A stretch of 64,000 bases of DNA from Acidobacteriota bacterium (lineage in GTDB: Bacteria; Acidobacteriota; Thermoanaerobaculia; UBA5066; Gp7-AA6): assembly GCA_020199905.1 (NCBI GenBank), contig JAIVJS010000071.1, forward strand, positions 177,501 to 241,500, given 5' to 3'. Both the position numbers and the translations under genes were made by a program. Shown piece by piece: positions 1 to 64,000 of this stretch. Below the pieces are notes generated by a model. The model did no database searches. It saw nothing but the letters and a program-made list of their open reading frames with translations, and had not been told where the DNA came from. Numbering within the stretch: position 1 is the stretch's first letter; every line of letters starts with the position of its first letter.

Positions 1-516
1 GAGGCTCTCGACCGTGTCCGCCGGCAGGATGGGAACCCGGGCCGCCAGCACCGGCGGACCGGTGTCCGTCCCCTCGTCGACGAAGTGGACCGTGCATCCG
101 GATTCGCTCTCCCCCGCGTCCAGAGCCTGTTTCTGGGGGTGGAGGCCGGGAAACCGGGGCAAAAGCGAGGGATGGATGTTCAGGATGCGGCCCCGGTCGC
201 GGGCGACGAACTCCGGCGAGAGAATCCGCATGTATCCCGCCAGGCAGACCAGGTCGGTCGCGGCCTCGTCCAGGACCCGGACGATCTCGCGCTCATGCGC
301 CTGCCGGCTCGAATGACGCGACCGGTCGATGAGAAACGCCGGAAGTCCGCGCCTTCGCGCGGCTTCGAGCCCGGCGGCTGCGGGGGTGTCGGAGATCACC
401 GCCACGATTTCCGCGTGCGGAATCGAGCCCGCGTCGATCGCGTCGGCGATCGCCTCGAAGTTGGAGCCCCGACCGGAGAGCAGGACGGCGAGACGCGCGC
501 GCGGGCCGCGTATCAC
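1..516 (-). CDS. purN: Phosphoribosylglycinamide formyltransferase (partial, C-terminus outside window)
   Basis: Third step of IMP synthesis: transfers formyl from 10-formyl-THF to GAR in the cytosol. The N-terminal Rossmann segment LAVLLSGRGSNFEAI is classic PurN, and the catalytic block ILNIHPSLLPRFPG (Asn and His of the N-x-H...D active site) follows, with HFVDEGTDTGP near the visible end. Start is the GTG at 516, which overlaps the stop of the upstream membrane protein by 4 bp (GTGA). About 172 codons are visible; the gene runs off the left edge. It belongs to the same minus-strand run as purF and purM. Identity is clear from motifs. Confidence 0.93.
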   Translation of the reverse strand, partial: MIRGPRARLAVLLSGRGSNFEAIADAIDAGSIPHAEIVAVISDTPAAAGLEAARRRGLPAFLIDRSRHSSRQAHEREIVRVLDEAATDLVCLAGYMRILSPEFVARDRGRILNIHPSLLPRFPGLHPQKQALDAGESESGCTVHFVDEGTDTGPPVLAARVPILPADTVESL

Positions 517-2102
517 GGCGAGGCGGGGCGCCGGGCGAACTCGACGAGGGTGGCGCTCTCGAGACGGCCTCTCCACTGCGAAACGCCAACCTCGGAATAG
601 GGCGCTCCCAGGGCCGCCCTCAAATTGCGCGAGATGGGCGAGTAGTTCATCGGTGGGCCGTACCAGTCGGCGTCCATGAGGAGAAAGAAGTGCGCTGGAG
701 CTTCGGAGCGGACGCGCTCGACCGCCCGCGGAACAAGCGATGGGGAGAGCCAGATCCCCGCATACTCCCGCCAGTCGAGCATCAACGCGGCCGGACCGAG
801 CGCCGCTCCGCGGATGACCGGAGCGCCGCCGCAGTAGTACCAGAGGGTCGATGCCAGATAGTCGGGAGTCACGAGGACCAGGTCGCCCTCTCGGACCATT
901 CGATGACGGCACAGAGACCGGATTCCGGACTTATCGAGGCTGGAGGGCGACTTGCGCAGGTCTTTCCGGAGCGTCGACGCGCCCGCGGCGAAATACCCCG
1001 CCAGCAGCGCAGCGACTGCGACTCGGAGGAGCGTCCGGCGGACGCGCGCACCGTCGGGGGCCAGCCGCAGGATCGCGCCGAAGAGACCGGCGGCCGCCAC
1101 GGCCGCAAGGGCGGCTGGAATCGCCAGGTAGCGGTTGGTCCCCGTGTAGAGACCCAGGAAGAGAGTGGTCCCGCTGGCGGCGGCGGTCGTCAGCAGAAAA
1201 CCGGACGCGTTCGGCCGTGTCCTCGCCCTGTGGACGATCACCGCGGCCGCCCCGGCAGCCATCGCGGCGGCCAGACCGACGGCCACCCACCTGCCGCCGA
1301 AAACCGGAAAGACGTCGACCATGCGGAGCGCCAGCATTTTCCAGCGCGCCGCGGCGCTCAACGGCTTCTGGTACGGGACGCCGGCTCGGAACTGGCTCCA
1401 CGCCGTCGGCACCCACACGGAAAAGACCGCTCCCGCGCACGCGCTCGCGGCGAACAGCAGGCGACCGGCATGACGGTAGGCCCGGTGAAGAAGGAGGGCG
1501 GTGCCGATCGCCCCGACCGAAGCCGCGACCAGCATCCCGGCCATGTGTGAATAGGCGAGGACCGACAGCGCCGCCGCGAGTGCGGCCCCCTGCCGAAAAC
1601 GAGCGGCCGTTCCGGCGCGCAGAATCCGACTCGTCAGAAGAACGGCGAGCGTTGCGAGCAGGATCGAAAGCGAATAGACGCGTAACTCGGCGAACAGTCG
1701 AATGAGGATCGGATTGCTGACCGCCAACGTCGCCGCGGCCACCGCGGCAAACGAGCCGAAGAGCTCGCCGGCGAGAACGACGATTCCGGCGACCGACAGC
1801 AGCGTGAACCCGGCCGCGATGAGCTTGAGCGGCATCTCGCGGAAGCCGACGATGCGTCCCACGACGGCGAGCGTCGCGTCGAAGAGCGGCGGCGTGTACT
1901 CGGTCGACAGCTGGCGATTCAGGAATTCGGCCGCGTTCGGCGCTTTCGCAACGTAGATGGCGGCGGCCTCGTCGCGCCACATCCCTTCCGAGACGAGCGG
2001 CCACCGTGTCAGCACGGCGTAGAGCGCCAGAGCGGGGAAGAAGGCGGCGAACGCCGCGCGGGCGATGCGCCCGGCCGGATCGCGGGCGCCCGCTGCCCGC
2101 AT
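513..2102 (-). CDS. GT39-like (ArnT/PMT-type) multi-pass membrane glycosyltransferase
   Basis: 529 aa, about a dozen hydrophobic segments after a short cytoplasmic N-terminus. The first periplasmic loop carries WRDEAAAIYVAK, the Asp-Glu motif typical of GT39/ArnT-like transferases that use polyprenyl-phosphate sugars. The last third (RSLCRHRMVREGDLVLV onward) is a soluble, presumably periplasmic domain. It would move a sugar onto a lipid or surface acceptor; donor and acceptor cannot be read from sequence. Start is the ATG at 2102; the reading frame stays open further upstream but that is out-of-frame purM. It follows purM by 83 bp and overlaps purN by 4 bp. Confidence 0.75.
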   Translation of the reverse strand: MRAAGARDPAGRIARAAFAAFFPALALYAVLTRWPLVSEGMWRDEAAAIYVAKAPNAAEFLNRQLSTEYTPPLFDATLAVVGRIVGFREMPLKLIAAGFTLLSVAGIVVLAGELFGSFAAVAAATLAVSNPILIRLFAELRVYSLSILLATLAVLLTSRILRAGTAARFRQGAALAAALSVLAYSHMAGMLVAASVGAIGTALLLHRAYRHAGRLLFAASACAGAVFSVWVPTAWSQFRAGVPYQKPLSAAARWKMLALRMVDVFPVFGGRWVAVGLAAAMAAGAAAVIVHRARTRPNASGFLLTTAAASGTTLFLGLYTGTNRYLAIPAALAAVAAAGLFGAILRLAPDGARVRRTLLRVAVAALLAGYFAAGASTLRKDLRKSPSSLDKSGIRSLCRHRMVREGDLVLVTPDYLASTLWYYCGGAPVIRGAALGPAALMLDWREYAGIWLSPSLVPRAVERVRSEAPAHFFLLMDADWYGPPMNYSPISRNLRAALGAPYSEVGVSQWRGRLESATLVEFARRPASP

Positions 2103-2185
2103 CGGACGCAGTCCCTCGCCACCGTGATCGCCCCGCCGGAAGAGCGCCCTCAGAGGAATCGCCCCGGAGCCCCGCGACGGACCCT

Positions 2186-3289
2186 TCAAGCGGGAGCGCG
2201 CTCGATCATCACCCGCCTCGCGCCGCCTGCCTTCACGTTCCCGATGGCAAACCATGGCGTCCCGGCGCCCTTCCAGGCGGAGACGACGCGCGGAAGATCC
2301 GCCGGGGCGACGAACACGACCATCCCGATTCCCATGTTGAAGACTCGATGCATCTCCTCGAAGGAGACTCTTCCCTCGCTTTCCATCACCTCGAACACCT
2401 CCGGCACGGGCCAGGCGCCCGAGCGGATTACGACGTCGACGCCTTCGGGAAGGACGCGCGGAATGTTGTCGTAGAAGCCGCCGCCCGTGATGTGGGCCAT
2501 CGCATGGACGAGGCCATGCTCGAGAAGCGGCTCCATCGCCTTCCGGTACGACAGGTGCGGCGCGAGCAGGGCGTCCGCGATCGACACGCGGCTCTTCGGA
2601 GTCAGGCGGTCCGCCGGCCCCCGGCCGAGGTCTTCGAAGAACACTTTGCGCGCCAGCGAATACCCGTTGGTGTGCAGCCCCGCCGACGGAAGCCCCAGCG
2701 CGATGTCGCCGGCGCGGACCCGTGAGCCGTCGAGGATCTTCTCCCGCTCGACGACGCCGACGATCGTGCCCGCGAGGTCGTATTCGCCGTCCGCGTAAAA
2801 CCCCGGCATCTCGGCCGTTTCGCCGCCTAGGAGCGCCGTGCCGTTCTCGCGGCATCCCCGGGCGACGCCGGCGATGACCTCGGCGAGAACGTCCGGCGCG
2901 ATCTTCCCCGTCGCGAGGTAGTCGAGGAAGAAGAGGGGTTGCGCCCCCTGCACCAGGATGTCGTTGACGCAGTGGTTGACGAGGTCGGCGCCGCAGCTGT
3001 CGTGGCGGCCCGTCTGGATCGCGACCTTCAGCTTCGTTCCGACTCCGTCCGTCGAGGCGACGAGGACGGGCTCGCGGAACGAGGCGAAGTCGGGGCGAAA
3101 TAGCCCGCCGAACCCCCCGACGTCGCCGAGAACGCCCGACGTGAAGGTCGACCGGATCGCGCCGCGGGCTCGGGCGAGGGCCGAAGCCTTCGCATCGATG
3201 TCGACGCCGGCCGCCGCGTAACGCGAGTCTTTCAAGACCCGGACATCATAGGACGGGGCGCGGGCGGCGGGCTCGTCCGAGGAGGTCAT
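2186..3289 (-). CDS. purM: Phosphoribosylformylglycinamidine cyclo-ligase (AIR synthetase)
   Basis: ATP-dependent ring closure of FGAM to AIR, fifth step of purine synthesis. 367 aa, normal length. Visible signatures: YAAAGVDIDAKASAL at the N-terminus, the ASTDGVGTKLKVA nucleotide/substrate loop, GADLVNHCVNDILVQGA, GLLGGETAEMPGFY, and AHITGGGFYDNIPR in the C-terminal half. ATG at 3289 overlaps the methyltransferase stop (ATGA). It sits between glycan-type genes rather than beside other pur genes. The frame upstream is open all the way into the GT2 gene, but this is a consequence of a deletion there, not part of PurM. Confidence 0.95.
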   Translation of the reverse strand: MTSSDEPAARAPSYDVRVLKDSRYAAAGVDIDAKASALARARGAIRSTFTSGVLGDVGGFGGLFRPDFASFREPVLVASTDGVGTKLKVAIQTGRHDSCGADLVNHCVNDILVQGAQPLFFLDYLATGKIAPDVLAEVIAGVARGCRENGTALLGGETAEMPGFYADGEYDLAGTIVGVVEREKILDGSRVRAGDIALGLPSAGLHTNGYSLARKVFFEDLGRGPADRLTPKSRVSIADALLAPHLSYRKAMEPLLEHGLVHAMAHITGGGFYDNIPRVLPEGVDVVIRSGAWPVPEVFEVMESEGRVSFEEMHRVFNMGIGMVVFVAPADLPRVVSAWKGAGTPWFAIGNVKAGGARRVMIERAPA

Positions 3290-4221
3290 GGCCCGGCGCG
3301 CGCTTCGGGCGATGAGCGCCTGGCGATTCCGAAGAGATTTCCGAGCGGGAGCCAGAGCGAAAGGCGCCCGAGGCGCCAACCGTCCGCGAGGCGCGTCCAC
3401 GGTTTCTTCAGCCGATCGGCCACGGGAACCAGGTGAAGCAGGTACTGAAGCGAACAGCGATTCCACGCGGTGCCGATCCGCTCGACGCGGAACCCTGAAG
3501 ATTCGAGCAGGCGCCTCAAAGTGCCCTTCCCGAAAAGAAAGGTGTGCTCGACGTCGACGATGGGGCTTTTCTCGCCGAGGACTCGCGCCGACATCGCTCC
3601 GACGTCGTGATTCAGGCAGAGAAGAAGCCCCCCGGGCTTCAGCATCTCGCACGCCGCTTCGAGCGCGCGCGCCGGATCGGGCAGGTGGTCGAGGACCTGA
3701 AACAGGCAGATGACGTCGAACGTTCCGGGCTCGAAGGCCCCCCGCCGGAACACTCCGGGCGCGATCCGGGGAGCAATGGCAGGAGACGCGGCGCGGATCG
3801 CGTCCGCGCTGGGCTCGATCCCACGGACGTCGCGGAAGCCCTGCCGCAGGGCCTCCTCCAGGAAAAAACCGTTTCCGCAGCCGATCTCCAGAAGCGATCC
3901 TTTTCCGCCGCCGAGCGCGACCGTTTCCCGGAGATAGCGCCCGTAGGTCGCCGCCAGGTTTTCCACCTCGCCCGCGTAATCGAAGCCGCTTTCCGCGTAA
4001 ATCTCGGCGAGCCGACGCGGGTCCGCGGCCGGATCCGAGCGGACCAGGCCGCACGACTGGCAGCGAACGAGGCGATAGTGGACGCCGTCGGGTTTTCGCC
4101 GGGCGGAGAAGATCTCGGGGCGGAGATCTTCCCGTTCGAGCCGCGCGGGGTAGATCTCGGAGGCGTTGCCTTCCCCGCCGCAGATGGCGCAGCGCGTGGG
4201 ATTGAGCCAGGTCTCGCTCAT
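3286..4221 (-). CDS. Class I SAM methyltransferase with N-terminal zinc ribbon
   Basis: 311 aa. Two CxxC pairs (C11/C14 and C54/C57, CAIC and CQSC) form an N-terminal zinc ribbon, followed by a Rossmann methyltransferase core with SAM motif LLEIGCGNGFFLE near residue 110 and the post-motif FDVICLFQVLDHLPDPARA. This architecture is common in methyltransferases of surface polysaccharide and antibiotic-sugar clusters. The overlap with GT2 upstream and purM downstream (both ATGA) supports co-translation with glycan genes. Substrate unknown; a sugar or lipid-linked glycan is the likely acceptor by context. Confidence 0.8.
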   Translation of the reverse strand: MSETWLNPTRCAICGGEGNASEIYPARLEREDLRPEIFSARRKPDGVHYRLVRCQSCGLVRSDPAADPRRLAEIYAESGFDYAGEVENLAATYGRYLRETVALGGGKGSLLEIGCGNGFFLEEALRQGFRDVRGIEPSADAIRAASPAIAPRIAPGVFRRGAFEPGTFDVICLFQVLDHLPDPARALEAACEMLKPGGLLLCLNHDVGAMSARVLGEKSPIVDVEHTFLFGKGTLRRLLESSGFRVERIGTAWNRCSLQYLLHLVPVADRLKKPWTRLADGWRLGRLSLWLPLGNLFGIARRSSPEARAGP

Positions 4222-5053
4222 TTCGGAGGCGCGGCGGGACGCGGCCCGGCGGGCGCGTTCCAGATGCTCTCGACGACGTAGGGCGGCCTCCGTTTGACCT
4301 CGTCGTAGATGTCGCGAGGAGCGAGACGACCACGATCACGAACGCCAGGACGTTGATCACGTCGAGCGGAACGTAGGAGAAGGAGAAGATCGCCTTCCGC
4401 GCCCACCCGATGTTTCTCAGGATCGAATTCGTCGAGCGGCCGAAGAGACGCTCGGGCCTCGTGTAGGGCACGCCGGCCTGAGAGAAACCGGCCCAGGCCC
4501 GCAGCCCCCGCACGAAGCGGTTGTTCTCCGGGAGGTCGTTCAAGACGTCGACGACCCTGCGGTCGATGAGCGCGAAGTCCCCTGCGTCGAGCGGCACGTT
4601 CACGTACGACATCGCGCGAAAGGCGCGGTAGAAGGACTTGTACGCGGCGTTCCAGAGCCAGCTCGCCTGCCGGCGCGTCCGGATTCCGTAGACGACGTCA
4701 TGGCCGGCCCGCCACTCTTCAAAGAACGCGGGAATCAGCTCGGGAGGATCCTGCAGGTCTCCGTCGAGCAGGATCACGGCGTCCCCGGTCGAGAGGCGCA
4801 TGCCGCTGGTGAACGCGTTCTGAGATCCGAAGGCGCGCGCGTGATTGATGACCACGACTCGCGAGTCGCGCGAGGCGAGCTCCTTGAGAACTTCCCTCGC
4901 GTCATCCGGGCTGCCGTCGTTGACGAAGATGATCTCGTAGTCGACGCCGAGCGTCCCGAAGACCTTCCGGAGGCGCTCGTACATGATCGGAACGGCCGGA
5001 GCGTCACGGTAGCAGGCGATCACGGCGGACAGCTTCGCGGGGCCGGACCTCAT
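4218..5053 (-). pseudogene. GT2 glycosyltransferase (DPM1/GtrB-like) with internal deletion and frameshift
   Basis: Polyprenyl-phosphate glycosyltransferase-type GT2. The GT-A domain is intact: SAVIACYRDAPAV, DYEIIFVNDGSPDD, and the donor-binding DGDLQDPPEL at residues 97-106. After the first C-terminal membrane helix (LDVINVLAFVIVVVSLLA) the frame breaks near 4,309-4,320. The family ending IYDEVKRRPPYVVES appears in another frame and ends at the TGA that overlaps the next gene by 4 bp. Family members normally have about 45-50 residues between these blocks, including the second helix and a GEYLGR-type motif. So some 140 bp appear to be missing. Read in its N-terminal frame, the gene has no stop before purM. 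Confidence 0.8.
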
Positions 5054-6018
5054 CGCGCGGCGGCGGAGAGCGTCCGGGTGGACGAGTTCTCCCGGCACCA
5101 CTCCACCATGCGGCGGAAGCCGGACTCGAAGTCCTCTTCCGCCGTCCAGCCGAGGTCTCTGCCTATCCGACGGGGGTCGGCGACCCAGGTGGTCGTATCC
5201 CACTTCCGATCGGGCATCGATCCCCACTCGGGCTCGCAGGAGAGCCCGAAGACGCGCCGCGCGATCTCGACGACCTCGCGCACAGTCGTCTGGCGCCCGG
5301 TTCCGACGTTGTAGACCGCCCCTCGCTCGCCCGACGCGGGCCGCCCTGCCGCGCTCAGATAGGCCCGGCAGACGTCCCTCGCCGAGACGTAGTCCCGGGC
5401 GACGTCGGGATGTACCAGGGGAGGAAGCGCTCCCGCGAGGCCGCAGCGGATGATCGTGGGAAGGAGCCGCCCGGGATCCTCCCAGGGGCCGTACACCGAA
5501 TAGAGGCGGAGAGTCGACACCGTCATCGCCGACGCCTGCGCGAGGTAGCGGCTGTACATCGTGGCGGACGCTTTCGTGAGCGCGTATTCGCTGTTGGGCT
5601 CGAGCCATTCGCCCTCGTCCGGCGCGTGGTCTTTGTAGCCGTACTCCGATGATGACCCGGTGTTCACGACGCTTTCGACGCCCGCCGCGAGGCTGGCTTT
5701 GAGCAGGTGGATCGTGCCGAGGACGTTGGTCGCCACCATCCGATCGACCGCGTCCTGCCAGGAGTACGCCCCGTAGACCGCGCAGTGGAAGACCCACTCG
5801 GGGCGGGAGCTCGCGAGAACCCGATCGACCGATTCCCGATCGCACAGGTCGCCCGGGTAGACCCGCGCGTGCTCGCGAATCGAATCGATCCGCCAGGTCT
5901 GGTCCTGATGGTGGGCGAACAGATGCACCTCGTGGCCCAGCTCCAGGAGGTGCCGCGACAGGTTGGCGCCGACGAACCCCGTCGCTCCCGTGACGAGGAC
6001 GCGCTTTCCTCTACTCAC
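5050..6018 (-). CDS. NAD-dependent epimerase/dehydratase (extended SDR, nucleotide-sugar)
   Basis: 322 aa extended short-chain dehydrogenase. Rossmann motif TGATGFVG at residues 10-17, NVLGT helix, a Ser triad at 122-124 and the catalytic YxxxK at Y145/K149 (YALTK), then LRLYSVYGPWEDPGR, the substrate-domain signature of UDP/GDP-sugar epimerases, dehydratases and reductases. Likely converts an NDP-hexose for the neighbouring glycosyltransferases; the exact reaction is not readable. GTG start at 6018 directly follows the TAG of the preceding methyltransferase; the stop overlaps GT2 (ATGA). Confidence 0.85.
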   Translation of the reverse strand: MSRGKRVLVTGATGFVGANLSRHLLELGHEVHLFAHHQDQTWRIDSIREHARVYPGDLCDRESVDRVLASSRPEWVFHCAVYGAYSWQDAVDRMVATNVLGTIHLLKASLAAGVESVVNTGSSSEYGYKDHAPDEGEWLEPNSEYALTKASATMYSRYLAQASAMTVSTLRLYSVYGPWEDPGRLLPTIIRCGLAGALPPLVHPDVARDYVSARDVCRAYLSAAGRPASGERGAVYNVGTGRQTTVREVVEIARRVFGLSCEPEWGSMPDRKWDTTTWVADPRRIGRDLGWTAEEDFESGFRRMVEWCRENSSTRTLSAAAR

Positions 6019-6735
6019 CTACTCACCGCGCTGTGCGACCTGGACGTAGACGGCGCAGCCGGCGGACCGCAACAGGGGCGTGCGCTCGAGCGCCGGCTCC
6101 AGGGCCTTCAACCCGCGGGCTACGGCGTCCGGGCAGAAGAACGGCACGAGACCGACAAAGCGGCGGGCGCGGACCGCCGCGCCGAGACCCTCCACCCACC
6201 GATCGAGCGCCGCCGGAGCGTAGGATTTCTCGCCGTGCTCCCGGTGATACCGGGAGAGTTTTTCGATGCACTTGAGAATCGGATTGTAGCCGTTCGGCTC
6301 GAGCACGATCAGAACCGGCGCCAGGCGAAGCGCCTCCCGCAGCGCGTCGATCGGACGTTCCAGGTGATGGAGGACGCCGCGCAGATGAGCGATGTCGAAG
6401 CTGTCGTCCGGCAGCGGGACGGAGTACGCGTCGTGAGCGGCGAAAGTGACCGGCTTCCCCGCCCCCTTCTGCGCCGCCAGGGCGATCGCCTCCCGGGCAG
6501 GATCGAAGCCGTAGATGCTCGCCGGCCTTCCGTCCCGCAGGAGATCCATCGTGTAGGTGCCGTCGCCGCAGCCGACGTCCAGGATCCTCTTTCCCTTGAA
6601 GTCCGCGGACTCGAGCGCGGCCGACGTCAGGCGGCGGTTCGCGAGCTCGCTGCTCAACTTCGCATTCGTCGTGTAGAGGTAACCGCGGTTGTGCGCGGCG
6701 TCGCGGTCGAAGGCGCCGACTCCGGAGTCCGTCAT
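6019..6735 (-). CDS. Class I SAM-dependent methyltransferase
   Basis: 238 aa. SAM-binding motif ILDVGCGDGTYTMDLL near residue 52, acidic loop at the end of strand 2 (YGFDPAREAI), PDDSFDIAHLRGVLHHLERP as motif II/III, then a family-typical EPNGYNPILKCIEKL segment. Methyltransferases with this ending are found in glycan and lipid modification loci. Overlaps the transketolase C-half upstream by 4 bp (ATGA). Acceptor unknown. Confidence 0.8.
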   Translation of the reverse strand: MTDSGVGAFDRDAAHNRGYLYTTNAKLSSELANRRLTSAALESADFKGKRILDVGCGDGTYTMDLLRDGRPASIYGFDPAREAIALAAQKGAGKPVTFAAHDAYSVPLPDDSFDIAHLRGVLHHLERPIDALREALRLAPVLIVLEPNGYNPILKCIEKLSRYHREHGEKSYAPAALDRWVEGLGAAVRARRFVGLVPFFCPDAVARGLKALEPALERTPLLRSAGCAVYVQVAQRGE

Positions 6736-7661
6736 CCCGCGACCGGGTGGAGCGCGTGCAGAGCAGTCTGCACGAGCGCCGCCCGCGAGAGACCGTGGGC
6801 CCGCTGCATGTAGTCCTGCCCGCCGAAGGGGCCGCGGAGGACACCCCGCACCCCGCACCGGACGAGGCGGCACGGCAGGCCGTGGTCGGCGATCGTTTCC
6901 GCAACCAGCGATCCGATCCCGCCGTTGACGGAGTGCGCCTCGACGGTGATCGCCAGGGGTACCCGCGAGAGCTCCGCGACCAGGTCCTCGACGGGCGCCG
7001 GCGTCACGCTCGCGACCACCACCAGGGAACACGAGACTCCCTGCCGCGCGAGCTCTTCGGCAGCGGCCGCCGCCTCGGCCGAGACGGCGCCCATAGCGAT
7101 CAACGCGACGTCGCTCCCCCGCCCGATCTTCTGGGCGCGCCCCAGCACAAATCGCCCGGCGAGCCCGGGCACGGTGGTGCGATCGTCCTTGCCGATCCGA
7201 TAGTAGACGGGACCGGGCAGCGCCCACGTCGCGAGAAAGGCCGATCGCGCCTGCTCGTGGTCCGCCGGAGCGATGCAGGTGATACCCGGCTGGGCGCGCA
7301 TGATCGCGACGTCCTCCAGGCCGTAGTGCGTCGGCCCCGCGTGACCGTACTCGAAGCCGCCGCCGACGCCCACGATGCGGACCGGGAGCTGGTGGAGGAC
7401 CGGACCGTTGCGGATGAACTCGTAGGGGCGCAGCGCCGCGAAGGTCACGATCGAGTACACGAAGGGGATGAAGCCCCCTTCCGCGAGCCCGGTCGCGACG
7501 CCGACCATGTTCTGCTCCGCGACCCCGACATTGAAGAAGCGCTTCGGGAATCGGGCAGCGAACGGCTCCAGAACGCTGTAGCCGAGGTCCCCGGTCAGAA
7601 GAACGATGCGGGGGTCCGTGTCGGCGAGCTCGATCAGGGTCTGGACGAACGCCGTTCTCAC
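6732..7661 (-). CDS. Transketolase, C-terminal subunit
   Basis: 309 aa, the pyrimidine-binding plus C-terminal domains of a split transketolase. Key landmarks are RFFNVGVAEQNMVGVATGLA (the Glu that activates TPP), GHAGPTHYGLEDVA, and PVYYRIGKD. GTG start at 7661 overlaps the stop of the N-terminal subunit (GTGA), so the pair is translationally coupled and should form an alpha2beta2 enzyme. Split transketolases inside glycan clusters often make a special branched or keto sugar rather than serving the pentose pathway; that assignment is inference from context. Confidence 0.88.
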   Translation of the reverse strand: MRTAFVQTLIELADTDPRIVLLTGDLGYSVLEPFAARFPKRFFNVGVAEQNMVGVATGLAEGGFIPFVYSIVTFAALRPYEFIRNGPVLHQLPVRIVGVGGGFEYGHAGPTHYGLEDVAIMRAQPGITCIAPADHEQARSAFLATWALPGPVYYRIGKDDRTTVPGLAGRFVLGRAQKIGRGSDVALIAMGAVSAEAAAAAEELARQGVSCSLVVVASVTPAPVEDLVAELSRVPLAITVEAHSVNGGIGSLVAETIADHGLPCRLVRCGVRGVLRGPFGGQDYMQRAHGLSRAALVQTALHALHPVAG

Positions 7662-8452
7662 GCCCCCTCCACCTCGGCGGTCGCCTGCCGGTACTCGGCA
7701 TCCGACATCGGCCAGTAATGCCACTTGATCTGCCTCTCCATGAAAGAGACGCCCTTGCCGAAAGTGGTCTTCGCGAGGACGACGTGCGGAGATCCTTCGG
7801 TAGCGAGCCCGTTGACGGTCTCGCAGAGCGCGGCGACATCGTGGCCGTCCACTTCGTGCACGTCCCAACCGAACGCCCGCCAGCGCTCCGCCATCGGGCT
7901 CATCGACAGCACGTCTTCGGTGTGGCCGAAGGCCTGCTGGCCATTCAGGTCCACGATGGCGGTCAGGTTGGCCAGCCGGTGGTGGGCGGCAAACATCACG
8001 GCCTCCCAGAGAGAGCCTTCGTTGCACTCGGCGTCGCTGACGAGAACGAAGACGCGATGGTCGAGCCCGTGCAGCCGCGCGGCAAGCGCCGAGCCCGCGC
8101 CGATCGGCAGCCCGTGTCCGAGGGAGCCCGTCGAGAACTCCACGCCGGGAAGCGCGTGCTCCGGATGGACGCCCAGGAGGCTTCCGTCGGCGCAGAACGT
8201 CCGCAGAGCGTCGGCGCTCAGCCAGTTCTTCAGATGCAGGGCGGCGTAGAGCGCCAGGGCCGCGTGCCCCTTCGAGAGAATGAAGCGGTCGCGCTCCCGA
8301 TCCTCCGGATGCGTCCCGCGCAGGATTCGGCCATACAGCGCGGCGACGATCTCGGCAATCGAGAGCGCGGACCCGATGTGTCCGACGTTTGCTCTCTTCG
8401 ACTGTTCGAGGACAATCCTGCGGATCTGCCGCGGCGAGACGTTTCCGTCCAT
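7658..8452 (-). CDS. Transketolase, N-terminal (TPP-binding) subunit
   Basis: 264 aa. Diphosphate-binding domain with GHIGSALSIAEIVAALYG, RFILSKGHAALALYA, GSLGHGLPIGAGSALAARL, and the Mg/TPP motif SDAECNEGSLWEA (a variant of GDGExNEG) ending in a NGQQAFG block. ATG at 8452 is 24 bp downstream of the preceding membrane protein gene. Together with the following gene it makes one complete transketolase. Confidence 0.9.
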   Translation of the reverse strand: MDGNVSPRQIRRIVLEQSKRANVGHIGSALSIAEIVAALYGRILRGTHPEDRERDRFILSKGHAALALYAALHLKNWLSADALRTFCADGSLLGVHPEHALPGVEFSTGSLGHGLPIGAGSALAARLHGLDHRVFVLVSDAECNEGSLWEAVMFAAHHRLANLTAIVDLNGQQAFGHTEDVLSMSPMAERWRAFGWDVHEVDGHDVAALCETVNGLATEGSPHVVLAKTTFGKGVSFMERQIKWHYWPMSDAEYRQATAEVEGA

Positions 8453-8476
8453 GCGACTCCCCCCGGGCGATACTGA

Positions 8477-10261
8477 TTAGTGGATCTCCGATGATGATAG
8501 CGGCTTTTCCCGCGGACGGAGGATGACGGCGCCCGGCAGTCCGACCTTCCGCACGTAGCTCCGGTCGATCCAGCCGGCCAGCGCCTCCGCGTAACCGCGC
8601 CCGAAGGCCTCCACTCCGAACTCGCGGGTCGGCCTCTCGAAGAGGACCACGACGTCCGGCGGATTGGTCTGGAGGCGGACGAGAAGCCGCCGCTCCGCGC
8701 GCTCGTCGAGCCATCCCGGAAGATGGCCGAGAAGGGGCGAGACGTCTCTCATCCCGTAGAGAACGTCGAGAGCGTGCGTCTCGGGCAGAAGCAACGCGCG
8801 TTCACCCGGGCGAGTCTCCCGGCCGATGCCCTCGTATTGCGCGGCCGCGCGCGCAGCGCAGTAGATCGTTCCTCGCGGGGTCGTCACGGGGACCCGCCCC
8901 GGTTCCCGCAACGCGTATACGGCTCGCGCGGCTCCCGCCCAGGCCACCGGAAGAAGCAGGGCCAGCCAGAGCGTCCTCGCACGGCGGCGGGAGTCGGGGC
9001 CCGCCGGAACCCATCCCGAGACGAAGCAGAGGATGAAAATCGCCCAGGTGGCGGTGGTCGCGAGGTGCGTGATCCCGGAGTAGGGCCCGGAGGGGTCCCA
9101 GGAGAACGCCGTTCGCAGGGCGACCAGTCCCGCGAACCCGCCGAGCGCGATGAGGACGTCCCGGCCTTTCCGGCGGCGGTCGAGCCACGCGAGCACCGCG
9201 ATCGAAAAGGCCACCGTCATCGACCAGGCCATCGGCAGCGTGCGCGGAAGGAGGTCCTGGCCCCGGGCGAGATCGAGGGCGAGAAAGAGCGCGAGGAGCG
9301 CCGCGCCCGCTCCGACGAGCCAGCGTCTCTTCTCGCGAGCGAGAAGCATCGCCACGATCGAGATCGCCAGAGTCAGCTTGGCCATCTGCCATAGGGCGGA
9401 CGCGAGCGAGTGGACCCGATCGACGGTCGAGAGTCCCGCCACGCGGCGAAAGAGTCCGCCCCATCCGGCTGGAACCGAGGCGAGGGGCCAGAGATGACTG
9501 TCGAGCCGGAGAGACTCCACGCTCGCCCCCGTGCCGAGGATCAGGAGCGCTCCGAGAGTCGCGACCGCCGCGAAGCCCGCCAGACACCGAAGCGTCCAGC
9601 CCGCGGCCCGCCGGCGGTCGGTCGCGATGGGCGCGCAGATCGCCAGGAACGCCGCGACTCCGATCTCCTGTTTCGCGCACAGCGCCAGCCCCGCCAGCGC
9701 GCCGGCGGCGTACCCGCGCCAGGCCCGGCCCGGGCGGCGCGATTGGAGCACGAGGATCGCGCCGAGCGCGAAGCAGACGGCCTGGATGGCGGCGGGGCTG
9801 TACGGGAGCACGAGCCGGGCGGGACGAGCCGCGAATATCGAGACGGAGAGCAGAAATCCGGCGAGAGCGATCCGCTCCGCCGCGGTCAGGAACTGCCGCG
9901 TCAGCCGCAGGAGGAGAAGCCCCGCCCCGAGCGCCGGGATCCAGTTGGCGAGGAGAAACCAGGATCGCGAGAACGCGAAAGGCTTCCCGGTCAGGAGGAA
10001 GAGATAGGGGGACAACGGACCGTATTGCAGATACACGTCCCGGTACAAGCGTTCGCCGCGCGCCATCCGTCCCGCGAGAGACCACCAGACACCGGGGTCC
10101 CCGGTCGGGTCGACCCATCGCCCCGCCGCCCACACTCCGGCCGCCGCGGTCACCGCGAAGAACAGAATCTCCGGAGCGAAGCGGTACCCGAGGCTCGACC
10201 GGAAACCGGCCGGCGGTGCCGCGGCGGCCGCCGGAGCTCCAGGCGCCTCCGGCCCGGTCAA
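8477..10261 (-). CDS. Large multi-pass membrane protein, GT-C-type glycosyltransferase candidate
   Basis: 594 aa with about 12 predicted hydrophobic helices; first loop contains WWSLAGRMARGERLYRDVYLQYGPLSPYLF, which resembles the donor-loop region of GT39/GT83-type transferases, and ends in a roughly 140-residue soluble domain. No family can be named with certainty. TTG start at 10261 overlaps the stop of the upstream GT-C gene (TTGA). Context (second membrane GT, transketolase, epimerase) suggests assembly of a lipid-linked or surface glycan. Confidence 0.6.
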   Translation of the reverse strand: MTGPEAPGAPAAAAAPPAGFRSSLGYRFAPEILFFAVTAAAGVWAAGRWVDPTGDPGVWWSLAGRMARGERLYRDVYLQYGPLSPYLFLLTGKPFAFSRSWFLLANWIPALGAGLLLLRLTRQFLTAAERIALAGFLLSVSIFAARPARLVLPYSPAAIQAVCFALGAILVLQSRRPGRAWRGYAAGALAGLALCAKQEIGVAAFLAICAPIATDRRRAAGWTLRCLAGFAAVATLGALLILGTGASVESLRLDSHLWPLASVPAGWGGLFRRVAGLSTVDRVHSLASALWQMAKLTLAISIVAMLLAREKRRWLVGAGAALLALFLALDLARGQDLLPRTLPMAWSMTVAFSIAVLAWLDRRRKGRDVLIALGGFAGLVALRTAFSWDPSGPYSGITHLATTATWAIFILCFVSGWVPAGPDSRRRARTLWLALLLPVAWAGAARAVYALREPGRVPVTTPRGTIYCAARAAAQYEGIGRETRPGERALLLPETHALDVLYGMRDVSPLLGHLPGWLDERAERRLLVRLQTNPPDVVVLFERPTREFGVEAFGRGYAEALAGWIDRSYVRKVGLPGAVILRPREKPLSSSEIH

Positions 10262-11361
10262 CGGACCACCGCCGGGCGATCGTCCGCGCGCGCCCGCAGC
10301 CCCATCGCGCGGGCCGCGGAGAGCCGCCGGATCTCCCAGAGAAGCCAGAAGGCGCACGCCCACCACGGGCCCGACCAGTCCGGGAGGTGCCGGAACTTTT
10401 CCTGGAAATGCAGGCCGTCCGGCGATCCCGCGAGAAACAGCGTCACGACGACCGTGTACACGAAAAATCCCGCGCCGCCGCCGCACAGGGCGCCGAGCGC
10501 GATCGGCCACACGAAGTAGTACTGCGCGATGCCCGGGATGAAGAGCAGCGTCACCAGAAACAGGAGAAGCGCGGCGGGTGCGAGCGCGACGCGGCGGAGG
10601 AGCCAGACCGCCGCCAGCAGCGAGGCGGCGAAGAGGATCGTGAGCAAGCGGTCGGGCGCCGTCGGAAACAACCCGCGCAGGCCGTACGCCTCGCTCAAGC
10701 TCCGATAGCCGAGGACGGCGGTGCGGATGCCGCTCCACGAGGAGGCAAAGGGCAGAAAGGAGAGGGCAAACACCGCGTACGGGAGCGACGAAAAAAGCAT
10801 CTCGCGCCGGCGAGAGGCGCGCGTGACGAACAGGAGCGGATGAAACCACGCGACATGCTTGGCGAGCAGCGAAAGAGACATCCAGGCGGCAGCGCGGCCG
10901 GGGCGCGTCTCCGATCCGCGCTCTCGGAACCCTGCAACCGCGAGGACGAGAAAGAGAATGGCGAGGCCGTCGAACTGGAGATGGAACGAGGACACGAAAA
11001 CGGAAACGGGATTCAGGAAGAAGAGCGCCGCCGCGCAGGGCCCGGCGCGGCGGAAGAGGACGGCAGTCGTGGCGGCGTCCGTCGCGAGGAGGAATGCGCC
11101 GAGGAGGAGCCTGAGGGGGGCCCCGACCGCGGCCGCCGCGCCGCCCAGCCCGTACAGGACGAACGCGAAGAGAGGCGAGTAGTTGAAGCGGGTCAGCCCG
11201 TTGTAGAGCCCGCCCGCTCCCGCCCGGACGGTGTCTTCGAACGAGCGCGTGTCCGGGTTCTCCGGAGAGAGCACCAGCACGGCGATCCGGATGGCGGCCC
11301 CCAGTGCGACCGCCGCCCAGAAATAGACGGGCGCGCGCGCCGAATGCGGCGGCGCCGTCAC
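10258..11361 (-). CDS. GT87-like (PIG-M/mannosyltransferase-type) membrane glycosyltransferase
   Basis: 367 aa, 9-10 hydrophobic helices. Features like those of GT87/PIG-M transferases are LTRFNYSPLFAFVLYGLG after the first loop, FHLQFDGLAILFLVLAV, LLAKHVAWFHPLLF and QYYFVWPIALGAL. Probably transfers a hexose from a polyprenyl-phosphate donor. GTG start at 11361 overlaps the upstream stop (GTGA); an in-frame ATG lies further upstream but inside the neighbour. The family name is inference from the loop and helix pattern. Confidence 0.6.
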   Translation of the reverse strand: MTAPPHSARAPVYFWAAVALGAAIRIAVLVLSPENPDTRSFEDTVRAGAGGLYNGLTRFNYSPLFAFVLYGLGGAAAAVGAPLRLLLGAFLLATDAATTAVLFRRAGPCAAALFFLNPVSVFVSSFHLQFDGLAILFLVLAVAGFRERGSETRPGRAAAWMSLSLLAKHVAWFHPLLFVTRASRRREMLFSSLPYAVFALSFLPFASSWSGIRTAVLGYRSLSEAYGLRGLFPTAPDRLLTILFAASLLAAVWLLRRVALAPAALLLFLVTLLFIPGIAQYYFVWPIALGALCGGGAGFFVYTVVVTLFLAGSPDGLHFQEKFRHLPDWSGPWWACAFWLLWEIRRLSAARAMGLRARADDRPAVVR

Positions 11362-12239
11362 GTCACGAGAGCCGGCCGCGCGCTCCATGGGCGCCACGCG
11401 CCGCTCTCGCGGACATCGTCCATGGCCGCAAACGCGCGATCGAGCTCCGCGTCCTCGGTGTAGAAATGCGGCGAGAGGCGGGTGCCGACGCCCGGGCGGA
11501 AGTCGACGACGACGTCCCGGGCATTCAGCTCGGGCGAGACCTCGAGCGCGTTGTCGAAGTCCACGGCCACGGTTCCTCCGCGCCGGCAGGGATCGCGCGG
11601 CGTCGCGGAACGGAGCTCCCGCGCGTCGGCCAGGGCCAGGAGTCGGTCCGTCCGGCGCAGGGACTTCTGCCGGAACCGGAACGCGTCGTCTCGGCAGCGC
11701 ATCGGCGGCGGCTCGAAGTCGAAAGGCGCGGGATGGGACATCCCCCCGGTGAGCGCGGGCGCCAGCCGCGGCCGCAGCTCCGGCCGCACGCAGAGAAACG
11801 CCCCGCCGGGCCCGCCGCAGAGCCACTTGAGGACCCCCCCGACGAGAACATCCGCCCCGAGCGCGTCGACCGAAACGGGGAGGGTGCCGGCGGACTGGTA
11901 GGCGTCGACGGCGAGGAGAGCGCCCACGCGGCGGCACTTTTCGGCGATCGGAGCCATGTTCAGAACGAAGGCGCTCTTGAAGAGGACGTGCGAGACGGCA
12001 ACCAGCGCGGTGCGGTTGTCGATTGCCTCCGCGATCCTCTCCTCGTCGGCCGTCAGTCCGTCGCCGCCCGGCGACGGAACGGCCACGATTTCCGCGCCGA
12101 GACGCGTCGCCAGAGAGTCGTAGACCGCCGGCGCCCGAGGCATCGCGCCGAGAGAGTTGGAGATCAAGTACGTCGGGCGCTCCAGGATCGGAAACTCCGC
12201 CCGGAACCGCAGAAGGGGATCGTCGGAGGTCTCCGTCAT
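11358..12239 (-). pseudogene. Kynureninase-like PLP enzyme (aminotransferase class V fold) with two internal deletions
   Basis: 293 aa in one open frame, against about 370-390 for relatives. The N-terminus (RFRAEFPILERPTYLISNSL), SHVLFKSAF, the strand leading to DAYQSAG (PLP Asp) and the Schiff-base lysine region LKWLCGGPGG are present. Compared with the family, about 70 residues are missing between VYDSL and RLGAEIV (near 12,105). About 30 more are missing between RDDAFRF and KSLRRTDRLL (near 11,665), where a GTPxxPALYAA-type segment is expected. Both losses keep the frame. The missing first segment normally supplies phosphate-binding and helical core residues, so the product is probably inactive or the sequence is mis-assembled. 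Boundaries are ATGA/GTGA overlaps. Confidence 0.7.
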
Positions 12240-13504
12240 CGCGAGACCGGGACCGCCCGCGTGCCGGCTTTGTAGACGGCGGCGATCGAGCGCACGTTCT
12301 TCACGTCAAGGAGAGGGTCGGCGTGGAGGATGAGAAAGTCCGCGCGCCGGCCGGGCTCGAGCGTTCCGCGGTCTTCCAGGCCGAGCGACTTCGCCGCGGT
12401 CCGCGTGGCCGCTCCGAGCACGTCGAGCGGCGAGAGTCCGGCCGCCGCGTACAGGTCCATCTCGATCGAGACGCCCACTCCCGGAAACGCCCACATGTCC
12501 GTCCCGAGCGCGACCGGGACCCCGGCGCGCTGCATCGTCCGGAGGTTCGCGCGGAGAGCGGGCAGGTGGCGCGCCACGTTCTCGAAATTCGGATAGCGGC
12601 GGCGGTACCCGTCGCTGTACTCGGCGGAACGATACCGGGCGACGGTCGCGGCCGGCAGCCCCCCCGGGCCGCTCAACCGCGGGTCCGAGAGCACGGCGTC
12701 GACGAAGCGGCGCGTGTCCGCGAGGAACTCGTAGATGTCCATCGTCGGCACGTAGAAGACGGGCCGGGACTTCATCGTCGCTGCCGTCTCCGGGTCGATG
12801 GGATCGAGGACCCCGTGCGCGAGCGCCGTCGCGCCCTGCTCGATCGCGCGCCGCGCATCCGCGAGATTCGGCGCGTGGACGATCGCCCGCATCCCGGCGG
12901 CCCGAGCTTCTCCGACGAGTGCGGCCGACACGGCCTCCGGAAAGCGGGAGAAAGCGGGCAGCGGCGCCCGGCACCACGCCATGTCGTCCAGCATCACCTT
13001 GATCTCGGCCGACCCGAGCGCCTTCGCCTGCCGGACGGCCGCACGCGCGGCGTCCACCGTGGTGGGGAAACGGTCGAGGCGGGAGTCCGGGGGCTGGCCC
13101 TGCGACCACCAGCCGCCGGGCGTCGTGAAGATCGGGACGGCGGGGAACACCTCCGGGACGTCGCGGCGGGTTTTCGACGCCTTCGCGAGCTCCCCCGCCG
13201 ACGCCGTGTCCTCCGCCATCAGCCGCACCGACGTCACCCCCCAGCGCAGCATCTCCTGGAGGTCCGCGTCGGACTCGGCGTGCACGTGCGCGTCGATCAA
13301 TCCCGGGACGATCCACTTCCCGGAGACGTCGAGCACTTCGGCGTCCGCCGGGAGGGCGGCGGCCGCGGCGGACGTCGCCGCGCCCGCGGAGACGAGGCGG
13401 CCGTCGCGCACGACCACGAGAGCGTTCTGCCGCGGCGGAGATCCCGTGCCGTCCACGAGCGTCGCCCCGCGCAGAACGAGGGTGGCCGCGAGGAGTGTCT
13501 TCAA
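12236..13504 (-). CDS. Amidohydrolase (imidazolonepropionase-like, metal-dependent)
   Basis: 422 aa TIM-barrel amidohydrolase. Metal ligands are visible in order: VPGLIDAHVHAESD (HxH), a central strand with Lys in EIKVMLDD, VHAPN and LAHGVLD histidines, and GTDMWAFPG with the terminal Asp. The C-terminal RGTLEPGRRADFLILHADPL is the typical beta-sandwich return. Such enzymes hydrolyse cyclic amides or dipeptides; the substrate cannot be named. The TTG at 13504, 13 bp after purF, is the only reasonable start near the N-terminal strand, so the start is uncertain. Stop overlaps the next gene (ATGA). Confidence 0.8.
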   Translation of the reverse strand: MKTLLAATLVLRGATLVDGTGSPPRQNALVVVRDGRLVSAGAATSAAAAALPADAEVLDVSGKWIVPGLIDAHVHAESDADLQEMLRWGVTSVRLMAEDTASAGELAKASKTRRDVPEVFPAVPIFTTPGGWWSQGQPPDSRLDRFPTTVDAARAAVRQAKALGSAEIKVMLDDMAWCRAPLPAFSRFPEAVSAALVGEARAAGMRAIVHAPNLADARRAIEQGATALAHGVLDPIDPETAATMKSRPVFYVPTMDIYEFLADTRRFVDAVLSDPRLSGPGGLPAATVARYRSAEYSDGYRRRYPNFENVARHLPALRANLRTMQRAGVPVALGTDMWAFPGVGVSIEMDLYAAAGLSPLDVLGAATRTAAKSLGLEDRGTLEPGRRADFLILHADPLLDVKNVRSIAAVYKAGTRAVPVSR

Positions 13505-13517
13505 GAAGGAGCCGGAG

Positions 13518-14918
13518 CTAGGACGAGATCGCGGACTCTTTCTCCCGCTCCGGCTGGTCGATGTCGACCGGATAGACACCCGTGAAGCAGGCGGTGCACG
13601 CGGCCTGCGAGGGACGGCCGAATGCTTCGAGCATTCCCTCGGGCGAGAGGTATCCCAGGCTGTCCGCACCGATGAACTCGCGGATTCCCTCGAGCGGCCG
13701 GTTCGCGGCAATCAACTCGCCCTTCGTCGGGGTGTCGATTCCGTAGTGGCAGGAGTTCATGGTCGGCGGGGAGGAGATCCGAACGTGAACCTCCTTCGTC
13801 CCCGCGTCGCGCAGCATCTTGACGATCTTGCGCGACGTCGTCCCCCGGACGAGAGAGTCATCGACCATCACGATCCGCTTTCCGGAGACGACTTCGCGGA
13901 CGGGGTTCAACTTCACCTTCACTCCGAAGTGGCGGATCGACTGCTTCGGCTCGATGAACGTCCGGCCGACGTAATGGTTCCGGACCAGCCCCATGGCGAA
14001 CGGAATTCCGCTCTCGCGCGCGTAGCCGAGCGCCGCGTACATGCCCGAGTCCGGAACGGGGATCACGACGTCGGCGGCCGCCGGATGCTCCCGGGCCAGG
14101 CGTGCCCCGAAGGCCTCGCGAACGCTCGCGACGTTCCTGCCGAAGACGTTCGAGTCGGGTCTCGCGAAGTAGACGTGCTCGAACACACACGGGGTCGCCT
14201 GAGGAAAGGCGAAGCGGTGCGACGTAAAGCCCTCCGAGGAGAGCCGCACGATCTCCCCGGGCTCCACGTCCCGTTCGAAGCGGGCCTCGATCAGGTCGAA
14301 GGCGCACGTCTCGGAGGCCACCACCGGCGAGCCCTCCCGGATGCCGAGAGAGAGCGGTCGGATGCCGTTGGGGTCGCGGGCGGCGAAGATGCCCTCCCGC
14401 GAGAGGATGAGGATCGAATACGCGCCGCGCACCTCCGTCAGCGCCTCGGCGATCGCCCCGACAAGCGTGGGCGCCCGGGAGCGGGCGATCAGGTGCAGGA
14501 TCACCTCCGAATCGGACGTCGTCGTGAAGAGGGCGCCGGAGGCCTCCAGAGTGGCGCGGATATCGCGCGCGTTGACGAGGTTTCCGTTGTGGGCCAGGGC
14601 CAGCGGCCCGCGGCCCGTGGCGAAAACGATCGGCTGCGCGTTGATAAGGAGAGAAGCGCCGGTGGTCGAGTACCGGACGTGACCGATCGCCGTCCGGCCC
14701 GGCAGCCTCTCGAGACGGGCTTCGGTGAAGACGTCGGCGACGTATCCCATCTCCCGTTCGAAGCGGATGACCTGGGAGTCGAGCGTGGCGATGCCCGCCG
14801 ACTCCTGGCCGCGGTGCTGAAGGGCGTAGAGACCCAGGTAGGCGAGGCGAGCCGCGTCCTCCGCATCGAAGACCCCGAAGACTCCGCACTCGTCCTTGAA
14901 CCCGTTTCGGATGGTCAT
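13518..14918 (-). CDS. purF: Amidophosphoribosyltransferase
   Basis: Committed step of purine synthesis (PRPP + Gln to phosphoribosylamine). 466 aa. Propeptide MTIRNGFKDE precedes the catalytic Cys11 (CGVFGVFD). The Ntn glutaminase half has HRGQESAGIAT, GHVRYSTTG and LAHNGNLVN. The PRTase half has the PRPP loop RIVMVDDSLVRGTTSRKIV. The C-terminus PSQAACTACFTGVYP carries cysteines typical of the iron-sulfur-type (B. subtilis-like) enzyme. ATG at 14918. It opens the minus-strand run and is divergent from the DUF1800 gene. A TAGAAT element (minus strand, 14,929-14,934) lies just upstream and would give a very short leader. Confidence 0.95.
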   Translation of the reverse strand: MTIRNGFKDECGVFGVFDAEDAARLAYLGLYALQHRGQESAGIATLDSQVIRFEREMGYVADVFTEARLERLPGRTAIGHVRYSTTGASLLINAQPIVFATGRGPLALAHNGNLVNARDIRATLEASGALFTTTSDSEVILHLIARSRAPTLVGAIAEALTEVRGAYSILILSREGIFAARDPNGIRPLSLGIREGSPVVASETCAFDLIEARFERDVEPGEIVRLSSEGFTSHRFAFPQATPCVFEHVYFARPDSNVFGRNVASVREAFGARLAREHPAAADVVIPVPDSGMYAALGYARESGIPFAMGLVRNHYVGRTFIEPKQSIRHFGVKVKLNPVREVVSGKRIVMVDDSLVRGTTSRKIVKMLRDAGTKEVHVRISSPPTMNSCHYGIDTPTKGELIAANRPLEGIREFIGADSLGYLSPEGMLEAFGRPSQAACTACFTGVYPVDIDQPEREKESAISS

Positions 14919-15043
14919 CGAGAGCAAAATTCTAACACCCGGCATTCCTTCGCCTTTCCGGGCCGAGCCGCACTTTCTCTCAGGATGGACGGGGCGGCGG
15001 ACGACGTCCGTAATCTCTCGACCCGCGGATTCGTCCAACCGGT

Positions 15044-16774
15044 ATGGCGACTGCCCGGAAAGCGACGCGCTTCCTCTCCTTCCTCTTCCTGATGACGGCG
15101 GCGGCCGCCGCCAGCGTCCCCGCATTCTCTCCTTCCTCCTCGGCCACGCGGGAGTCCGCGGCGACGTCGCGGGAGGAACGCGAGAAGGCGCTGCACGCCT
15201 TGAACCGCCTGACGTTCGGACCGCGGCCGGGGGACGTCGATCGCGTCCTCGATACCGGGCTGGCCCGATGGATCGATGCCCAGCTGAAGCCGGAGGCGAT
15301 CGCCGATCCCGCCATGGCGGCCCGGCTCGGCGGCTTGCCGACGCTGGCGATGTCAAGCGAAGAGATTTTCAACGTATATGAAAAACCGATCCGGGAGGCG
15401 CGCCGGCAGCGCAGGCTGCTCGCGGGAAGTGCCGCCATGAGCGATGCCGCCGCCGGAACCGAAGACCTTCGCGAGCGCGAGGAGAGGGACCGGATTCCGC
15501 CGGAAAAGCGCCCGCGCCGCGTCATCGAAGAGCTCTCGACCGCGCGCGTCTTGAAGGCGGTCTATTCCGAGCGCCAACTGAACGAAGTCCTGGTCGACTT
15601 CTGGATGAACCACTTCAACGTCTACGCGGCGAAGGGCCTCGATCGCGTCTTCATCACGTCCTTCGAGCGCGACGTCGTGCGGCCGCGGATCTGGGGCCGC
15701 TTCGAAGATCTCATTCTGGCGACCGCGAAGTCGCCCGCCATGCTCTTCTACCTGGATAACGCGCAGTCCGTCTCCGAACCGGAAAATCGTCCCTCGGGGA
15801 GAGCGTCCGGTTTTGGACGCGGGGCGCCCGCGGATGCGCCGATGCTCGACTCGGCGCCGCCTGTCCGGCCGAAGGGCGGTTTGAACGAGAACTACGCCCG
15901 CGAGCTCATGGAGCTCCACACGCTCGGCGTCGACGGCGGCTACACGCAGAAGGACGTTACCGAGCTCGCGCGGGTCCTCACCGGATGGTCGATCGAGCGC
16001 GACGGCGGCGGAACGTTCGTGTTCCGGGCGCGCGTGCACGACACCCGGGTCAAGACGGTTCTCGGCCGGACGTTTCCAGCCGGCGGCGGAATCGAGGAAG
16101 GGGAGGAGATGATCCGGCGCCTCGCTCGGCACCCTGAGACGGCGCGGCACATCGCCTTCAAGCTCGCGCAGCGGCTCGTCTCCGACGCTCCCCCGCCCGC
16201 CCTGGTCGACCGCGTGGCAAAGAAGTTCCTCGCGACCGATGGCGACCTCCGTCAGACGGTTCGCGCCGTCCTCGAGAGCCCGGAGTTTTTCGACCGGTCC
16301 TCTTACAGGGCGAAGGTGAAGTCGCCGTTCGAGTACGTCGTCTCGGCGATCCGGGCCACGGGCGCGGAAACGGACGCGGGCATCCCGCTTCTGAAGCAGA
16401 TCGCCCAGATGGGCGAGCCCCTTTATCTCTGCCAGCCTCCCACGGGGTATTCCGACGCCGCGTCGGCCTGGGTGAACACGGGGGCGCTCGTCTCGCGGAT
16501 GAACTTCGCCCTCGCCCTTTCGGCGAACAAGCTGCCGGGAACTTTCGTTGACGTCGCGCATCTGATCCCGCCGGCCGATGCCGCGGATCCGGGCCGGTCT
16601 CTCGACGCTCTCGCGCGAGTCCTGATCTCCGGAGACCTCACGTCCGAGACCCGGGCAACGATCGCGAAGCAGCTCGAGACCCGCAGCGCGCCGGCGGATG
16701 ACCCCTCCGCCAACACGCAGGTGCCGCTCATATCGGGTCTCATCCTCGGAAGCCCCGAGTTTCAGAAGCAGTGA
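15044..16774 (+). CDS. DUF1800 family protein
   Basis: 576 aa, N-terminal signal peptide (FLSFLFLMTAAAAASVPA). Family blocks seen are LHALNRLTFGPRPGDV, LNEVLVDFWMNHFNVY, GGLNENYARELMELHTLGVDGGY and DVTELARVLTGW. DUF1800 proteins are exported proteins of unknown biochemical role that nearly always pair with DUF1501 (as here, 55 bp downstream). They are abundant in Planctomycetes and Acidobacteria. It is the first gene of a two-gene plus-strand unit divergent from purF. Confidence 0.88.
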   Translation: MATARKATRFLSFLFLMTAAAAASVPAFSPSSSATRESAATSREEREKALHALNRLTFGPRPGDVDRVLDTGLARWIDAQLKPEAIADPAMAARLGGLPTLAMSSEEIFNVYEKPIREARRQRRLLAGSAAMSDAAAGTEDLREREERDRIPPEKRPRRVIEELSTARVLKAVYSERQLNEVLVDFWMNHFNVYAAKGLDRVFITSFERDVVRPRIWGRFEDLILATAKSPAMLFYLDNAQSVSEPENRPSGRASGFGRGAPADAPMLDSAPPVRPKGGLNENYARELMELHTLGVDGGYTQKDVTELARVLTGWSIERDGGGTFVFRARVHDTRVKTVLGRTFPAGGGIEEGEEMIRRLARHPETARHIAFKLAQRLVSDAPPPALVDRVAKKFLATDGDLRQTVRAVLESPEFFDRSSYRAKVKSPFEYVVSAIRATGAETDAGIPLLKQIAQMGEPLYLCQPPTGYSDAASAWVNTGALVSRMNFALALSANKLPGTFVDVAHLIPPADAADPGRSLDALARVLISGDLTSETRATIAKQLETRSAPADDPSANTQVPLISGLILGSPEFQKQ

Positions 16775-16829
16775 TTTCTCGAGGGCCCGGCCGGCGGACC
16801 TGGAAGGAAAAAGTCCTGGAAGGAAAAAG

Positions 16830-18074
16830 ATGTTGAACCGGCGAATCTTCCTGAAGTCCGGCGGTCTCGCCCTCGTGGCGGGCGGGTTCCTTCCGAAGGT
16901 GTTCGTGCGGATGGCCTCCGGGGCGACTCCCGCGAGCCGGCGCGTCCTGGTCGCGATCTTCCAGCGAGGCGCGGTCGACGGCCTGAACGTCGTCGTCCCC
17001 TACGCGGAGAAGGCGTATTACGACGCCAGGCCTTCGATCGCGATTCCCCGGCCGGGCTCGGGGGAGAATGCGGCCCTGGACCTCGACGGCTTCTTCGGCC
17101 TGCACCCGGCGCTCTCTCCCGTGCTGCCCCTCTTCAAGGATGGATCGGCGGCGTTCGTTCACGCCGTGGGAAGTCCCGATGCCACCCGGTCGCACTTCGA
17201 CGCCCAGGACTTCATGGAGTCGGGAACTCCGGGCGTGAAGTCGACGACGGATGGGTTTCTCTCGCGCGCCGTTTCCGAAAAGAAAATGACGAAGCCCTCG
17301 CCCCTGCGGGCGCTCGCGGTCTCCGCCTCGCTGCCACGCATCCTGTCCGGCTCCGCGGGAGCCGTCTCGATGACCAATGTCGCGGACTTCGGTATCCGGG
17401 GAGGCGCCTCGAGCTCCTCCGCGTCCGACTCGTTCGAGGCGATGTACGGCGAGGCCGTCGCGGGGACTCTTCAGGGGACGGCCCGCGACTCGTTCGAGGC
17501 CGTCAAGATCCTCAAGTCCTCGGAGGCTTCGAAGATCAGCCCGCAGAACGGCGCCGAATACCCGAAGGGGCCGTTCGGAAATTCCCTGAAGCAGATCGCG
17601 CAGCTCATCAAGGCGAACGTCGGGATGGAGGTCGCCTTCACCGACGTCGGCGGCTGGGACACCCACGCGGGAGAAGGCGGCGTGAACGGCCAGCTCTCGA
17701 ACCGGCTCCGGGACTACGGGCAGGCGATCGCCGCCTTTACCAGGGACCTCGGGTCCCGGATGGCCGACGTGACCCTCGTCACGATGTCCGAGTTCGGCCG
17801 CACCGTGCACGAGAACGGAAACCGCGGGACCGACCACGGCCACGCCAACGTGATGCTGCTTGCCGGGGGAGGCGTGAAGGGCGGCAGGGTGTACGGGAAG
17901 TGGCCCGGGCTCGAATCCGGACAGCTCTACGAAAACCGCGACGTCGCCGTTACGACAGACTTTCGCGACGTCTTCGCGGAAATCCTCGCCAGGCGAATGG
18001 GGATTGCGAACTTGAAACCCGTCTTTCCGGGCTACGGCCTGGACGAAAAAAAGCGACTCGGCGTCATCGCCTGA
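16830..18074 (+). CDS. DUF1501 family protein, Tat-exported
   Basis: 414 aa. N-terminus MLNRRIFLKSGGLALVAGGF matches a twin-arginine signal (RRxFLK plus hydrophobic stretch), so folded export is expected. The core is sulfatase/phosphatase-like: FQRGAVDGLNVVVPY near the start, GGWDTHAGEGG, TMSEFGRTVHENGNRGTDHG near the C-terminus. The ATG at 16830 is preceded by two copies of GGAAGGAAAAAG-type sequence (16,802-16,829), an unusually duplicated Shine-Dalgarno. A decayed second copy of this gene lies at 21.0-21.7 kb. Confidence 0.88.
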   Translation: MLNRRIFLKSGGLALVAGGFLPKVFVRMASGATPASRRVLVAIFQRGAVDGLNVVVPYAEKAYYDARPSIAIPRPGSGENAALDLDGFFGLHPALSPVLPLFKDGSAAFVHAVGSPDATRSHFDAQDFMESGTPGVKSTTDGFLSRAVSEKKMTKPSPLRALAVSASLPRILSGSAGAVSMTNVADFGIRGGASSSSASDSFEAMYGEAVAGTLQGTARDSFEAVKILKSSEASKISPQNGAEYPKGPFGNSLKQIAQLIKANVGMEVAFTDVGGWDTHAGEGGVNGQLSNRLRDYGQAIAAFTRDLGSRMADVTLVTMSEFGRTVHENGNRGTDHGHANVMLLAGGGVKGGRVYGKWPGLESGQLYENRDVAVTTDFRDVFAEILARRMGIANLKPVFPGYGLDEKKRLGVIA

Positions 18075-18111
18075 TCGTCGAAACCGAGCAGCCGCCCGAA
18101 AGCGTTTTGGG

Positions 18112-20757
18112 TCAGCGGGGGTGCAGGTCGATCAATACGAGGTCGGAGTTCTGGCGATAGCGGTCGAAGACGATCTGCCTGCCGTCGGGCGATACGTCGA
18201 AACTTCGCATGACGATTTGTCGCGCCAGCTTCGTCAACTGGCGCTGCCTGCCGGTCGCAAGATCCAGCAGCGAGAAGTTCTGCAGCCACAACACGCCCTG
18301 CGTAACGACCAGACTCTTCCCGTCGGGCAGGAACCGGTACCGGTCGCCCGTGTTCCCGACCCAGATCTCCGGCAGCCGGAAAGGCTGCTTGTCCGGCGTG
18401 ATGCCCTGAAGCCGGACCGTCGCGGAACCCTGGCCCTCGGAGTAGAGGATCAAGCGCCCATCGGGCGACCAGACCGGATTGGAGATGACGGAGCTCACTC
18501 CGTCGACCAGGCGGACCGGCGTTCCGCCATCCACCGGTACTTTGAAGAGCGGATATGCGTTGCCTTCGCGTCCGGCGACGGCGATCCATTTTCCGTCGGG
18601 GGACCAGGATGGAGCGCCGCGGACTTCCAGTGTCTCCGCAGCGCGATGAACATCGGTGCCGTCTGAGGTCATCACGTGAAGGCGCCCGCGTCCTTCATTG
18701 CGAACCACGAAGCAGATCCGGGTCCCGTCGGGGGAGACGGCCGGCGCAGAGACGACGCCGCCGTCGCTTCCCTTCCATAACTCCGTTTCCATGCCGTCCT
18801 TGAGCTTCCAGAGGCCGTCCGCCGCCCCCTTTGAGCCCAGATAGAGAAGATAGTCGCGGCCGAAGCGGGGCGCGCCGGCGCGCACCGTTGACAGTTTGAG
18901 TTGACTCACGCTGGACTCATCGACGACCTGGTCCGTGATCGGCACTGTCCAGAGGTCTCGCACGGGATTCGCCACGGTCGCGACCAGTCGCTGTCCGTCG
19001 GCGCTGGCGCCGACTGAAACGTACTCCTCGAGGCCCGCGCTTACCGGGTGAGGGATCCGCCTTTCGACGTCCATCGCGTAGAGGCCGGAACCGGAACCGT
19101 CCTCCCGCATCGCGGTATAGATCAGGGTCCGATAGTTGAGCAGGCGCGGATACGCGACTCTCGAATTGTGATGGGTCATTCGCTCGGCGGCCCCTCCCGC
19201 CGAAGAGACCCGCCATATGTCCATTTCGTCCGGTGGGATCCCGCGGACGAAATAGAGGAAGCGACCGTCCGGCGACCAGGTGACGTAGTGCTCGTGGATC
19301 CCGGGCTTGTCGACACAGATCTTCCTGGCGTTCCCCCCGTTTCGATCGGCGATGAAAATCGGATCACCGGGGGCCGGAGCGTAATACGCGATCCGACTCC
19401 GGTCGGGCGACCAGGCCGCCTCAACGGCGTTCGGCAGGAATACTCGCGGCGCCCCTCCGATCGTTGGCGCGAGCCAGACGCTGTGCTGCTTTCCGTCCGG
19501 CGAGTTGATGCGGAACCACACGTGGGCTCCGTCGTCGGAGAATCCGACGTTATGAACGATCGTATTGGCGAGGGTCGGGAACCGGGCCTTGGTGAGGTTC
19601 AGAAACTCGCCGCTGCCTACCTGACCCACCCAGGCGTCGAACGACCCGTCATGGTCCGAGAGAAACGCCACGAACTTGCCATCGGAGGAGATGCTCGCAT
19701 CGAGCTCTGAACCTTCCCACGACGTGAAACGGCTGAAGCGAGCACCGGCGAGGGGGCTCTGCCAGACGGTGCGGCGGAGACTCCAGGCCGTCGCGCCCAG
19801 CGCGACGACAATCGCAGCCGCAACCACCGCTGGGATCCAGGCGCGACGGTGCGACGGCGCTGAAACTCTGAGCGACTCCGTTGCGCTGGTGACTTCGGAA
19901 AGGTGGTTCCTGACCGACGCGAGGTCTCGGGCCAGGTCTTTGGTCGAGGCGTAGCGCTCCTCGGGGTCCTTGGCGAGGCACCGTTCGACGACCCACCGCA
20001 AGGGCACCGGAACCTCCGGATTCACGGTGCCGATCGCCTCGGGGTCGTCTCGGATGATCGCCGTGAGAGTCTCCGGAGGCGTTTTTCCCTCGAACGCCCG
20101 CTTACCCGTCGCAAGCTCATACAGAACGGAACCCAGGGAGAACTGGTCCGAGCGGTAATCCACCAGATGACCGCTCGCCTGCTCGGGCGACATGTAACCA
20201 ACCGTCCCGAGCACGATCCCGGGACTGGTTCCTGTCTGGGTCGGCAGATGCGACGCCTCGCCGCTGCCCGATTCCGTCTGGGACAGCTTCGCAAGTCCGA
20301 AGTCGAGGATCTTGACTATTCCGTCCTTCGTGACCATCACGTTCTCTGGCTTCAAGTCCCGGTGCACGATGCCGGCCTCGTGCGCCTTGGCCAGACCGTC
20401 GGCTAGCTGGACGCCGATCCGAAGAAACCGGGGGACCGGCAGCGATCCTTCCGCGAGTACCGAACGAAGCGACTCGCCGTTCACCAGCTCCATCGCTATG
20501 TAGGAAGTCGAGTCCGACACCCCAATGTCATAAATTGTGACGATATTGGTGTGATTCAGCGACGAGGCCGAGCGCGCCTCCCTCTCGAAGCGCTTCAGGC
20601 GTTCGGGTTCCAACGCGAGCGCCGCCGGCAGCACCTTGATCGCCACCTCGCGCCCGAGTCGCGTGTCCCGCGCCCGGTACACCTCCCCCATTCCGCCCGC
20701 ACCGAGCGGCGAAATGACCTCATAGGGGCCCAGGCGGGTCCCGCTCGTGACGCTCAT
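18112..20757 (-). CDS. Membrane Ser/Thr protein kinase with C-terminal TolB/WD40-like propeller
   Basis: 881 aa. The Hanks-type kinase domain spans residues about 12-280: GAGGMGEVYRARD glycine loop, K41 in VAIKVL, HRDLKPEN catalytic loop, DFGLAKL, GTVGYMSPEQASG activation segment. One transmembrane helix follows at about 309-331. The extracytoplasmic part has repeated SPDG motifs (WSPDRSRIAYY, WSPDGRFLYFV, WSPDGKWIAVAG, WSPDGRLILYS), a beta-propeller likely sensing a ligand. Common Acidobacterial architecture. Convergent with DUF1501 and more A+T-rich than its neighbours at its 5' end. A remnant of a second propeller of this type lies near 21.8 kb. Confidence 0.93.
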   Translation of the reverse strand: MSVTSGTRLGPYEVISPLGAGGMGEVYRARDTRLGREVAIKVLPAALALEPERLKRFEREARSASSLNHTNIVTIYDIGVSDSTSYIAMELVNGESLRSVLAEGSLPVPRFLRIGVQLADGLAKAHEAGIVHRDLKPENVMVTKDGIVKILDFGLAKLSQTESGSGEASHLPTQTGTSPGIVLGTVGYMSPEQASGHLVDYRSDQFSLGSVLYELATGKRAFEGKTPPETLTAIIRDDPEAIGTVNPEVPVPLRWVVERCLAKDPEERYASTKDLARDLASVRNHLSEVTSATESLRVSAPSHRRAWIPAVVAAAIVVALGATAWSLRRTVWQSPLAGARFSRFTSWEGSELDASISSDGKFVAFLSDHDGSFDAWVGQVGSGEFLNLTKARFPTLANTIVHNVGFSDDGAHVWFRINSPDGKQHSVWLAPTIGGAPRVFLPNAVEAAWSPDRSRIAYYAPAPGDPIFIADRNGGNARKICVDKPGIHEHYVTWSPDGRFLYFVRGIPPDEMDIWRVSSAGGAAERMTHHNSRVAYPRLLNYRTLIYTAMREDGSGSGLYAMDVERRIPHPVSAGLEEYVSVGASADGQRLVATVANPVRDLWTVPITDQVVDESSVSQLKLSTVRAGAPRFGRDYLLYLGSKGAADGLWKLKDGMETELWKGSDGGVVSAPAVSPDGTRICFVVRNEGRGRLHVMTSDGTDVHRAAETLEVRGAPSWSPDGKWIAVAGREGNAYPLFKVPVDGGTPVRLVDGVSSVISNPVWSPDGRLILYSEGQGSATVRLQGITPDKQPFRLPEIWVGNTGDRYRFLPDGKSLVVTQGVLWLQNFSLLDLATGRQRQLTKLARQIVMRSFDVSPDGRQIVFDRYRQNSDLVLIDLHPR

Positions 20758-20997
20758 GGAGGAGCGGAATGAATTCTATCCTTGCGCCGAGAACGCTGCT
20801 GGTCCCGTAAAACGAGCGAGCGGAAGCGACGCGTGCGGCTGCCATGGCTTGGCTTTCAGGAAAGACTGGTTTGAACATCCAAATCGGTTCCGTGAACCGC
20901 TCTCGGATTTCAGCCCTGGCCAGACGGCAACCAGGACCGCAAGCGAGAAAACAACGAGGAAGTCATCCCCACGTCCGCCGCGGAACTTATCGCGCCA
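20758..20997. other. Non-coding stretch upstream of the kinase and the DUF1501 remnant
   Basis: No convincing gene. It contains a TAGAAT element on the minus strand (20,773-20,778), a weak -10 candidate for the kinase, with no good -35. No ribosome site and no conserved protein segment are seen. With the next entries it forms about 1.9 kb without an intact gene. Confidence 0.5.
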
Positions 20998-21681
20998 TCA
21001 CGGGCCGGCCTGCGAGCCGGCGCGTCCTCGTCGCCATCTTTCAGAGGGGCGCCGTCGACGGGCTGAACGTCGTCGTCCCGTACGCGGAGAAGGCGTACTA
21101 CGACGCGAGGCCGTCGATCGCGATCCCCCGGCCCGGCTCGGCGGACAGCGCGGCGCTCGATCTCGACGGATTCTTCGGCCTGCATCCTTGCTTGCCCCCG
21201 TCCTGCCGCTCTTCAAGGACGGATCCGCCGCGTTCGTCCACGCCGTCGGCAGCCCGGACGCGACGCGCTCCCATTTCGAGCCCAGGACTTCATGGAGTCG
21301 GGAACGCCGGGCGTGAAGTCGACCTCGGACGGGTTTCTGTCCCGTGCGGTCTCGGAGAAGAAGGTCGCGAAACCGTCGCCCCTCCGCGCGCTCGCGGTCT
21401 CCCCTTCTCTTCCGAGGATCCTCCCGGGCTCCGCCGGGGCCGTCTCGATGACGAGCGTCGCGGACTTCGGGATCCGAGCGGGCGCCTCGAGCGGAGCGGC
21501 GTCCGATTCGTTCGAGTCGATGTACTCCGAGGCGGTGGCGGGCACTCTGCAGCGGACGGCGCGCGATTCGTTCGACGCGGTGAAGATTTTGAAGTCCGCG
21601 GACCCGTCGAAGATCACGCCTGAAAACGGTGCCGAGTACCCGAAAGGGCCGTTTGGAAACTCGCTCAAAGCGCTCAGGTAG
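20998..21681 (+). pseudogene. DUF1501 remnant (truncated, two frameshifts)
   Basis: Clear decayed paralogue of the intact DUF1501 gene at 16.8 kb. Homology starts at PASRRVLVAIFQRGAVDGL and runs to FFGLHP. The frame then shifts near 21,187 (LAPVLPLFKDGSAAFVHAV continues in another frame) and again near 21,285 (MESGTPGVKSTSDGFLSRA). It stops after KGPFGNSLKALR, where the intact copy continues with QIAQLI and the GGWDTH core. The Tat signal, the C-terminal third and all late motifs are missing. Divergence from the intact copy is spread over the whole length, so the duplication is not recent. Confidence 0.88.
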
Positions 21682-21769
21682 GAACTCTCGCCACGGTGTC
21701 GTTGGCCGGCGGTGCGCCCCAGGACGTTCTCGAAAACGTTTAGAGCGCGGAAACACGCCCCCTCGCCCA

Positions 21770-21940
21770 GGATGCGGACGCCGGAAAGAGGCGACTCCGC
21801 GGCCGACCGGCGCCGGTTGGGAGAAGGACCAGGACCGCGGCGAGGCGGTGCGGCGCTGAAAGAGCCCATCGTCCGTCCGGCGACAGAGCAAAGGCCAGGC
21901 CGTTCCCGAGGCGCACCGCAGGCGAACCGTCGGTCTTGCG
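21770..21940 (-). pseudogene. Remnant of a TolB/WD40-like kinase propeller
   Basis: Minus-strand reading gives VRLGNGLAFALSPDGRWALS followed by VLVLLPTGAGRPR. This is the pattern of propeller blades in Acidobacterial kinase-TolB proteins (RLGEGxAxALSPDGRW...LLPTGAGEPR). Nothing upstream or downstream extends it into a gene, and the flanking frames are closed or low-complexity. Interpreted as a short fossil. Confidence 0.5.
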
Positions 21941-22604
21941 CTTTCGGGATCGACTCGCCGAGCGTCCCGCCCACGTCGACATGGAGTCGGCCGGCGAGCG
22001 CCGGACGGTCACTGTGAGCGCCTTCGACCTCGTGTGGTACACCCGGGCGCTCCTCACCACGAGAAACGCGATCGCGCACCTTCCCGCGCTCTTCCAGGCA
22101 ATGGACGACGGTAACTTCACCGAACTCGGCAGAATGGCCGACGGCTGGCGCACGGCCCCCGCACCCAACGCGACGGTCTTCACGCATCGCTGCAGCTCGG
22201 CCGCTTCGTTGGAAAGAGAGCAGCGGATCGCGCGGGAGCGGCCGTCCGCCGCACTCGGCGACGCAACGGACTTTGCATCTCCGGAAGCGGCGCGATGCCC
22301 CAGGCACGACAACGTGAGCGGAACTCTGGACGGCGATGCTCCGGAATCGAATGCCGACGAAGTGATCCGGGATTTCCCGAACGGCGTGCATCTCCATGTC
22401 GACGGAGCCGCCCACGCGCTCCTCGGGCTCAACGATGCCGCAACCCGCGAGAGCATCGTGCGATTCCTCGGCACCGGAAGGCTCGGGAAGATTCGACTCG
22501 CCCTTCCCGCACTCGCGTTCGAACGCCGTGAATCGGGCCGGGCCCGGCCTCTCGTCGCCGGCGGGACGATACCCGCGCCTTCGCTGTTCGGGATCGCTCG
22601 CTGA
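21936..22604 (+). pseudogene. C-terminal remnant of an alpha/beta hydrolase (TAP-like)
   Basis: 222-codon open stretch with fragments of the C-terminal part of a secreted alpha/beta hydrolase: AFDLVWYTRALL, RMADGWRTAPAPNATVFTHRCSS, LGDATDFASPEA, SGTLDGDAPESNADEVI (the charge-relay Asp loop) and FPNGVHLHVDGAAHALLG (the His loop). The nucleophile elbow and N-terminal two thirds are absent, and a strand just before SGTLDG seems lost. Not a functional enzyme; assignment rests on motif order. Confidence 0.55.
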
Positions 22605-22645
22605 GGATTGGACTCCGGGCGAAGAACTGCGGCGGCGAGAACCGC

Positions 22646-23806
<1,161 letters not shown>

Positions 23807-23834
23807 TTTCACTCCAAAGCCCGGCCAAGGGCCG

Positions 23835-24908
23835 TCAGGGAGGGCCGCCTTCGGTCCGCGACGGAACCTCGCAGACCGTCCCGCGGATCGTCTCGACGAA
23901 ATGCGCTCCGAATGCCTGCGCCGGGGTCCACGTTCCCGGGGCGACATCGCCCGCGAGAACGCGCCGGGCGCTCGCAACGGCGGACTCCGCGGTGAAGTCG
24001 TAGCCCTCGAGCGTCGTCACGCGGCCCTCGACCGCGCGCCCTCCGGAGGCCTCCGCCCGGCCCCAGACCTGGTAGCGCTCGCGGCTCCGCTCCTCCACCG
24101 ACGGACCCGACACCCGCGAGACGATGACGCGCTCGATCACGCGCCGGAGAGGTCCCCACCCGAGAACGGGCGCGACGAGGCGGAGGCGGCGGGCGGACGC
24201 AATCGCGCTCGAAGACGCGGCCGCGTACGTTTCGATGTTCGGAATGCCGGTCGAGCGCCAGGCCGTCGAGAGATCGCCCCAGGGGACGGTCATCGCGCGG
24301 CGCGTCCGGTCCGCGAACGGGATGTCCCGCGTCTTCCAGGCGGAGGGAACGGCGACGAGCCTCCCGCCGATTCGGACGAGTCCCCCGCTTCCCGCTCCCT
24401 GAAGCATCGTCTTCGCGGTTCCCGGAGACGGGCGAAATCCGCGAAAGGCGAGCGTCAGCCGGTCGGCGTCCGGAAGAAGGTGAGCGAGTAGAGCCGCGAG
24501 GCAGTCCGTCGGTACGACGTCGAAGCCGACTCCTGGAAGTACCGCGATGCCCGCGGCCTTCGCCTCTTCGCTCCTCTCGAACAGGGCCTCGAAGACCGCG
24601 ACCTCGCCGGTGATGTCCAGATACGCCGTTCGGGCGGCGAGGCACGCGTCCAGAGCCGGAGAGCTGGTACGAGAGAAAGGTCCGGCGGCGAGCAACATCG
24701 CATCGAACGGCTGGAGCGCCCGGGAGGAGGCCGGCCGGTCGGCGAGATCGAAGACGCGAAAGTCGACACCGGCGGACCGGGCGACCGGCTCGATTGCCTC
24801 CCGGCGCCGGCCGGCGATCACGGGCTGCAGGCCGGCCCGCAAGGCAGTCTCGAGGATCAACCGGCCGGTGTACCCGTTCGCTCCGTATAGGAGCAGCCCG
24901 CCGGTCAC
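23835..24908 (-). CDS. Saccharopine dehydrogenase-like (trans-acting enoyl reductase type) oxidoreductase
   Basis: 357 aa. N-terminal Rossmann motif LLLYGANGYTGRLI, then VIAGRRREAIEP and LLAAGPFSRTSSPALDACLAARTAYLDITGE, diagnostic of the saccharopine dehydrogenase/YMR226-type membrane oxidoreductase family, and VLPGVGFDVVPTDCLAALLA. Family members act in lipid or polyketide metabolism as well as unknown roles. GTG start at 24908 overlaps the hydrolase stop (GTGA), so the two are likely co-expressed. Confidence 0.82.
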   Translation of the reverse strand: MTGGLLLYGANGYTGRLILETALRAGLQPVIAGRRREAIEPVARSAGVDFRVFDLADRPASSRALQPFDAMLLAAGPFSRTSSPALDACLAARTAYLDITGEVAVFEALFERSEEAKAAGIAVLPGVGFDVVPTDCLAALLAHLLPDADRLTLAFRGFRPSPGTAKTMLQGAGSGGLVRIGGRLVAVPSAWKTRDIPFADRTRRAMTVPWGDLSTAWRSTGIPNIETYAAASSSAIASARRLRLVAPVLGWGPLRRVIERVIVSRVSGPSVEERSRERYQVWGRAEASGGRAVEGRVTTLEGYDFTAESAVASARRVLAGDVAPGTWTPAQAFGAHFVETIRGTVCEVPSRTEGGPP

Positions 24909-25825
24909 TGTGGTGTCTCCGGCAACTGCTTCAGAAATTCGGCGACGGTCCGGGAGAAGCCTGCCGGGTCCTCTTCCTGCGGCAGATGGCCGACGTCCGG
25001 CATCACCACGAACCGCGCTCCCTCGATCGCGGACGACAGAGCCAGCCCCTGCGACGGCTCGAGAAGAGCGTCCTCTTTGCCCCACAACACCAGGGTGGGA
25101 GCCCGGATCTTTTCCAGCATCCGCTCCGTGCCGCGGGTGTTCATCCGGACCGCGGCCAGAGCCGCGCGGCGCGTCCCCGGCACCGGAATCGGGTACCACC
25201 AGTCGTTCACCGTCGTTTGGGTCACGCGCTCCGGCCGGGCGTAGAGGCGGTGCCGCAGCGTGTACGCCATGACGGGCCGCGTAAGAAGCTCGATCTGCAG
25301 ATCCCCGACCACGGGAGTCCGGAGCACGCGAAAACCGATCGGAATCGCGATGCCGGGGAACGCGGCGTCGGCGAGCACCAGGGCGGCGACGCGGTCCGGA
25401 CGCGCCGCGGCCACCGCTTCGCAGACCGCGCCCCCGAAGGAACTGCAGACGAGGCAGACGCGGCGAAGGCCTCGGACGTCGAGGTACCTCAGGAGGCGCT
25501 CGGCCTGCCCCAGCGCGGTGTAGTCGTAGGGCCAGGGCCGGTCCGAGAATCCGGAGCCGGGAAGGTCTACCGCGATCGCCTGCCGGCCGGCCGCCGCGTC
25601 CGCGAGGACCTGCCTCCAGGTCACGGAGCTCGACAGGAATCCGTGCACGAAGATCACCGGGTCACCCGCGCCGCGAAGTCCGCCGGACTCCCTCGAGCGC
25701 CATCGAACCCCGTCGACGACCGTATCGCGGTCGCCGACGGAGAGCGGAGGGATCGTCCCGCGCGTTTCCGTCGCGCGCCGCAATCCGATGAGCAGCGCGA
25801 GCAGCAGACAGAGCGAGCCGACCAT
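24905..25825 (-). CDS. Alpha/beta hydrolase with N-terminal membrane anchor
   Basis: 306 aa from the ATG at 25825; an in-frame start at 25930 would add 35 residues without homology. A hydrophobic anchor (VGSLCLLLALLIGL) is followed by the oxyanion segment VIFVHGFLSSSVTW and AVDLPGSGFSDRP. The nucleophile elbow is VCSSFGGAV (Cys in place of the first Gly of GxSxG), LVLWGKEDALLE holds the Asp loop, and PDVGHLPQEE the catalytic His. Catalytic Ser, Asp and His are all present. Substrate unknown; coupled with the adjacent oxidoreductase. Confidence 0.82.
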   Translation of the reverse strand: MVGSLCLLLALLIGLRRATETRGTIPPLSVGDRDTVVDGVRWRSRESGGLRGAGDPVIFVHGFLSSSVTWRQVLADAAAGRQAIAVDLPGSGFSDRPWPYDYTALGQAERLLRYLDVRGLRRVCLVCSSFGGAVCEAVAAARPDRVAALVLADAAFPGIAIPIGFRVLRTPVVGDLQIELLTRPVMAYTLRHRLYARPERVTQTTVNDWWYPIPVPGTRRAALAAVRMNTRGTERMLEKIRAPTLVLWGKEDALLEPSQGLALSSAIEGARFVVMPDVGHLPQEEDPAGFSRTVAEFLKQLPETPQ

Positions 25826-25924
25826 CCGGACGAGACAACCCAGAGCGACCTCCCCGACCGACCGAGCCGGCCCGTCCGGCAAAAGAGGCCCGGATTGTAA
25901 GGCCCCGCCGGTCGGCGGCCGTCT

Positions 25925-25940
25925 TGGCACGGTCCCTGCT
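25925..25940 (+). promoter_or_regulatory. Sigma-54-type (-24/-12) promoter for the BON lipoprotein genes
   Basis: TGGCACGGTCCCTGCT matches the consensus TGGCACG-N4-TTGCW at all but one defined position, with GG and GC exactly 10 bases apart. The predicted transcription start is about 25,950, seven bases before the ATG at 25,957. Spacing and match are visible; activity is inferred. Confidence 0.6.
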
Positions 25941-25956
25941 TTTTGTCCGTTTCAGG

Positions 25957-26364
25957 ATGGTAAGCCGGAGGACGTCGCAGCCGATCGGTCGGGCCGCCAG
26001 AGCGGCCGGCGCCGCTCTGCTCGCGGCGACGCTCGGCGTCGGATGCGCCAGCTCCGCCCACAACGCGTCCACGGCCGCGGATCGCGAGCTTTCCCGCCGC
26101 GCCAACGAGGCTCTCGCACAGGCGGGCCTCGATACGCACCGTCTCGAGGCGCGCTCGTATCGCGGGGTCGTCGCACTCCTCGGGCAGGGTCAGGACGGGG
26201 AGGCCCAGGAGGCGCAGCGCGCCGTGCTTTCCGTGCCGGGCGTCGTTCGAGTCAATAACCTGGTTCTCAGTAGGGGCTCTTCGACGAGTTCGGGATTCTC
26301 CCGGGCGAAGGGGGCTCCGATCATCGCCCGGGTCGAAACGGCCCAGCAGGCAAAGGAGGAGTAG
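25957..26364 (+). CDS. BON-domain lipoprotein (OsmY-like)
   Basis: 135 aa from the ATG at 25957. Signal sequence (GRAARAAGAALLAATLGVGC) ends in a lipobox GVGC, so it is an exported lipoprotein. A single BON domain follows: ANEALAQAGLDTHRLEARSYRGVVALLGQG and VLSVPGVVRVNNLVL. BON proteins bind membranes or peptidoglycan and are often stress-induced in Gram-negatives. Preceded by a sigma-54-type promoter; the stop is two bases before the next BON gene. Confidence 0.82.
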   Translation: MVSRRTSQPIGRAARAAGAALLAATLGVGCASSAHNASTAADRELSRRANEALAQAGLDTHRLEARSYRGVVALLGQGQDGEAQEAQRAVLSVPGVVRVNNLVLSRGSSTSSGFSRAKGAPIIARVETAQQAKEE

Positions 26365-26366
26365 TC

Positions 26367-26687
26367 ATGGTGCAACGCTTCAGAGGATTGGTGGGAATCG
26401 CGGCCATCGTGGTTCTCGCGTCGTTCGTGGCCGGTTGCAAGACCAGCACGTCCGCGGGGACGCAGGTGGATGACGCGGGGATCAAGACATCGGTCAAGGC
26501 GAAGCTGGCGGCGGACGTGAAGCTGTCGACGCTCACCAACATCGAAGTCAACTCGACGAACGGCGTCGTGACCCTCGCCGGCCAGGTGGACAACCCGGAC
26601 CAGAAGCGGATGGCGGCGGACGTCGCCCGCTCGGTGAATGGGGTCGTCCGGGTGAACAACAACCTTCAGGTCAAGAACCCCTCCTAG
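26367..26687 (+). CDS. BON-domain lipoprotein
   Basis: 106 aa. Signal peptide LVGIAAIVVLASFVAGC with a lipobox cysteine, then a complete BON domain: IKTSVKAKLAADVKLSTLTNIEVNSTNGVVTLAGQVDNP and VNGVVRVNNNLQVKNPS. GGAGGAG overlaps the end of the preceding BON gene at a good distance from the ATG. Forms a two-gene unit closed by the terminator at 26,707-26,753. Confidence 0.88.
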   Translation: MVQRFRGLVGIAAIVVLASFVAGCKTSTSAGTQVDDAGIKTSVKAKLAADVKLSTLTNIEVNSTNGVVTLAGQVDNPDQKRMAADVARSVNGVVRVNNNLQVKNPS

Positions 26688-26706
26688 ACGCCTCGCAAGA
26701 CATCCC

Positions 26707-26753
26707 GGCCGGGAGTCGGTGGAGTCTTTCCGCTGACGCCCGGCCTTTTTTTT
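26707..26753 (+). terminator. Rho-independent terminator of the BON operon
   Basis: GGCCGGGAGTC (26,707-26,717) pairs with GACGCCCGGCC (26,735-26,745) with one mismatch over 11 bp, followed at once by eight T residues. It lies 20 bp after the second BON stop. Confidence 0.9.
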
Positions 26754-26793
26754 GCGCCGAGTCCCGAACACCCGGAAAGGTAAGCTCCCGCGG

Positions 26794-27747
26794 GTGCCGA
26801 CCTGGAAGCTCACCCTCGAGTACGACGGCACGCGCTACCACGGCTGGCAGTCCCAGAAGAACGCGGATCGCACGGTGCAGGGGGTTCTCGGACGCGCCGC
26901 CCGAGAGCTGCTCGGCGAGGACGCGACGGTCGGAGGCGCCGGCCGGACAGACGCCGGAGTCCACGCGCTCGCTCAGATCGCGCACGTCAAGGCGCGGAAG
27001 GAGCTCTCTCCGGTCGAGATCCAGCACGGGTTGAACGACCGGCTCCCCTTCGACGTCAACGTGATGTCAGTTGAGCCGGCCCCTCCGGATTTCCACGCGC
27101 GCCACGACGCGGCGTCGCGCCGCTACCTGTACCGGATCTCCCGGCGCCGGACCGCGTTCGAGAAACGGCTCGTCTGGTGGGTCAAGGACAGCCTCGACGC
27201 CTCGACGATGCGCGAGGCGGCGCGCCTCTTCGTCGGACGCCACGACTTTTCCGCCTTCTGCGAGAACGCCGCCGGGCTCGATTCGACGGAGGTCGTGGTC
27301 GTGGCGAGCGAGGTCACGGAGGCCGGCCAGGAAATCCACTATCGGATCGAGGCGTCGCACTTTCTCTGGAAGATGGTCCGCCGCCTGGTCGGAACGCTGA
27401 TCGAGGTCGGGCGGGGCAATCTCTCGGTGGACGAAGCTCGCCGCCTGCTGGATGAGCGGCTGCCCGGCTCGACCGCGGTGTGGACTGCGCCTCCGTCGGG
27501 TCTTTTTCTGGAGGAGGTCCGCTACGGGAAGACGGCGCCCGCGCTCGTCTCGCGCCGCGACCGGGTCGCGGCCCCGGCGCCACGCGTCCGGCCGATCGGA
27601 CCCTCGGGCCCGGCGGCCCGTGTCTCCGGCGGCTCTTCCGGGCAGAAGCGCGCCGGGAAAATCCCCCACCGGCCCCTGGGCCCAACCGGCCCTCGCCACG
27701 GTCCCGCCGGTCCGTCGGCGCCGCGAGGCCCGCGAAAGCGGGGATAG
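26794..27747 (+). CDS. truA: tRNA pseudouridine(38-40) synthase with basic C-terminal tail
   Basis: Converts U38-U40 of tRNA anticodon arms to pseudouridine. GTG start at 26794 gives the family N-terminus WKLTLEYDGTRYHGWQSQKN. The catalytic Asp is in GAGRTDAGVHALAQ, with LNDRLPFDVNV, RYLYRIS and FLWKMVRRLVGTLIEVG following. The enzyme should end around residue 255. Some 60 more residues rich in Pro, Gly, Arg and Lys (from VSRRDRVAAPAPRV to PRGPRKRG) form an unstructured cationic tail, possibly an RNA-contacting extension. Convergent with purL, 18 bp apart. Confidence 0.92.
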   Translation: MPTWKLTLEYDGTRYHGWQSQKNADRTVQGVLGRAARELLGEDATVGGAGRTDAGVHALAQIAHVKARKELSPVEIQHGLNDRLPFDVNVMSVEPAPPDFHARHDAASRRYLYRISRRRTAFEKRLVWWVKDSLDASTMREAARLFVGRHDFSAFCENAAGLDSTEVVVVASEVTEAGQEIHYRIEASHFLWKMVRRLVGTLIEVGRGNLSVDEARRLLDERLPGSTAVWTAPPSGLFLEEVRYGKTAPALVSRRDRVAAPAPRVRPIGPSGPAARVSGGSSGQKRAGKIPHRPLGPTGPRHGPAGPSAPRGPRKRG

Positions 27748-27765
27748 TCCGCCCGCCGCAACCCG

Positions 27766-29979
27766 CTAGAGAAGCTCGGCGGACTCGATCGAGCGGCGGA
27801 ACGCGGATCGCCAGAGCGCAGTCAGATCCCGGAGGTCTTCGTCGATCGGCGGCGCGTCGCCTCGCGCGATGCGCAGGCGCGGGCCTCCGATGCGGCCCAG
27901 CATCACGAGAGGCACGCCGGCGGCGGCGGCGCGTTCCGCGATGTTCCGCTCCTCGCCCGACGCAAACGACACGACGGCCCGGCCGGTGCTCTCGCCGAAC
28001 AGGAGGGCGGAATGCCGAACGAACCCGGGGACCTCGATGTCCGCGCCGAGGGCGCCCGCCATGGCGCTTTCGGCGAGCGCGACGGCCAGCCCTCCATCCG
28101 CCACGTCGTGGGCCGAAGAGAGAGATCGGCTCGCCGCGAGATCGAGAAGGAGCTCGCAGAGCCGGCGCTCGGCCGCCAGATCCACCTCCGGGCACGGGCC
28201 TTCGTCCCGTCCGCGCACGGTGCGCAGGAACTCACTGCCTCCGAGCTCGTCGCGCGTCTGCCCGAGCAGAGCCACCCGATCGCCATCCCGGCGGAAGGCC
28301 ATCGCGACGCGGAGGTCCACGTCCTCGAGCAGCCCCACCATCCCGACCGTCGGGGTCGGGGGGATCGCGCGGCCGTCCGTCTCGTTGTAGAAGGAGACGT
28401 TTCCGGACACGACCGGGATGTCGAAGGCGCGGCAGGCGTCGGAGATACCGCGCACCGCCGCCTCGAACTGCGCCATGACGTCCGGCTTCTCCGGGTTGCC
28501 GAAGTTCAGGCAGTCGGTGATCGCGAGCGGCCGTCCTCCGGTGCAGGAGATGGAGCGCGCGGCCTCCGCGACCGCGATCGCCGCCCCTCGGTACGGATCG
28601 AGCGCGCAGAAAAACGGGTTCACGTCCGACTTCAAGGCCAGCGCTCTGGCGGTTCCCTTGACCCGCACGATCGCGGCGTCGCCTCCGGGCCGCTCGACCG
28701 TGTTGGTGCCCACCATGTGGTCATACTGGGTCCAGATCCACGACTTTTCGGAGACGTTGGGGGAGGCGAGGATCCGGCGGAGGCACGCGCCGTAATCCGA
28801 GGGTTCCGGCTCCTCGGGCCACCGCGGAGGCGGCGGCGCGGCGGCCGGACGCCTCGGCCGGTCGTACACGGGCGCCTCGTCCGCCAGCGGCGCCGCGGGC
28901 AGGTCTGCTACCTTTTCGCCCCCGAAGAACAGCACGACACGCCCTGTGTCTGTCACCTTCCCGATCTCGACCGCGTCGAGCTCCCACTTGCGGAAGATCG
29001 CGAGCACCTCGGGAAGGCGATCGCTCCGGCACACCAGCAGCATCCGCTCCTGGGATTCCGAGAGCATGATCTCGTACGGCGTCATGCCGGTCTCGCGGGC
29101 CGGCACCTTCGAGAGATCGATCTCGACTCCGCTGCCGGCGCGTCCCGCCATCTCGAACGTCGAGGAGGTGAGGCCCGCGGCTCCCATGTCCTGGATGCCG
29201 ACGACCGCGTCCGTCGCGAAGAGCTCCAGACACGCCTCGAGGAGCAGCTTTTCCGTGAACGGGTCGCCGACCTGCACGTTCGGCCGCTTCTGAGAGGTCT
29301 GGTTGCCGGCAAACTCTTCGGAGGCCATCGTCGCGCCGTGAATTCCGTCGCGGCCCGTCTTCGAGCCGACGTACACGACCGGATTGCCCGCGCCCTCCGC
29401 CCGCCCCAGGAAAATCCGGTCGGCCCGGACGATGCCGGCGTTGAAGACGTTGACGAGGATGTTGCCGTTGTAGGCGGAATGAAACGTCGTCTCCCCTCCG
29501 ACCGTCGGGATCCCCATGCAGTTGCCGTAGCCCGCGATGCCGCGCACCACCCCGTCCACGATGTGCTTCATGCGGGGCGCGTCGAGGGAGCCGAAGCGCA
29601 GCGAGTTCAGGGACGCGATCGGCCTCGCGCCCATGGTGAAGATGTCGCGCAGGATCCCCCCGACCCCCGTCGCCGCGCCCTGGTAGGGCTCGATGAAGGA
29701 CGGATGGTTGTGGGACTCCATCTTGAAAGCCACGGCGAGCCCGTCGCCGATGTCCACCACGCCCGCATTCTCGCCGGGGCCCTGGATGACGCGAGACCCG
29801 GTGGTCGGGAACTTCCGAAGATGGAGCCGGGAAGACTTGTACGAGCAATGCTCGCTCCACATGGCGGAGAAGATCCCGAGCTCGACGTAATTCGGCTGCC
29901 GGCCGAGGATCTCCAGAATCCGCCCGTATTCCTCCGCGGAAAGGTTGTGTCCGGCGACGAGCTCGGGGGTGATCGCCAC
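27766..29979 (-). CDS. purL: Phosphoribosylformylglycinamidine synthase subunit PurL
   Basis: Large subunit of the three-part FGAM synthase (with PurQ and PurS at 38.4-39.4 kb). 737 aa, standard for the small PurL type. Visible: [85 protein letters not shown], and in the second half [16 protein letters not shown] and [21 protein letters not shown] at 29979 aligns with family starts. An open frame extends to 30,150 without homology. Confidence 0.94.
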
Positions 29980-30135
29980 GGAAGACGGTGATGGAGCGGG
30001 GTGACGAGAATCCGCTGGAGGACCGGCCACGCCTCGCGAACTTATCACCAGCCACCCCACAGGGCGATCCCGGCGCCCGGGCCGACCTGAGATTCCCCCG
30101 CCACGCACCGCATCCTCTTTCGCCGGGCGCCGCCA

Positions 30136-30141
30136 TATAAT
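30136..30141 (+). promoter_or_regulatory. TATAAT -10 element of the STAS operon
   Basis: Perfect TATAAT 11 bases before the ATG at 30,153; no clear TTGACA at the -35 position. Initiation about seven bases downstream would give a leader of about five bases, and there is no Shine-Dalgarno, so the STAS mRNA may be almost leaderless. Confidence 0.45.
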
Positions 30142-30152
30142 CCGCCGCACGC

Positions 30153-30488
30153 ATGCCCCTCTCGGTTCGGCAGGATGGCCCGGTCACGATCGTGACCGTC
30201 GACGGCGACCTCGTCATCGGCGAGTCGGAGGCGGCGTTCAAGAAAACCATCGCGGGTCTCCTCGAGCAAGGGCAGATCAACCTTTTGATCGACATGACCG
30301 GCGTGCGGTTCCTCGACAGCTCCGGACTCGGAGCGCTCGTCCGCGCGATGACGACCTCACAGAATGAGGGCGGTCAGACGAAGCTGCTCCGCGCGGGCCC
30401 GCAGGTTCGAAGGCTCCTCGAAATGACCAAGCTCGACTCCGTCTTCGAGATTTACGACGACCCTGAAAAGGCCGTCATGAGCTTTTAG
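30153..30488 (+). CDS. STAS-domain anti-sigma-factor antagonist
   Basis: 111 aa single STAS domain: [41 protein letters not shown] with the phosphorylatable Ser pair at 56-57, and a C-terminal helix [16 protein letters not shown]. Family role: releases a sigma or other partner from a kinase-type anti-sigma factor according to phosphorylation state. No partner kinase lies beside it. Instead it leads the plus-strand unit with the GAF-adaptor hybrid and the M50 hybrid, so it may tune this locus. Divergent from purL. Confidence 0.88.
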
Positions 30489-30517
30489 GAGAGGTTCTGG
30501 CGGACGAGCCCGGAGAC

Positions 30518-32896
30518 GTGGCGGGAAGCGGCACGGCCGCTTCGGAACTGGCTGCCTGTGAAACTCTGTCCCAGCTCTCCGCGTGGCTCGCGCGCTGGAG
30601 CGCCGATCTCACCGGAGCAACCGCGGCGCTCTCGTGGACCCCCGATCCGACTCATCCTCTGCTCGCCTGCACGGGCATCGCCGGAGACGGGGGGCGGAAA
30701 TCCAGCCGCCGCACGATCTCCCGGCAGGACCCTCTCGCCCAGGAGATCCTGCGGGACCGCGAACCCATCGCCATGGCGCCGTCGGAGGTTCCCGCGCGCC
30801 TGGCCGCGTGGACCGGGGATCCTCCCCCCGGGTCGTGCCTCGCCGTGCCGGTGTCGCGCGCGGAGGAAGTCGTCGCGGCCCTCCTGCTTTTCTTCTCCGA
30901 ACCGCCGAGACCCCACGAGGTCCTGACCCGTCTCGGCGGCCTGCTCGAGCAGGCGGCACCCCGGTTCGAGCGCGCGCTGCGCGGCGAGCGAAAGACGGCC
31001 GGAATGCGGCAGGCGATCGAGAGGCTCACGGCGCTCTACGACCTGTCCAAGGCGTTCGGCTCGACGATCGACCTCTCGGAGCTCACCCGGATCATCGCTC
31101 GAAAGGCGGTCGACTTCGGGACGGCCGAGGTCGGCTCCATCTGGCTCTTTGGAGAAGACGGACAGGAACTGGTCCTCGGCGAGACCGTGGTCAACGAGAA
31201 CTACGAGATCGCCTCCGCCCCGGCCGCCGTGGGGGCGAGCGTCGCGGGAGACGTTCTCGCCGACCGCAAGGCCGTCCGGCGCAACGCGATACCCGCCGGC
31301 GATCCGGCGTCGCAGGAAGCCGAAGGCTTCGTGGTCCGGTCGCTCCTCGCCGTGCCGCTGGTCGAGGGCCACCAGTCCGTTGGAGCGCTCACTCTCGTCA
31401 ACAAGCGGGGCCGCAACCCGGAGTTCACGTCCGAGGACGAGGAGCTCATCGGGGATCTGGCAAGGCAGGCGGTCCGGGCGTTGCACAACGCGCGGCAATA
31501 CGAGGCTGAAAAAAAGGTCCAGGAGCTCGACGCGCTTCTGACCGTCAGCCGCGAGATCACGGCCACCCTCGACCTCGACAAGGTCATGAAGAGGATCGTG
31601 AACGCGACGGCGGCGTTGATCTCTTACGATCAATGCGCGATCGCGATCATGGACCGGGGCAAGCTGCGCCTCGGCGCGATCTCCGGCACTCTCACGGTCG
31701 ATCGTAAGGATCCGCGGATCCACCTGACCGAGCAGCTCCTCGAATGGGTCTTCTTCAGCGGCTCGGACGTCGCGGTGATCCAGGGCGACGACGGGAAGAT
31801 CCAGGCCGATCGGCCGGAGACCGAGGAGAAGTTCCGGGGATTCTTCGAGCGGGCGGGCTTCCGTTCGTTCCACGGGCTTCTCTTGAACGACGAAGAAGGA
31901 AAGCTCGGCATCCTCGCCTTTTTCCGGAAACGCCCGCTCATCCTGGACGAGGACAAGCGAGACCTCCTCGCGATCCTGGTCAACCAGGCGACCGTCGCCG
32001 TGCGGAATGCCCAGCTGTACAAGCAGATCCCCCTGCCCGGGTTCCTGAGACCGCTCGCCGAGCGCCGCCGGAAGCTCCTCGAGATTCCGAGGAGGCGGCG
32101 GCTCGCCTGGACGGTCGGCACGGCCGCCCTGCTCCTCTTTCTGTTCGCCGTGCCCTGGCGGATTCGCGTGGGCGGTCCGGCGCGAATACTGCCCGGGCGC
32201 CGCGCTGCCGTCACGGCGGGGGTCGATGGCACGATCCTGTCCGTGGTCCGCCACGAAGGAGATTCGGTGGCCGCCGGCGAGGTGATCGCGACGCTCGACC
32301 CGGAGACCTACCGCTCCGCGGTCGCGGACGCGCGCGCCGGCTATCAGATCGCCGAGAGCGACGTCGCGAAGTTCCAGGAGGCCGGTGATTCCGCGGCGAT
32401 GTTCGAGGCCGGCTCACGACGCGACGAGATGAAGGCGAAACTTTCCTTCGAGGAAGACCGCTTCGAGCGCACGAGCCTCCGGGCGCCCGTCGCCGGCACC
32501 ATCGTGACTCCCCGGATCGAAGAGCGCGTCGGCCAGCTCCTGACGAAAGGCACCGAGCTCTGCGTCATCGCCGATCTCGGCACCGTGCTGGCCGAGGTCG
32601 CCGTGCCGGAGATGGATGCCACACTCATCCGGCCCGGCCAGTCCGTCGCCCTGAAGCTCAACCCGTATCCAACCCGGACCTTCCGCGGCACGATCACGCG
32701 GCCGGGCTCACACGTCCGACAGGACGGGGACGACAGCTTCGTGATCGCGGAAGCGAGGATCGAGCACCCGGAGGGACTACAGACCGGCGTGCAGGGATCG
32801 GCGAAAGTGTCCGGCGAACGGGCTCCCATCGCGGTCGCCATTTTTCGAAAACCCGTTCGCTGGTTCTGGAAGAAGATCTGGCCGATCCTGCCTTGA
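30518..32896 (+). CDS. GAF-domain sensor fused to HlyD-type membrane-fusion adaptor
   Basis: 792 aa. An atypical GAF-like region is followed by two clear GAF domains (about residues 170-330, LYDLSKAFGSTIDLSELTRIIARKAV; and 350-505, LLTVSREITATLDLDKVMKRIV). Then come a basic stretch and one transmembrane helix (about 528-545, WTVGTAALLLFLFAVPW). The extracytoplasmic adaptor has lipoyl/barrel-sandwich motifs ILSVVRHEGDSVAAGEVIATLDPE and LRAPVAGTIVTPRIEERVGQLL, and a beta-barrel. The cytosolic sensor thus sits on a periplasmic adaptor. Start: GTG at 30518 has no good ribosome site; an in-frame CTG at 30497 has AGGAGAGG ahead. TTGA overlap with the next gene. Confidence 0.85.
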   Translation: MAGSGTAASELAACETLSQLSAWLARWSADLTGATAALSWTPDPTHPLLACTGIAGDGGRKSSRRTISRQDPLAQEILRDREPIAMAPSEVPARLAAWTGDPPPGSCLAVPVSRAEEVVAALLLFFSEPPRPHEVLTRLGGLLEQAAPRFERALRGERKTAGMRQAIERLTALYDLSKAFGSTIDLSELTRIIARKAVDFGTAEVGSIWLFGEDGQELVLGETVVNENYEIASAPAAVGASVAGDVLADRKAVRRNAIPAGDPASQEAEGFVVRSLLAVPLVEGHQSVGALTLVNKRGRNPEFTSEDEELIGDLARQAVRALHNARQYEAEKKVQELDALLTVSREITATLDLDKVMKRIVNATAALISYDQCAIAIMDRGKLRLGAISGTLTVDRKDPRIHLTEQLLEWVFFSGSDVAVIQGDDGKIQADRPETEEKFRGFFERAGFRSFHGLLLNDEEGKLGILAFFRKRPLILDEDKRDLLAILVNQATVAVRNAQLYKQIPLPGFLRPLAERRRKLLEIPRRRRLAWTVGTAALLLFLFAVPWRIRVGGPARILPGRRAAVTAGVDGTILSVVRHEGDSVAAGEVIATLDPETYRSAVADARAGYQIAESDVAKFQEAGDSAAMFEAGSRRDEMKAKLSFEEDRFERTSLRAPVAGTIVTPRIEERVGQLLTKGTELCVIADLGTVLAEVAVPEMDATLIRPGQSVALKLNPYPTRTFRGTITRPGSHVRQDGDDSFVIAEARIEHPEGLQTGVQGSAKVSGERAPIAVAIFRKPVRWFWKKIWPILP

Positions 32897-35088
32897 GCGC
32901 ACTCAGACCCACGAAGCTTCTCGCCGCCGGCAAGCCCGGCGAAAGCGTCAAGGCCCTCGCGGCCCGCCACGGACCGCCCGAGCCGCGTCCCTCGCTGCGC
33001 AAAGACCTGACCATCCGGAGGCAGGTTCAGCTGGGCGAGGTGATGTGGATCGTCAAAGACCCCCGGGAGATGGCGTTTTACAGGTTCAAGGAAATCCAGT
33101 GGCGTCTCATCCACCTCTTCGACGGCTCGCGCACGCACTCCGAGATCCTGGCCGAGTTCAACCGCCGCGCGGGCCGGAACCCCGTCGACCTGGCTATGGT
33201 GCTCGAGTGGGACGAGCTTCTTCGCCGGATGGATCTCATCGAGCTGACCGCCGCCGAACGCAGCCTCACTCTTCTCGACAAGTTCCGGACGCTGCGCGAA
33301 GAGACCGCGGAGGCGAAGTCCGAGGGGTTCAACCCGTTCTTCATCATGTTTCACGTCCTCGACCCGGACCGGATCCTGACCCGGACGGTCAAGTACGTGC
33401 GCTGGATCTGGTCTCCGCCCATGGTCGCGCTGACCTGCATCGCGTCGCTCTGGACCGTTGGCGTCTTCATCCGGAACTGGCAGCCGATCTGGGCGGGCAC
33501 GATGGACCTGTACCATTTCTTCGGCAAGCCGCTGCTGGACGTCCTCCACTTCTTCTTCATCCTCTCGATCATCGGAGCCATCCACGAATTCAGCCATGGC
33601 TACGTTTGCAAGATGTATGGAGGAGAGGTTCATGACATCGGTCTGGTTCTCTTCTATTTCACTCCGGCTTTCTACTGCAGCACCTCGGACTCGTTCATGT
33701 TCCCGAGCCGATGGCAGCGCCTCTGGGTGACGGTCGCGGGCATCTACGTCGAGGCGATCATCTGCAGCACCGCCACCGCTCTCTGGCTCCTGTCCTATCC
33801 CGATTCCTTCCTGCACCAGTTCGCCTACAAGACGATGCTCCTCACCGGATTCTCGACGATCTTCTTCAACATCAACCCGCTCATCAAAATCGACGGCTAC
33901 TACGCGCTCTCGAGCGTTCTTCAGCTGCAGGACCTCCGGGAGGCTTCGTTCAAGCTCCTGAGCACGGGCTTCCAGAAGTACGTTCTGAGGCTCCCCGTCG
34001 AGATACCGGCGATGACCAGGCGGAAGCGGCGTCTGTGCGTGGTCTATGGAGTGCTCGCCGCCGTCTACACCGCCTCCGTCATGTTCGTGATCGGGAAACT
34101 CTTCAACAACCTCTACACGAAGTATTTCCCCGACATCGCCGCCTTCCTTCTCATGCTGACCCTCTTCTATCTGTTTCGGAAGCGGCTCCGTAAGGCCGCG
34201 CGGATCGCAAAGCTCTTCTACCTGGACAAAAAGGAGATCGTCATGTCGCCCCGAAGCCGGTGGCCGCTCATTGGATCTGCGGTCGCTCTGGTGATTTTGC
34301 TCGCCGTTCCCTGGACTGCCCGGACGATCGAGGCCACGTCCGTACTGAAGCCGCGCGCACAGCTGACCGTCCAGGCTCCGGAGGAGAGCGTTGTGACCGA
34401 CGTGTTCGTCCGCGAAGGGGACCTGGTCGGGAAGGGGCAGCCGATCGTCCGGCTGGGCAACCCCGCGCTCGAAGCGGATGCGAGCCGGTTTCGCTCCCAG
34501 GAGGAACGGTTCACGAAGAAGTCGCACGCCGATCGGGCCGCCTCGAACGCCGGACTCGCCTTTCAGTCGGGCAGCCGCGCGCTGGCGGCGCAAACGGCCC
34601 GTCAGACGACCGAATACCGGCAGGGGTTCCTGCTCGTGAGGAGCCCGATCGCCGGGCGGGTGCTGTCGCCTCGCATGCAGGACCTTCAGGGCCGATCCGT
34701 GCCGGCGGGATTCGCGCTCGCTCGAATCGGCGACTGCCGGCGGATGGTGGCCGAAGCGGAAGTGTCGGAGCGGTTCCTCGAGTACCTGAAGGCCGGCGCG
34801 CCCGTGAAGGCGCTCATCATGACCCGTCCCATGGAGTCGTGGCCGGGTTCGATCGCCTCCATCTCTCCCGCGACAGTGGAGCAGCCGCTGACCGCCGCCG
34901 CCGGCATCGATCCCCGCCTCCCCTCACAGAAGCCGGACCGTTTCGTCGCCCTCGCGGTCTTCGAAAACACGGATGGAATGCTTCTCCCGGGGGCGCACGC
35001 CACCTTGAAGATCCGGTCCGCGCGGGCGTCCTATGCCTCCCGCATGTTCGACGTGCTCTGGCGCTGGCTTCGAACCATCGTCTGGTAA
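32893..35088 (+). CDS. PqqD-like domain + M50 site-2 protease + HlyD adaptor hybrid (YydH-like)
   Basis: 731 aa, three parts. Residues about 35-115 (LRKDLTIRRQVQLGEVMWIVKDP, FKEIQWRLIHLFDGSRTHSEI) look like a PqqD/RRE-type peptide-binding domain. Residues 150-450 are a polytopic M50 metalloprotease with HEFSH at 231-235 and the third zinc ligand in NPLIKIDGYY (about 327-336). Residues 460-731 form a HlyD-like adaptor (SVVTDVFVREGDLVGKGQPIVRLG; LVRSPIAGRVLSPRMQDL). YydH-type proteins handle modified peptides in other bacteria. TTG start overlaps the upstream stop (TTGA), so the two adaptors are made together. A small repeat protein is encoded 50 bp downstream on the other strand. Confidence 0.87.
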   Translation: MSALRPTKLLAAGKPGESVKALAARHGPPEPRPSLRKDLTIRRQVQLGEVMWIVKDPREMAFYRFKEIQWRLIHLFDGSRTHSEILAEFNRRAGRNPVDLAMVLEWDELLRRMDLIELTAAERSLTLLDKFRTLREETAEAKSEGFNPFFIMFHVLDPDRILTRTVKYVRWIWSPPMVALTCIASLWTVGVFIRNWQPIWAGTMDLYHFFGKPLLDVLHFFFILSIIGAIHEFSHGYVCKMYGGEVHDIGLVLFYFTPAFYCSTSDSFMFPSRWQRLWVTVAGIYVEAIICSTATALWLLSYPDSFLHQFAYKTMLLTGFSTIFFNINPLIKIDGYYALSSVLQLQDLREASFKLLSTGFQKYVLRLPVEIPAMTRRKRRLCVVYGVLAAVYTASVMFVIGKLFNNLYTKYFPDIAAFLLMLTLFYLFRKRLRKAARIAKLFYLDKKEIVMSPRSRWPLIGSAVALVILLAVPWTARTIEATSVLKPRAQLTVQAPEESVVTDVFVREGDLVGKGQPIVRLGNPALEADASRFRSQEERFTKKSHADRAASNAGLAFQSGSRALAAQTARQTTEYRQGFLLVRSPIAGRVLSPRMQDLQGRSVPAGFALARIGDCRRMVAEAEVSERFLEYLKAGAPVKALIMTRPMESWPGSIASISPATVEQPLTAAAGIDPRLPSQKPDRFVALAVFENTDGMLLPGAHATLKIRSARASYASRMFDVLWRWLRTIVW

Positions 35089-35115
35089 AGAAAAGGCCCC
35101 GCGCGCGCGGGGCCT
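35087..35115 (-). terminator. Rho-independent terminator of the octapeptide-repeat gene
   Basis: Perfect 22-bp palindrome at 35,094-35,115 (core GGCCCCGCGCGCGCGGGGCC). Read on the minus strand it is followed by TTTTCTTT. It lies 22 bp after the stop of the repeat gene and touches the TAA of the M50 gene, so it serves the minus strand. Confidence 0.85.
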
Positions 35116-35137
35116 CGAGATTCGACAGGAAAGAGCC

Positions 35138-35485
35138 TTACTCGACCTGGCTGCGAAGCGCCTCCTGGTCCCCGGCGCGCAGCGCTTCTTGATCGCCCGC
35201 CCGAAGAGCCTCCTGGTCCCCCGCGCGCAGCGCTTCCTGATCGCCCGCCCGAAGCGCCTCCTGGTCCCCCGCGCGCATCGCTTCCTGATCGCCGGCCCGA
35301 AGCGCCTCCTGGTCACCGACGCGCAAAGACGACTGGTCGCCCATGCGGGAGGTCTGCTGGCCGGGAGCCAGGGCGATGTTGTTGCCGAGGCTCGACACCC
35401 GGATCTCTCCCATGGTCTTTCCCGTGGCCGCCTTGATCTTCGCCTTCTGCTCCTCGGTCAAAGTGATTCTGACTTCCTTTGCCAT
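35138..35485 (-). CDS. Small octapeptide-repeat protein (candidate secreted or processed peptide)
   Basis: 115 aa, no known family recognised. The N-terminal 47 residues are leader-like: MAKEVRITLTEEQKAKIKAA, then TGKTMGEIRVSSLG and NNIALAPGQQTSR, with no signal peptide or membrane helix. Residues 48-111 are exactly eight octapeptides of type (M/V/A)GDQ(E/S)(A/S)(L/M)R, the last five identical AGDQEALR, then SQVE. There is no Cys, Trp or aromatic residue in the repeats. Strong Shine-Dalgarno AGGAGGT six bases before the ATG, a sigma-54-type promoter 30-44 bp upstream, and its own terminator. Flanked by an M50/HlyD unit and a two-component/HlyD unit, so export or processing by them is plausible but unproven. 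Confidence 0.8.
   Translation of the reverse strand: MAKEVRITLTEEQKAKIKAATGKTMGEIRVSSLGNNIALAPGQQTSRMGDQSSLRVGDQEALRAGDQEAMRAGDQEALRAGDQEALRAGDQEALRAGDQEALRAGDQEALRSQVE
35153..35344 (-). repeat. Eight 24-bp coding repeats arranged as 48-bp dimers
   Basis: The octapeptide repeats are encoded by two alternating synonymous versions: one uses GAG-CAG-GAC-GGG for Glu-Gln-Asp-Gly, the other GAA-CAG/CAA-GAT-GGC. The true DNA period is therefore 48 bp (about four dimers), with degenerate units at the 5' end of the gene. Confidence 0.85.
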
Positions 35486-35514
35486 CGGTCACCTCCTCTT
35501 TGTCATCCGGCATC

Positions 35515-35529
35515 GCAAACGCGGGGCCA
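35515..35529 (-). promoter_or_regulatory. Sigma-54-type (-24/-12) promoter of the octapeptide-repeat gene
   Basis: On the minus strand TGGCCCCGCGTTTGC fits TGGCAC-N5-TTGC with one mismatch and an exact GG-N10-GC spacing. A start near 35,504 would leave a leader of about 19 bases containing the AGGAGGT ribosome site. The adjacent NtrC-type regulator carries the GAFTGA loop needed to activate such a promoter. Confidence 0.6.
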
Positions 35530-35590
35530 CATCGATGAGAACGCAAACTCCTGCGTAAGTCGTTGATCTCGTGGGGGCGCACGAAAAAAG

Positions 35591-35626
35591 AGAAAGTCGG
35601 CGATCACCGAGCGCGGATGACTTTTC
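35591..35626. promoter_or_regulatory. Candidate upstream activator site (inverted repeat)
   Basis: AGAAAGTC (35,591-35,598) and GACTTTTC (35,619-35,626) form an imperfect inverted repeat about 65-110 bp upstream of the -24/-12 element, the usual distance for enhancer sites of NtrC-type activators. The match is short, so this is tentative. Confidence 0.3.
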
Positions 35627-35652
35627 GACCCGCGGCTGAATTATTCACCGGT

Positions 35653-37032
35653 CTAAAGGGAGTATTTCCGGCAGAGATACTTGATCTGGTTCCCGTCGAG
35701 CTTCAGACGGCGGGCCGCCTCGGCCTTGACGCCCCCCGCCCGGGCGATCGCCTCGGAGAGCAGCTTCCTCTCGAAATCTTCGACCGCCCCCGCGAACGAA
35801 ACGGGCGAACCCGCAACCGGGACCGCCACCGTCGCCCGCACGCCGCGCGGAAGGTCCTCCAGTCCGATCAGGTCCCCCTCGGAAAATAGAACGAGCATTT
35901 CGACGACGTGCTCGAGCTCGCGCACGTTGCCGCGCCAGGCGTGAGAGACCAGCCGCTCCAGAACTCCTTCCGCGAGCCGGGGCTGCGCCTTGCGATGCCG
36001 GGCGGCGTATTTGGCGAGGAAATGCTCCACCAGGACCGGGATGTCCTCTTTCCGTTCGCGCAGCGGCGCGATGCGAAGGGGAATCGTGCTGATCCGATAG
36101 AAGAGATCCTCGCGGAAGCTCCCCGCCGCCACGCGAGCTTCCAGGTCCTCGTTGGTGGCGGAGATCAACCGGAAGTCGACGGGTATGCTCCGGCGCCCGC
36201 CGAGCCGGTCGATCTCGCGGGATTCCAGGACGCGCAGGAGCTTCGATTGCACGGCGGCGGACAGGGTGCCGATCTCGTCAAGAAACAGCGTGCCGCCCTG
36301 CGCCATCTCGAAACGGCCGGCGCGGGACGCGTTGGCGCCCGTGAAGGCGCCCTTCTCGTGCCCGAACAGCTCGGATTCCGCCAGCGTCTCCGGCAGCGCC
36401 GACCCGTTGACGGCGATGAAAGGGCGGGCCCGCCGCGCGCTGCGCTGGTGGATGGAGTGCGCGACGAGCTCCTTGCCGGTGCCGCTCTCTCCCTGCAGCA
36501 TGACGGTCGCATCCGATGGCGCGACCTTCTCGATTTCCCGGAAGAGCCGGAGCATCGGCGCGCTCTGACCCACGAGCCGGTCGAAGGAGCTCTCCTCGGT
36601 CTGCTTTTTCTTCAGTTCCCGGTTCTCCGCGAGGAGCCGTCGCCGCTCGAGGGCCCGTTTCAGGATCACCATCAACTCCCCCGCGTCGACGGGCTTTCGG
36701 AAAAAGTCGAACGCGCCGAGCTCGATCGAGCGCAGCGCCGCCTGGCGGTCTTCCTCGCCCGACATCATCACGACCGTCGCCTCGGGGTTGCGCCGCCTCG
36801 CCTCGGAAAGAAGCTGGAAGCCTTCCTCGACGAGGCCGGAGGGAGGCAGCCGCAGGTCGAAGAGATAAAGCTCCGGGTCCGATTCGAGCAGCGCCCGTGC
36901 CTCGACCGCGTCCCGCGCGCCGCGCACCTCGAAGGCCCCTTTGAGCGACCACTTCAGCTGCTCGAGCAGAAAGGGATCGTCCTCGACGACGAGAATGGTT
37001 CCCGGCGCCGGCGGGAGCGCCGAATCGATCAC
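35653..37032 (-). CDS. Sigma-54-dependent response regulator (NtrC family)
   Basis: 459 aa. Receiver domain with acidic pocket VVEDDP (17-19), phospho-acceptor D59 (LFDLRLP) and K113. The AAA+ domain has Walker A GESGTGKE (181-188), the sigma-54 contact loop GAFTGA (228-233) and FLDEIGTLS. The Fis-type helix-turn-helix ends KAEAARRLKLDGNQIKYLCRKYSL. GTG start at 37032 overlaps the kinase stop (GTGA). The C-terminal end and the overall pairing resemble the PrsR-type regulators known from PEP-CTERM systems (inference). The octapeptide gene with its -24/-12 promoter lies 167 bp downstream. Confidence 0.92.
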   Translation of the reverse strand: MIDSALPPAPGTILVVEDDPFLLEQLKWSLKGAFEVRGARDAVEARALLESDPELYLFDLRLPPSGLVEEGFQLLSEARRRNPEATVVMMSGEEDRQAALRSIELGAFDFFRKPVDAGELMVILKRALERRRLLAENRELKKKQTEESSFDRLVGQSAPMLRLFREIEKVAPSDATVMLQGESGTGKELVAHSIHQRSARRARPFIAVNGSALPETLAESELFGHEKGAFTGANASRAGRFEMAQGGTLFLDEIGTLSAAVQSKLLRVLESREIDRLGGRRSIPVDFRLISATNEDLEARVAAGSFREDLFYRISTIPLRIAPLRERKEDIPVLVEHFLAKYAARHRKAQPRLAEGVLERLVSHAWRGNVRELEHVVEMLVLFSEGDLIGLEDLPRGVRATVAVPVAGSPVSFAGAVEDFERKLLSEAIARAGGVKAEAARRLKLDGNQIKYLCRKYSL

Positions 37033-37567
37033 CGTGCCTCCGGAGCGGGCGTGGCCGGGATGATGCCGGGGAAATTCAACCGCACCACCGTGCCCCCGCC
37101 GGGCTCCGAGAGCACGCGCATGGTCCCCTGGTGGAACCGGACGATCTGGTGTGCCGTGGCCAGTCCCAGGCCGACTCCGTCCGGCTTGGTCGTCTCGAAG
37201 GCGCGGAAGAGGCGGTCGCGCACGAACTCGCGCGACATTCCCGCGCCGTTGTCGATGATCTCGACCGGGCGCGCCCGATCGCCCTCTCCGCGACGTCGCG
37301 CAGAACCTCGTTCAAGTCGAGGCCGACCTTGATGAGGACGGAATCTTCATGCGCCGAGAACCGGCCCACGATGCCGTCCAGCCGATCGACGGTCGACCGC
37401 AGGAGCTCGGCCACGGCGCGCTTGAACTCCGGGTCGTCGTAGTGCTCTTCGAGGTTCGAGAGAAGAAGCTCGAGACGGAAGCCCATGTTCTTGATGTCGT
37501 GAATCAGGACCCGGTCGAGAGTCGAGCGCAGCTGGGAGGGACCGCGAGGGCGGCGCGCGTTGCTCAC
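37029..37567 (-). pseudogene. Histidine kinase with internal deletion (N-box lost)
   Basis: The first part (from GTG 37567) is a DHp-like domain with the phospho-His in LIHDIKNMGFRLELLLSNLEEHYDDPEF, resembling PrsK-type kinases, and no sensor domain. After DLNEVLRDVAE the frame breaks near 37,285. The rest, PVEIIDNGAGMSREFVRDRLFRAFETTKPDGVGLGLATAHQIV (G1, F and G2 boxes), is in another frame and ends with GGGTVVRLNFPG. The ATP-lid N-box block that should lie between them, about 85 residues, is missing. Both ends keep their 4-bp overlaps with HlyD and the regulator. Either a real inactivating deletion or an assembly gap. Confidence 0.8.
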
Positions 37568-38313
37568 CGATTCGGGTCGGCCGGAAGCCTCACCTGGACG
37601 GCGAGGCCCGGCCGGAGAACCCTCCGCCCGGAGTCCCGTCGCACCCGGATCAGGACCTGAAACGTTCCACTGGCGGCGTCCACCGTCGGACTGATGAACT
37701 CGATCGTGCCCGTCGTGCGCGCTTCCGGGAAGCTGACCGGCGTCACCTCGACGGCTTCGTTCCGGCGGACATTCAGCAGCTCCTTCTCCGGAAGATAGAT
37801 CCTCGCGAGCAGCGGCTCGAAGGCCGTGATCTTGAAGAGAGGGATGTTCTGAACGTCCACGACCTTCTGTCCGACCCGCGCCGACTTTTCCGTGACCATT
37901 CCCGGGAAGGGCGCGCGGATGACGGCGTAGTCGCGAATCGCCTTCGCCTTCTCCCAGGCGGCCACCGCAACGGCGTGCCGCGCCCGTTTCTCGTCCAGGT
38001 CAGCCTTGCTCGAGATCCCGCCGGCGCTCAGGGTCCGCGCCCTCTCGAGCTCGGCCTTCTTGAGCTCCATGTCTTCTTTGGCCTGCTGCACGTCCTGAGC
38101 GAACTCGCGCAAGTCGAGCGTTGCGAGGGGTTGACCCCGCGAGACGCTCGCGCCCCGCTCGACGTGGATTGTCTCGATGACGCCGGTGATCCTCGAAGTG
38201 ACCGTCACTTCCTGGTCCACCATCAGGTGGGATGGATACATCGTCCCGGCCGGGACGCTTTTCGGCGAGCCCGGTCCCATCGCCAGAAGGATCAGCAAGA
38301 GCGGCGTGGTCAT
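37564..38313 (-). CDS. Periplasmic adaptor (HlyD/RND membrane-fusion protein)
   Basis: 249 aa. N-terminal hydrophobic signal ([14 protein letters not shown]), lipoyl half-motifs [30 protein letters not shown] and [24 protein letters not shown] flanking a short coiled-coil hairpin ([22 protein letters not shown]), then a beta-barrel [26 protein letters not shown]. It has no own inner-membrane pump beside it. It is the first gene of the kinase/regulator unit and the third adaptor in the locus, suggesting a trans-envelope assembly. Confidence 0.85.
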
Positions 38314-38398
38314 GGATTTCGGGGACGAACGGTCGGAATCGTACCTCGAAGCCGTGCGAGTCGTCGATGTCCTCGACGGACCGGGTGGCGGGCGGCCG

Positions 38399-39094
38399 TC
38401 AGCGGGCCGCGAGGGCCGTCACCGCCGATTGGAACATCTTCAGACCCTGGTCGTTGCCGAGAAGCGCCTCGGCGCAGCGATCCGGGTGCGGCATCAGACC
38501 GACCACGTTGCGATCGCGGCTGCAGATGCCGGCAATCGCCCGGTCCGCCCCGTTCGGGTTGGCGGCGTCCGCGACCGCTCCTCGCTCGTCGCAGTACCGG
38601 AACACGACTCGGTCCTCGCGCTCGAGCTCGTCGAGGACGGAAGGAGGCGCCGTGTAGTTGCCTTCCATGTGCCCGATGGGCATCCGGACCACGGATCCCT
38701 CGTCGTAGAGTCGGGTGAACGGCGTCTCCGAGCTCTGGATCCGCAGGTGGACGTCGCGGCAGACATATCGCAGATCGCGATTGACCCGCATCGCTCCGGG
38801 GAGAAGACCCGCCTCGAGCAGGACCTGGAACCCGTTGCAGATTCCGAGCACGGGACCGCCCTGCCGCGCGAAACGACCCACGCTCTCCATGACGGGGGAG
38901 AACCTCGCGAGCGCGCCCGCCCTCAGGTAATCGCCGTATGCAAAACCGCCGGGAATGATGACCGCGTCGGCGCCCTTGAGGTCGGTCTCGGCGTGCCAGA
39001 CGTACTCCGCCTCGCAGCCGAGGAGCTCGCGCACGACGTGCTCGCAGTCCTGGTCGCAGTTGGAGCCCGGAAAGACGACGATCGAGAATTTCAT
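38399..39094 (-). CDS. purQ: Phosphoribosylformylglycinamidine synthase, glutaminase subunit
   Basis: 231 aa class I glutaminase that feeds ammonia to Pur[44 protein letters not shown], the nucleophile Cys in [19 protein letters not shown], and the His/Glu pair in [16 protein letters not shown] are all present. Start is the internal ATG matching family N-termini; the open frame continues 22 codons upstream into low-complexity sequence. Lies about 110 bp after purS, separated by a heptamer-repeat block. Confidence 0.93.
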
Positions 39095-39168
39095 GACGCG
39101 CGGCGGGGGCGAAGGGGGCATCGCGAAAGGCGAACGTCGGGAGTCCTCGTCCTCCGACACGTTCCGGG

Positions 39169-39198
39169 CTGAGAGCCGAGAGCCGAGAGCTGAGAGCT
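39169..39198. repeat. Tandem heptamer repeat, CYGAGAG type
   Basis: Four and a bit units (CTGAGAG, CCGAGAG, CCGAGAG, CTGAGAG) between purS and purQ. One of at least eight similar intergenic blocks in this window. Confidence 0.85.
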
Positions 39199-39203
39199 AC
39201 CCG

Positions 39204-39443
39204 TCATAGCACCCGCACGTCGTATCCCTCGATCACCGTGTTGGCCAGGAGCTCCTCGGCCATGACCCGGGCCTCCGCCTCCACCTTCGCGCGGTCGTCG
39301 CCCGCGACGTCGAGGAAGAAGATCTTGCCCGCCCGGACTCCTTCAACCGACCCGTGCCCCAGCCGGACCAGCGCGGCGGCGATCGCCTTGCCCTGCGGAT
39401 CGAGGATCCCTTCGCGCGGATAGACCCGGACTTCGACCTTCAC
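39204..39443 (-). CDS. purS: Phosphoribosylformylglycinamidine synthase subunit PurS
   Basis: 79 aa, the small structural subunit that bridges PurL and PurQ. VEVRVYPREGILDPQGKAIAAALVRLG, then VRAGKIFFLDV and a C-terminal ANTVIEGYDVRVL are typical PurS. ATG at 39443 overlaps the stop of the metallo-beta-lactamase gene (ATGA). Confidence 0.93.
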   Translation of the reverse strand: MKVEVRVYPREGILDPQGKAIAAALVRLGHGSVEGVRAGKIFFLDVAGDDRAKVEAEARVMAEELLANTVIEGYDVRVL

Positions 39444-40210
39444 GCGTCAAACGGATCGAATCCGCGGATCTGATCGGCCACGTCGAATACGGCCGGACAC
39501 TCCGCCCGATCGAGGGCCTGCGCGAGCACCGCCAGAACCAGGGCGGGGACGTTGTTGGTCCGGGAGAGATGGGTCGCGACGACCCGCCGCAGCCGCGGCC
39601 CCGCGGCGGCGCGCACGGCGTCCCCGGACTGGCGGTTGGAGAGATGCCCCCAGCCCCCCGAGATCCTCTTTTTCAGGAACCACGTGTACGGGCCGTCCCG
39701 GAGCATGTCCTCGTCGTGGTTGAACTCCAGGAGAAGCGTGGTCGCTCCCCGCAGGAAATCGACGAATTCCGGCTCGGCGCGCCCGAGGTCGGACGCGACG
39801 ATCAGACGGGCGTCGTCGGCCTCGAAGGCGTAAACGACGGAGTCTTTCGCGTCATGCGGCGTCGCGAACGCGCGGAACCCGAGGGCGCCGATCCGCCCGT
39901 CCCGGCCGGGATCGATGCGGACGAACGGCGAGAAGAGATCCCCCTCGAGGCCGAGGGCCGCGGCGGTCCCGGCGCTGGTGAAGACGGGGCACCCCCAGCG
40001 GGTCGAGAACGCGAGCGCTCCCGAAGAGTGGTCGTTGTGCTCGTGCGTCACGAAGATGCCCGCGATCGACTCGGGATCGATCGAGCGCGCGCGCAGACGC
40101 CGCTCGATTTCCCTGCCGGAAAGTCCCGCGTCGACGAGCACGCGCGTCGCGCCGCTCTCGACGACGCAGGAATTGCCGCCGGAACCCGAAGCGAGAACGC
40201 TGACGCGCAT
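39440..40210 (-). CDS. Metallo-beta-lactamase-fold hydrolase (YycJ/WalJ-like)
   Basis: 256 aa. N-terminus MRVSVLASGSGGNSCVVESG and the metal motif THEHNDH (HxHxDH, residues 56-61) are typical of the YycJ/WalJ and RNase-Z-like single-domain branch. Later metal ligands are in ATPHDA, VASDLG and VATHLS. WalJ relatives are exonucleases linked to DNA repair or wall control, but the function here is open. Overlaps purS (ATGA). Confidence 0.82.
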   Translation of the reverse strand: MRVSVLASGSGGNSCVVESGATRVLVDAGLSGREIERRLRARSIDPESIAGIFVTHEHNDHSSGALAFSTRWGCPVFTSAGTAAALGLEGDLFSPFVRIDPGRDGRIGALGFRAFATPHDAKDSVVYAFEADDARLIVASDLGRAEPEFVDFLRGATTLLLEFNHDEDMLRDGPYTWFLKKRISGGWGHLSNRQSGDAVRAAAGPRLRRVVATHLSRTNNVPALVLAVLAQALDRAECPAVFDVADQIRGFDPFDA

Positions 40211-40275
40211 GTGCGGACAGAGTAGCAGACGCGATCGGGAATCCGACCCGCGAGGCGAAGGAAATGAGGACGAAG

Positions 40276-41316
40276 CTAGAGGTACGGGCGCAGCGTCCCC
40301 ATCGCGAGAATGCGAACGCCTCCGTCCGGGCTGGCCGCCTCGATTCGCACGACGGCGTCGGGAGGGATCCCGGCGATCGGCACGTCGAACGACCAGACGC
40401 GCCCGGCTTCGCTTGCGCGAAGCCGCGACACCGCGAGCGGCCGGTTCTCGATCAGAAACGTGACGAGGGGTTCGGCGTCCGCCTCGACCCATCCGTCCGC
40501 GAGGAGCCGCTCCCCGCCCCGCACCTCGAGCGTCGACAGCTCGCCTCGAGGGAGGCGCGGAATCGAAGGCGGCTCCGCCGGAAGATGGGGCGGCCTTGAC
40601 AGAAGGTAGAGGTCCTGGTGGCCGCAGAGGCCGAACGGCAGGCCATGGAGAGCCGCCTGCCCGCCGGAGACCCGGGCCGCCGCGGCCTCGACGAACTCCG
40701 AACGGACCCAGGAGGTCCCGTACTCGGCGGGATCGAGCCTCTCGGTCTCGCTCTCCGTTCGAAAGACCAGCCCGCGCGACCAGTCCGCCGCGTCCGCCAG
40801 CAACGAGGCGCCGTGGGTGCTGAGAAAGAGCAGTCCGCCGGGGTTCAGAAGGGCGTACAGCCGCGCCAGCCACTCCTCGAAGGCGTCCGCCGGGAGATGG
40901 CTGAAGAACGACGACGCCGAGATCGCGTCGAACCGCCGCCCCGGATCGAACTCCGCCGCGGCCCGGGTCGAGACCACTCCCGAAACGCGGAGCCGGGACC
41001 GCTGGAAGTCGACCGCGGCCGGGTCGATCTCCGAGATCCAGAGACCGGCTATCGCTCGCGTCAGGAACCGCGTCGCGCGCCCGAATCCGCTCGCGAAATC
41101 CAGCAGGGATCCGGGATCCCGCCCCCCGAATCTCCAGCGTCGGGCCGCGAGGATCGCGTTCGCGATCTGGCGCCCGGTCGAGAAATAGAGGATGGCTCCC
41201 GCGTCCCTATTTCCGCGCAGCGAGTGAACCCCGTAGGAGAACATCTCGTCGGCGGGATGGATCTCGGAAACGAACCCGGGGTCCCCCTCCGCCAGGGCGG
41301 AGACGTAGTCCCGCAC
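40276..41316 (-). CDS. SAM-dependent methyltransferase with C-terminal beta domain
   Basis: 346 aa. Core SLLDFASGFGRATRFLTRA (variant motif I) with WISEIDPAAV, a post-motif FDAISASSFFSHLPADAFEEW and LNPGGLLFLSTHG; a roughly 90-residue C-terminal beta-rich extension ends in RILAMGTLRPYL. Similar two-part methyltransferases occur with glycan genes. GTG at 41316 is the best start; a CTG at 41334 would overlap the dut stop. Acceptor unknown. Confidence 0.72.
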   Translation of the reverse strand: MRDYVSALAEGDPGFVSEIHPADEMFSYGVHSLRGNRDAGAILYFSTGRQIANAILAARRWRFGGRDPGSLLDFASGFGRATRFLTRAIAGLWISEIDPAAVDFQRSRLRVSGVVSTRAAAEFDPGRRFDAISASSFFSHLPADAFEEWLARLYALLNPGGLLFLSTHGASLLADAADWSRGLVFRTESETERLDPAEYGTSWVRSEFVEAAAARVSGGQAALHGLPFGLCGHQDLYLLSRPPHLPAEPPSIPRLPRGELSTLEVRGGERLLADGWVEADAEPLVTFLIENRPLAVSRLRASEAGRVWSFDVPIAGIPPDAVVRIEAASPDGGVRILAMGTLRPYL

Positions 41317-41330
41317 GAACGGGGCGAAGG

Positions 41331-41780
41331 TCAGGAGCCCGTCGATCCGAACCCGCCGGCGCCCCGGACGGTAACGGGCAGCTCCGCAGCCGTCTCGAAC
41401 CGGGCGGTGACGACCGGGGAAAAGACGAGCTGGGCGATGCGGTCGCCGCGCTCGATCGTGATGGGATCCGAGCCGAGGTTCGCGACGATGACCTTGATCT
41501 CTCCCCGGTAGTCGCTGTCGATCGTGCCGGGGGCGTTCAAGACGGCGAGGCCCCGGTTCAACGCCAGCCCGCTGCGGACCCGGACCTGGCCCTCGAACCC
41601 TTCCGGGATGGCCACGGTGATCCCGGTCTCCACCGCGGAGCGCTCGCCGGGCGCCAGGGTCCGCGCGTCGGTGACGGCGGCGCGGAGGTCGCAGCCGGCC
41701 GCGCCCGGCGTCGCATACGCCGGCAGGGCGAGACCTTCGCCGTGCGGCAGGACCGCGACCAGGACCGTGATCGACGACAT
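41331..41780 (-). CDS. dut: dUTP diphosphatase
   Basis: 149 aa trimeric dUTPase: hydrolyses dUTP to dUMP and PPi. Motif 1 [12 protein letters not shown], motif 2 [13 protein letters not shown], motif 3 [16 protein letters not shown] (catalytic Asp), motif 4 [11 protein letters not shown], motif 5 [11 protein letters not shown] at the C-terminus. All five are intact. Start ATG at 41780, with an alternative 14 codons upstream. Confidence 0.93.
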
Positions 41781-41851
41781 GAGGGAGGAGGGTAATGCAG
41801 GAACCGGGAAGGACGCGATCAAACTGGAGCTCGAAGGGTTCCGGGACCCGA

Positions 41852-41880
41852 CTGACAGCTGAGAGCGGACAGCGGACAGC
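41852..41880. repeat. Tandem heptamer repeat, CTGACAG/CGGACAG type
   Basis: Four units (CTGACAG, CTGAGAG, CGGACAG, CGGACAG) directly after the M16 stop, between it and dut. Confidence 0.8.
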
Positions 41881-41884
41881 TTCT

Positions 41885-43162
41885 TTAGAGCGCCCCGGCC
41901 AGGTCCGGCGCCGAGACGGGCAGTTTGCCCACGTTGCCGACGACGGCGAGAGAGAGGACCCGGCCGTCGAAGAGGCGCTGCGCTTCTTCGCCGACGTCAT
42001 CCGCGGTAACGCACTCGACCCGGGAAATCCACTCCTCGGTCGGCATGATCCGGTCGAAGTAGAACTGCTCCCGGGCGTGCGTCGACATGCGGGACACGGT
42101 CGATTCCAGGGCGACGATCATGTTGCCCTTCAGGTTTTCCTTCGCCCAGGCGAGCTCCCGCGGCCGCACCCCGTCGCGCTTCAACTTCTTGAGCTCCCTG
42201 AGAGTCACCTCGAGCACCCGTGCGAGGTTCTTGGGGGCGCAGGCGGAGTAGATGGTCTCGTAGCCGCCCAGCCGGTAGGAGTTCAACGAGGACGCCACGG
42301 AGTAGGCGAGACCGCGCTTCTCCCGCACCTCCTGGAAGAGCCGCGAGGACATCCCTCCTCCGAGCACGATATCCAGGAGATTGGCGGCGAAGCGGCGGTC
42401 GGAGGCCTGGCCCGGTCCCTCGACCCCGAGGCACACGTGGGCCTGCTCGAGCCCGCGGCGGGACTTCAGCTCCAGGTGCTGATGGCCCCTCGGACGTCCC
42501 GCCACCCGGGACCGCCGCGGCGAGGAGGCCCGGGTCGGGCGCCGGCGGAAGACGCGGTCGATCGCCTCGAGGCAGTCCGACGCGCGGACGTGGCCCGCCA
42601 CCGAAATGATCATGTTGTCGGGCGTGTAGTGCGACCGGTAGTAACGGTAGAGGTCGTTCAATCCGATGCTCTTGACCGTGTCCGCGGTTCCGAGGATCGG
42701 CGCTCCGAGAGGGTGGGTCCGCCAGAACGACCGGACGAACATCTCGTGGACCAGGTCGTCGGGGTTGTCGTTGGCCTCGCCGATCTCTTCGAGAATGACA
42801 CCTCTCTCGGTCTCGATGTCGATCGCCTCGAAGGCGGGGGACAGAACGATGTCCCCGAGCAGGTCGAGAGCCTCCCCGAAGCGGGAATCGAGCGTGTGGG
42901 CGTAGAAGCCGGTGTACTCCTTGGTGGTGAAGGCGTCGACGTCCCCGCCCAGCCGGTCGATCGCGCGGGCGATCTGGACGCTCGAGCGCCGGTCGGTCCG
43001 CTTGAAAAGGACGTGCTCTAAGAAATGGGACACGCCCTGGCGGGCGGGCGTCTCCTGCCCGGAGCCCGCGCCGACGAAGATGCCGAGCGCCAGCGAGCGG
43101 ACGTCCTGCATCTCGTCGACGAGGACGGTGGCGCCGTTATCGAGGGTGAATTTCTGGACCAT
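41885..43162 (-). CDS. M16 family zinc peptidase
   Basis: 425 aa, one N-half plus C-half of the pitrilysin/processing-peptidase fold. HFLEHVLFK at residues 46-54 gives the inverted zinc motif HxxEH, with the distal Glu in [18 protein letters not shown]. The second half has [28 protein letters not shown], the substrate-binding R/Y signature. Such proteins degrade or process peptides; the role here is unclear. Adjacent to the pseudopilin genes in the same direction. Confidence 0.9.
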
Positions 43163-43261
43163 GGACGTGTGGCTCCGGCAGGCCCGCCTATTCTATCCCG
43201 CCCCACGCCCCTGCAAGCCACCCGTCCTGGCGAATTTAAGCTCTTTGAATCGAGTGGTTTA

Positions 43262-43907
43262 TCACCTCGACGGGGTCACCGGAGCGGGGCCCGGTCCGGG
43301 CGGCCGGCGGAGGCTGTTCGGGTCAAAGGCCGCGCCTTCCCGGTCCGCGTCCCCGACGATGAAGCGCCATTCGTCGTAGAACTTCCGGCCGCGCCACTCC
43401 TGCAGCGCCTCCTTGTGGACCCTGGACCGGACTCCGACGATGGGGCCGGCCGTCTGCGGCGCCCCGAACGCCGAGGGGACCGGGGTCGGCGTCGGCGCCG
43501 GCCGGGCTCCTCCTCCCGGCGTCACCATGGGCGCCGGTCCGCCGCCCGGGCCGCCTTGCGGGATCGCGTCCGGGGTGTTCAGGATCAGGAGGTACCAGTC
43601 GGAGCAATTGCACATCGGGTCCTTCCAGAGCTGGCGGATGCTCCGCGGGTTGTTCTCGAGCAGCTCCTTCAGGGTGCTGGGGTACCGGCCGTATCGCTTC
43701 TGGAAGAGCCCGATCGCCCGGGCGTACTGCTTTCCCCGGAAGAGAAGCTCCTTCTCCCTGTCGCGCTTGCCGATGGTCCCGAGCGCGGGCCCGACGCCGG
43801 CGATGACGATTGTCAGGATGAGGATCCCGATGACGACCGCGACCATCGTGAACCCCGCCTGGTCGGGCCCGTCGAAAGAGGCAGAGCGGCGGCTACCGAT
43901 GGCTCAC
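43262..43907 (-). pseudogene. Pseudopilin with atypical +5 residue and probable start-region frameshift
   Basis: Prepilin signal DGPDQAGFTMVAVVIGILIL is followed by a pilin helix and a domain with KQYARAIGLFQKRYGRYPSTLKELLEN (GspG-like), CNCSDW and a Pro-rich loop. Position +5 of the mature protein is Ala instead of Glu. The natural start by overlap would be GTG at 43907, but that frame stops after four codons. Removing one T near 43,894 would join it perfectly to the signal peptide. Otherwise only an ATG inside the hydrophobic helix (43,846) is available. The remainder of the frame (to 43,262) is intact. Confidence 0.65.
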
Positions 43908-44410
43908 CACTCCTTGTAGAGGGTTCCGTCCAGCGCCTTCCCGGGCGACCCGCTGTGGACGTCGATCACCCCCGGCGTGGCCGGTGCGGTCGCTCCGCTG
44001 GAGTCGGTGGCGGCCGAGTCGGAAGCCGCCTCTTCGAACGCGACGACCCAGGTATCCGCCGACTTCGTCATGGGGTCGATCGGGATCTTGCGGATGTATC
44101 CGTCGGTCACGAGAGTCTGAAGATCCGCCGGGTAGTTCCCCTTGTCGCCGTGGTACTGGTCGATGACGCTGCGCAGCGTGAAGAGGTCCTCCTTGAGCGT
44201 CGCCTCGCGGGCCCGCTGCGGCGAATCCCTCAACGCCGGGACCGCGATGGCCGCGAGGATCCCGATGATCGTCATGACGACGAGAAGCTCGAGGAGGGTG
44301 AAGCCCGATTCGGGAAAGGGGAAACGGGAAACGGAAAACGTGGCTCTCCCGCATCCGACATTTTCCTCTCGTTTTCCGTTTTCCGTTTTACGTTTTCCGT
44401 CTTCCATCAC
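43904..44410 (-). CDS. GspG-like major pseudopilin
   Basis: 168 aa. Mature N-terminus GFTLLELLVVMTIIGILAAIAVPAL is the class III signal-helix with Glu at +5, followed by LFTLRSVIDQYHGDKGNYPADLQTLVTDGYIRKIPIDPMT, a GspG fold, and a Ca-loop region ending LDGTLYKEW. The leader before the cleavage site is about 36 residues (KRKTENGKREENVGCGRATF and on), instead of the usual 6-15. It is encoded by two inverted heptamer-repeat blocks. GTG at 44410 overlaps the upstream pilin stop; ATG at 44407 is an alternative. Confidence 0.82.
   Translation of the reverse strand: MMEDGKRKTENGKREENVGCGRATFSVSRFPFPESGFTLLELLVVMTIIGILAAIAVPALRDSPQRAREATLKEDLFTLRSVIDQYHGDKGNYPADLQTLVTDGYIRKIPIDPMTKSADTWVVAFEEAASDSAATDSSGATAPATPGVIDVHSGSPGKALDGTLYKEW
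44311..44405. repeat. Inverted pair of CGGGAAA-type heptamer blocks inside a pilin leader
   Basis: CGGGAAA/GGGGAAA/CGGGAAA units at 44,311-44,340 face CCGTTTT-type units at 44,371-44,405. ACGGAAAACG and CGTTTTCCGT (44,331-44,340 and 44,370-44,379) pair perfectly. The block lies within the start of the GspG-like gene. Confidence 0.85.
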
Positions 44411-44871
44411 CAGTCCTTGTAATACGTGCCGTCGATGGCCCGGCCGCTCGAGAGCGAGTAGACGTCGTAGACGTTCTGGCTTCCCCAGGACGTCGATTTC
44501 GGGTCGTCCTGGTAGGAGCGCAGACCCCATTCCGGTTTTTTCGTCATCGGGTCGACGGGGATCCGGCGGAGGAACTTCTGCTTCTTGTCGATCTGCCCGA
44601 CGAGCTTGGCGCCGTCGACCAAGGTCTGCAGCTCGGGCGGGTACCCCTCGGTGCCGAGCTGAGGAGGGATCAGGCCCGAGTCCGAGTACTGCTTGTACTT
44701 GTCGATCGCGTCCCGCATGAGCCGGAGCTGAAACCGGAGCTCGAGCTCGTCCTGCCGCTTGACCGTGTAGCGCACGACCGGAACCACCATGCCGGTCAGG
44801 ATCGCGATCATCGCCGCGACGACCGCGAGCTCGACCACGGTGAACCCGGCCTGGCGGGCGCTCCTCTTCAC
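44407..44871 (-). CDS. GspG-like pseudopilin
   Basis: 154 aa. A short leader MKRSARQAG precedes FTVVELAVVAAMIAILTGMVVPVV with Glu at +5. The globular part contains LRLMRDAIDKYKQYSD, YPPELQTLVDGAKLVGQ, RIPVDPMTKKPEWGLRSY and the C-terminal SSGRAIDGTYYKDW. Part of a three-pilin set; stop overlaps the next pilin (GTGA). Confidence 0.87.
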   Translation of the reverse strand: MKRSARQAGFTVVELAVVAAMIAILTGMVVPVVRYTVKRQDELELRFQLRLMRDAIDKYKQYSDSGLIPPQLGTEGYPPELQTLVDGAKLVGQIDKKQKFLRRIPVDPMTKKPEWGLRSYQDDPKSTSWGSQNVYDVYSLSSGRAIDGTYYKDW

Positions 44872-44911
44872 GCCGTTCGCCCTTCGCCCTTCGCGCCTGG
44901 CCCGAGCCGCC

Positions 44912-47299
44912 TCACCGCACCTCCACCGTGGCCTCGGCGAAGCTCGCCGACGAGGATCCGCGGTCGAAGGAAAGCTTCGAGGTCCCGGGTTTGCCGCCCT
45001 GCAGGATGATCTCCGCGAGCGCCCGCGTTCCCGTCAGGGGGATCGGGTTGGGCAGGTCGAGCACCACGCGGCCGGGCTCGATGTGCGAATCGGCGACGCC
45101 GCCCTCCGGCAGGATCGCGCGGACTCCGATCACCGAGACCATCGCCGGGTCGAACCGGAATACGAGCGACCCGTTGGCCGAGCCGTCCTGCCCCGTGACG
45201 CGGACCAGAATCGAGCGCTGCTGGCCCGGGGGAAGAGCGATCGTCGCCGGAGCAAAATCGAAGAGGAGGCCGCTCTGCGTCCCGGCGGGTTGAATGACGG
45301 CCGCGGAGACGCGGGCGGTTTCGAGGCCGGTGGCCGGCGCCGCCGGCGGCGAGACGACCGCCGCCTGGCCTCCGAACGGGGGCCGCGGTTCCTGCGGCTG
45401 CGGCGGGACGGCGTCCCGCGGGGACGGGCGGAACGGGTCGCTCGGCGGCGTCGCCGGCGCGAGGTTCTGGGGAGGCGGTACCGCCGGAGTCGCCCCCGGG
45501 GCGGGGGCGGAGCGAGGCGGCGTCTGGTCGCGCCGGAAATCGAACGGGCCGGCGCCGCCGGGGGACTCGATCCGCGGCGATCCCTGGAAGGAAATGTTGG
45601 CGTCGGTGCCGACGTAGACGGGGACGAGGTCTTCCTCCGTGACGTCGGGAATCCGGATGATGTGCGGCGTCAGCGTCAGAACGAGGTCCGTCGTCTTCGC
45701 CTCCCGGCGCTTGTTGGAGAACAGGCGGCCGAGGATCGGGATGTCTCCCAGAAACGGCACCGTCGTGTTTCCGCCGGTCTTGTCGGTCCGGAAGAGTCCC
45801 GCCAGGAAGTTGGTCTCCCCGTCGCGCAGCCGGATGTTGGACGAAATGGTGCGCGTGCCGATCGTCGGCTGCGACTGCCCCGCCGAAAAGGACACGTTCT
45901 CGCCGAGCTGCGAGACCTCGAGCACGAGCTTCAGGGTCACTTCCTTGTTGTGGTGAACGCGCGGCTCGACCTCGATCTTGATGCCGACGTCCTGGTACTG
46001 GAACGACGTCACCGGGACGATGCTCCCGCCGACCGTGTTCGCCGTGTTGAACGTCGTCGTGGGAATCGGGATCTTGTCGCCGATCACGAGCTGGGCCTTC
46101 TGACCCTCGGAGATCCGGAGCTGAGGCTTCGCGAGAAGCTCGGAGTCCGTGTTGTTCTTGATGAAGTTGTAGGTGACGGACGGAATGTTGAACCCGAACG
46201 ATCGGATCGAGAGCTGTTTCAGCTGGTCCCACGTGAAGGCGCCGGGCGCGGTGAGCGTTCCCGACGGGAGGGCGGTCCCGAGGTCGGTCGTCCCGCCGGG
46301 CGCAGGCGCCGCGGCGCCGACGGTGTATCCGGACAGGAGCAACCCGATCTCCGTCAGCCGCGACGTGTTGATCTGGAGCAGCTCGACGTCGATGACGACC
46401 TCCGCCAGCTGCTTGTCGTTCTGCTCGATGATCTTTTCCGCGATGGCGACCTTGTCCGCCGTGTCGCGCAGCGTGATCGAGTTCTCCGCCTTGTTGATGG
46501 AGATGCGCGTCGTCTGCAGCAGCTGCCTCAGAGCGTTCGAAACGTCCGTGACGTCGCCGTTGGACAGGAAGAACGTCCGGATCACGAGGTCTTCGTAGGT
46601 CTTCCGATTCTGCGGCGTGTCGGCGGCAATCAGCACGGTCTTCTCGTCGATCACCTTGTAAAAGTGGTTCTCCTGCCGCATCAGGGTTTCGAGCGCGTTC
46701 TGAAAGCTGATGTTCGTCAGGACGATCGCGACGTTGTCGTCCTTCAGCTGGGGATCGAAGATGACGTTGATGCCGGCGGCGAGCGCGAGCGACTGGTAGA
46801 TCTGCTTGATCGACTTCGGCTGCGGGAAGTTCAGGTTGATCGCCCGGTCGCTGGTGGGCTCGAGCAGCGGCGTCCTCGCGCGGGCTCCCCGTGTGCGGCG
46901 TTTCGCGCCCTGCATCTTCGTTTCTCCGTCGCGCTCGGCGGCGGCTCGGGTGGCCTCTTCCCGCGCCTTTCCGAGCTCGAGCTCCGCGTAGTGGTTCGTG
47001 GGGTCGAGCGCGAGGGTCTGCTGGAGCTCGACGACCGCGAGATCGGCATGGCCGGAGCTGCGGTAAATCTTGCCCCGCTCGAAGTGCGCCTGAGAGGCGC
47101 GCCGGCGGGCGTTCAACAGCGAGATCTTGTAGCGGCTGTTGGTCGGCTCGGCGTCGAGCGCCTGCGCGTACTTCATGACGGCGACGTCCCAGTGGGACAG
47201 GCTTTCCTCGTCTTTGGCCTCCCGGAAGGCGCGTGACGTGGTGCAGGAGGTGGCGAGCGACACCAGAACGAGGACGCCGAGACGCTGTGCAAACTTCAT
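44912..47299 (-). CDS. Secretin (GspD-like) lipoprotein with TPR N-terminus and cohesin-like C-terminus
   Basis: 795 aa. A signal peptide ends in a lipobox (LATSC19), then a TPR-like region (about 40-115, YAQALDAEPTNSRYKI, LQQTLALDPTNHYAEL). Next are secretin N-domains (INLNFPQPKSIKQIYQSLALAAGINVIFD) and the secretin core with IPIPTTTFNT, VPFLGDIPILGRLF and TTDLVLTLTPHIIR. A Pro-rich linker precedes a beta-sandwich domain (LLFDFAPATIALPPGQQRSILVRV...LAEIILQGGKPG) resembling a cohesin. It forms the outer-membrane channel of the secretion system. The extra end domains are not in textbook GspD but occur in related systems of Deltaproteobacteria and Acidobacteria. Confidence 0.88.
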   Translation of the reverse strand: MKFAQRLGVLVLVSLATSCTTSRAFREAKDEESLSHWDVAVMKYAQALDAEPTNSRYKISLLNARRRASQAHFERGKIYRSSGHADLAVVELQQTLALDPTNHYAELELGKAREEATRAAAERDGETKMQGAKRRTRGARARTPLLEPTSDRAINLNFPQPKSIKQIYQSLALAAGINVIFDPQLKDDNVAIVLTNISFQNALETLMRQENHFYKVIDEKTVLIAADTPQNRKTYEDLVIRTFFLSNGDVTDVSNALRQLLQTTRISINKAENSITLRDTADKVAIAEKIIEQNDKQLAEVVIDVELLQINTSRLTEIGLLLSGYTVGAAAPAPGGTTDLGTALPSGTLTAPGAFTWDQLKQLSIRSFGFNIPSVTYNFIKNNTDSELLAKPQLRISEGQKAQLVIGDKIPIPTTTFNTANTVGGSIVPVTSFQYQDVGIKIEVEPRVHHNKEVTLKLVLEVSQLGENVSFSAGQSQPTIGTRTISSNIRLRDGETNFLAGLFRTDKTGGNTTVPFLGDIPILGRLFSNKRREAKTTDLVLTLTPHIIRIPDVTEEDLVPVYVGTDANISFQGSPRIESPGGAGPFDFRRDQTPPRSAPAPGATPAVPPPQNLAPATPPSDPFRPSPRDAVPPQPQEPRPPFGGQAAVVSPPAAPATGLETARVSAAVIQPAGTQSGLLFDFAPATIALPPGQQRSILVRVTGQDGSANGSLVFRFDPAMVSVIGVRAILPEGGVADSHIEPGRVVLDLPNPIPLTGTRALAEIILQGGKPGTSKLSFDRGSSSASFAEATVEVR

Positions 47300-47336
47300 C
47301 GGGCCACCTTTCCAGAAGTCCGGATGCCGATACGGG

Positions 47337-47966
47337 TCATGGCGCGATTCCGAGCCGGCGGACCTGCGACGGCGCGAAGCCGACGAAGCCGACGTCCACC
47401 GATTCATAGCCGACGCGCCGCACGATGAAACGGTCGAAAACCACCTCGCCCATCCGCGCGTTGATGATCTGGTCCCCCTGGACGAGCACGGCGAACGGCC
47501 GATCCTTCGGACCGAACGTTCCGATGAATTTGAACCCGATCTCCGGCGGGGCGGGGGTCGGCGTCGGCGGAGGCGGAGGGAGCGGTCCGATGAAGGCGGC
47601 GCTGCCCGGCGCGGGGGGCGGCGCGGGCGCCGGCGTCGGCGTGGGCGGAGGGATCGGAGTGGGCGCGCGAAGGTCGAAGATGTTTCGCGAGCCCGGCGCT
47701 CCCGGCCGGCCGCGCTGGGGATCGAGATCCTTCGTCGTGATGATCGGGACGTCGTCGGCGGTGGCGGGCTTGACATCGCGGGCGCGCGCCCGCGCCGTGG
47801 GCCGGTCTTCGTCCGGCGCGCCCGCGGGGGCCGGAGCCCCGCCGGAGCGGGTGGACGTCGCGGGCGCCGCAGGAGCCGACCGCCATCGCACGACCACGAG
47901 GACGAGGAGGGTCGCCACGATCAGAAACAGGCCGAGCTGCTTTCGGTTTCCGAGAGAGAAGGTCAC
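47337..47966 (-). CDS. GspC/PilP-like inner-membrane linker
   Basis: 209 aa. One N-terminal helix (LGLFLIVATLLVLVVV), a long Pro/Ala-rich periplasmic linker, then a small beta domain (IGFKFIGTFGPKDRPFAVLVQGDQIINARMGEVVFDRFIV) typical of the HR/PilP domain that contacts the secretin. GTG start overlaps PilO (GTGA). Confidence 0.75.
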   Translation of the reverse strand: MTFSLGNRKQLGLFLIVATLLVLVVVRWRSAPAAPATSTRSGGAPAPAGAPDEDRPTARARARDVKPATADDVPIITTKDLDPQRGRPGAPGSRNIFDLRAPTPIPPPTPTPAPAPPPAPGSAAFIGPLPPPPPTPTPAPPEIGFKFIGTFGPKDRPFAVLVQGDQIINARMGEVVFDRFIVRRVGYESVDVGFVGFAPSQVRRLGIAP

Positions 47967-48589
47967 CGGCGCCGCCTCGCCGCGCCGGGGATCGGCCGCT
48001 CCTGCGCCGCGAGCGCGGGCGCCGGCCCGCCGCCGGCGTCCTCGGCGGCGAAATAGGTCGCGAGCGCCATGCGGACCATGACGCCGCCCGGAAGATCCGG
48101 GTCGCGGGAAAGGCCGATCTCCTTGACGACGATCCACCGCCGATCCGACTCGATCGCGCTCAGGAGCTGCTTGAAACGGGCGTAGTCGTTGCGGAAGGAG
48201 AAGGTCACCACCATCTGAGACAGAGGAAGGTCGGTCAGCGGCGCCGTCGCGTACGACATCTCCGCCGGGGAAATGGCCGCCCGCTGGAGCAGAAGATGGA
48301 TCTCGGCGACCACGGGCGCGAGCGTGTCCCGGCTGGGGCCGATGCGCTTTCCGTAGAAGTCCTCGATGGCCGACGAGACCGAGGAGAGCCTGTCGCGCTG
48401 CGCGGCGAGCCGATTCGCCTCGCGCTCGCGGGCGTCGACGTCGCGCGTCAGCTCGGTGCGGCGCGCTTCCATTCCGTCCTTGCGGTCCTGCGCGGTCGCC
48501 CGGTACCAGAGATAGAAGCCCAGGTTCCCCGCGAGAAACACGACCGCGACGGCGAGGATCTGGAGGCGCCGGCTCGAGAGCGCGCTCAT
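47963..48589 (-). CDS. PilO/GspM-like assembly protein
   Basis: 208 aa: one N-terminal transmembrane helix (ILAVAVVFLAGNLGFYLWY), a coiled coil (GMEARRTELTRDVDAREREANRLAAQRDRL) and a ferredoxin-like domain with PLSQMVVTFSFRNDYARFKQLLSAIESDRRWIVV. Stands between PilN and GspC/PilP genes with overlaps on both sides. Confidence 0.8.
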   Translation of the reverse strand: MSALSSRRLQILAVAVVFLAGNLGFYLWYRATAQDRKDGMEARRTELTRDVDAREREANRLAAQRDRLSSVSSAIEDFYGKRIGPSRDTLAPVVAEIHLLLQRAAISPAEMSYATAPLTDLPLSQMVVTFSFRNDYARFKQLLSAIESDRRWIVVKEIGLSRDPDLPGGVMVRMALATYFAAEDAGGGPAPALAAQERPIPGAARRRR

Positions 48590-48950
48590 GGCGCTTCCCC
48601 TCTCGATCCGTATTTCACGTAGATCTGGAATCCGAATCCCTCAGGAGCCCCCGCGCTGCCGGCCGCCGGAGAGGCCTCGCTCCGCAGCTCGACCGCGGCG
48701 AATGCGGGATCACGAGCCAGCGCGGTCAGCGTTCGAACCACGGCGTCCGGGCTCTTCCCGAGAAGCGAGCAGTCGAGCGTGGTCTCGCCGGTCTCGGAAA
48801 ACCGGGGCGAGAGGCGGGTCAGGCGGACGTCCGGCGGCAGGACCCGCTCGAGCCGCCCGAGAAGGACAGCCCGAAGGCGACGGCCGCGAGGAGGAGAAAC
48901 GGACGCTCGTCGCGGAACGGGCGGCGGGCGAAGTCGAGGCGGCGCGCCAT
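48586..48950 (-). pseudogene. PilN/GspL-like gene with internal deletion and frameshift
   Basis: The N-terminus MARRLDFARRPFRDERPFLLLAAVAFGL and the C-terminus (LERVLPPDVRLTRLSPRFSETGETTLDCSLLGKSPDAVVRTL through GFGFQIYVKYGSRGEAP) are both well preserved but in different frames. They are joined near 48,860-48,880. Relatives have a transmembrane helix end and a coiled coil of about 80-85 residues between them. Start (TGATG with PilM) and stop (ATGA with PilO) are intact. Total remaining length is about 120 codons instead of about 200. Confidence 0.78.
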
Positions 48951-49863
48951 CAGCTCCTCCCGAAGACCGCCGCGAAGGCGGGCAGGAGCTCGGGGCGCGC
49001 GGCGATGCGTTCGTCGAACGTGGCGTCGCCGCCGAGGAGGCGGCCGCGCAGCGGCTGCACCGGGATCGGAAGGGCGTCGCCGCGCAGAGGCTCGCCGCCG
49101 CGTCCGTCGTGGACGTAGATGGCGGACAGCCCGCGGCCCTTCAGCTTCTCGGCGTAATACGACAGCGAGAGCCGCACCTCCTGCTCGTGCTCGCCATCCT
49201 CCGCGTCGGCCGGGCGCTGGCGGAAGAAGATCGGCGCGCCGCCGTTTGCCACGACAAACACGAACGAGTCCGCCGTCCGGTGAAGGACCGCGTAATCGCC
49301 TTCGGCGCGCGAGGAGAGGAACGGGGACAGGCCCTCGAACAGCGCGAGAGACGACGGGGCGAGGGCGCCGACCCGCACGCCCGCCGCTTCGAAGGACTGC
49401 TCGATCGAGCGAAGCGTCTCGGCGGGCACCGCCGCGACGAGAAGCCGCTTCTGCTCTCCGACCGCGGTCATCTCGCGGAACACGATGTCGAGATCGGAGG
49501 TGACCCCCGGCAGCATCTTGCGGACCTTCCAGAGGACCATTTCGCGCGCCGCGGCTGGAGCCTCCGGAAGCGTTTCGATCTCGATCGCCAGCATCCGGGC
49601 CCAGGAGTCGGGAAAGAGAACCGAGGCCCGGGTGAGCCGGTCGGAGAGCCTGCGGCCCGCGTCCACGGCCTGGGCGATCGCTTCGCGGGAGAAGAGCGGC
49701 GTGCCGGCGGCCGAGACGCCGAGAGTGTTCGGAGGGTAGGGGAAGAACCGCGAGTGCGCGAAGCCGCGCGGCGACTCTCTCCGGACGTGGGCGTAGGTCA
49801 CGCCGTCCGCCAGAAGGCAGAACACGTGCGGCGGGACGACGGGACGCAGAAAGGGGATGTTCA

Positions 49864-49864
<1 letters not shown>
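48950..49864 (-). CDS. PilM/GspL-like actin-fold protein
   Basis: 304 aa with no transmembrane helix. Ribonuclease-H-like pattern: LADGVTYAHVRRES, LTRASVLFPDSWARMLAIEIETLPEAPAAAREMVLWKVRKMLP, LLVAAVPAETLRSIEQSFEAAGVRVGALAPSSLALFEGL, DYAVLHRTADSFVFVVANGG. Cytosolic ring partner of PilN. Start overlaps the GspE stop by one base (TGATG). Confidence 0.8.
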
Positions 49865-51476
<1,612 letters not shown>

Positions 51477-51480
<4 letters not shown>

Positions 51481-52694
51481 CCCTTGATCTGCGACATGAT
51501 CCGGAAGATCGGCAGGTACACCGAGAGCAGGATCGTCATGATGATGAGGCCCATCCCCACCAGGATCGCCGGCTCGACGAAGGAGATGACCCTCGCGAGC
51601 AGCATGTCGATCTCCTCGTCGTAGAAGTCCGAGACCGAGCTCAACATTTCCTCGAGAGCCCCGGATTCTTCACCGACCTTGATCATCTCGAGCGTCAGAT
51701 TGGTGAAGATGCCGGTCGCCTCCAGGCTGCGCCACAGCTCGCCGCCCTCGCGGACGCGGCCGACGACGTCGCGGACGCGGCGCGACACGAACCGGTTGCC
51801 GATCGCGTCCGAGGAATTCTCGAGGGCCGGGACGAGGGGCGTGCCGCCGCCTAAGAGCGTCGCGAGACTCCGCGTGAACTGGCTGATGGCGAACCGCCGC
51901 ATGATCCCGCCGACCACCGGAATGCGGATCAGAACCGCGTCGCGCGTCTCGCGGCCGGTGGCCGACTTCAGCCACCGGAAGAGAAAAAACCCCCCGACGA
52001 CGAGCCCGCCGCCGATGAACAGGACGTTGCGCCGGAGAAATGTCGCGATCCCGATCACGATCTGGGTCAAGAGAGGGAGCTCGGCTCCGAAATCCCCGAA
52101 GAACTCCGAAAATCTCGGTATGACGAAGGTCATCAGGATGCCGATCAGCACGACGGAGAGCACGATCAGGATCGCGGGATAGACCAGCGTGGAAACGACT
52201 TTCCGCGCCAGGTTCATCACCGTCTTCTGGTATTTCAAATAGCGCCGCAGGACCGTCTCGATCTCGCCGCTCTTCTCGCCGGCCTTCAGCGACGTCCAGT
52301 AGAGCCTCGGGAAGATATCTCCCTGCGCGGCGAAGGCGTCCGAGAGGGATGCGCCCGAGTTGACCCGGTCGCGAACGTCCGTCAGGACCCGCCGCAGAGT
52401 GGGGCTCTCCTGCCGTTCGAGCAGGATCTCGAAGGAGTGCACGACCGGCAGACCCGCCTTCAGGAGCGCGATCATTTCCTGGTTGAAGAGGAGAAAGTCG
52501 CGCATCTTGACGCGGCCCCGGGATTTCCGCGCGGTCCGGCTGGCGAGCGAAAGGCCGCCCTGCCGCCGCACCTCGAAGACGTGGCCGCCGCGCCGCTCGA
52601 TCTCCGTTCGCGCCGCCCCCGCGTCCGCCGCGAGCACCGCCTCATCGGCGACGCTCCCGTCCGGCCAGCCCGCCTTGATCGAAAACTGCGGCAT
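51477..52694 (-). CDS. gspF: GspF/PilC-type inner-membrane platform protein
   Basis: 405 aa, with two homologous cytoplasmic four-helix domains and three membrane helices. Signatures: KMRDFLLFNQEMIALLKAGLPVVHSFEILLE, WTSLKAGEKSGEIETVLRRYLKYQ, FAISQFTRSLATLLGGGTPLVPALE, MIKVGEESGALEEMLSSVSDFYDEE. Standard platform protein working with GspE. Confidence 0.93.
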
Positions 52695-52701
52695 CAGCTC
52701 C

Positions 52702-53427
52702 TCACCGTTTCTCGACGGTCTTGCCGCCGGGCGAGCCCGAGTGCGCCGCCTCCTGCACGAGCAGGATCAGGATCAGGGCGTTCTTGGACGCTTCGTCGCG
52801 GGAGGCCCCGAGGACGAGCGTCTGGTTCAGGGCGACGGGGACCGAAGCGCGATAGAGCGGAACGGGCACCGTGCGCCCCTGCTCGTTCTTCTTGAGTCTC
52901 GACAGCGAGATCGGAGAAAGAAGGAGCTCCTCGCCGGTGCCGACGGGCCCGATCGAAAAGGTCAGGACGTACTCCTCGCCCAGCCGGTAGGACACCGGCC
53001 GGCCCTCCGTGCCGCGGATCACCGCCGAGTCGATCAGCGTGTAGTCGTTGAACTGAAACATCGACTTCAACTTCGCGCCCAGCCCTCCGATCTCCGCGGC
53101 CATCGAGCCCGCCGGAACGTCGGCGCGTGCGCGGACGAGCTTTACGGCGAAGTTGAATCCCCGGGGAGGAGCGTCGAACTCCGCCAGAACCTTCCCGACA
53201 ATCTTCAGGTTCGATTCCCGGTCCGTGATCGTCATCGCGTTCAACCGGGAGGTCAGGGTGATGGAGGCCGACTCGGAAAGATGCGGCCGGATGAGGAGCG
53301 CCGCCTCCTCGACCCGCTTGTATTTCAGGACGAAGACGCGCACGGAGGCTTCTTCCGCCGCGAGGAGCGGAATCGCGACGAGCGCGAAGGCCACGAGGGC
53401 CGCGAAGGAGGCAGTTCTTTTTCTCAC
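52702..53427 (-). CDS. Exported secretin N-domain-like protein
   Basis: 241 aa. Signal peptide (TASFAALVAFALVAIPLLAAEE), then a domain like secretin N-modules: VRVFVLKYKRVEEAALLIRPHLSESASITLTSRLNAMTITDRESNLKIVGKVLAEFD. The C-terminal half is beta-rich with no family recognised. GTG start. First gene of the secretion unit, eight bases before gspF. Possibly an accessory secretin ring component (inference). Confidence 0.65.
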   Translation of the reverse strand: MRKRTASFAALVAFALVAIPLLAAEEASVRVFVLKYKRVEEAALLIRPHLSESASITLTSRLNAMTITDRESNLKIVGKVLAEFDAPPRGFNFAVKLVRARADVPAGSMAAEIGGLGAKLKSMFQFNDYTLIDSAVIRGTEGRPVSYRLGEEYVLTFSIGPVGTGEELLLSPISLSRLKKNEQGRTVPVPLYRASVPVALNQTLVLGASRDEASKNALILILLVQEAAHSGSPGGKTVEKR

Positions 53428-53548
53428 GCAAGAAAACCCGGCTTCCGCATGGCGGAGGCAGGGGCTCTGAGACGGGAAGGTCGGCGGTTAAGGCTCCCGG
53501 TGCGCTCTCCCGGGAGACCTCGCCATCGACCGGCCCGTTTCGGTCAAA

Positions 53549-54172
53549 TCAAATGTCGAGCGATCGGTCCACGATCCAGACCACGCGCGGCTGTCCGCCG
53601 CCCGGATTCCAGTCGTAGATCGTCGCGTCGGCAGGAAGCTTCTGTCCACCGGGCCCGCTCGCCTCCGCAAAGGGCGAGAACGCCCGGCTCGAAATCCCGG
53701 GCGCCGGGGGGTCCGCCGGCGACCCCTCTCGCAGGGAAATGGTTTCGGGAGCGGAGGCCGAATCCCCTCCGCGAACGCTTCGATCGGGAGCCGCCGCCGG
53801 CGCGCGGGACGCCCGAAGGCTCGCCGGCGAGGGGTTCGAGAGCGTGGCGGCGATGAAGACGGCGGCCGCGGCCGCTGCGGCCGTCCCTCCCAGGCGCCGT
53901 CCATGCCGCGGGGCGCGACGCACCCGGCTTTCCGCGGCCTTCAGTGCGATCCCCGAACGCACTCCGTCGAGAATGCGCGCCGCGTCCTCTGTCGAAACGG
54001 ATTCCACCGGAAGGAGGGCGAAGAGAATCTCGGGATGCAGGCGCGACGCCGCCGCCCGGCACGTCTCGCACAGGGCCAGGTGCGCGCGAACTTCCGAGCG
54101 TTCCTCTCGAGAGAGCGCCTCCTGGAGGTACCCGTCGAACCGCGACCGTGTCTCGTGGCACCGGGGGTTCAT
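53549..54172 (-). CDS. Zinc-finger (zf-HC2) anti-sigma factor
   Basis: 207 aa. N-terminal CHETRSRFDGYLQEALSREERSEVRAHLALCETCR carries the HxxxCxxC anti-sigma zinc motif. A weakly hydrophobic Ala-rich helix near residues 95-112 (GGTAAAAAAAVFIAATL) is a likely membrane anchor, followed by a low-complexity periplasmic tail. ATG overlaps the sigma factor stop (ATGA), the usual sigma/anti-sigma arrangement. Confidence 0.82.
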   Translation of the reverse strand: MNPRCHETRSRFDGYLQEALSREERSEVRAHLALCETCRAAASRLHPEILFALLPVESVSTEDAARILDGVRSGIALKAAESRVRRAPRHGRRLGGTAAAAAAAVFIAATLSNPSPASLRASRAPAAAPDRSVRGGDSASAPETISLREGSPADPPAPGISSRAFSPFAEASGPGGQKLPADATIYDWNPGGGQPRVVWIVDRSLDI

Positions 54173-54861
54173 GCCTTCTCCGTCGCGCCGCGCCGCGCCC
54201 GCAGAAATCCCGGGCAGATCTTCTCGATCTCCTTGCGGAGAATGCGCCGCGCGTTGAAGAGATGATTGCGGACCGTGGACTCCCCGCACCCCAGGATCTT
54301 CGCGATCTCGTCGGTGTCCTTGTCTTCCATCTCGCGCAGCACGAAGGCCGCCTTCTGCTTGCCCGTCAGCCTCTCGCTCGCCTCGCGGAAGACCCGCGCC
54401 ATGTCGCCGTCCTCCGCCGCACGGGAGGTCTCTCCCCCCGTCGCCTCTTCCCGCTGGCGCACCAGGTAAAGCGTGGCGCCGTGTGCGCGCTCCCGGCTGC
54501 GGGAGCTGCGCAGAAAATCGATGGAAAGGTTGGTGGCGATCCGGTAGAGCCAGGTGTTGAAGGAGTAGGTCGCGTCGTAGCGGTCGAGCTGCTCCCACAC
54601 CCGGAGAAAGACCATCTGCGCGACGTCCCGGGCGTCCTCCGGGTCGGCGACGATCCGGCGCGCCACCGACACGACGGCGGGGGTCTTGCGGACGACCAGG
54701 GCTTCGAAGGACAGCATGTCGCCGGAGCGGGCAGAGAGCGCCAGCTCGCGGTCCGACTGCTCCGCCGTTTCCTGCCTGCGGCGCACTTCGCTGTAGACGA
54801 GCTCCATCGGCGGTTTATACGGATCGCCGCCGCCGGCCGTTGGGGGTTTTCTCCAGGACAT
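54169..54861 (-). CDS. ECF-type RNA polymerase sigma factor
   Basis: 230 aa. Region 2: FEALVVRKTPAVVSVARRIVADPEDARDVAQMVFLRVWEQLDRYDATYSFNTWLYRIATNLSIDFLR. Region 4: LTGKQKAAFVLREMEDKDTDEIAKILGCGESTVRNHLFNARRILRKEI. ATG at 54861 chosen; the frame is open further into heptamer repeats. Pairs with the zf-HC2 protein. A target promoter cannot be identified here. Confidence 0.9.
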   Translation of the reverse strand: MSWRKPPTAGGGDPYKPPMELVYSEVRRRQETAEQSDRELALSARSGDMLSFEALVVRKTPAVVSVARRIVADPEDARDVAQMVFLRVWEQLDRYDATYSFNTWLYRIATNLSIDFLRSSRSRERAHGATLYLVRQREEATGGETSRAAEDGDMARVFREASERLTGKQKAAFVLREMEDKDTDEIAKILGCGESTVRNHLFNARRILRKEIEKICPGFLRARRGATEKA

Positions 54862-54887
54862 AACTCGTTGGAGTGTAAGGCCTGAGC

Positions 54888-54916
54888 CGGGAAACGGGAA
54901 ACGGGAAACGGGAAAC
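54888..54916. repeat. Tandem heptamer repeat, four CGGGAAA units
   Basis: Four perfect CGGGAAA units immediately upstream of the ECF sigma gene, between it and waaA (divergent). Confidence 0.9.
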
Positions 54917-55023
54917 GAAGTCACAAACCCCCGCCCACCCCCCAATAGCGGACCCTCGAAACGCCGATTGCGACCTCGATCCGCGATTCACGCCCGGCGG
55001 GCGCTCACGGTAATCTCGTCACC

Positions 55024-56331
55024 TTGCTGATCTACCGCGTCCTTTCGGTTCTCGCCCTCGCCCTCTACGCGCCTTATGCCCTCCTCCGATCCGCGCTTGG
55101 AATTCGGAAGCTGGGGAGCCTCCGGGGACGGCTCGGCCGGGAGCCCGTTCCGGCGCTCGAGGGCGGAATCTGGGTGCACGCGGTGTCCGTCGGCGAGGTC
55201 GGGGTCGCCCGAAACCTCCTGGCCGAGCTCGCCCGGAAGGCCCCGGACCGGGTCCTCGGGCTTTCCGTCACAACAGCGGCGGGCGCGGAAATGGCCCGGC
55301 GCGTTTTGCCCGCGGACGTGGCGTGCTTCGCGTTCCCCCTCGATCTCGCCGGCCCCGTGGAGCGCGCCCTGGAAGCCACGCGGCCGGGGCTGATCCTCCT
55401 GACCGAGACCGAGATCTGGCCGCTGTTCCTGGAGCGCGCAGCGCGGCGGGGGATCCCCGTCGCCCTCGTAAACGGGCGGCTCTCGGAACGGTCGTTTTCC
55501 CGCTATCGGCTGGCGCGGCGCTCGTTCTCGCGCGTCCTGTCGCGCGTGGCGCTCTTCGCCATGCAGACGCGGGAGGACGCTGCGCGGATCGAGCGGCTCG
55601 GAGCCCCCGGCGGCCGCGTCTTCGTCACGGGCAACGTGAAGTACGACCTCCCTCCCGCGGCGCCCTTCGCGGATGCCGCCCGGCTCGTCCGGTCCGCCGG
55701 CGGGCGCCCGGTCGTCGTCGCCGCGTCCACCGGCCAGGGCGAAGACGAGATCGTGCTCGCGGCGTGGGCGGCGGTGCCCGCGGCGGATCGGCCGCTGCTC
55801 GTGCTCGCGCCGCGCCGGCCGGAGCGCTTCGATGCGGTGGCCGCTCTCGTCCGCGAAGCCGGTCACGCTCTTCTCCGACGTTCCTCGGCGGACGACGCCG
55901 CCAGCCCGGCTCCGGCCAGGCGGGACCCGGAAGACGAGCCGCCCGTATACCTCCTCGACTCGATCGGCGAGCTGTCCGCGGTCTACGGCGAGGCGCGCCT
56001 GGCCTTCGTGGGAGGCAGCCTCGTGCCGATCGGCGGGCACAACCCCATCGAGGCGTGGGGGGCCGGCGTTCCCGTGATCGTCGGACCGCACACGTCGAAC
56101 TTCCGGGACATCGTTCGCGACGGGCTCGCCATCGGAATCCTCGAAGTCGTTCGGGATGGCCCGGGCCTCTCGCGCGCCGTGGCCGCGGCGCTCGCCGACC
56201 CCGCCGGGCTCGCCCGCCGAGGGGAGGCCGCGAGGCGCGCAGCGGCCGAAGGTCGCGGGGCGGTCGCGCGCACTGCCGACCTCGTGCTCCCGCTCCTGCC
56301 CCCGGCCGTCGGCCGCGCCGTCTCCCGATGA
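55024..56331 (+). CDS. waaA: Kdo transferase (3-deoxy-D-manno-octulosonic-acid transferase)
   Basis: 435 aa GT30. Adds Kdo from CMP-Kdo to lipid IVA at the inner membrane. LIYRVLSVLALALYAPYALL is the membrane anchor. IWVHAVSVGEVGVARNLL, LSVTTAAGAEMARR, ILLTETEIWPLFLERAARRGIPVALVNGRLSERSF, VFVTGNVKYDLP and LAFVGGSLVPIGGHNPIEAWGAGVPVIVGPHTSNF are family signatures. TTG start at 55024. The stop overlaps lpxK (ATGA). Confidence 0.94.
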   Translation: MLIYRVLSVLALALYAPYALLRSALGIRKLGSLRGRLGREPVPALEGGIWVHAVSVGEVGVARNLLAELARKAPDRVLGLSVTTAAGAEMARRVLPADVACFAFPLDLAGPVERALEATRPGLILLTETEIWPLFLERAARRGIPVALVNGRLSERSFSRYRLARRSFSRVLSRVALFAMQTREDAARIERLGAPGGRVFVTGNVKYDLPPAAPFADAARLVRSAGGRPVVVAASTGQGEDEIVLAAWAAVPAADRPLLVLAPRRPERFDAVAALVREAGHALLRRSSADDAASPAPARRDPEDEPPVYLLDSIGELSAVYGEARLAFVGGSLVPIGGHNPIEAWGAGVPVIVGPHTSNFRDIVRDGLAIGILEVVRDGPGLSRAVAAALADPAGLARRGEAARRAAAEGRGAVARTADLVLPLLPPAVGRAVSR

Positions 56332-58043
56332 GGCCCCTGTCCGCGCTCTACGATCGGCTCCTCGAGGCCCGGGCGCGCCGGTACGAGAGTGGACGGTCGC
56401 CTTCCGTCCGCCTTTCGAGGCCGGTCGTCTCCGTCGGAAACCTCACGGTCGGTGGAACGGGGAAGACGCCCTTCGTTCTGCACCTCGCGGAGCGGTTTCT
56501 GTCGCAGGGCCGCCGGCCCGCGATCCTCTCGAGGGGTTACGGGCGCCGGTCCAGCGAGGTCGTGATCGTGTCGCGAGGGGAGGGACCCATCGTCGGACCC
56601 GACGACGGCGGTGACGAGCCGGTTCTGATCGCCACGCGTCTGCCCCGGGCGATCGTCGTCGTGGCGCCGCGGCGGACCGACGCGGCACTCGCCGCGGAGG
56701 CGCTGGCGCCGGACGTCTTCATCCTGGACGACGGCTTTCAGCATCTGGCGGTCCGGCGCGACCTCGACCTCCTTCTGCTCGACGCGGCCGACCCTTTCGG
56801 CGGAGAAAGGTATCCCCCGTTCGGCCGCCTCCGCGAGCCGCCGTCGGCTCTCGGCCGCGCGCACGGATTCGTCTTCACGCGTCCGTCCGACGGCCGTCCG
56901 ACTTCTTCGGATCTCTCGCGGGTCGCGCGCGCAAAACCGGAGGCGCCCGTGTTCCACGCGAGGATTTTTCCGGAGGGTCTCACGCAGGCCGTGGATCGAG
57001 GGACAACTGTTTTCGGATCTCGCGAACGCGGCAGGCGGGAAGATCGGGCCGTGAGCGCGGCTCCTTCGACGGAGGATCCGGCCGGCGCCCCCCCTCCGGC
57101 GGCTCCGACGCGGCGGCGCGGGCGGTCGGCAGCTCGGGATCGGTTGGAGCACGCCCTCTTCGCGGGGGCCGCCCGGCTGCTGGCGCGCCGCGGGCCCGAG
57201 GCCGCCTCCCGCGCGGGGGCGCGGTTGGCCCGCCTCTACGTCTCTCTCGTCCCCTCGCGGCGGCGCATCCTCGAGGGGAATCTCTCGGCGGCGTTCCCCC
57301 GGATGTCGTCCCCCGACATCTCGGCGCTCGCGCGGCGCAGCGTCGAGAATTTCGGAGCGGTCTTCCTCGAGTTCCTGGACTCGCCGCGCTTCTCGCGCGA
57401 GGAGATTGAGGAGCGGGTGGCCGTCGCCGGGCGCGAGCACCTGGAGGCCGCGCGGGCCCGGGGCAAGGGAGTCTTCCTGCTCTCCGCGCATTTCGGGAGC
57501 TGGGAGCTGGGAGCGGTGCGGGCGGGACTCCTCGGGGAGCCCATCGCGTCCGTCGTGCGGCCGCTCGACAACGCGCTCCTCGAAGGGGAGCTGGCACGCC
57601 GGCGGACGCGGTTCGGCAACCGGCTCATCCGGAAGAAGGAGGCCGCCCGCGAGATCCTGAGGGCCCTGCGCCACGGCGGCACCGTCGCCATCCTGATCGA
57701 CCAGAACGTCCTCGCGGGCGAAGGCGTCTTCGTGCCCTTCTTCGGCCGCCTCGCGGCGACCTCGCCGTCCCTCGCGCTGCTCCAGGCCAAGACGGACGCG
57801 GCGGTCGTCCCGGTCTTCACCTGGCCGCTCGGGTCCGGCCGCTACCGCCTCGAGTTCCAGCCTCCCGTTCTCGCCGCCGAGTTCGAAGGCATCGAGAGCC
57901 GGGACGAGCGGATCCGGCTCGCTACCGCGCGGTACATGGCGATCACGGAGGCCGCCGTCCGCCGCGCTCCCGAGGCGTGGCTGTGGATCCACAACCGCTG
58001 GCGCACGAGGCCGCCCGATGAAGTTGAGAGTCGAGAGTTCTGA
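56328..58043 (+). CDS. LpxK N-terminal part fused in frame to LpxL/HtrB-type acyltransferase
   Basis: 571 aa in one frame. Residues 1-220 are lipid A 4'-kinase: VVSVGNLTVGGTGKTPFVLHL (Walker A) and VFILDDGFQHLAVRRDLDLLLLD. The sequence stops resembling LpxK after HARIFPEGLTQ, so the last about 100 residues (the closing domain with a TEKD-type motif) are absent. Residues about 270-571 are a lauroyl-type acyltransferase with the catalytic H388...E393 (SAHFGSWELG) and LIDQNVLAGEGVFVPFFGR. The stretch between (221-268) is low complexity. Probably two genes joined by a roughly 300-bp deletion; a true fusion is the alternative. Last residues VESREF lie in a heptamer repeat. Confidence 0.82.
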   Translation: MRPLSALYDRLLEARARRYESGRSPSVRLSRPVVSVGNLTVGGTGKTPFVLHLAERFLSQGRRPAILSRGYGRRSSEVVIVSRGEGPIVGPDDGGDEPVLIATRLPRAIVVVAPRRTDAALAAEALAPDVFILDDGFQHLAVRRDLDLLLLDAADPFGGERYPPFGRLREPPSALGRAHGFVFTRPSDGRPTSSDLSRVARAKPEAPVFHARIFPEGLTQAVDRGTTVFGSRERGRREDRAVSAAPSTEDPAGAPPPAAPTRRRGRSAARDRLEHALFAGAARLLARRGPEAASRAGARLARLYVSLVPSRRRILEGNLSAAFPRMSSPDISALARRSVENFGAVFLEFLDSPRFSREEIEERVAVAGREHLEAARARGKGVFLLSAHFGSWELGAVRAGLLGEPIASVVRPLDNALLEGELARRRTRFGNRLIRKKEAAREILRALRHGGTVAILIDQNVLAGEGVFVPFFGRLAATSPSLALLQAKTDAAVVPVFTWPLGSGRYRLEFQPPVLAAEFEGIESRDERIRLATARYMAITEAAVRRAPEAWLWIHNRWRTRPPDEVESREF

Positions 58044-58097
58044 GTTGAGAGTTGTATTGGAAGCGGGAAGCTGACAGCTGAGAGCTGAGAGCTGAAC
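58024..58097. repeat. Heptamer repeat block (TTGAGAG and CTGAGAG units)
   Basis: Degenerate TTGAGAG units (58,024 on), a CGGGAAG piece, then CTGACAG/CTGAGAG/CTGAGAG. It provides the last codons of the lpxL part and reaches the presumed start of the next heptosyltransferase. Confidence 0.8.
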
Positions 58098-59096
58098 CTG
58101 TCCTCCCTCATCGTCGCGCCCAACTGGCTCGGGGACGCCGTCATGGCGATTCCGTTTCTCCGCGCGATTCAGGCGGCGCGGCCCGGGGAAAAACTGACCG
58201 TGCTCGCGAAGCGCGGGCCCGGCGCGATTCTCGGCGCTCTCCCCGCCGTCGACGTGATCGAGAGGCGGTCGAGCGTTCTCGCCGACGCCATCGCGATTCG
58301 CCGGCGCCGCTTCACGGATGCCTGGCTTCTTCCGAACTCCTTCCGCTCCGCGGTCGCACCCTTCCTCGCCGGCATTCCCGAGAGAATCGGATTCGCGACC
58401 GACCGCCGGACCGCGCTGCTCAGCCGAGCGCTCCCCCCTCCGCCGGGGACGGCACACCAGCTGCGCGACTACGACTCGCTCCTCGAAGCGCGCGGGATCT
58501 CTCCGGACCTCGCTCCGCCGCGGATTCCGCTGCCCGAGAGATCCGCGGCGCTCGCCAGCGATGCGCTTCTGGCGGCGCGTCTGCCGCCGGGAGAAAGCGT
58601 GATGCTCGCGCCCGGCGCGGCGTTCGCGTGGACCAAACGCTGGCCCACCGCGCACTGGGGCCGTCTCGCCGCTCTCCTGCGCGAGTCGGGCGTGGCATCC
58701 GCGTTCGTGATCGGACCGGGAGAGGAGGCGATTGCCGCGGAGGCCGTTCTCGCGGCGGCCTTCGCGGTCCCGGTGCTCGGCGCCCACCTCGATCCTCCGG
58801 CGCTCGCCGCGCTTCTCGCCCTCGCGCGGGTCGTGGTCGCCAACGACTCCGGGCCGATGCACCTCGCCGGGGCGGTCGGAACGCCGGTGGTCGCCCTGTT
58901 CGGCCCGACCGACCCGGGCCGCACCGCCCCGTCGGGCTCCCCCGCCCGGGTCCTGGACCGCTACGTCTTCTGCTCGCCCTGTTTTCTCAAGGAGTGCCCT
59001 TATGCACACGAGTGCATGGTCGAGATCACACCCGAACAGCTGAAGCGCGTTCTGGACGAGGTCATGGAGAGTCGGGAGTTCAGAGGTGAGAGTTGA
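58098..59096 (+). CDS. ADP-heptose:LPS heptosyltransferase II-like (GT9)
   Basis: 332 aa. LIVAPNWLGDAVMAIPFLRAIQ is the WaaF N-terminal signature (GDAVMAIP), so translation must begin before the ATG at 58143. In this frame only CTG codons at 58092/58098 follow the last stop. The C-terminal domain has VMLAPGAAFAWTKRWPTAHWGRLAALL, VVVANDSGPMHLAGAVGTPVVALFGPTDPGRTAP and CFLKECPYAHECM. Adds heptose to the inner core. The tail MESREFRGES is encoded by the next heptamer block. Confidence 0.85.
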   Translation: MSSLIVAPNWLGDAVMAIPFLRAIQAARPGEKLTVLAKRGPGAILGALPAVDVIERRSSVLADAIAIRRRRFTDAWLLPNSFRSAVAPFLAGIPERIGFATDRRTALLSRALPPPPGTAHQLRDYDSLLEARGISPDLAPPRIPLPERSAALASDALLAARLPPGESVMLAPGAAFAWTKRWPTAHWGRLAALLRESGVASAFVIGPGEEAIAAEAVLAAAFAVPVLGAHLDPPALAALLALARVVVANDSGPMHLAGAVGTPVVALFGPTDPGRTAPSGSPARVLDRYVFCSPCFLKECPYAHECMVEITPEQLKRVLDEVMESREFRGES

Positions 59097-59145
59097 GAAT
59101 TGCGAGTTGAGAGCGACGTTGGAAACGACTCTGAACGCTCAACTC
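59067..59145. repeat. Heptamer repeat block with inverted repeat between convergent genes
   Basis: Degenerate TTGAGAG/TCGGGAG units run across the waaF-like stop. GAGTTGAGAGCG (59,104-59,115) pairs with CGCTCAACTC (59,136-59,145) apart from a bulge, giving a hairpin between the convergent heptosyltransferase and HNH genes, which may help terminate both. Confidence 0.65.
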
Positions 59146-59156
59146 TGAAGCCTCCA

Positions 59157-59738
59157 CTACTTCAACTCCATATTCCAGTACGCCACGTCCAGAAAGTTCC
59201 GCCACGCGGGATGAAACTTGCTCGCGCCGAAGTGGCCGACGGGATGCCACCGCGGCTTTCTCGGGGGCTGGATCAGGCGGATTCCCGCTTCGTGCGGGGT
59301 GCGGTTACCCTTGCGGACGTTGCACGCCAGGCAGGCGCAGACGACGTTTTCCCAGCTCGACATGCCGCCGCGTGAGAGCGGGACCACGTGATCGAGAGAC
59401 AGCTCCGCCGAGGGAAACTTGTGTCCGCAGTACTGGCACCGGCTCCCGTCGCGGAGATAGATGTTGTGGCGGGAGAACTTGACGTCCTGCCGTGGCAGCC
59501 GGTCGAAGTCCTTGAGAGCGATGACGCGCGGAACCCGGATCGCCGAAGAGGGAGTCATCACCACTTCGTCATGCGGCTGGACGGGGATGTCGCACCAGTT
59601 CTCGAAGTCCCAGGTGCTGTAATCCTCGAGCACCGCGCGCACGTGCCCCTTGTAGAAAAGCGAGAACGCCTTCCGGACGGTCGTCACCTGCACCGCCTGA
59701 AAGACGCGATTCAAGACCAGCACCTGTGACTCGAGCAT
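59157..59738 (-). CDS. HNH endonuclease family protein
   Basis: 193 aa. N-terminal LESQVLVLNRVFQAVQVTTVRKAFSLFYKGHVRAV is the conserved lead-in of a widespread HNH family in Acidobacteria, Cyanobacteria and Bacteroidetes. The HNH core runs RDGSRCQYCGHKFPSAELSLDHVVPLSRGGMSSWENVVCACLACNVRKGNRTP with two CxxC zinc pairs and the catalytic His. GGAGG lies four bases before the ATG. Stand-alone gene; its role in the cell is unknown. Confidence 0.88.
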   Translation of the reverse strand: MLESQVLVLNRVFQAVQVTTVRKAFSLFYKGHVRAVLEDYSTWDFENWCDIPVQPHDEVVMTPSSAIRVPRVIALKDFDRLPRQDVKFSRHNIYLRDGSRCQYCGHKFPSAELSLDHVVPLSRGGMSSWENVVCACLACNVRKGNRTPHEAGIRLIQPPRKPRWHPVGHFGASKFHPAWRNFLDVAYWNMELK

Positions 59739-59759
59739 GGGCCTCCAGGGAGGGGGCTC

Positions 59760-59767
59760 ATTATAAT
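59760..59767. promoter_or_regulatory. Shared palindromic -10 element between HNH gene and hldE
   Basis: ATTATAAT is its own reverse complement, so TATAAT is available on both strands. Distances suit the HNH gene (leader about 15 bases with GGAGG) and the heptose kinase (leader about 35 bases). No clear -35 on either side. Confidence 0.4.
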
Positions 59768-59808
59768 CCGAGCGGTTTGAAGACTTTGCGAATCGAGCGG
59801 CCCGGCCC

Positions 59809-60834
59809 GTGAGCTCGCGCCTCACGCGGGAGCGTCTGGAAGGCGTGCTCGGACGCTTCTCCGGAAGGCGCCTCGTCGTCGCCGGGGACTTCGTCCTCGA
59901 CCGCTTCATCTACGGCCACCCGAAGCGCGTCAGCCGGGAGGCTCCCGTGCTGATCCTCCGATTCTCGAAGGAAGAGAACCTTCCGGGCGGCGCCGGAAAC
60001 ACGGCCGCGAACGTCCGGGCCCTCGGAGGCGTTCCGGTTCCGGTCGGGATCCTCGGGGACGACGGTGAGGGCCGCATCCTCCGGGCGATTCTGGAAGACC
60101 GGGGGATCGACACGTCGGGTCTCGTGGACGCCTCCGGTTACGCCACGCCGACCAAGACGAGAATCCTGGGGGGCGCGCCGCACGCGATCAAGCAGCAGAT
60201 CGTGAGGTACGACCGGGAAGGCGTCCTCGAGCCCGACTCGCCGGCGCCCGCCGCGCTGCTCCGCCGCCTGCCCGTGCTCGCCTCCGGAGCGCATGCCGCG
60301 ATCCTTTCGGACTACGGCTACGGAGCCGTCTCTCCCGCCGCCGTCGGCCCGCTGCGCGAGTCCCTCTCGCCCGGGGCCCCGGTCCTGGTCGACTCGCGGC
60401 ACGCGCTCTCGCGCTACGCCGACGTCGACGCCGTGACTCCTAACGAGGAGGAGATCGAGGAGTGCGTGGGCTTCACGCTCGGCGATTCGGAGGATGCGCT
60501 GGCGCGCGCCGGGGAGGCCCTGCGGCGCAAGATCGCGTGCCGGACGATCCTCGTCACGCGCGGATCGCGTGGAATGGCGCTCTTTTCCGAGGGCGCGCCG
60601 CCTTCGATCATCCCGGTCCACGGAACCGACCAGGTCGCCGACGTGACCGGCGCGGGCGACACCGTGCTCGCCACCTTCTCGCTCGCGCTCGCCGCCGGAG
60701 CGACGCCCCTCGAGGCGGCCGTGCTCGCCAACTTCGCCGGAGGCGTCGTCGTCATGAAGATGGGAACCGCGACCGTGACTCGCGAAGAGATTTCGAGGGC
60801 GATGGAGGAGGACCGGGGGATTCTCGAGAGTTGA
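59809..60834 (+). CDS. D-glycero-beta-D-manno-heptose-7-phosphate kinase (HldE kinase domain, HldA-like)
   Basis: 341 aa PfkB-family kinase. [87 protein letters not shown] and the catalytic [17 protein letters not shown] match the RfaE kinase half. It phosphorylates heptose-7-P at C1 for ADP-heptose. GTG start. The adenylyltransferase half is a separate gene 44 bp downstream. Confidence 0.92.
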
Positions 60835-60850
60835 AATTGAGGGTCGGGTT

Positions 60851-60878
60851 CGGGAAACGAGAAACGAGAAACGAGGGA
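60851..60878. repeat. Tandem heptamer repeat, CGGGAAA/CGAGAAA units
   Basis: CGGGAAA, CGAGAAA, CGAGAAA, CGAGGGA between the two halves of the heptose pathway gene; its end touches the start codon of the next gene. Confidence 0.85.
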
Positions 60879-61379
60879 ATGGGCGTGGAGGCTGAGACGG
60901 GAGTCCTCTCGAGGGAACGGCTGACGGAGCTCGTGAGCCGGGCGAAGGGCAGTGGAAAAAGAGTCGTTTTCGCCAACGGCGCCTTCGATCTTCTCCACAC
61001 CGGGCACGTGCGGTATCTCGAGGCTGCCAGGAAGGAAGGCGACTGGCTCGCCGTCGGCGTCAACTCGGATCGGTCCGTCCGCGCGGCGAAGGGCGAAGGC
61101 CGGCCGATCGTTCCCGAGGGCGAACGCGCGGAAATCGTGGCGGCGCTTCGCTGCGTCGATGCCGTCGTCCTCTTCGACGAGGACTCGCCCGCGGGGCTCC
61201 TCTTCGCTCTCCAGCCGGATGTCCACGCGAAGGGCACCGACTATCGCGTCGAGACCGTCCCCGAGAGGGCCCTCGTCGCGGCCTATGGAGGAAAGACGGT
61301 TATCGTCGGAGATCCCAAGGACCACGCCACCACCGACCTGATCGACCGGATCCGAAAAACCGAAAGAGCGGCCCGGTGA
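60879..61379 (+). CDS. D-glycero-beta-D-manno-heptose 1-phosphate adenylyltransferase (HldE C-half)
   Basis: 166 aa nucleotidyltransferase: [36 protein letters not shown] with the HxGH motif, [51 protein letters not shown] and the K(D)...TT end. Makes ADP-heptose used by both heptosyltransferases here. ATG at 60879 follows the repeat; GTG at 60885 is possible. Confidence 0.92.
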
Positions 61380-61398
61380 CCGGGAACGATTCCCGATT

Positions 61399-61514
61399 CC
61401 CGATCGAGTTGACCGCGGAGGACCGCGGCCGTCTCGCTCCCCCTGGTCGCTCGGCTCCCGATCGAGTTGACCGCGGAGGACCGCGCCCGTCTCGCTCCCG
61501 TTGGTCGCCCGGCC
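61399..61514. repeat. Two tandem copies of a 58-bp unit
   Basis: CCCGATCGAGTTGACCGCGG begins both copies (61,399 and 61,457); the units differ at only a few positions over 58 bp. They fill most of the gap before the heptosyltransferase I gene. Non-coding as far as can be seen. Confidence 0.8.
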
Positions 61515-61527
61515 CCCGGCTTCCGGC

Positions 61528-62529
61528 GTGACTCACGCTCCCGCCCCCCCGTCCCGGCTCGTCATCGTGCGCCTCTCCTCGATGGGCGACATCGTCCACG
61601 CGCTTCCGCTCGCGGAGAACGCGCACCGCGCGGGAATCTCAGTCGGCTGGGTCGTCGAAAAGACGTACGCCGGTCTCCTCGAGTCGAACCCCGCGATCTC
61701 GGCGGTCTTTCCGGCCGACACCCGCCGCTGGCGGCGCGCGCCGCTCTCGGCCCGGAGCCGCGGCGAGATCCGCCGTCTGCGCGGAGCCTTCCGGTCTTTC
61801 GGGGCGGATGCCGTGATCGACGCCCAGGGGCTCTGGAAGTCGGCGCTGCTCGCACGGCTCGCGGGCGCTCCGGTCGTGAGCCTCGGCGCGGCGGACCGGC
61901 GGGAGAGGACGTCTTCTCTCCTCGTCGACCGGCCGGTCGCGCTCGACCCCGGCGTCGAGCACGTGGTGGATCAGAACCTCTCTCTGCTCGGTCCGCTCCA
62001 CATTCCGGCCGCGGTCCGCGCGCCGGACGCGCGATACCTCCTCTCCGTCGCCCGCGAAGACGCGGACCGACTCGCGTCGGGTCTGCAACGCCCGTTCGCT
62101 CTCTTCCATCCGGGAGCGACCCGGACGGAGAAGGCGTGGGGCGAGGCGGAGTACGCGTCGCTCGCGCTGGAGCTCTCGGAGCGCGCCGGTCTCTTTCCCG
62201 TAATCTCCTGGGGCCCGGGAGACGAGACCCGGGCGGGCCGTCTCGCGAAGCTCCTTCCCGACGCGCCGCGTCTTCCGCTGCTCGACTTCGCGGGGCTGGC
62301 GCACGTGGCCGCGCATGCCGCTCTCTTCGTCGGCGGTGACACGGGCCCCGTCCATCTGGCGGACGCGCTCGGGACTCCGACGCTCGCGCTCTTCTCGCCT
62401 TCGTCGCGTCGCAACGTCCCCGCTCGGAATCGGCCCTACAACGGGACGTGGTTGAGCTACGATCAGGCGTCCGAGATCGAGGCCGTCGTGACGAAGGCGA
62501 TCAGCGCGGCACGGTGCGCGGCACCCTGA
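61528..62529 (+). CDS. Heptosyltransferase I-like (GT9)
   Basis: 333 aa from the GTG at 61528 (an in-frame GTG at 61501 would add nine codons). RLVIVRLSSMGDIVHALPLAEN is the WaaC N-terminus (GDIVHALP). It continues with DAVIDAQGLWKSALLARLAG, FALFHPGATRTEKAWGEAEYASLAL and ALFVGGDTGPVHLADALGTPTLALFSPS. Adds the first heptose to Kdo2-lipid A. Confidence 0.9.
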   Translation: MTHAPAPPSRLVIVRLSSMGDIVHALPLAENAHRAGISVGWVVEKTYAGLLESNPAISAVFPADTRRWRRAPLSARSRGEIRRLRGAFRSFGADAVIDAQGLWKSALLARLAGAPVVSLGAADRRERTSSLLVDRPVALDPGVEHVVDQNLSLLGPLHIPAAVRAPDARYLLSVAREDADRLASGLQRPFALFHPGATRTEKAWGEAEYASLALELSERAGLFPVISWGPGDETRAGRLAKLLPDAPRLPLLDFAGLAHVAAHAALFVGGDTGPVHLADALGTPTLALFSPSSRRNVPARNRPYNGTWLSYDQASEIEAVVTKAISAARCAAP

Positions 62530-62584
62530 CGGGAACAGAGGCGATCGGCTGGCATTTCAGTCTCTCAAGCGGTACCGATTCCTG

Positions 62585-63289
62585 GTGTGCGCGCTCCTCC
62601 TCGCGACGCGCGCGCCTGTCTTCGCCCAGGAAAAGACGGCTCCGCCGCAATTCCTGGGCGAGACGCTGCGGTACGCGATGACCATCCTCGGCGTCGCCGG
62701 CGGCGAGCTGACCCTCTCCGCGCAGCCGGCGGAGCTCGCGGGCCACCCCGCGTGGAAGTTCGAGCTCTCCGCCGTCTCCAATGATTTCCTGTCGAAGCTC
62801 TTCCTGGTCCGCGACTACATGGTCTCCTGGGTCGACCCCAGGAGCTTCCGCTCGGTGCGCTTCGAGAAGCACACGGTCGAAGGCAAGCGGGTGCGCGACG
62901 AGCTCACCGAGTTCGACTACGAGACCGGAGTGGCGCGGCACGAGGGCAAGACCGTGCCGCTGAACGACGCCACCCTCGACACGCTGTCCTCCGTCTATTT
63001 CCTCCGGACCCTCCCCATGGACAAGGAGAGCCCGGCCGAGCTCCAGGTCTTCTCAGGCGAGACGCACGTGCTCCGCGTCGAGATCCAGGGACGCGAGAGC
63101 ATCAAGACGCCGGCCGGAACATTCTCGACCATCCGCGTCGAGCCGAAGAGCTCCGGAGGAAGCCTCATCGGAAAGGGCAAGAACCTCGTGCTGTGGTTGA
63201 CCGACGACGATCGCCGCATTCCGGTCCAGATCCGCTCGAAGCTGAAAGTAGGAACGCTGATCGGAAAGTTGAGGGCGATAGAGAGGTAG
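62585..63289 (+). CDS. DUF3108 domain periplasmic protein
   Basis: 234 aa. Signal peptide (CALLLATRAPVFAQ; preceding in-frame codons SLKRYRFL suggest the real start is upstream, perhaps CTG at 62549). Domain: LRYAMTILGVAGGELTLSAQPAELAGHPAWKFEL, DYMVSWVDPRSFRSVRFEKHTVEGKR, TPAGTFSTIRVEPKS, LVLWLTDDDRRIPVQIRSKLKVGTLIGKL. Beta-rich envelope protein, function unknown, often near LPS or outer-membrane genes. Confidence 0.82.
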   Translation: MCALLLATRAPVFAQEKTAPPQFLGETLRYAMTILGVAGGELTLSAQPAELAGHPAWKFELSAVSNDFLSKLFLVRDYMVSWVDPRSFRSVRFEKHTVEGKRVRDELTEFDYETGVARHEGKTVPLNDATLDTLSSVYFLRTLPMDKESPAELQVFSGETHVLRVEIQGRESIKTPAGTFSTIRVEPKSSGGSLIGKGKNLVLWLTDDDRRIPVQIRSKLKVGTLIGKLRAIER

Positions 63290-63295
63290 CTGGAG

Positions 63296-63449
63296 CCGTC
63301 AGCGGTCAGCGGCCAGCCCCAGCTCGAGAAACGGGAAACGGGAAACGAAAAGCTCCAGCCGCCGAGGGAGCCTCTCGGTTTTCCGTCGTCCGTTTTCGTC
63401 GTGTCGAGAGAGGCTCGGCTGACGGCTGAAAGCTGACAGCTGACAGCTT
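63296..63449. repeat. Compound heptamer repeat block
   Basis: GTCAGCG units, then CGGGAAA units (about 63,325-63,348), an opposing CCGTTTT-like stretch (about 63,378-63,398), then CTGACGG/CTGAAAG/CTGACAG/CTGACAG (63,419-63,447). It fills the 208-bp gap between DUF3108 and the ATPase gene; both repeat types occur together and partly inverted. Confidence 0.85.
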
Positions 63450-63497
63450 CTTCTTTACTCCTGCCGTCAAAGGACTTACGATCATCCGGTCCTTCAC

Positions 63498-64000
63498 ATG
63501 GCAGTCAAACTCGGGGATCTCCTCCTCAAAGCGAAGCTGATCTCTGCGGAGCAGCTCGATGCGGCCCTCAAGTCCCAGCGGGAAGAGGGCGGCAAACTGG
63601 GCGAAGCCTTGGTCCGCGTGGGCGCCGTCACCGAGACGCAGATCACCGAGACCCTTTCGCAGCAGTTCGGCGTTCCGTCGATCGACCTGGCCAGCTTCGA
63701 GATCGACGCCAACGTCATCAAGGTCGTCCCCGCCGAGGTGGCCCGCAAGTACGGCGTCCTCCCCGTCAACAAGACCGGCGCGACTCTGACGATCGCGATG
63801 GGCGACCCGACGAACGTCTTCGCCATGGACGACATCAAGTTCATGACCGGCTACAACGTCGAGCCGGTCGTGGCCTCCGAGGTCGCTCTCCGGAAGGCCA
63901 TCGAGAAGCACTACGGGACTCCGCGTTCCGTCGTGCTGAAGGAGAAGGCGAAACCGAGCTCGAGCGCGTTTGCCTCGGGCCAGAACCTCGACGACGTCAT
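63498..64000 (+). CDS. PilB/GspE-type ATPase, N-terminal MshEN domain (partial)
   Basis: First 167 codons; the gene leaves the window. MAVKLGDLLLKAKLISAEQLDAALKSQREEGGKLGEALVRVGAVTETQITETLSQQFGVPSIDL and VIKVVPAEVARKYGVLPVNKTGATLTIAMGDPTNVFAMDDIKFMTGYNVEPVVASE are the MshEN fold seen in type IV pilus PilB. It is distinct from the gspE at 49.9-51.5 kb, so the genome has at least two such motors. Confidence 0.88.
   Translation, partial: MAVKLGDLLLKAKLISAEQLDAALKSQREEGGKLGEALVRVGAVTETQITETLSQQFGVPSIDLASFEIDANVIKVVPAEVARKYGVLPVNKTGATLTIAMGDPTNVFAMDDIKFMTGYNVEPVVASEVALRKAIEKHYGTPRSVVLKEKAKPSSSAFASGQNLDDV

Follow-up and report, generated by a model that had tools for sequence, protein, structure and literature searches.

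We report a gene module of some Acidobacteriota that may represent an undescribed way to mature and export small proteins, since it combines a putative leader-binding protease-adaptor fusion with a small protein that carries a fixed N-terminal tag and changing repeats. The module occupies positions 30153-38313 of the window, by which we mean the whole 64,000-nucleotide stretch of contig JAIVJS010000071.1 analyzed here. It is common to nine relatives from the same class, and it occurs with changes in four genomes beyond the class. The locus probably matures one small exported protein through intramembrane removal of its leader, guided by an RRE-like domain and coupled to export, where binding, cleavage and export are the steps that we infer. 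An earlier note on this DNA had proposed that the repeat protein is a substrate clipped by the M50 enzyme and passed outward, and this interpretation is partly supported by the analysis below.

Gene content and the small leader-repeat protein

The gene set described in the earlier note was confirmed, with three genes on the plus strand facing a convergent group on the minus strand.

30153..30488, plus: STAS-domain protein of the anti-sigma-antagonist type, 111 aa (Pfam PF01740, 5.7e-21)
30518..32896, plus: GAF domains and HlyD adaptor, 792 aa (Pfam GAF and HlyD)
32893..35088, plus: M50 hybrid of PqqD/RRE-like domain, M50 site-2 protease and HlyD adaptor, 731 aa (Peptidase_M50, 7.4e-9, and HlyD)
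32974..33312, plus: PqqD/RRE-like part of the M50 hybrid, residues 28-140 (predicted fold)
35093..35116, minus: terminator-like hairpin with a T tail, after the repeat gene
35138..35485, minus: small leader and octapeptide-repeat protein, 115 aa, proposed substrate
35363..35485, minus: conserved leader, residues 1-41 (MAKEVRITLTEEQKAKIKAATGK...)
35138..35325, minus: AGDQEALR-type octapeptide repeat core
35514..35529, minus: sigma-54 -24/-12 type element TGGCCCCGCGTTTGCG (13/15)
35653..37032, minus: NtrC-type response regulator with receiver, sigma-54 AAA+ and Fis HTH domains (Sigma54_activat, 4.2e-69)
37044..37567, minus: damaged histidine kinase, two pieces in two frames (class relatives 233-255 aa)
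37564..38313, minus: third HlyD-type adaptor, 249 aa (Pfam HlyD)

Wherever the STAS protein was detected among class relatives, its length is again 111 aa, and the GAF-HlyD protein is 50-60% identical to seven aligned relatives. The histidine kinase claimed earlier is present as a damaged ORF: its ORF has 163 aa versus 233-255 aa in class relatives, and because it lies in two frames with ~53 residues absent, the gene is either broken in the window genome or misassembled. This ORF has no Pfam match and resembles the NCBIfam PrsK family (TIGR02916) weakly, at 39.8 bits and below the cut-off; the regulator matches the PrsR-type family TIGR02915 at 441.5 bits, also below the cut-off of 502.6. In PEP-CTERM bacteria, PrsK and PrsR provide sigma-54 control of exported-protein genes; PEP-CTERM families were absent from the matches of 12 small proteins.

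Within the module, only the small gene has the sigma-54-type promoter. The postulated -24/-12 element was found (shuffle p ~0.01) and lies 44 nt ahead of the repeat-gene ATG. Elements scoring at least 13/15, a score attained by 1.4% of random windows, precede 17 of 21 small genes and none of the 19 remaining module starts (best 12). The terminator assigned to the repeat gene was also recovered as a terminator-like hairpin, one of three such sites found in the whole stretch versus about one expected.

The octapeptide array proved real, with a 48-bp period of 3.6 copies at 92% match and a protein period of 8 that was reached in 0 of 300 shuffles. The leader, LTEEQKAKIKAATGK in the window, is conserved across relatives, with L9, T10, Q13 and G22 invariant, while the core repeat unit changes; the conserved tag claimed earlier thus exists, with a length of ~41 residues rather than 47. 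Core units differ by genome (AGDQEALR, EEGLR, SGKSL, VAAPR and others), comprising 5, 6 or 8 residues in up to 23 copies, and core length ranges from 20 to 145 residues. A small tandem-repeat substrate had been proposed, and repeats do occur in the window protein, but the cores in two genomes (G396 and G403) are not repetitive. Fixed tags followed by freely replaced tandem repeats offer a natural experiment in low-complexity protein divergence. Site-2 proteases usually need a membrane segment in the substrate; by reading, none was seen in the small proteins. Pentapeptide-repeat (Rfr-fold) proteins are built from five-residue [STAV][DN][LF]xx repeats, unlike the eight-residue window repeat, and such a fold for all arrays was rejected, as two of the 12 small proteins show matches to pentapeptide families; for L165 the match is weak and below the cut-off.

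The same machinery could instead act on a precursor of many copies of one short peptide, to be cut into signals or antimicrobials of 5-8 residues. The short units and their high copy number fit this possibility, as do near-identical tiny peptide genes beside some distant hybrids (31 aa in three and in four copies, 19 aa in three), a pattern that may amount to multiplying the dosage of a short product. We nevertheless consider it rather doubtful, given that the units share no obvious cut site (SNSPL, for one, lacks a basic residue), that Pfam revealed no second protease among module proteins, and that two cores are non-repetitive.

Pairing of the hybrid and the leader across genomes

When 100 class-level genomes were searched for the M50 hybrid and for the ~41-aa leader, much as the earlier note had suggested, the two proved to occur together in 10. 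The other 90 have neither the leader nor a window-type hybrid, two of them having a distant hybrid (Fisher 6e-14, a statistic that ignores relatedness). At the phylum level, 8 of 297 genomes have both. A leader gene is present in each of the 14 genomes found to have a window-type hybrid; 11 carry both genes on one contig, and in three (G003, G004 and G172) they sit at contig ends. Among the 100 class-level genomes no leader gene was seen without the hybrid. One further genome (G213) contains the adaptors, a hybrid at 427 bits and the regulator, with no recognizable leader gene or -24/-12 promoter.

With class-only profiles, four leader homologues were identified outside the class, all in genomes with a hybrid at 530-586 bits and adjoining it in three of the four. 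The leader profile matched 28 outside-class genomes at E <= 0.1; the four were accepted by eye from 13 loci that were read (nine outside and four inside the class), and the other 19 outside-class genomes matched at E 9.5e-4 or weaker. Among the rejected candidates was an 800-aa protein judged by eye to be FtsK-like. Because the later phylum profiles include these four homologues, finding them again at that stage is no independent confirmation.

This pairing, together with the conserved leader and the promoter element, contradicts the view that the repeat gene is a low-complexity artefact. High-GC repeats can give spurious ORFs, and the weak FliH-like matches look compositional, yet we regard such an origin as extremely improbable. 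Other genomes gave matches to the repeat half that likewise look compositional and were discounted.

Alternatively, the M50 hybrid could be a regulated intramembrane protease and the small protein its regulator rather than its cargo. Site-2 proteases often act in signalling, and the module contains STAS, GAF, kinase and regulator components. This scenario appears unlikely, as mostly the leader alone is conserved, the remainder being replaced from genome to genome, and as the protease carries a fused adaptor in a module with two further adaptors.

The RRE-like domain, known systems and a proposed mechanism

The PqqD-like domain assigned earlier to the hybrid agrees with its predicted fold, although the window protein itself is below Pfam detection and gave no significant RRE or PqqD sequence match; PF05402 (PqqD) is detected in three of the 12 relatives that were aligned (best 9.3e-4). 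The AF2 model of this domain (mean pLDDT 83.5) has three strands followed by helices, and the top Foldseek matches of the predicted structure are TbiB1 with leader peptide, 5v1u/5v1v (best E 0.006). By this prediction, the N-terminus of the hybrid would share its fold with RREs whose solved structures include a leader peptide. Adaptor folds lead the structure matches of the M50 hybrid, and its catalytic residues are conserved, H231, E232, H235, D334 and G335 being invariant across 23 sequences.

The closest precedent is that of the daptides, for which the consulted part of PMC10036551 describes fusions of an RRE to a site-2 protease, small ELExMEAP precursors, and leader removal by the RRE-dependent peptidase MpaP. 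The MpaP family NF041824 matches hybrid residues 49-428 at 166.2 bits, below the 300-bit cut-off. Both proteins combine an N-terminal RRE (in the window, by predicted fold) with a site-2 protease and have small precursors nearby, whereas the window hybrid adds a fused HlyD adaptor, a different leader and a tandem-array core. The window protein lacks the ELExMEAP motif and the C-terminal Thr of daptide precursors, ending in VE, and Pfam found no Dmp-forming enzymes (decarboxylase, aminotransferase or methyltransferase) among the seven module proteins. Because of the published fusions and their ELExMEAP peptides, the design is nearer to RiPP logic than the earlier note, which had set it apart from known RiPP systems, allowed. 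The epipeptide metalloproteases YydH/LiaK (NF058609) are also M50 proteases named for small-peptide maturation; the hybrid scores 44.8 bits, far below the cut-off of 225, and differs in its adaptor fusion and in a module where, in agreement with the earlier note, no radical SAM match occurs among the seven proteins. The module shares HlyD-type adaptors with type I secretion, having three such domains by Pfam, but differs from it and from peptidase-ABC export in that no ABC domain was found in the seven proteins, which upholds the absence noted earlier. Should export of the cargo indeed dispense with an ABC transporter, what powers it becomes a testable question.

In the proposed maturation and export route, the kinase and the NtrC-type regulator would switch the promoter of the small gene, a step suggested by the promoter element, the regulator and their neighbourhood. 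The leader would then dock on the RRE-like domain, which forms the N-terminal end of the hybrid and presumably faces the cytosol, as the predicted fold, the pairing and the daptide precedent suggest. The M50 protease may cut it, perhaps near the LGxN junction, and the HlyD parts of the hybrid, the GAF-HlyD protein and the separate HlyD protein would assemble into an adaptor complex and hand the core on toward the outside, probably to a TolC-type channel encoded elsewhere. A gating role for STAS and GAF in this complex is a more speculative possibility. The core would diverge freely, with the leader as the part kept by selection.

Giant-protein loci and distant hybrids

A plasmid tblastn survey of Proteobacteria matched 72 records, and five loci were opened among the matches listed. 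These have a PqqD-M50-HlyD hybrid, ~23-28% identical to that of the window, with HlyD-type neighbours. GAF-HlyD, PqqD-M50-HlyD and a separate HlyD together are shared with the window, as far as the partial Pfam check of the proteobacterial loci goes: in L173, Pfam detects GAF-HlyD and, weakly and below the cut-off, PqqD, and one HlyD (L176) gives no GAF match. The five loci differ in having no annotated NtrC regulator or repeat microprotein. Genes of 12-39 kb, annotated as LEPR-XLL, calcium-binding or LamG-like, adjoin four of them, and giant proteins with LEPR-type N-termini occur in three. Our literature searches found no published study of such hybrid and giant-protein loci. TolC and a SecA-like ATPase are each encoded in three of the five loci. 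A SecA paralogue as the motor of the module was rejected: in a scan of 22 genomes (17 with the module and five without), the matches are consistent with a single SecA in each of 21, and G018 gave none.

The giant neighbours raise the possibility that the same machinery exports a surface or matrix polypeptide, of which the repeat protein would be a small counterpart, and the consulted part of PMC3162934 links sigma-54 to exterior functions. This too we hold to be rather doubtful, since the cores are small for a scaffold, their net charge varies from -16 to +28, and the small proteins match no anchor family.

Hybrid matches were obtained in 48 of the 297 phylum genomes: eight of the window type, nine of family f24 (eight full, and G391 cut by a contig end), G213, and 30 with only more distant hybrids. 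A sister family has a different N-terminus, MxxQKKSL, in the small-gene slot. The more distant hybrids lack the window leader, and some have another small-gene type, such as LExR peptides, or the motif ELEERIAP, both resembling the daptide motif ELExMEAP published in PMC10036551. The -24/-12 element precedes 0 of 10 LExR peptides (best 11), and a literature search returned no publication related to LEERIAP. Partner peptides were seen in 14 of the 30 distant-only genomes, 12 detected by profile A9 and two by reading; L150 and L152 showed none within 1.5 kb. Profile A9 matched 14 of 297 genomes, and in 13 of them the matched contig also carries a hybrid; seven had supplied the profile, and six of the seven independent ones retain the association, G005 being the exception.

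We tentatively suggest, at somewhat less than even confidence, that RRE-M50-HlyD hybrids form the core of an unrecognized export class, in which recognition, leader removal and conduit reside in one polypeptide replacing the ABC transporter. Its leaders would be clade-specific (LTxxQKxxIKxATG, MxxQKKSL, LExR/LEPRxLL), and its cargo would range from 19-residue peptides through tandem-repeat microproteins to the products of genes of up to 39 kb. If so, RRE-M50 fusions and giant-protein loci, both poorly described, would be united under one leader-guided logic, and unannotated small exported peptides could be found via a shared N-terminus beside the hybrid. Leader labels track the enzyme tree with 12 changes, compared to a shuffled mean of 25.6 and a value as low in 0 of 200 shuffles; in this labelling, L147 (G272) counts as having no leader seen, although A9 matched beside it.

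The window locus and its class-level relatives

All genes described in the earlier note are present in the window, which lies within contig C85 of its genome (G000, 3.9 Mb in 115 contigs), as are the -24/-12 promoter element and terminator-like hairpin assigned to the repeat gene itself. The features needed here are listed below, purL and purQ having been named by eye.
27766-30150, purL, one flank of the locus
32893-35088, plus strand, hybrid of PqqD/RRE-like domain, M50 site-2 protease and HlyD adaptor (731 aa)
35138-35485, minus strand, leader gene (115-aa octapeptide-repeat protein)
35610-35597, second hairpin, between repeat gene and regulator
37044-37567, histidine kinase, split over two reading frames
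38399-39160, purQ, other flank
The kinase is about 53 residues short relative to its relatives, through either a real deletion or an assembly error. Elsewhere in the window, a 58-bp unit is present in 2.1 copies with a 92% match (61398-61518).

The hybrid was found in 10 of 100 class-level relatives, the window's genome counted (E <= 2e-197), being split across two contigs in G043, and distant hybrids occur in two further class-level genomes (G046 and G095). The proposed pairing of hybrid and leader gene holds within the class: the leader profile matches exactly these 10 genomes, with no other convincing match in 148 class genomes, the first 100 of which were searched for the hybrid. Gene order and orientation in the nine class relatives are as in the window, as far as their contigs extend. 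The fetched stretches of these relatives yielded neither PurL nor PurQ, and flanking ORFs are mostly unlike, with some common, by reading, to close relatives, for example G001 and G002. G003 and G004 carry the hybrid and leader gene at the ends of two contigs, which would be expected if assembly breaks at repeats. Two additional leader genes lie apart from the module (G006:C51 and, with a shortened leader, G004:C96), both in genomes that have the hybrid. The G004 paralogue (fetched locus L125, 9893-10252) has just the first 15 residues of the leader, joined to repeats of the SGKSL type, and is perhaps a decaying copy. Two genomes from the window's family have LemA-like and M48-like genes (recognized by eye) next to the module HlyD gene (L048 1941-4661, L058 13751-16510).

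Leaders, cores and promoters of the small genes

The 12 class leaders have twelve invariant positions, including L9, T10, Q13, K14, K16, K18, and G22; M1, L9, T10, Q13, and G22 are still invariant in 15 leaders once the distant four are added. Repeat units include AGDQEALR, EEGLR, SGKSL, VAAPR, AAKSMR, TAARS, SALASK, and AAKGLK. In a shuffle test of 21 small proteins, none of 300 shuffles was as periodic as the protein itself in 16 of them, one was for G018 and nine were for the contig-cut G003; no periodicity was detected in G396, G403, and G213. Of the 21 small genes, 17 are preceded by a -24/-12 element scoring at least 13/15; no start among 19 for other module genes has one, and 1.4% of random 200-nt windows reach this score. 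Lower scores were obtained for both G002 genes (11), the G004 orphan (12), and G213 (10). Between its hybrid and regulator, G213 has nothing but a 34-codon Lys-rich candidate, which lacks the element (L166 11362-11502).

Homologues beyond the class and other hybrid clades

A leader profile built from class members only was run against 297 phylum genomes, and four plausible homologues were kept after reading the candidates: G375 (SALASK repeats), G172 (AAKGLK repeats), and G396 and G403 (cores not repetitive). The corresponding class-only hybrid profile finds hybrids in all four (530-586 bits), and in the control genome G005 it matches the adaptor half only. The hybrid lies beside the leader gene in three of the four; G172 has the two genes at contig ends. 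With the search used, no STAS was detected in G375 or G403, a divergent one is present in G396, and the fetched G396 stretch yielded no HlyD. The earlier interpretation of the repeat protein as a substrate clipped by the M50 enzyme and passed outward is partly supported: the pairing was found, the module differs beyond the class, and G213 is an exception. These last two points slightly lower our confidence in RRE-guided leader removal by the M50 hybrid, coupled to export, which we regard as probable.

A tree of 43 hybrids has a branch (support 81/81) that places all 14 LTxxQK rows on the same side, and leader labels require 12 changes vs 25.6 when shuffled. By change count, the LExR and QKKSL labels are not clean single groups, since they need 5 and 2 changes. 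Eight hybrids of family f24 (521-602 bits) are without the window's LTxxQK-type leader; each has a nearby small gene with an MxxQKKSL start, a promoter score of 13-15, and repeats such as LAPNK, SNSPL, LSKQIS, or LAESK. The MxxQKKSL pattern had no match in the remaining loci collected. The three f24 stretches examined have this gene between hybrid and regulator and HlyD between GAF-HlyD and hybrid; their STAS is divergent, and they yielded no kinase.

Small proteins with LE[EKQ]RIAP or LExRExP motifs are encoded next to some of the more distant hybrids. Elsewhere in the 198 loci, many of them chosen for the hybrid or for an LExR-type motif, the LExR-type pattern occurs in a probable antisense ORF of L163 and in L194 (G361:C39), a locus outside the hybrid search. 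Tiny peptide-coding genes, 19-23 codons long, lie beside M50-HlyD hybrids of family f42 (L153 14-322, L151 4093-4206), with MQTEIEILExRENPVIVWT in three near-copies and also MQTEIEVLETRETPGILWGGKGR. A 31-aa LEKRIAP peptide gene adjoins the hybrid in three and four tandem copies (L144 133-489, L145 3838-4319), and three different small proteins with a common LEERIAP and Gly/Asn/Pro-rich tails lie upstream of the hybrid in L167 (8017-8666).

Predicted fold of the hybrid, daptide precedent and giant-protein loci

The M50 motifs and HlyD half of the hybrid are clear; PqqD was matched by sequence in 3 of 12 relatives, and the hybrid alignment profile matched TbiB1 only at E 0.34. For residues 28-140 the prediction is three strands and then helices (mean pLDDT 83.5). 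Their best PDB matches are to TbiB1 with leader peptide (probability 1.00, E 0.006), and next come a sactipeptide enzyme, ThcOx oxidase, and lasso protein B1 with leader; none of the matches is below E 0.001. The passages of the daptide report considered here (PMC10036551) describe RRE-site-2-protease fusions encoded close to small ORFs that carry an ELExMEAP motif, and state that an RRE-dependent intramembrane peptidase removes the leader; the tests with altered leaders and with the RRE deleted concern another protein there, MpaB, not the peptidase. By analogy with the daptide peptidase, the hybrid in the window would be expected to bind and clip the leader of the small protein, and the adaptor fused to it suggests that export takes place in the same complex. 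A literature search reaching few subscription journals yielded no paper on hybrids of the PqqD-M50-HlyD type.

An LEPRFLL, LEPRVLL, or IEPRILL motif lies close to the N-terminus in three of four proteobacterial giant proteins near hybrids; the remaining one has no LEPR-type motif in its first 90 residues. Short SecA-like ATPases with DEAD, cross-linking, and P-loop domains, two of them annotated as prepilin peptidase, lie near the hybrid in three proteobacterial giant-protein loci (L173 10093-12048, L174 10174-12087, L172 10026-12047). In two proteobacterial loci, L174 (5696-6013) and L175 (5744-6037), the gene for a DUF3467 protein separates the giant gene from the first of the HlyD genes.
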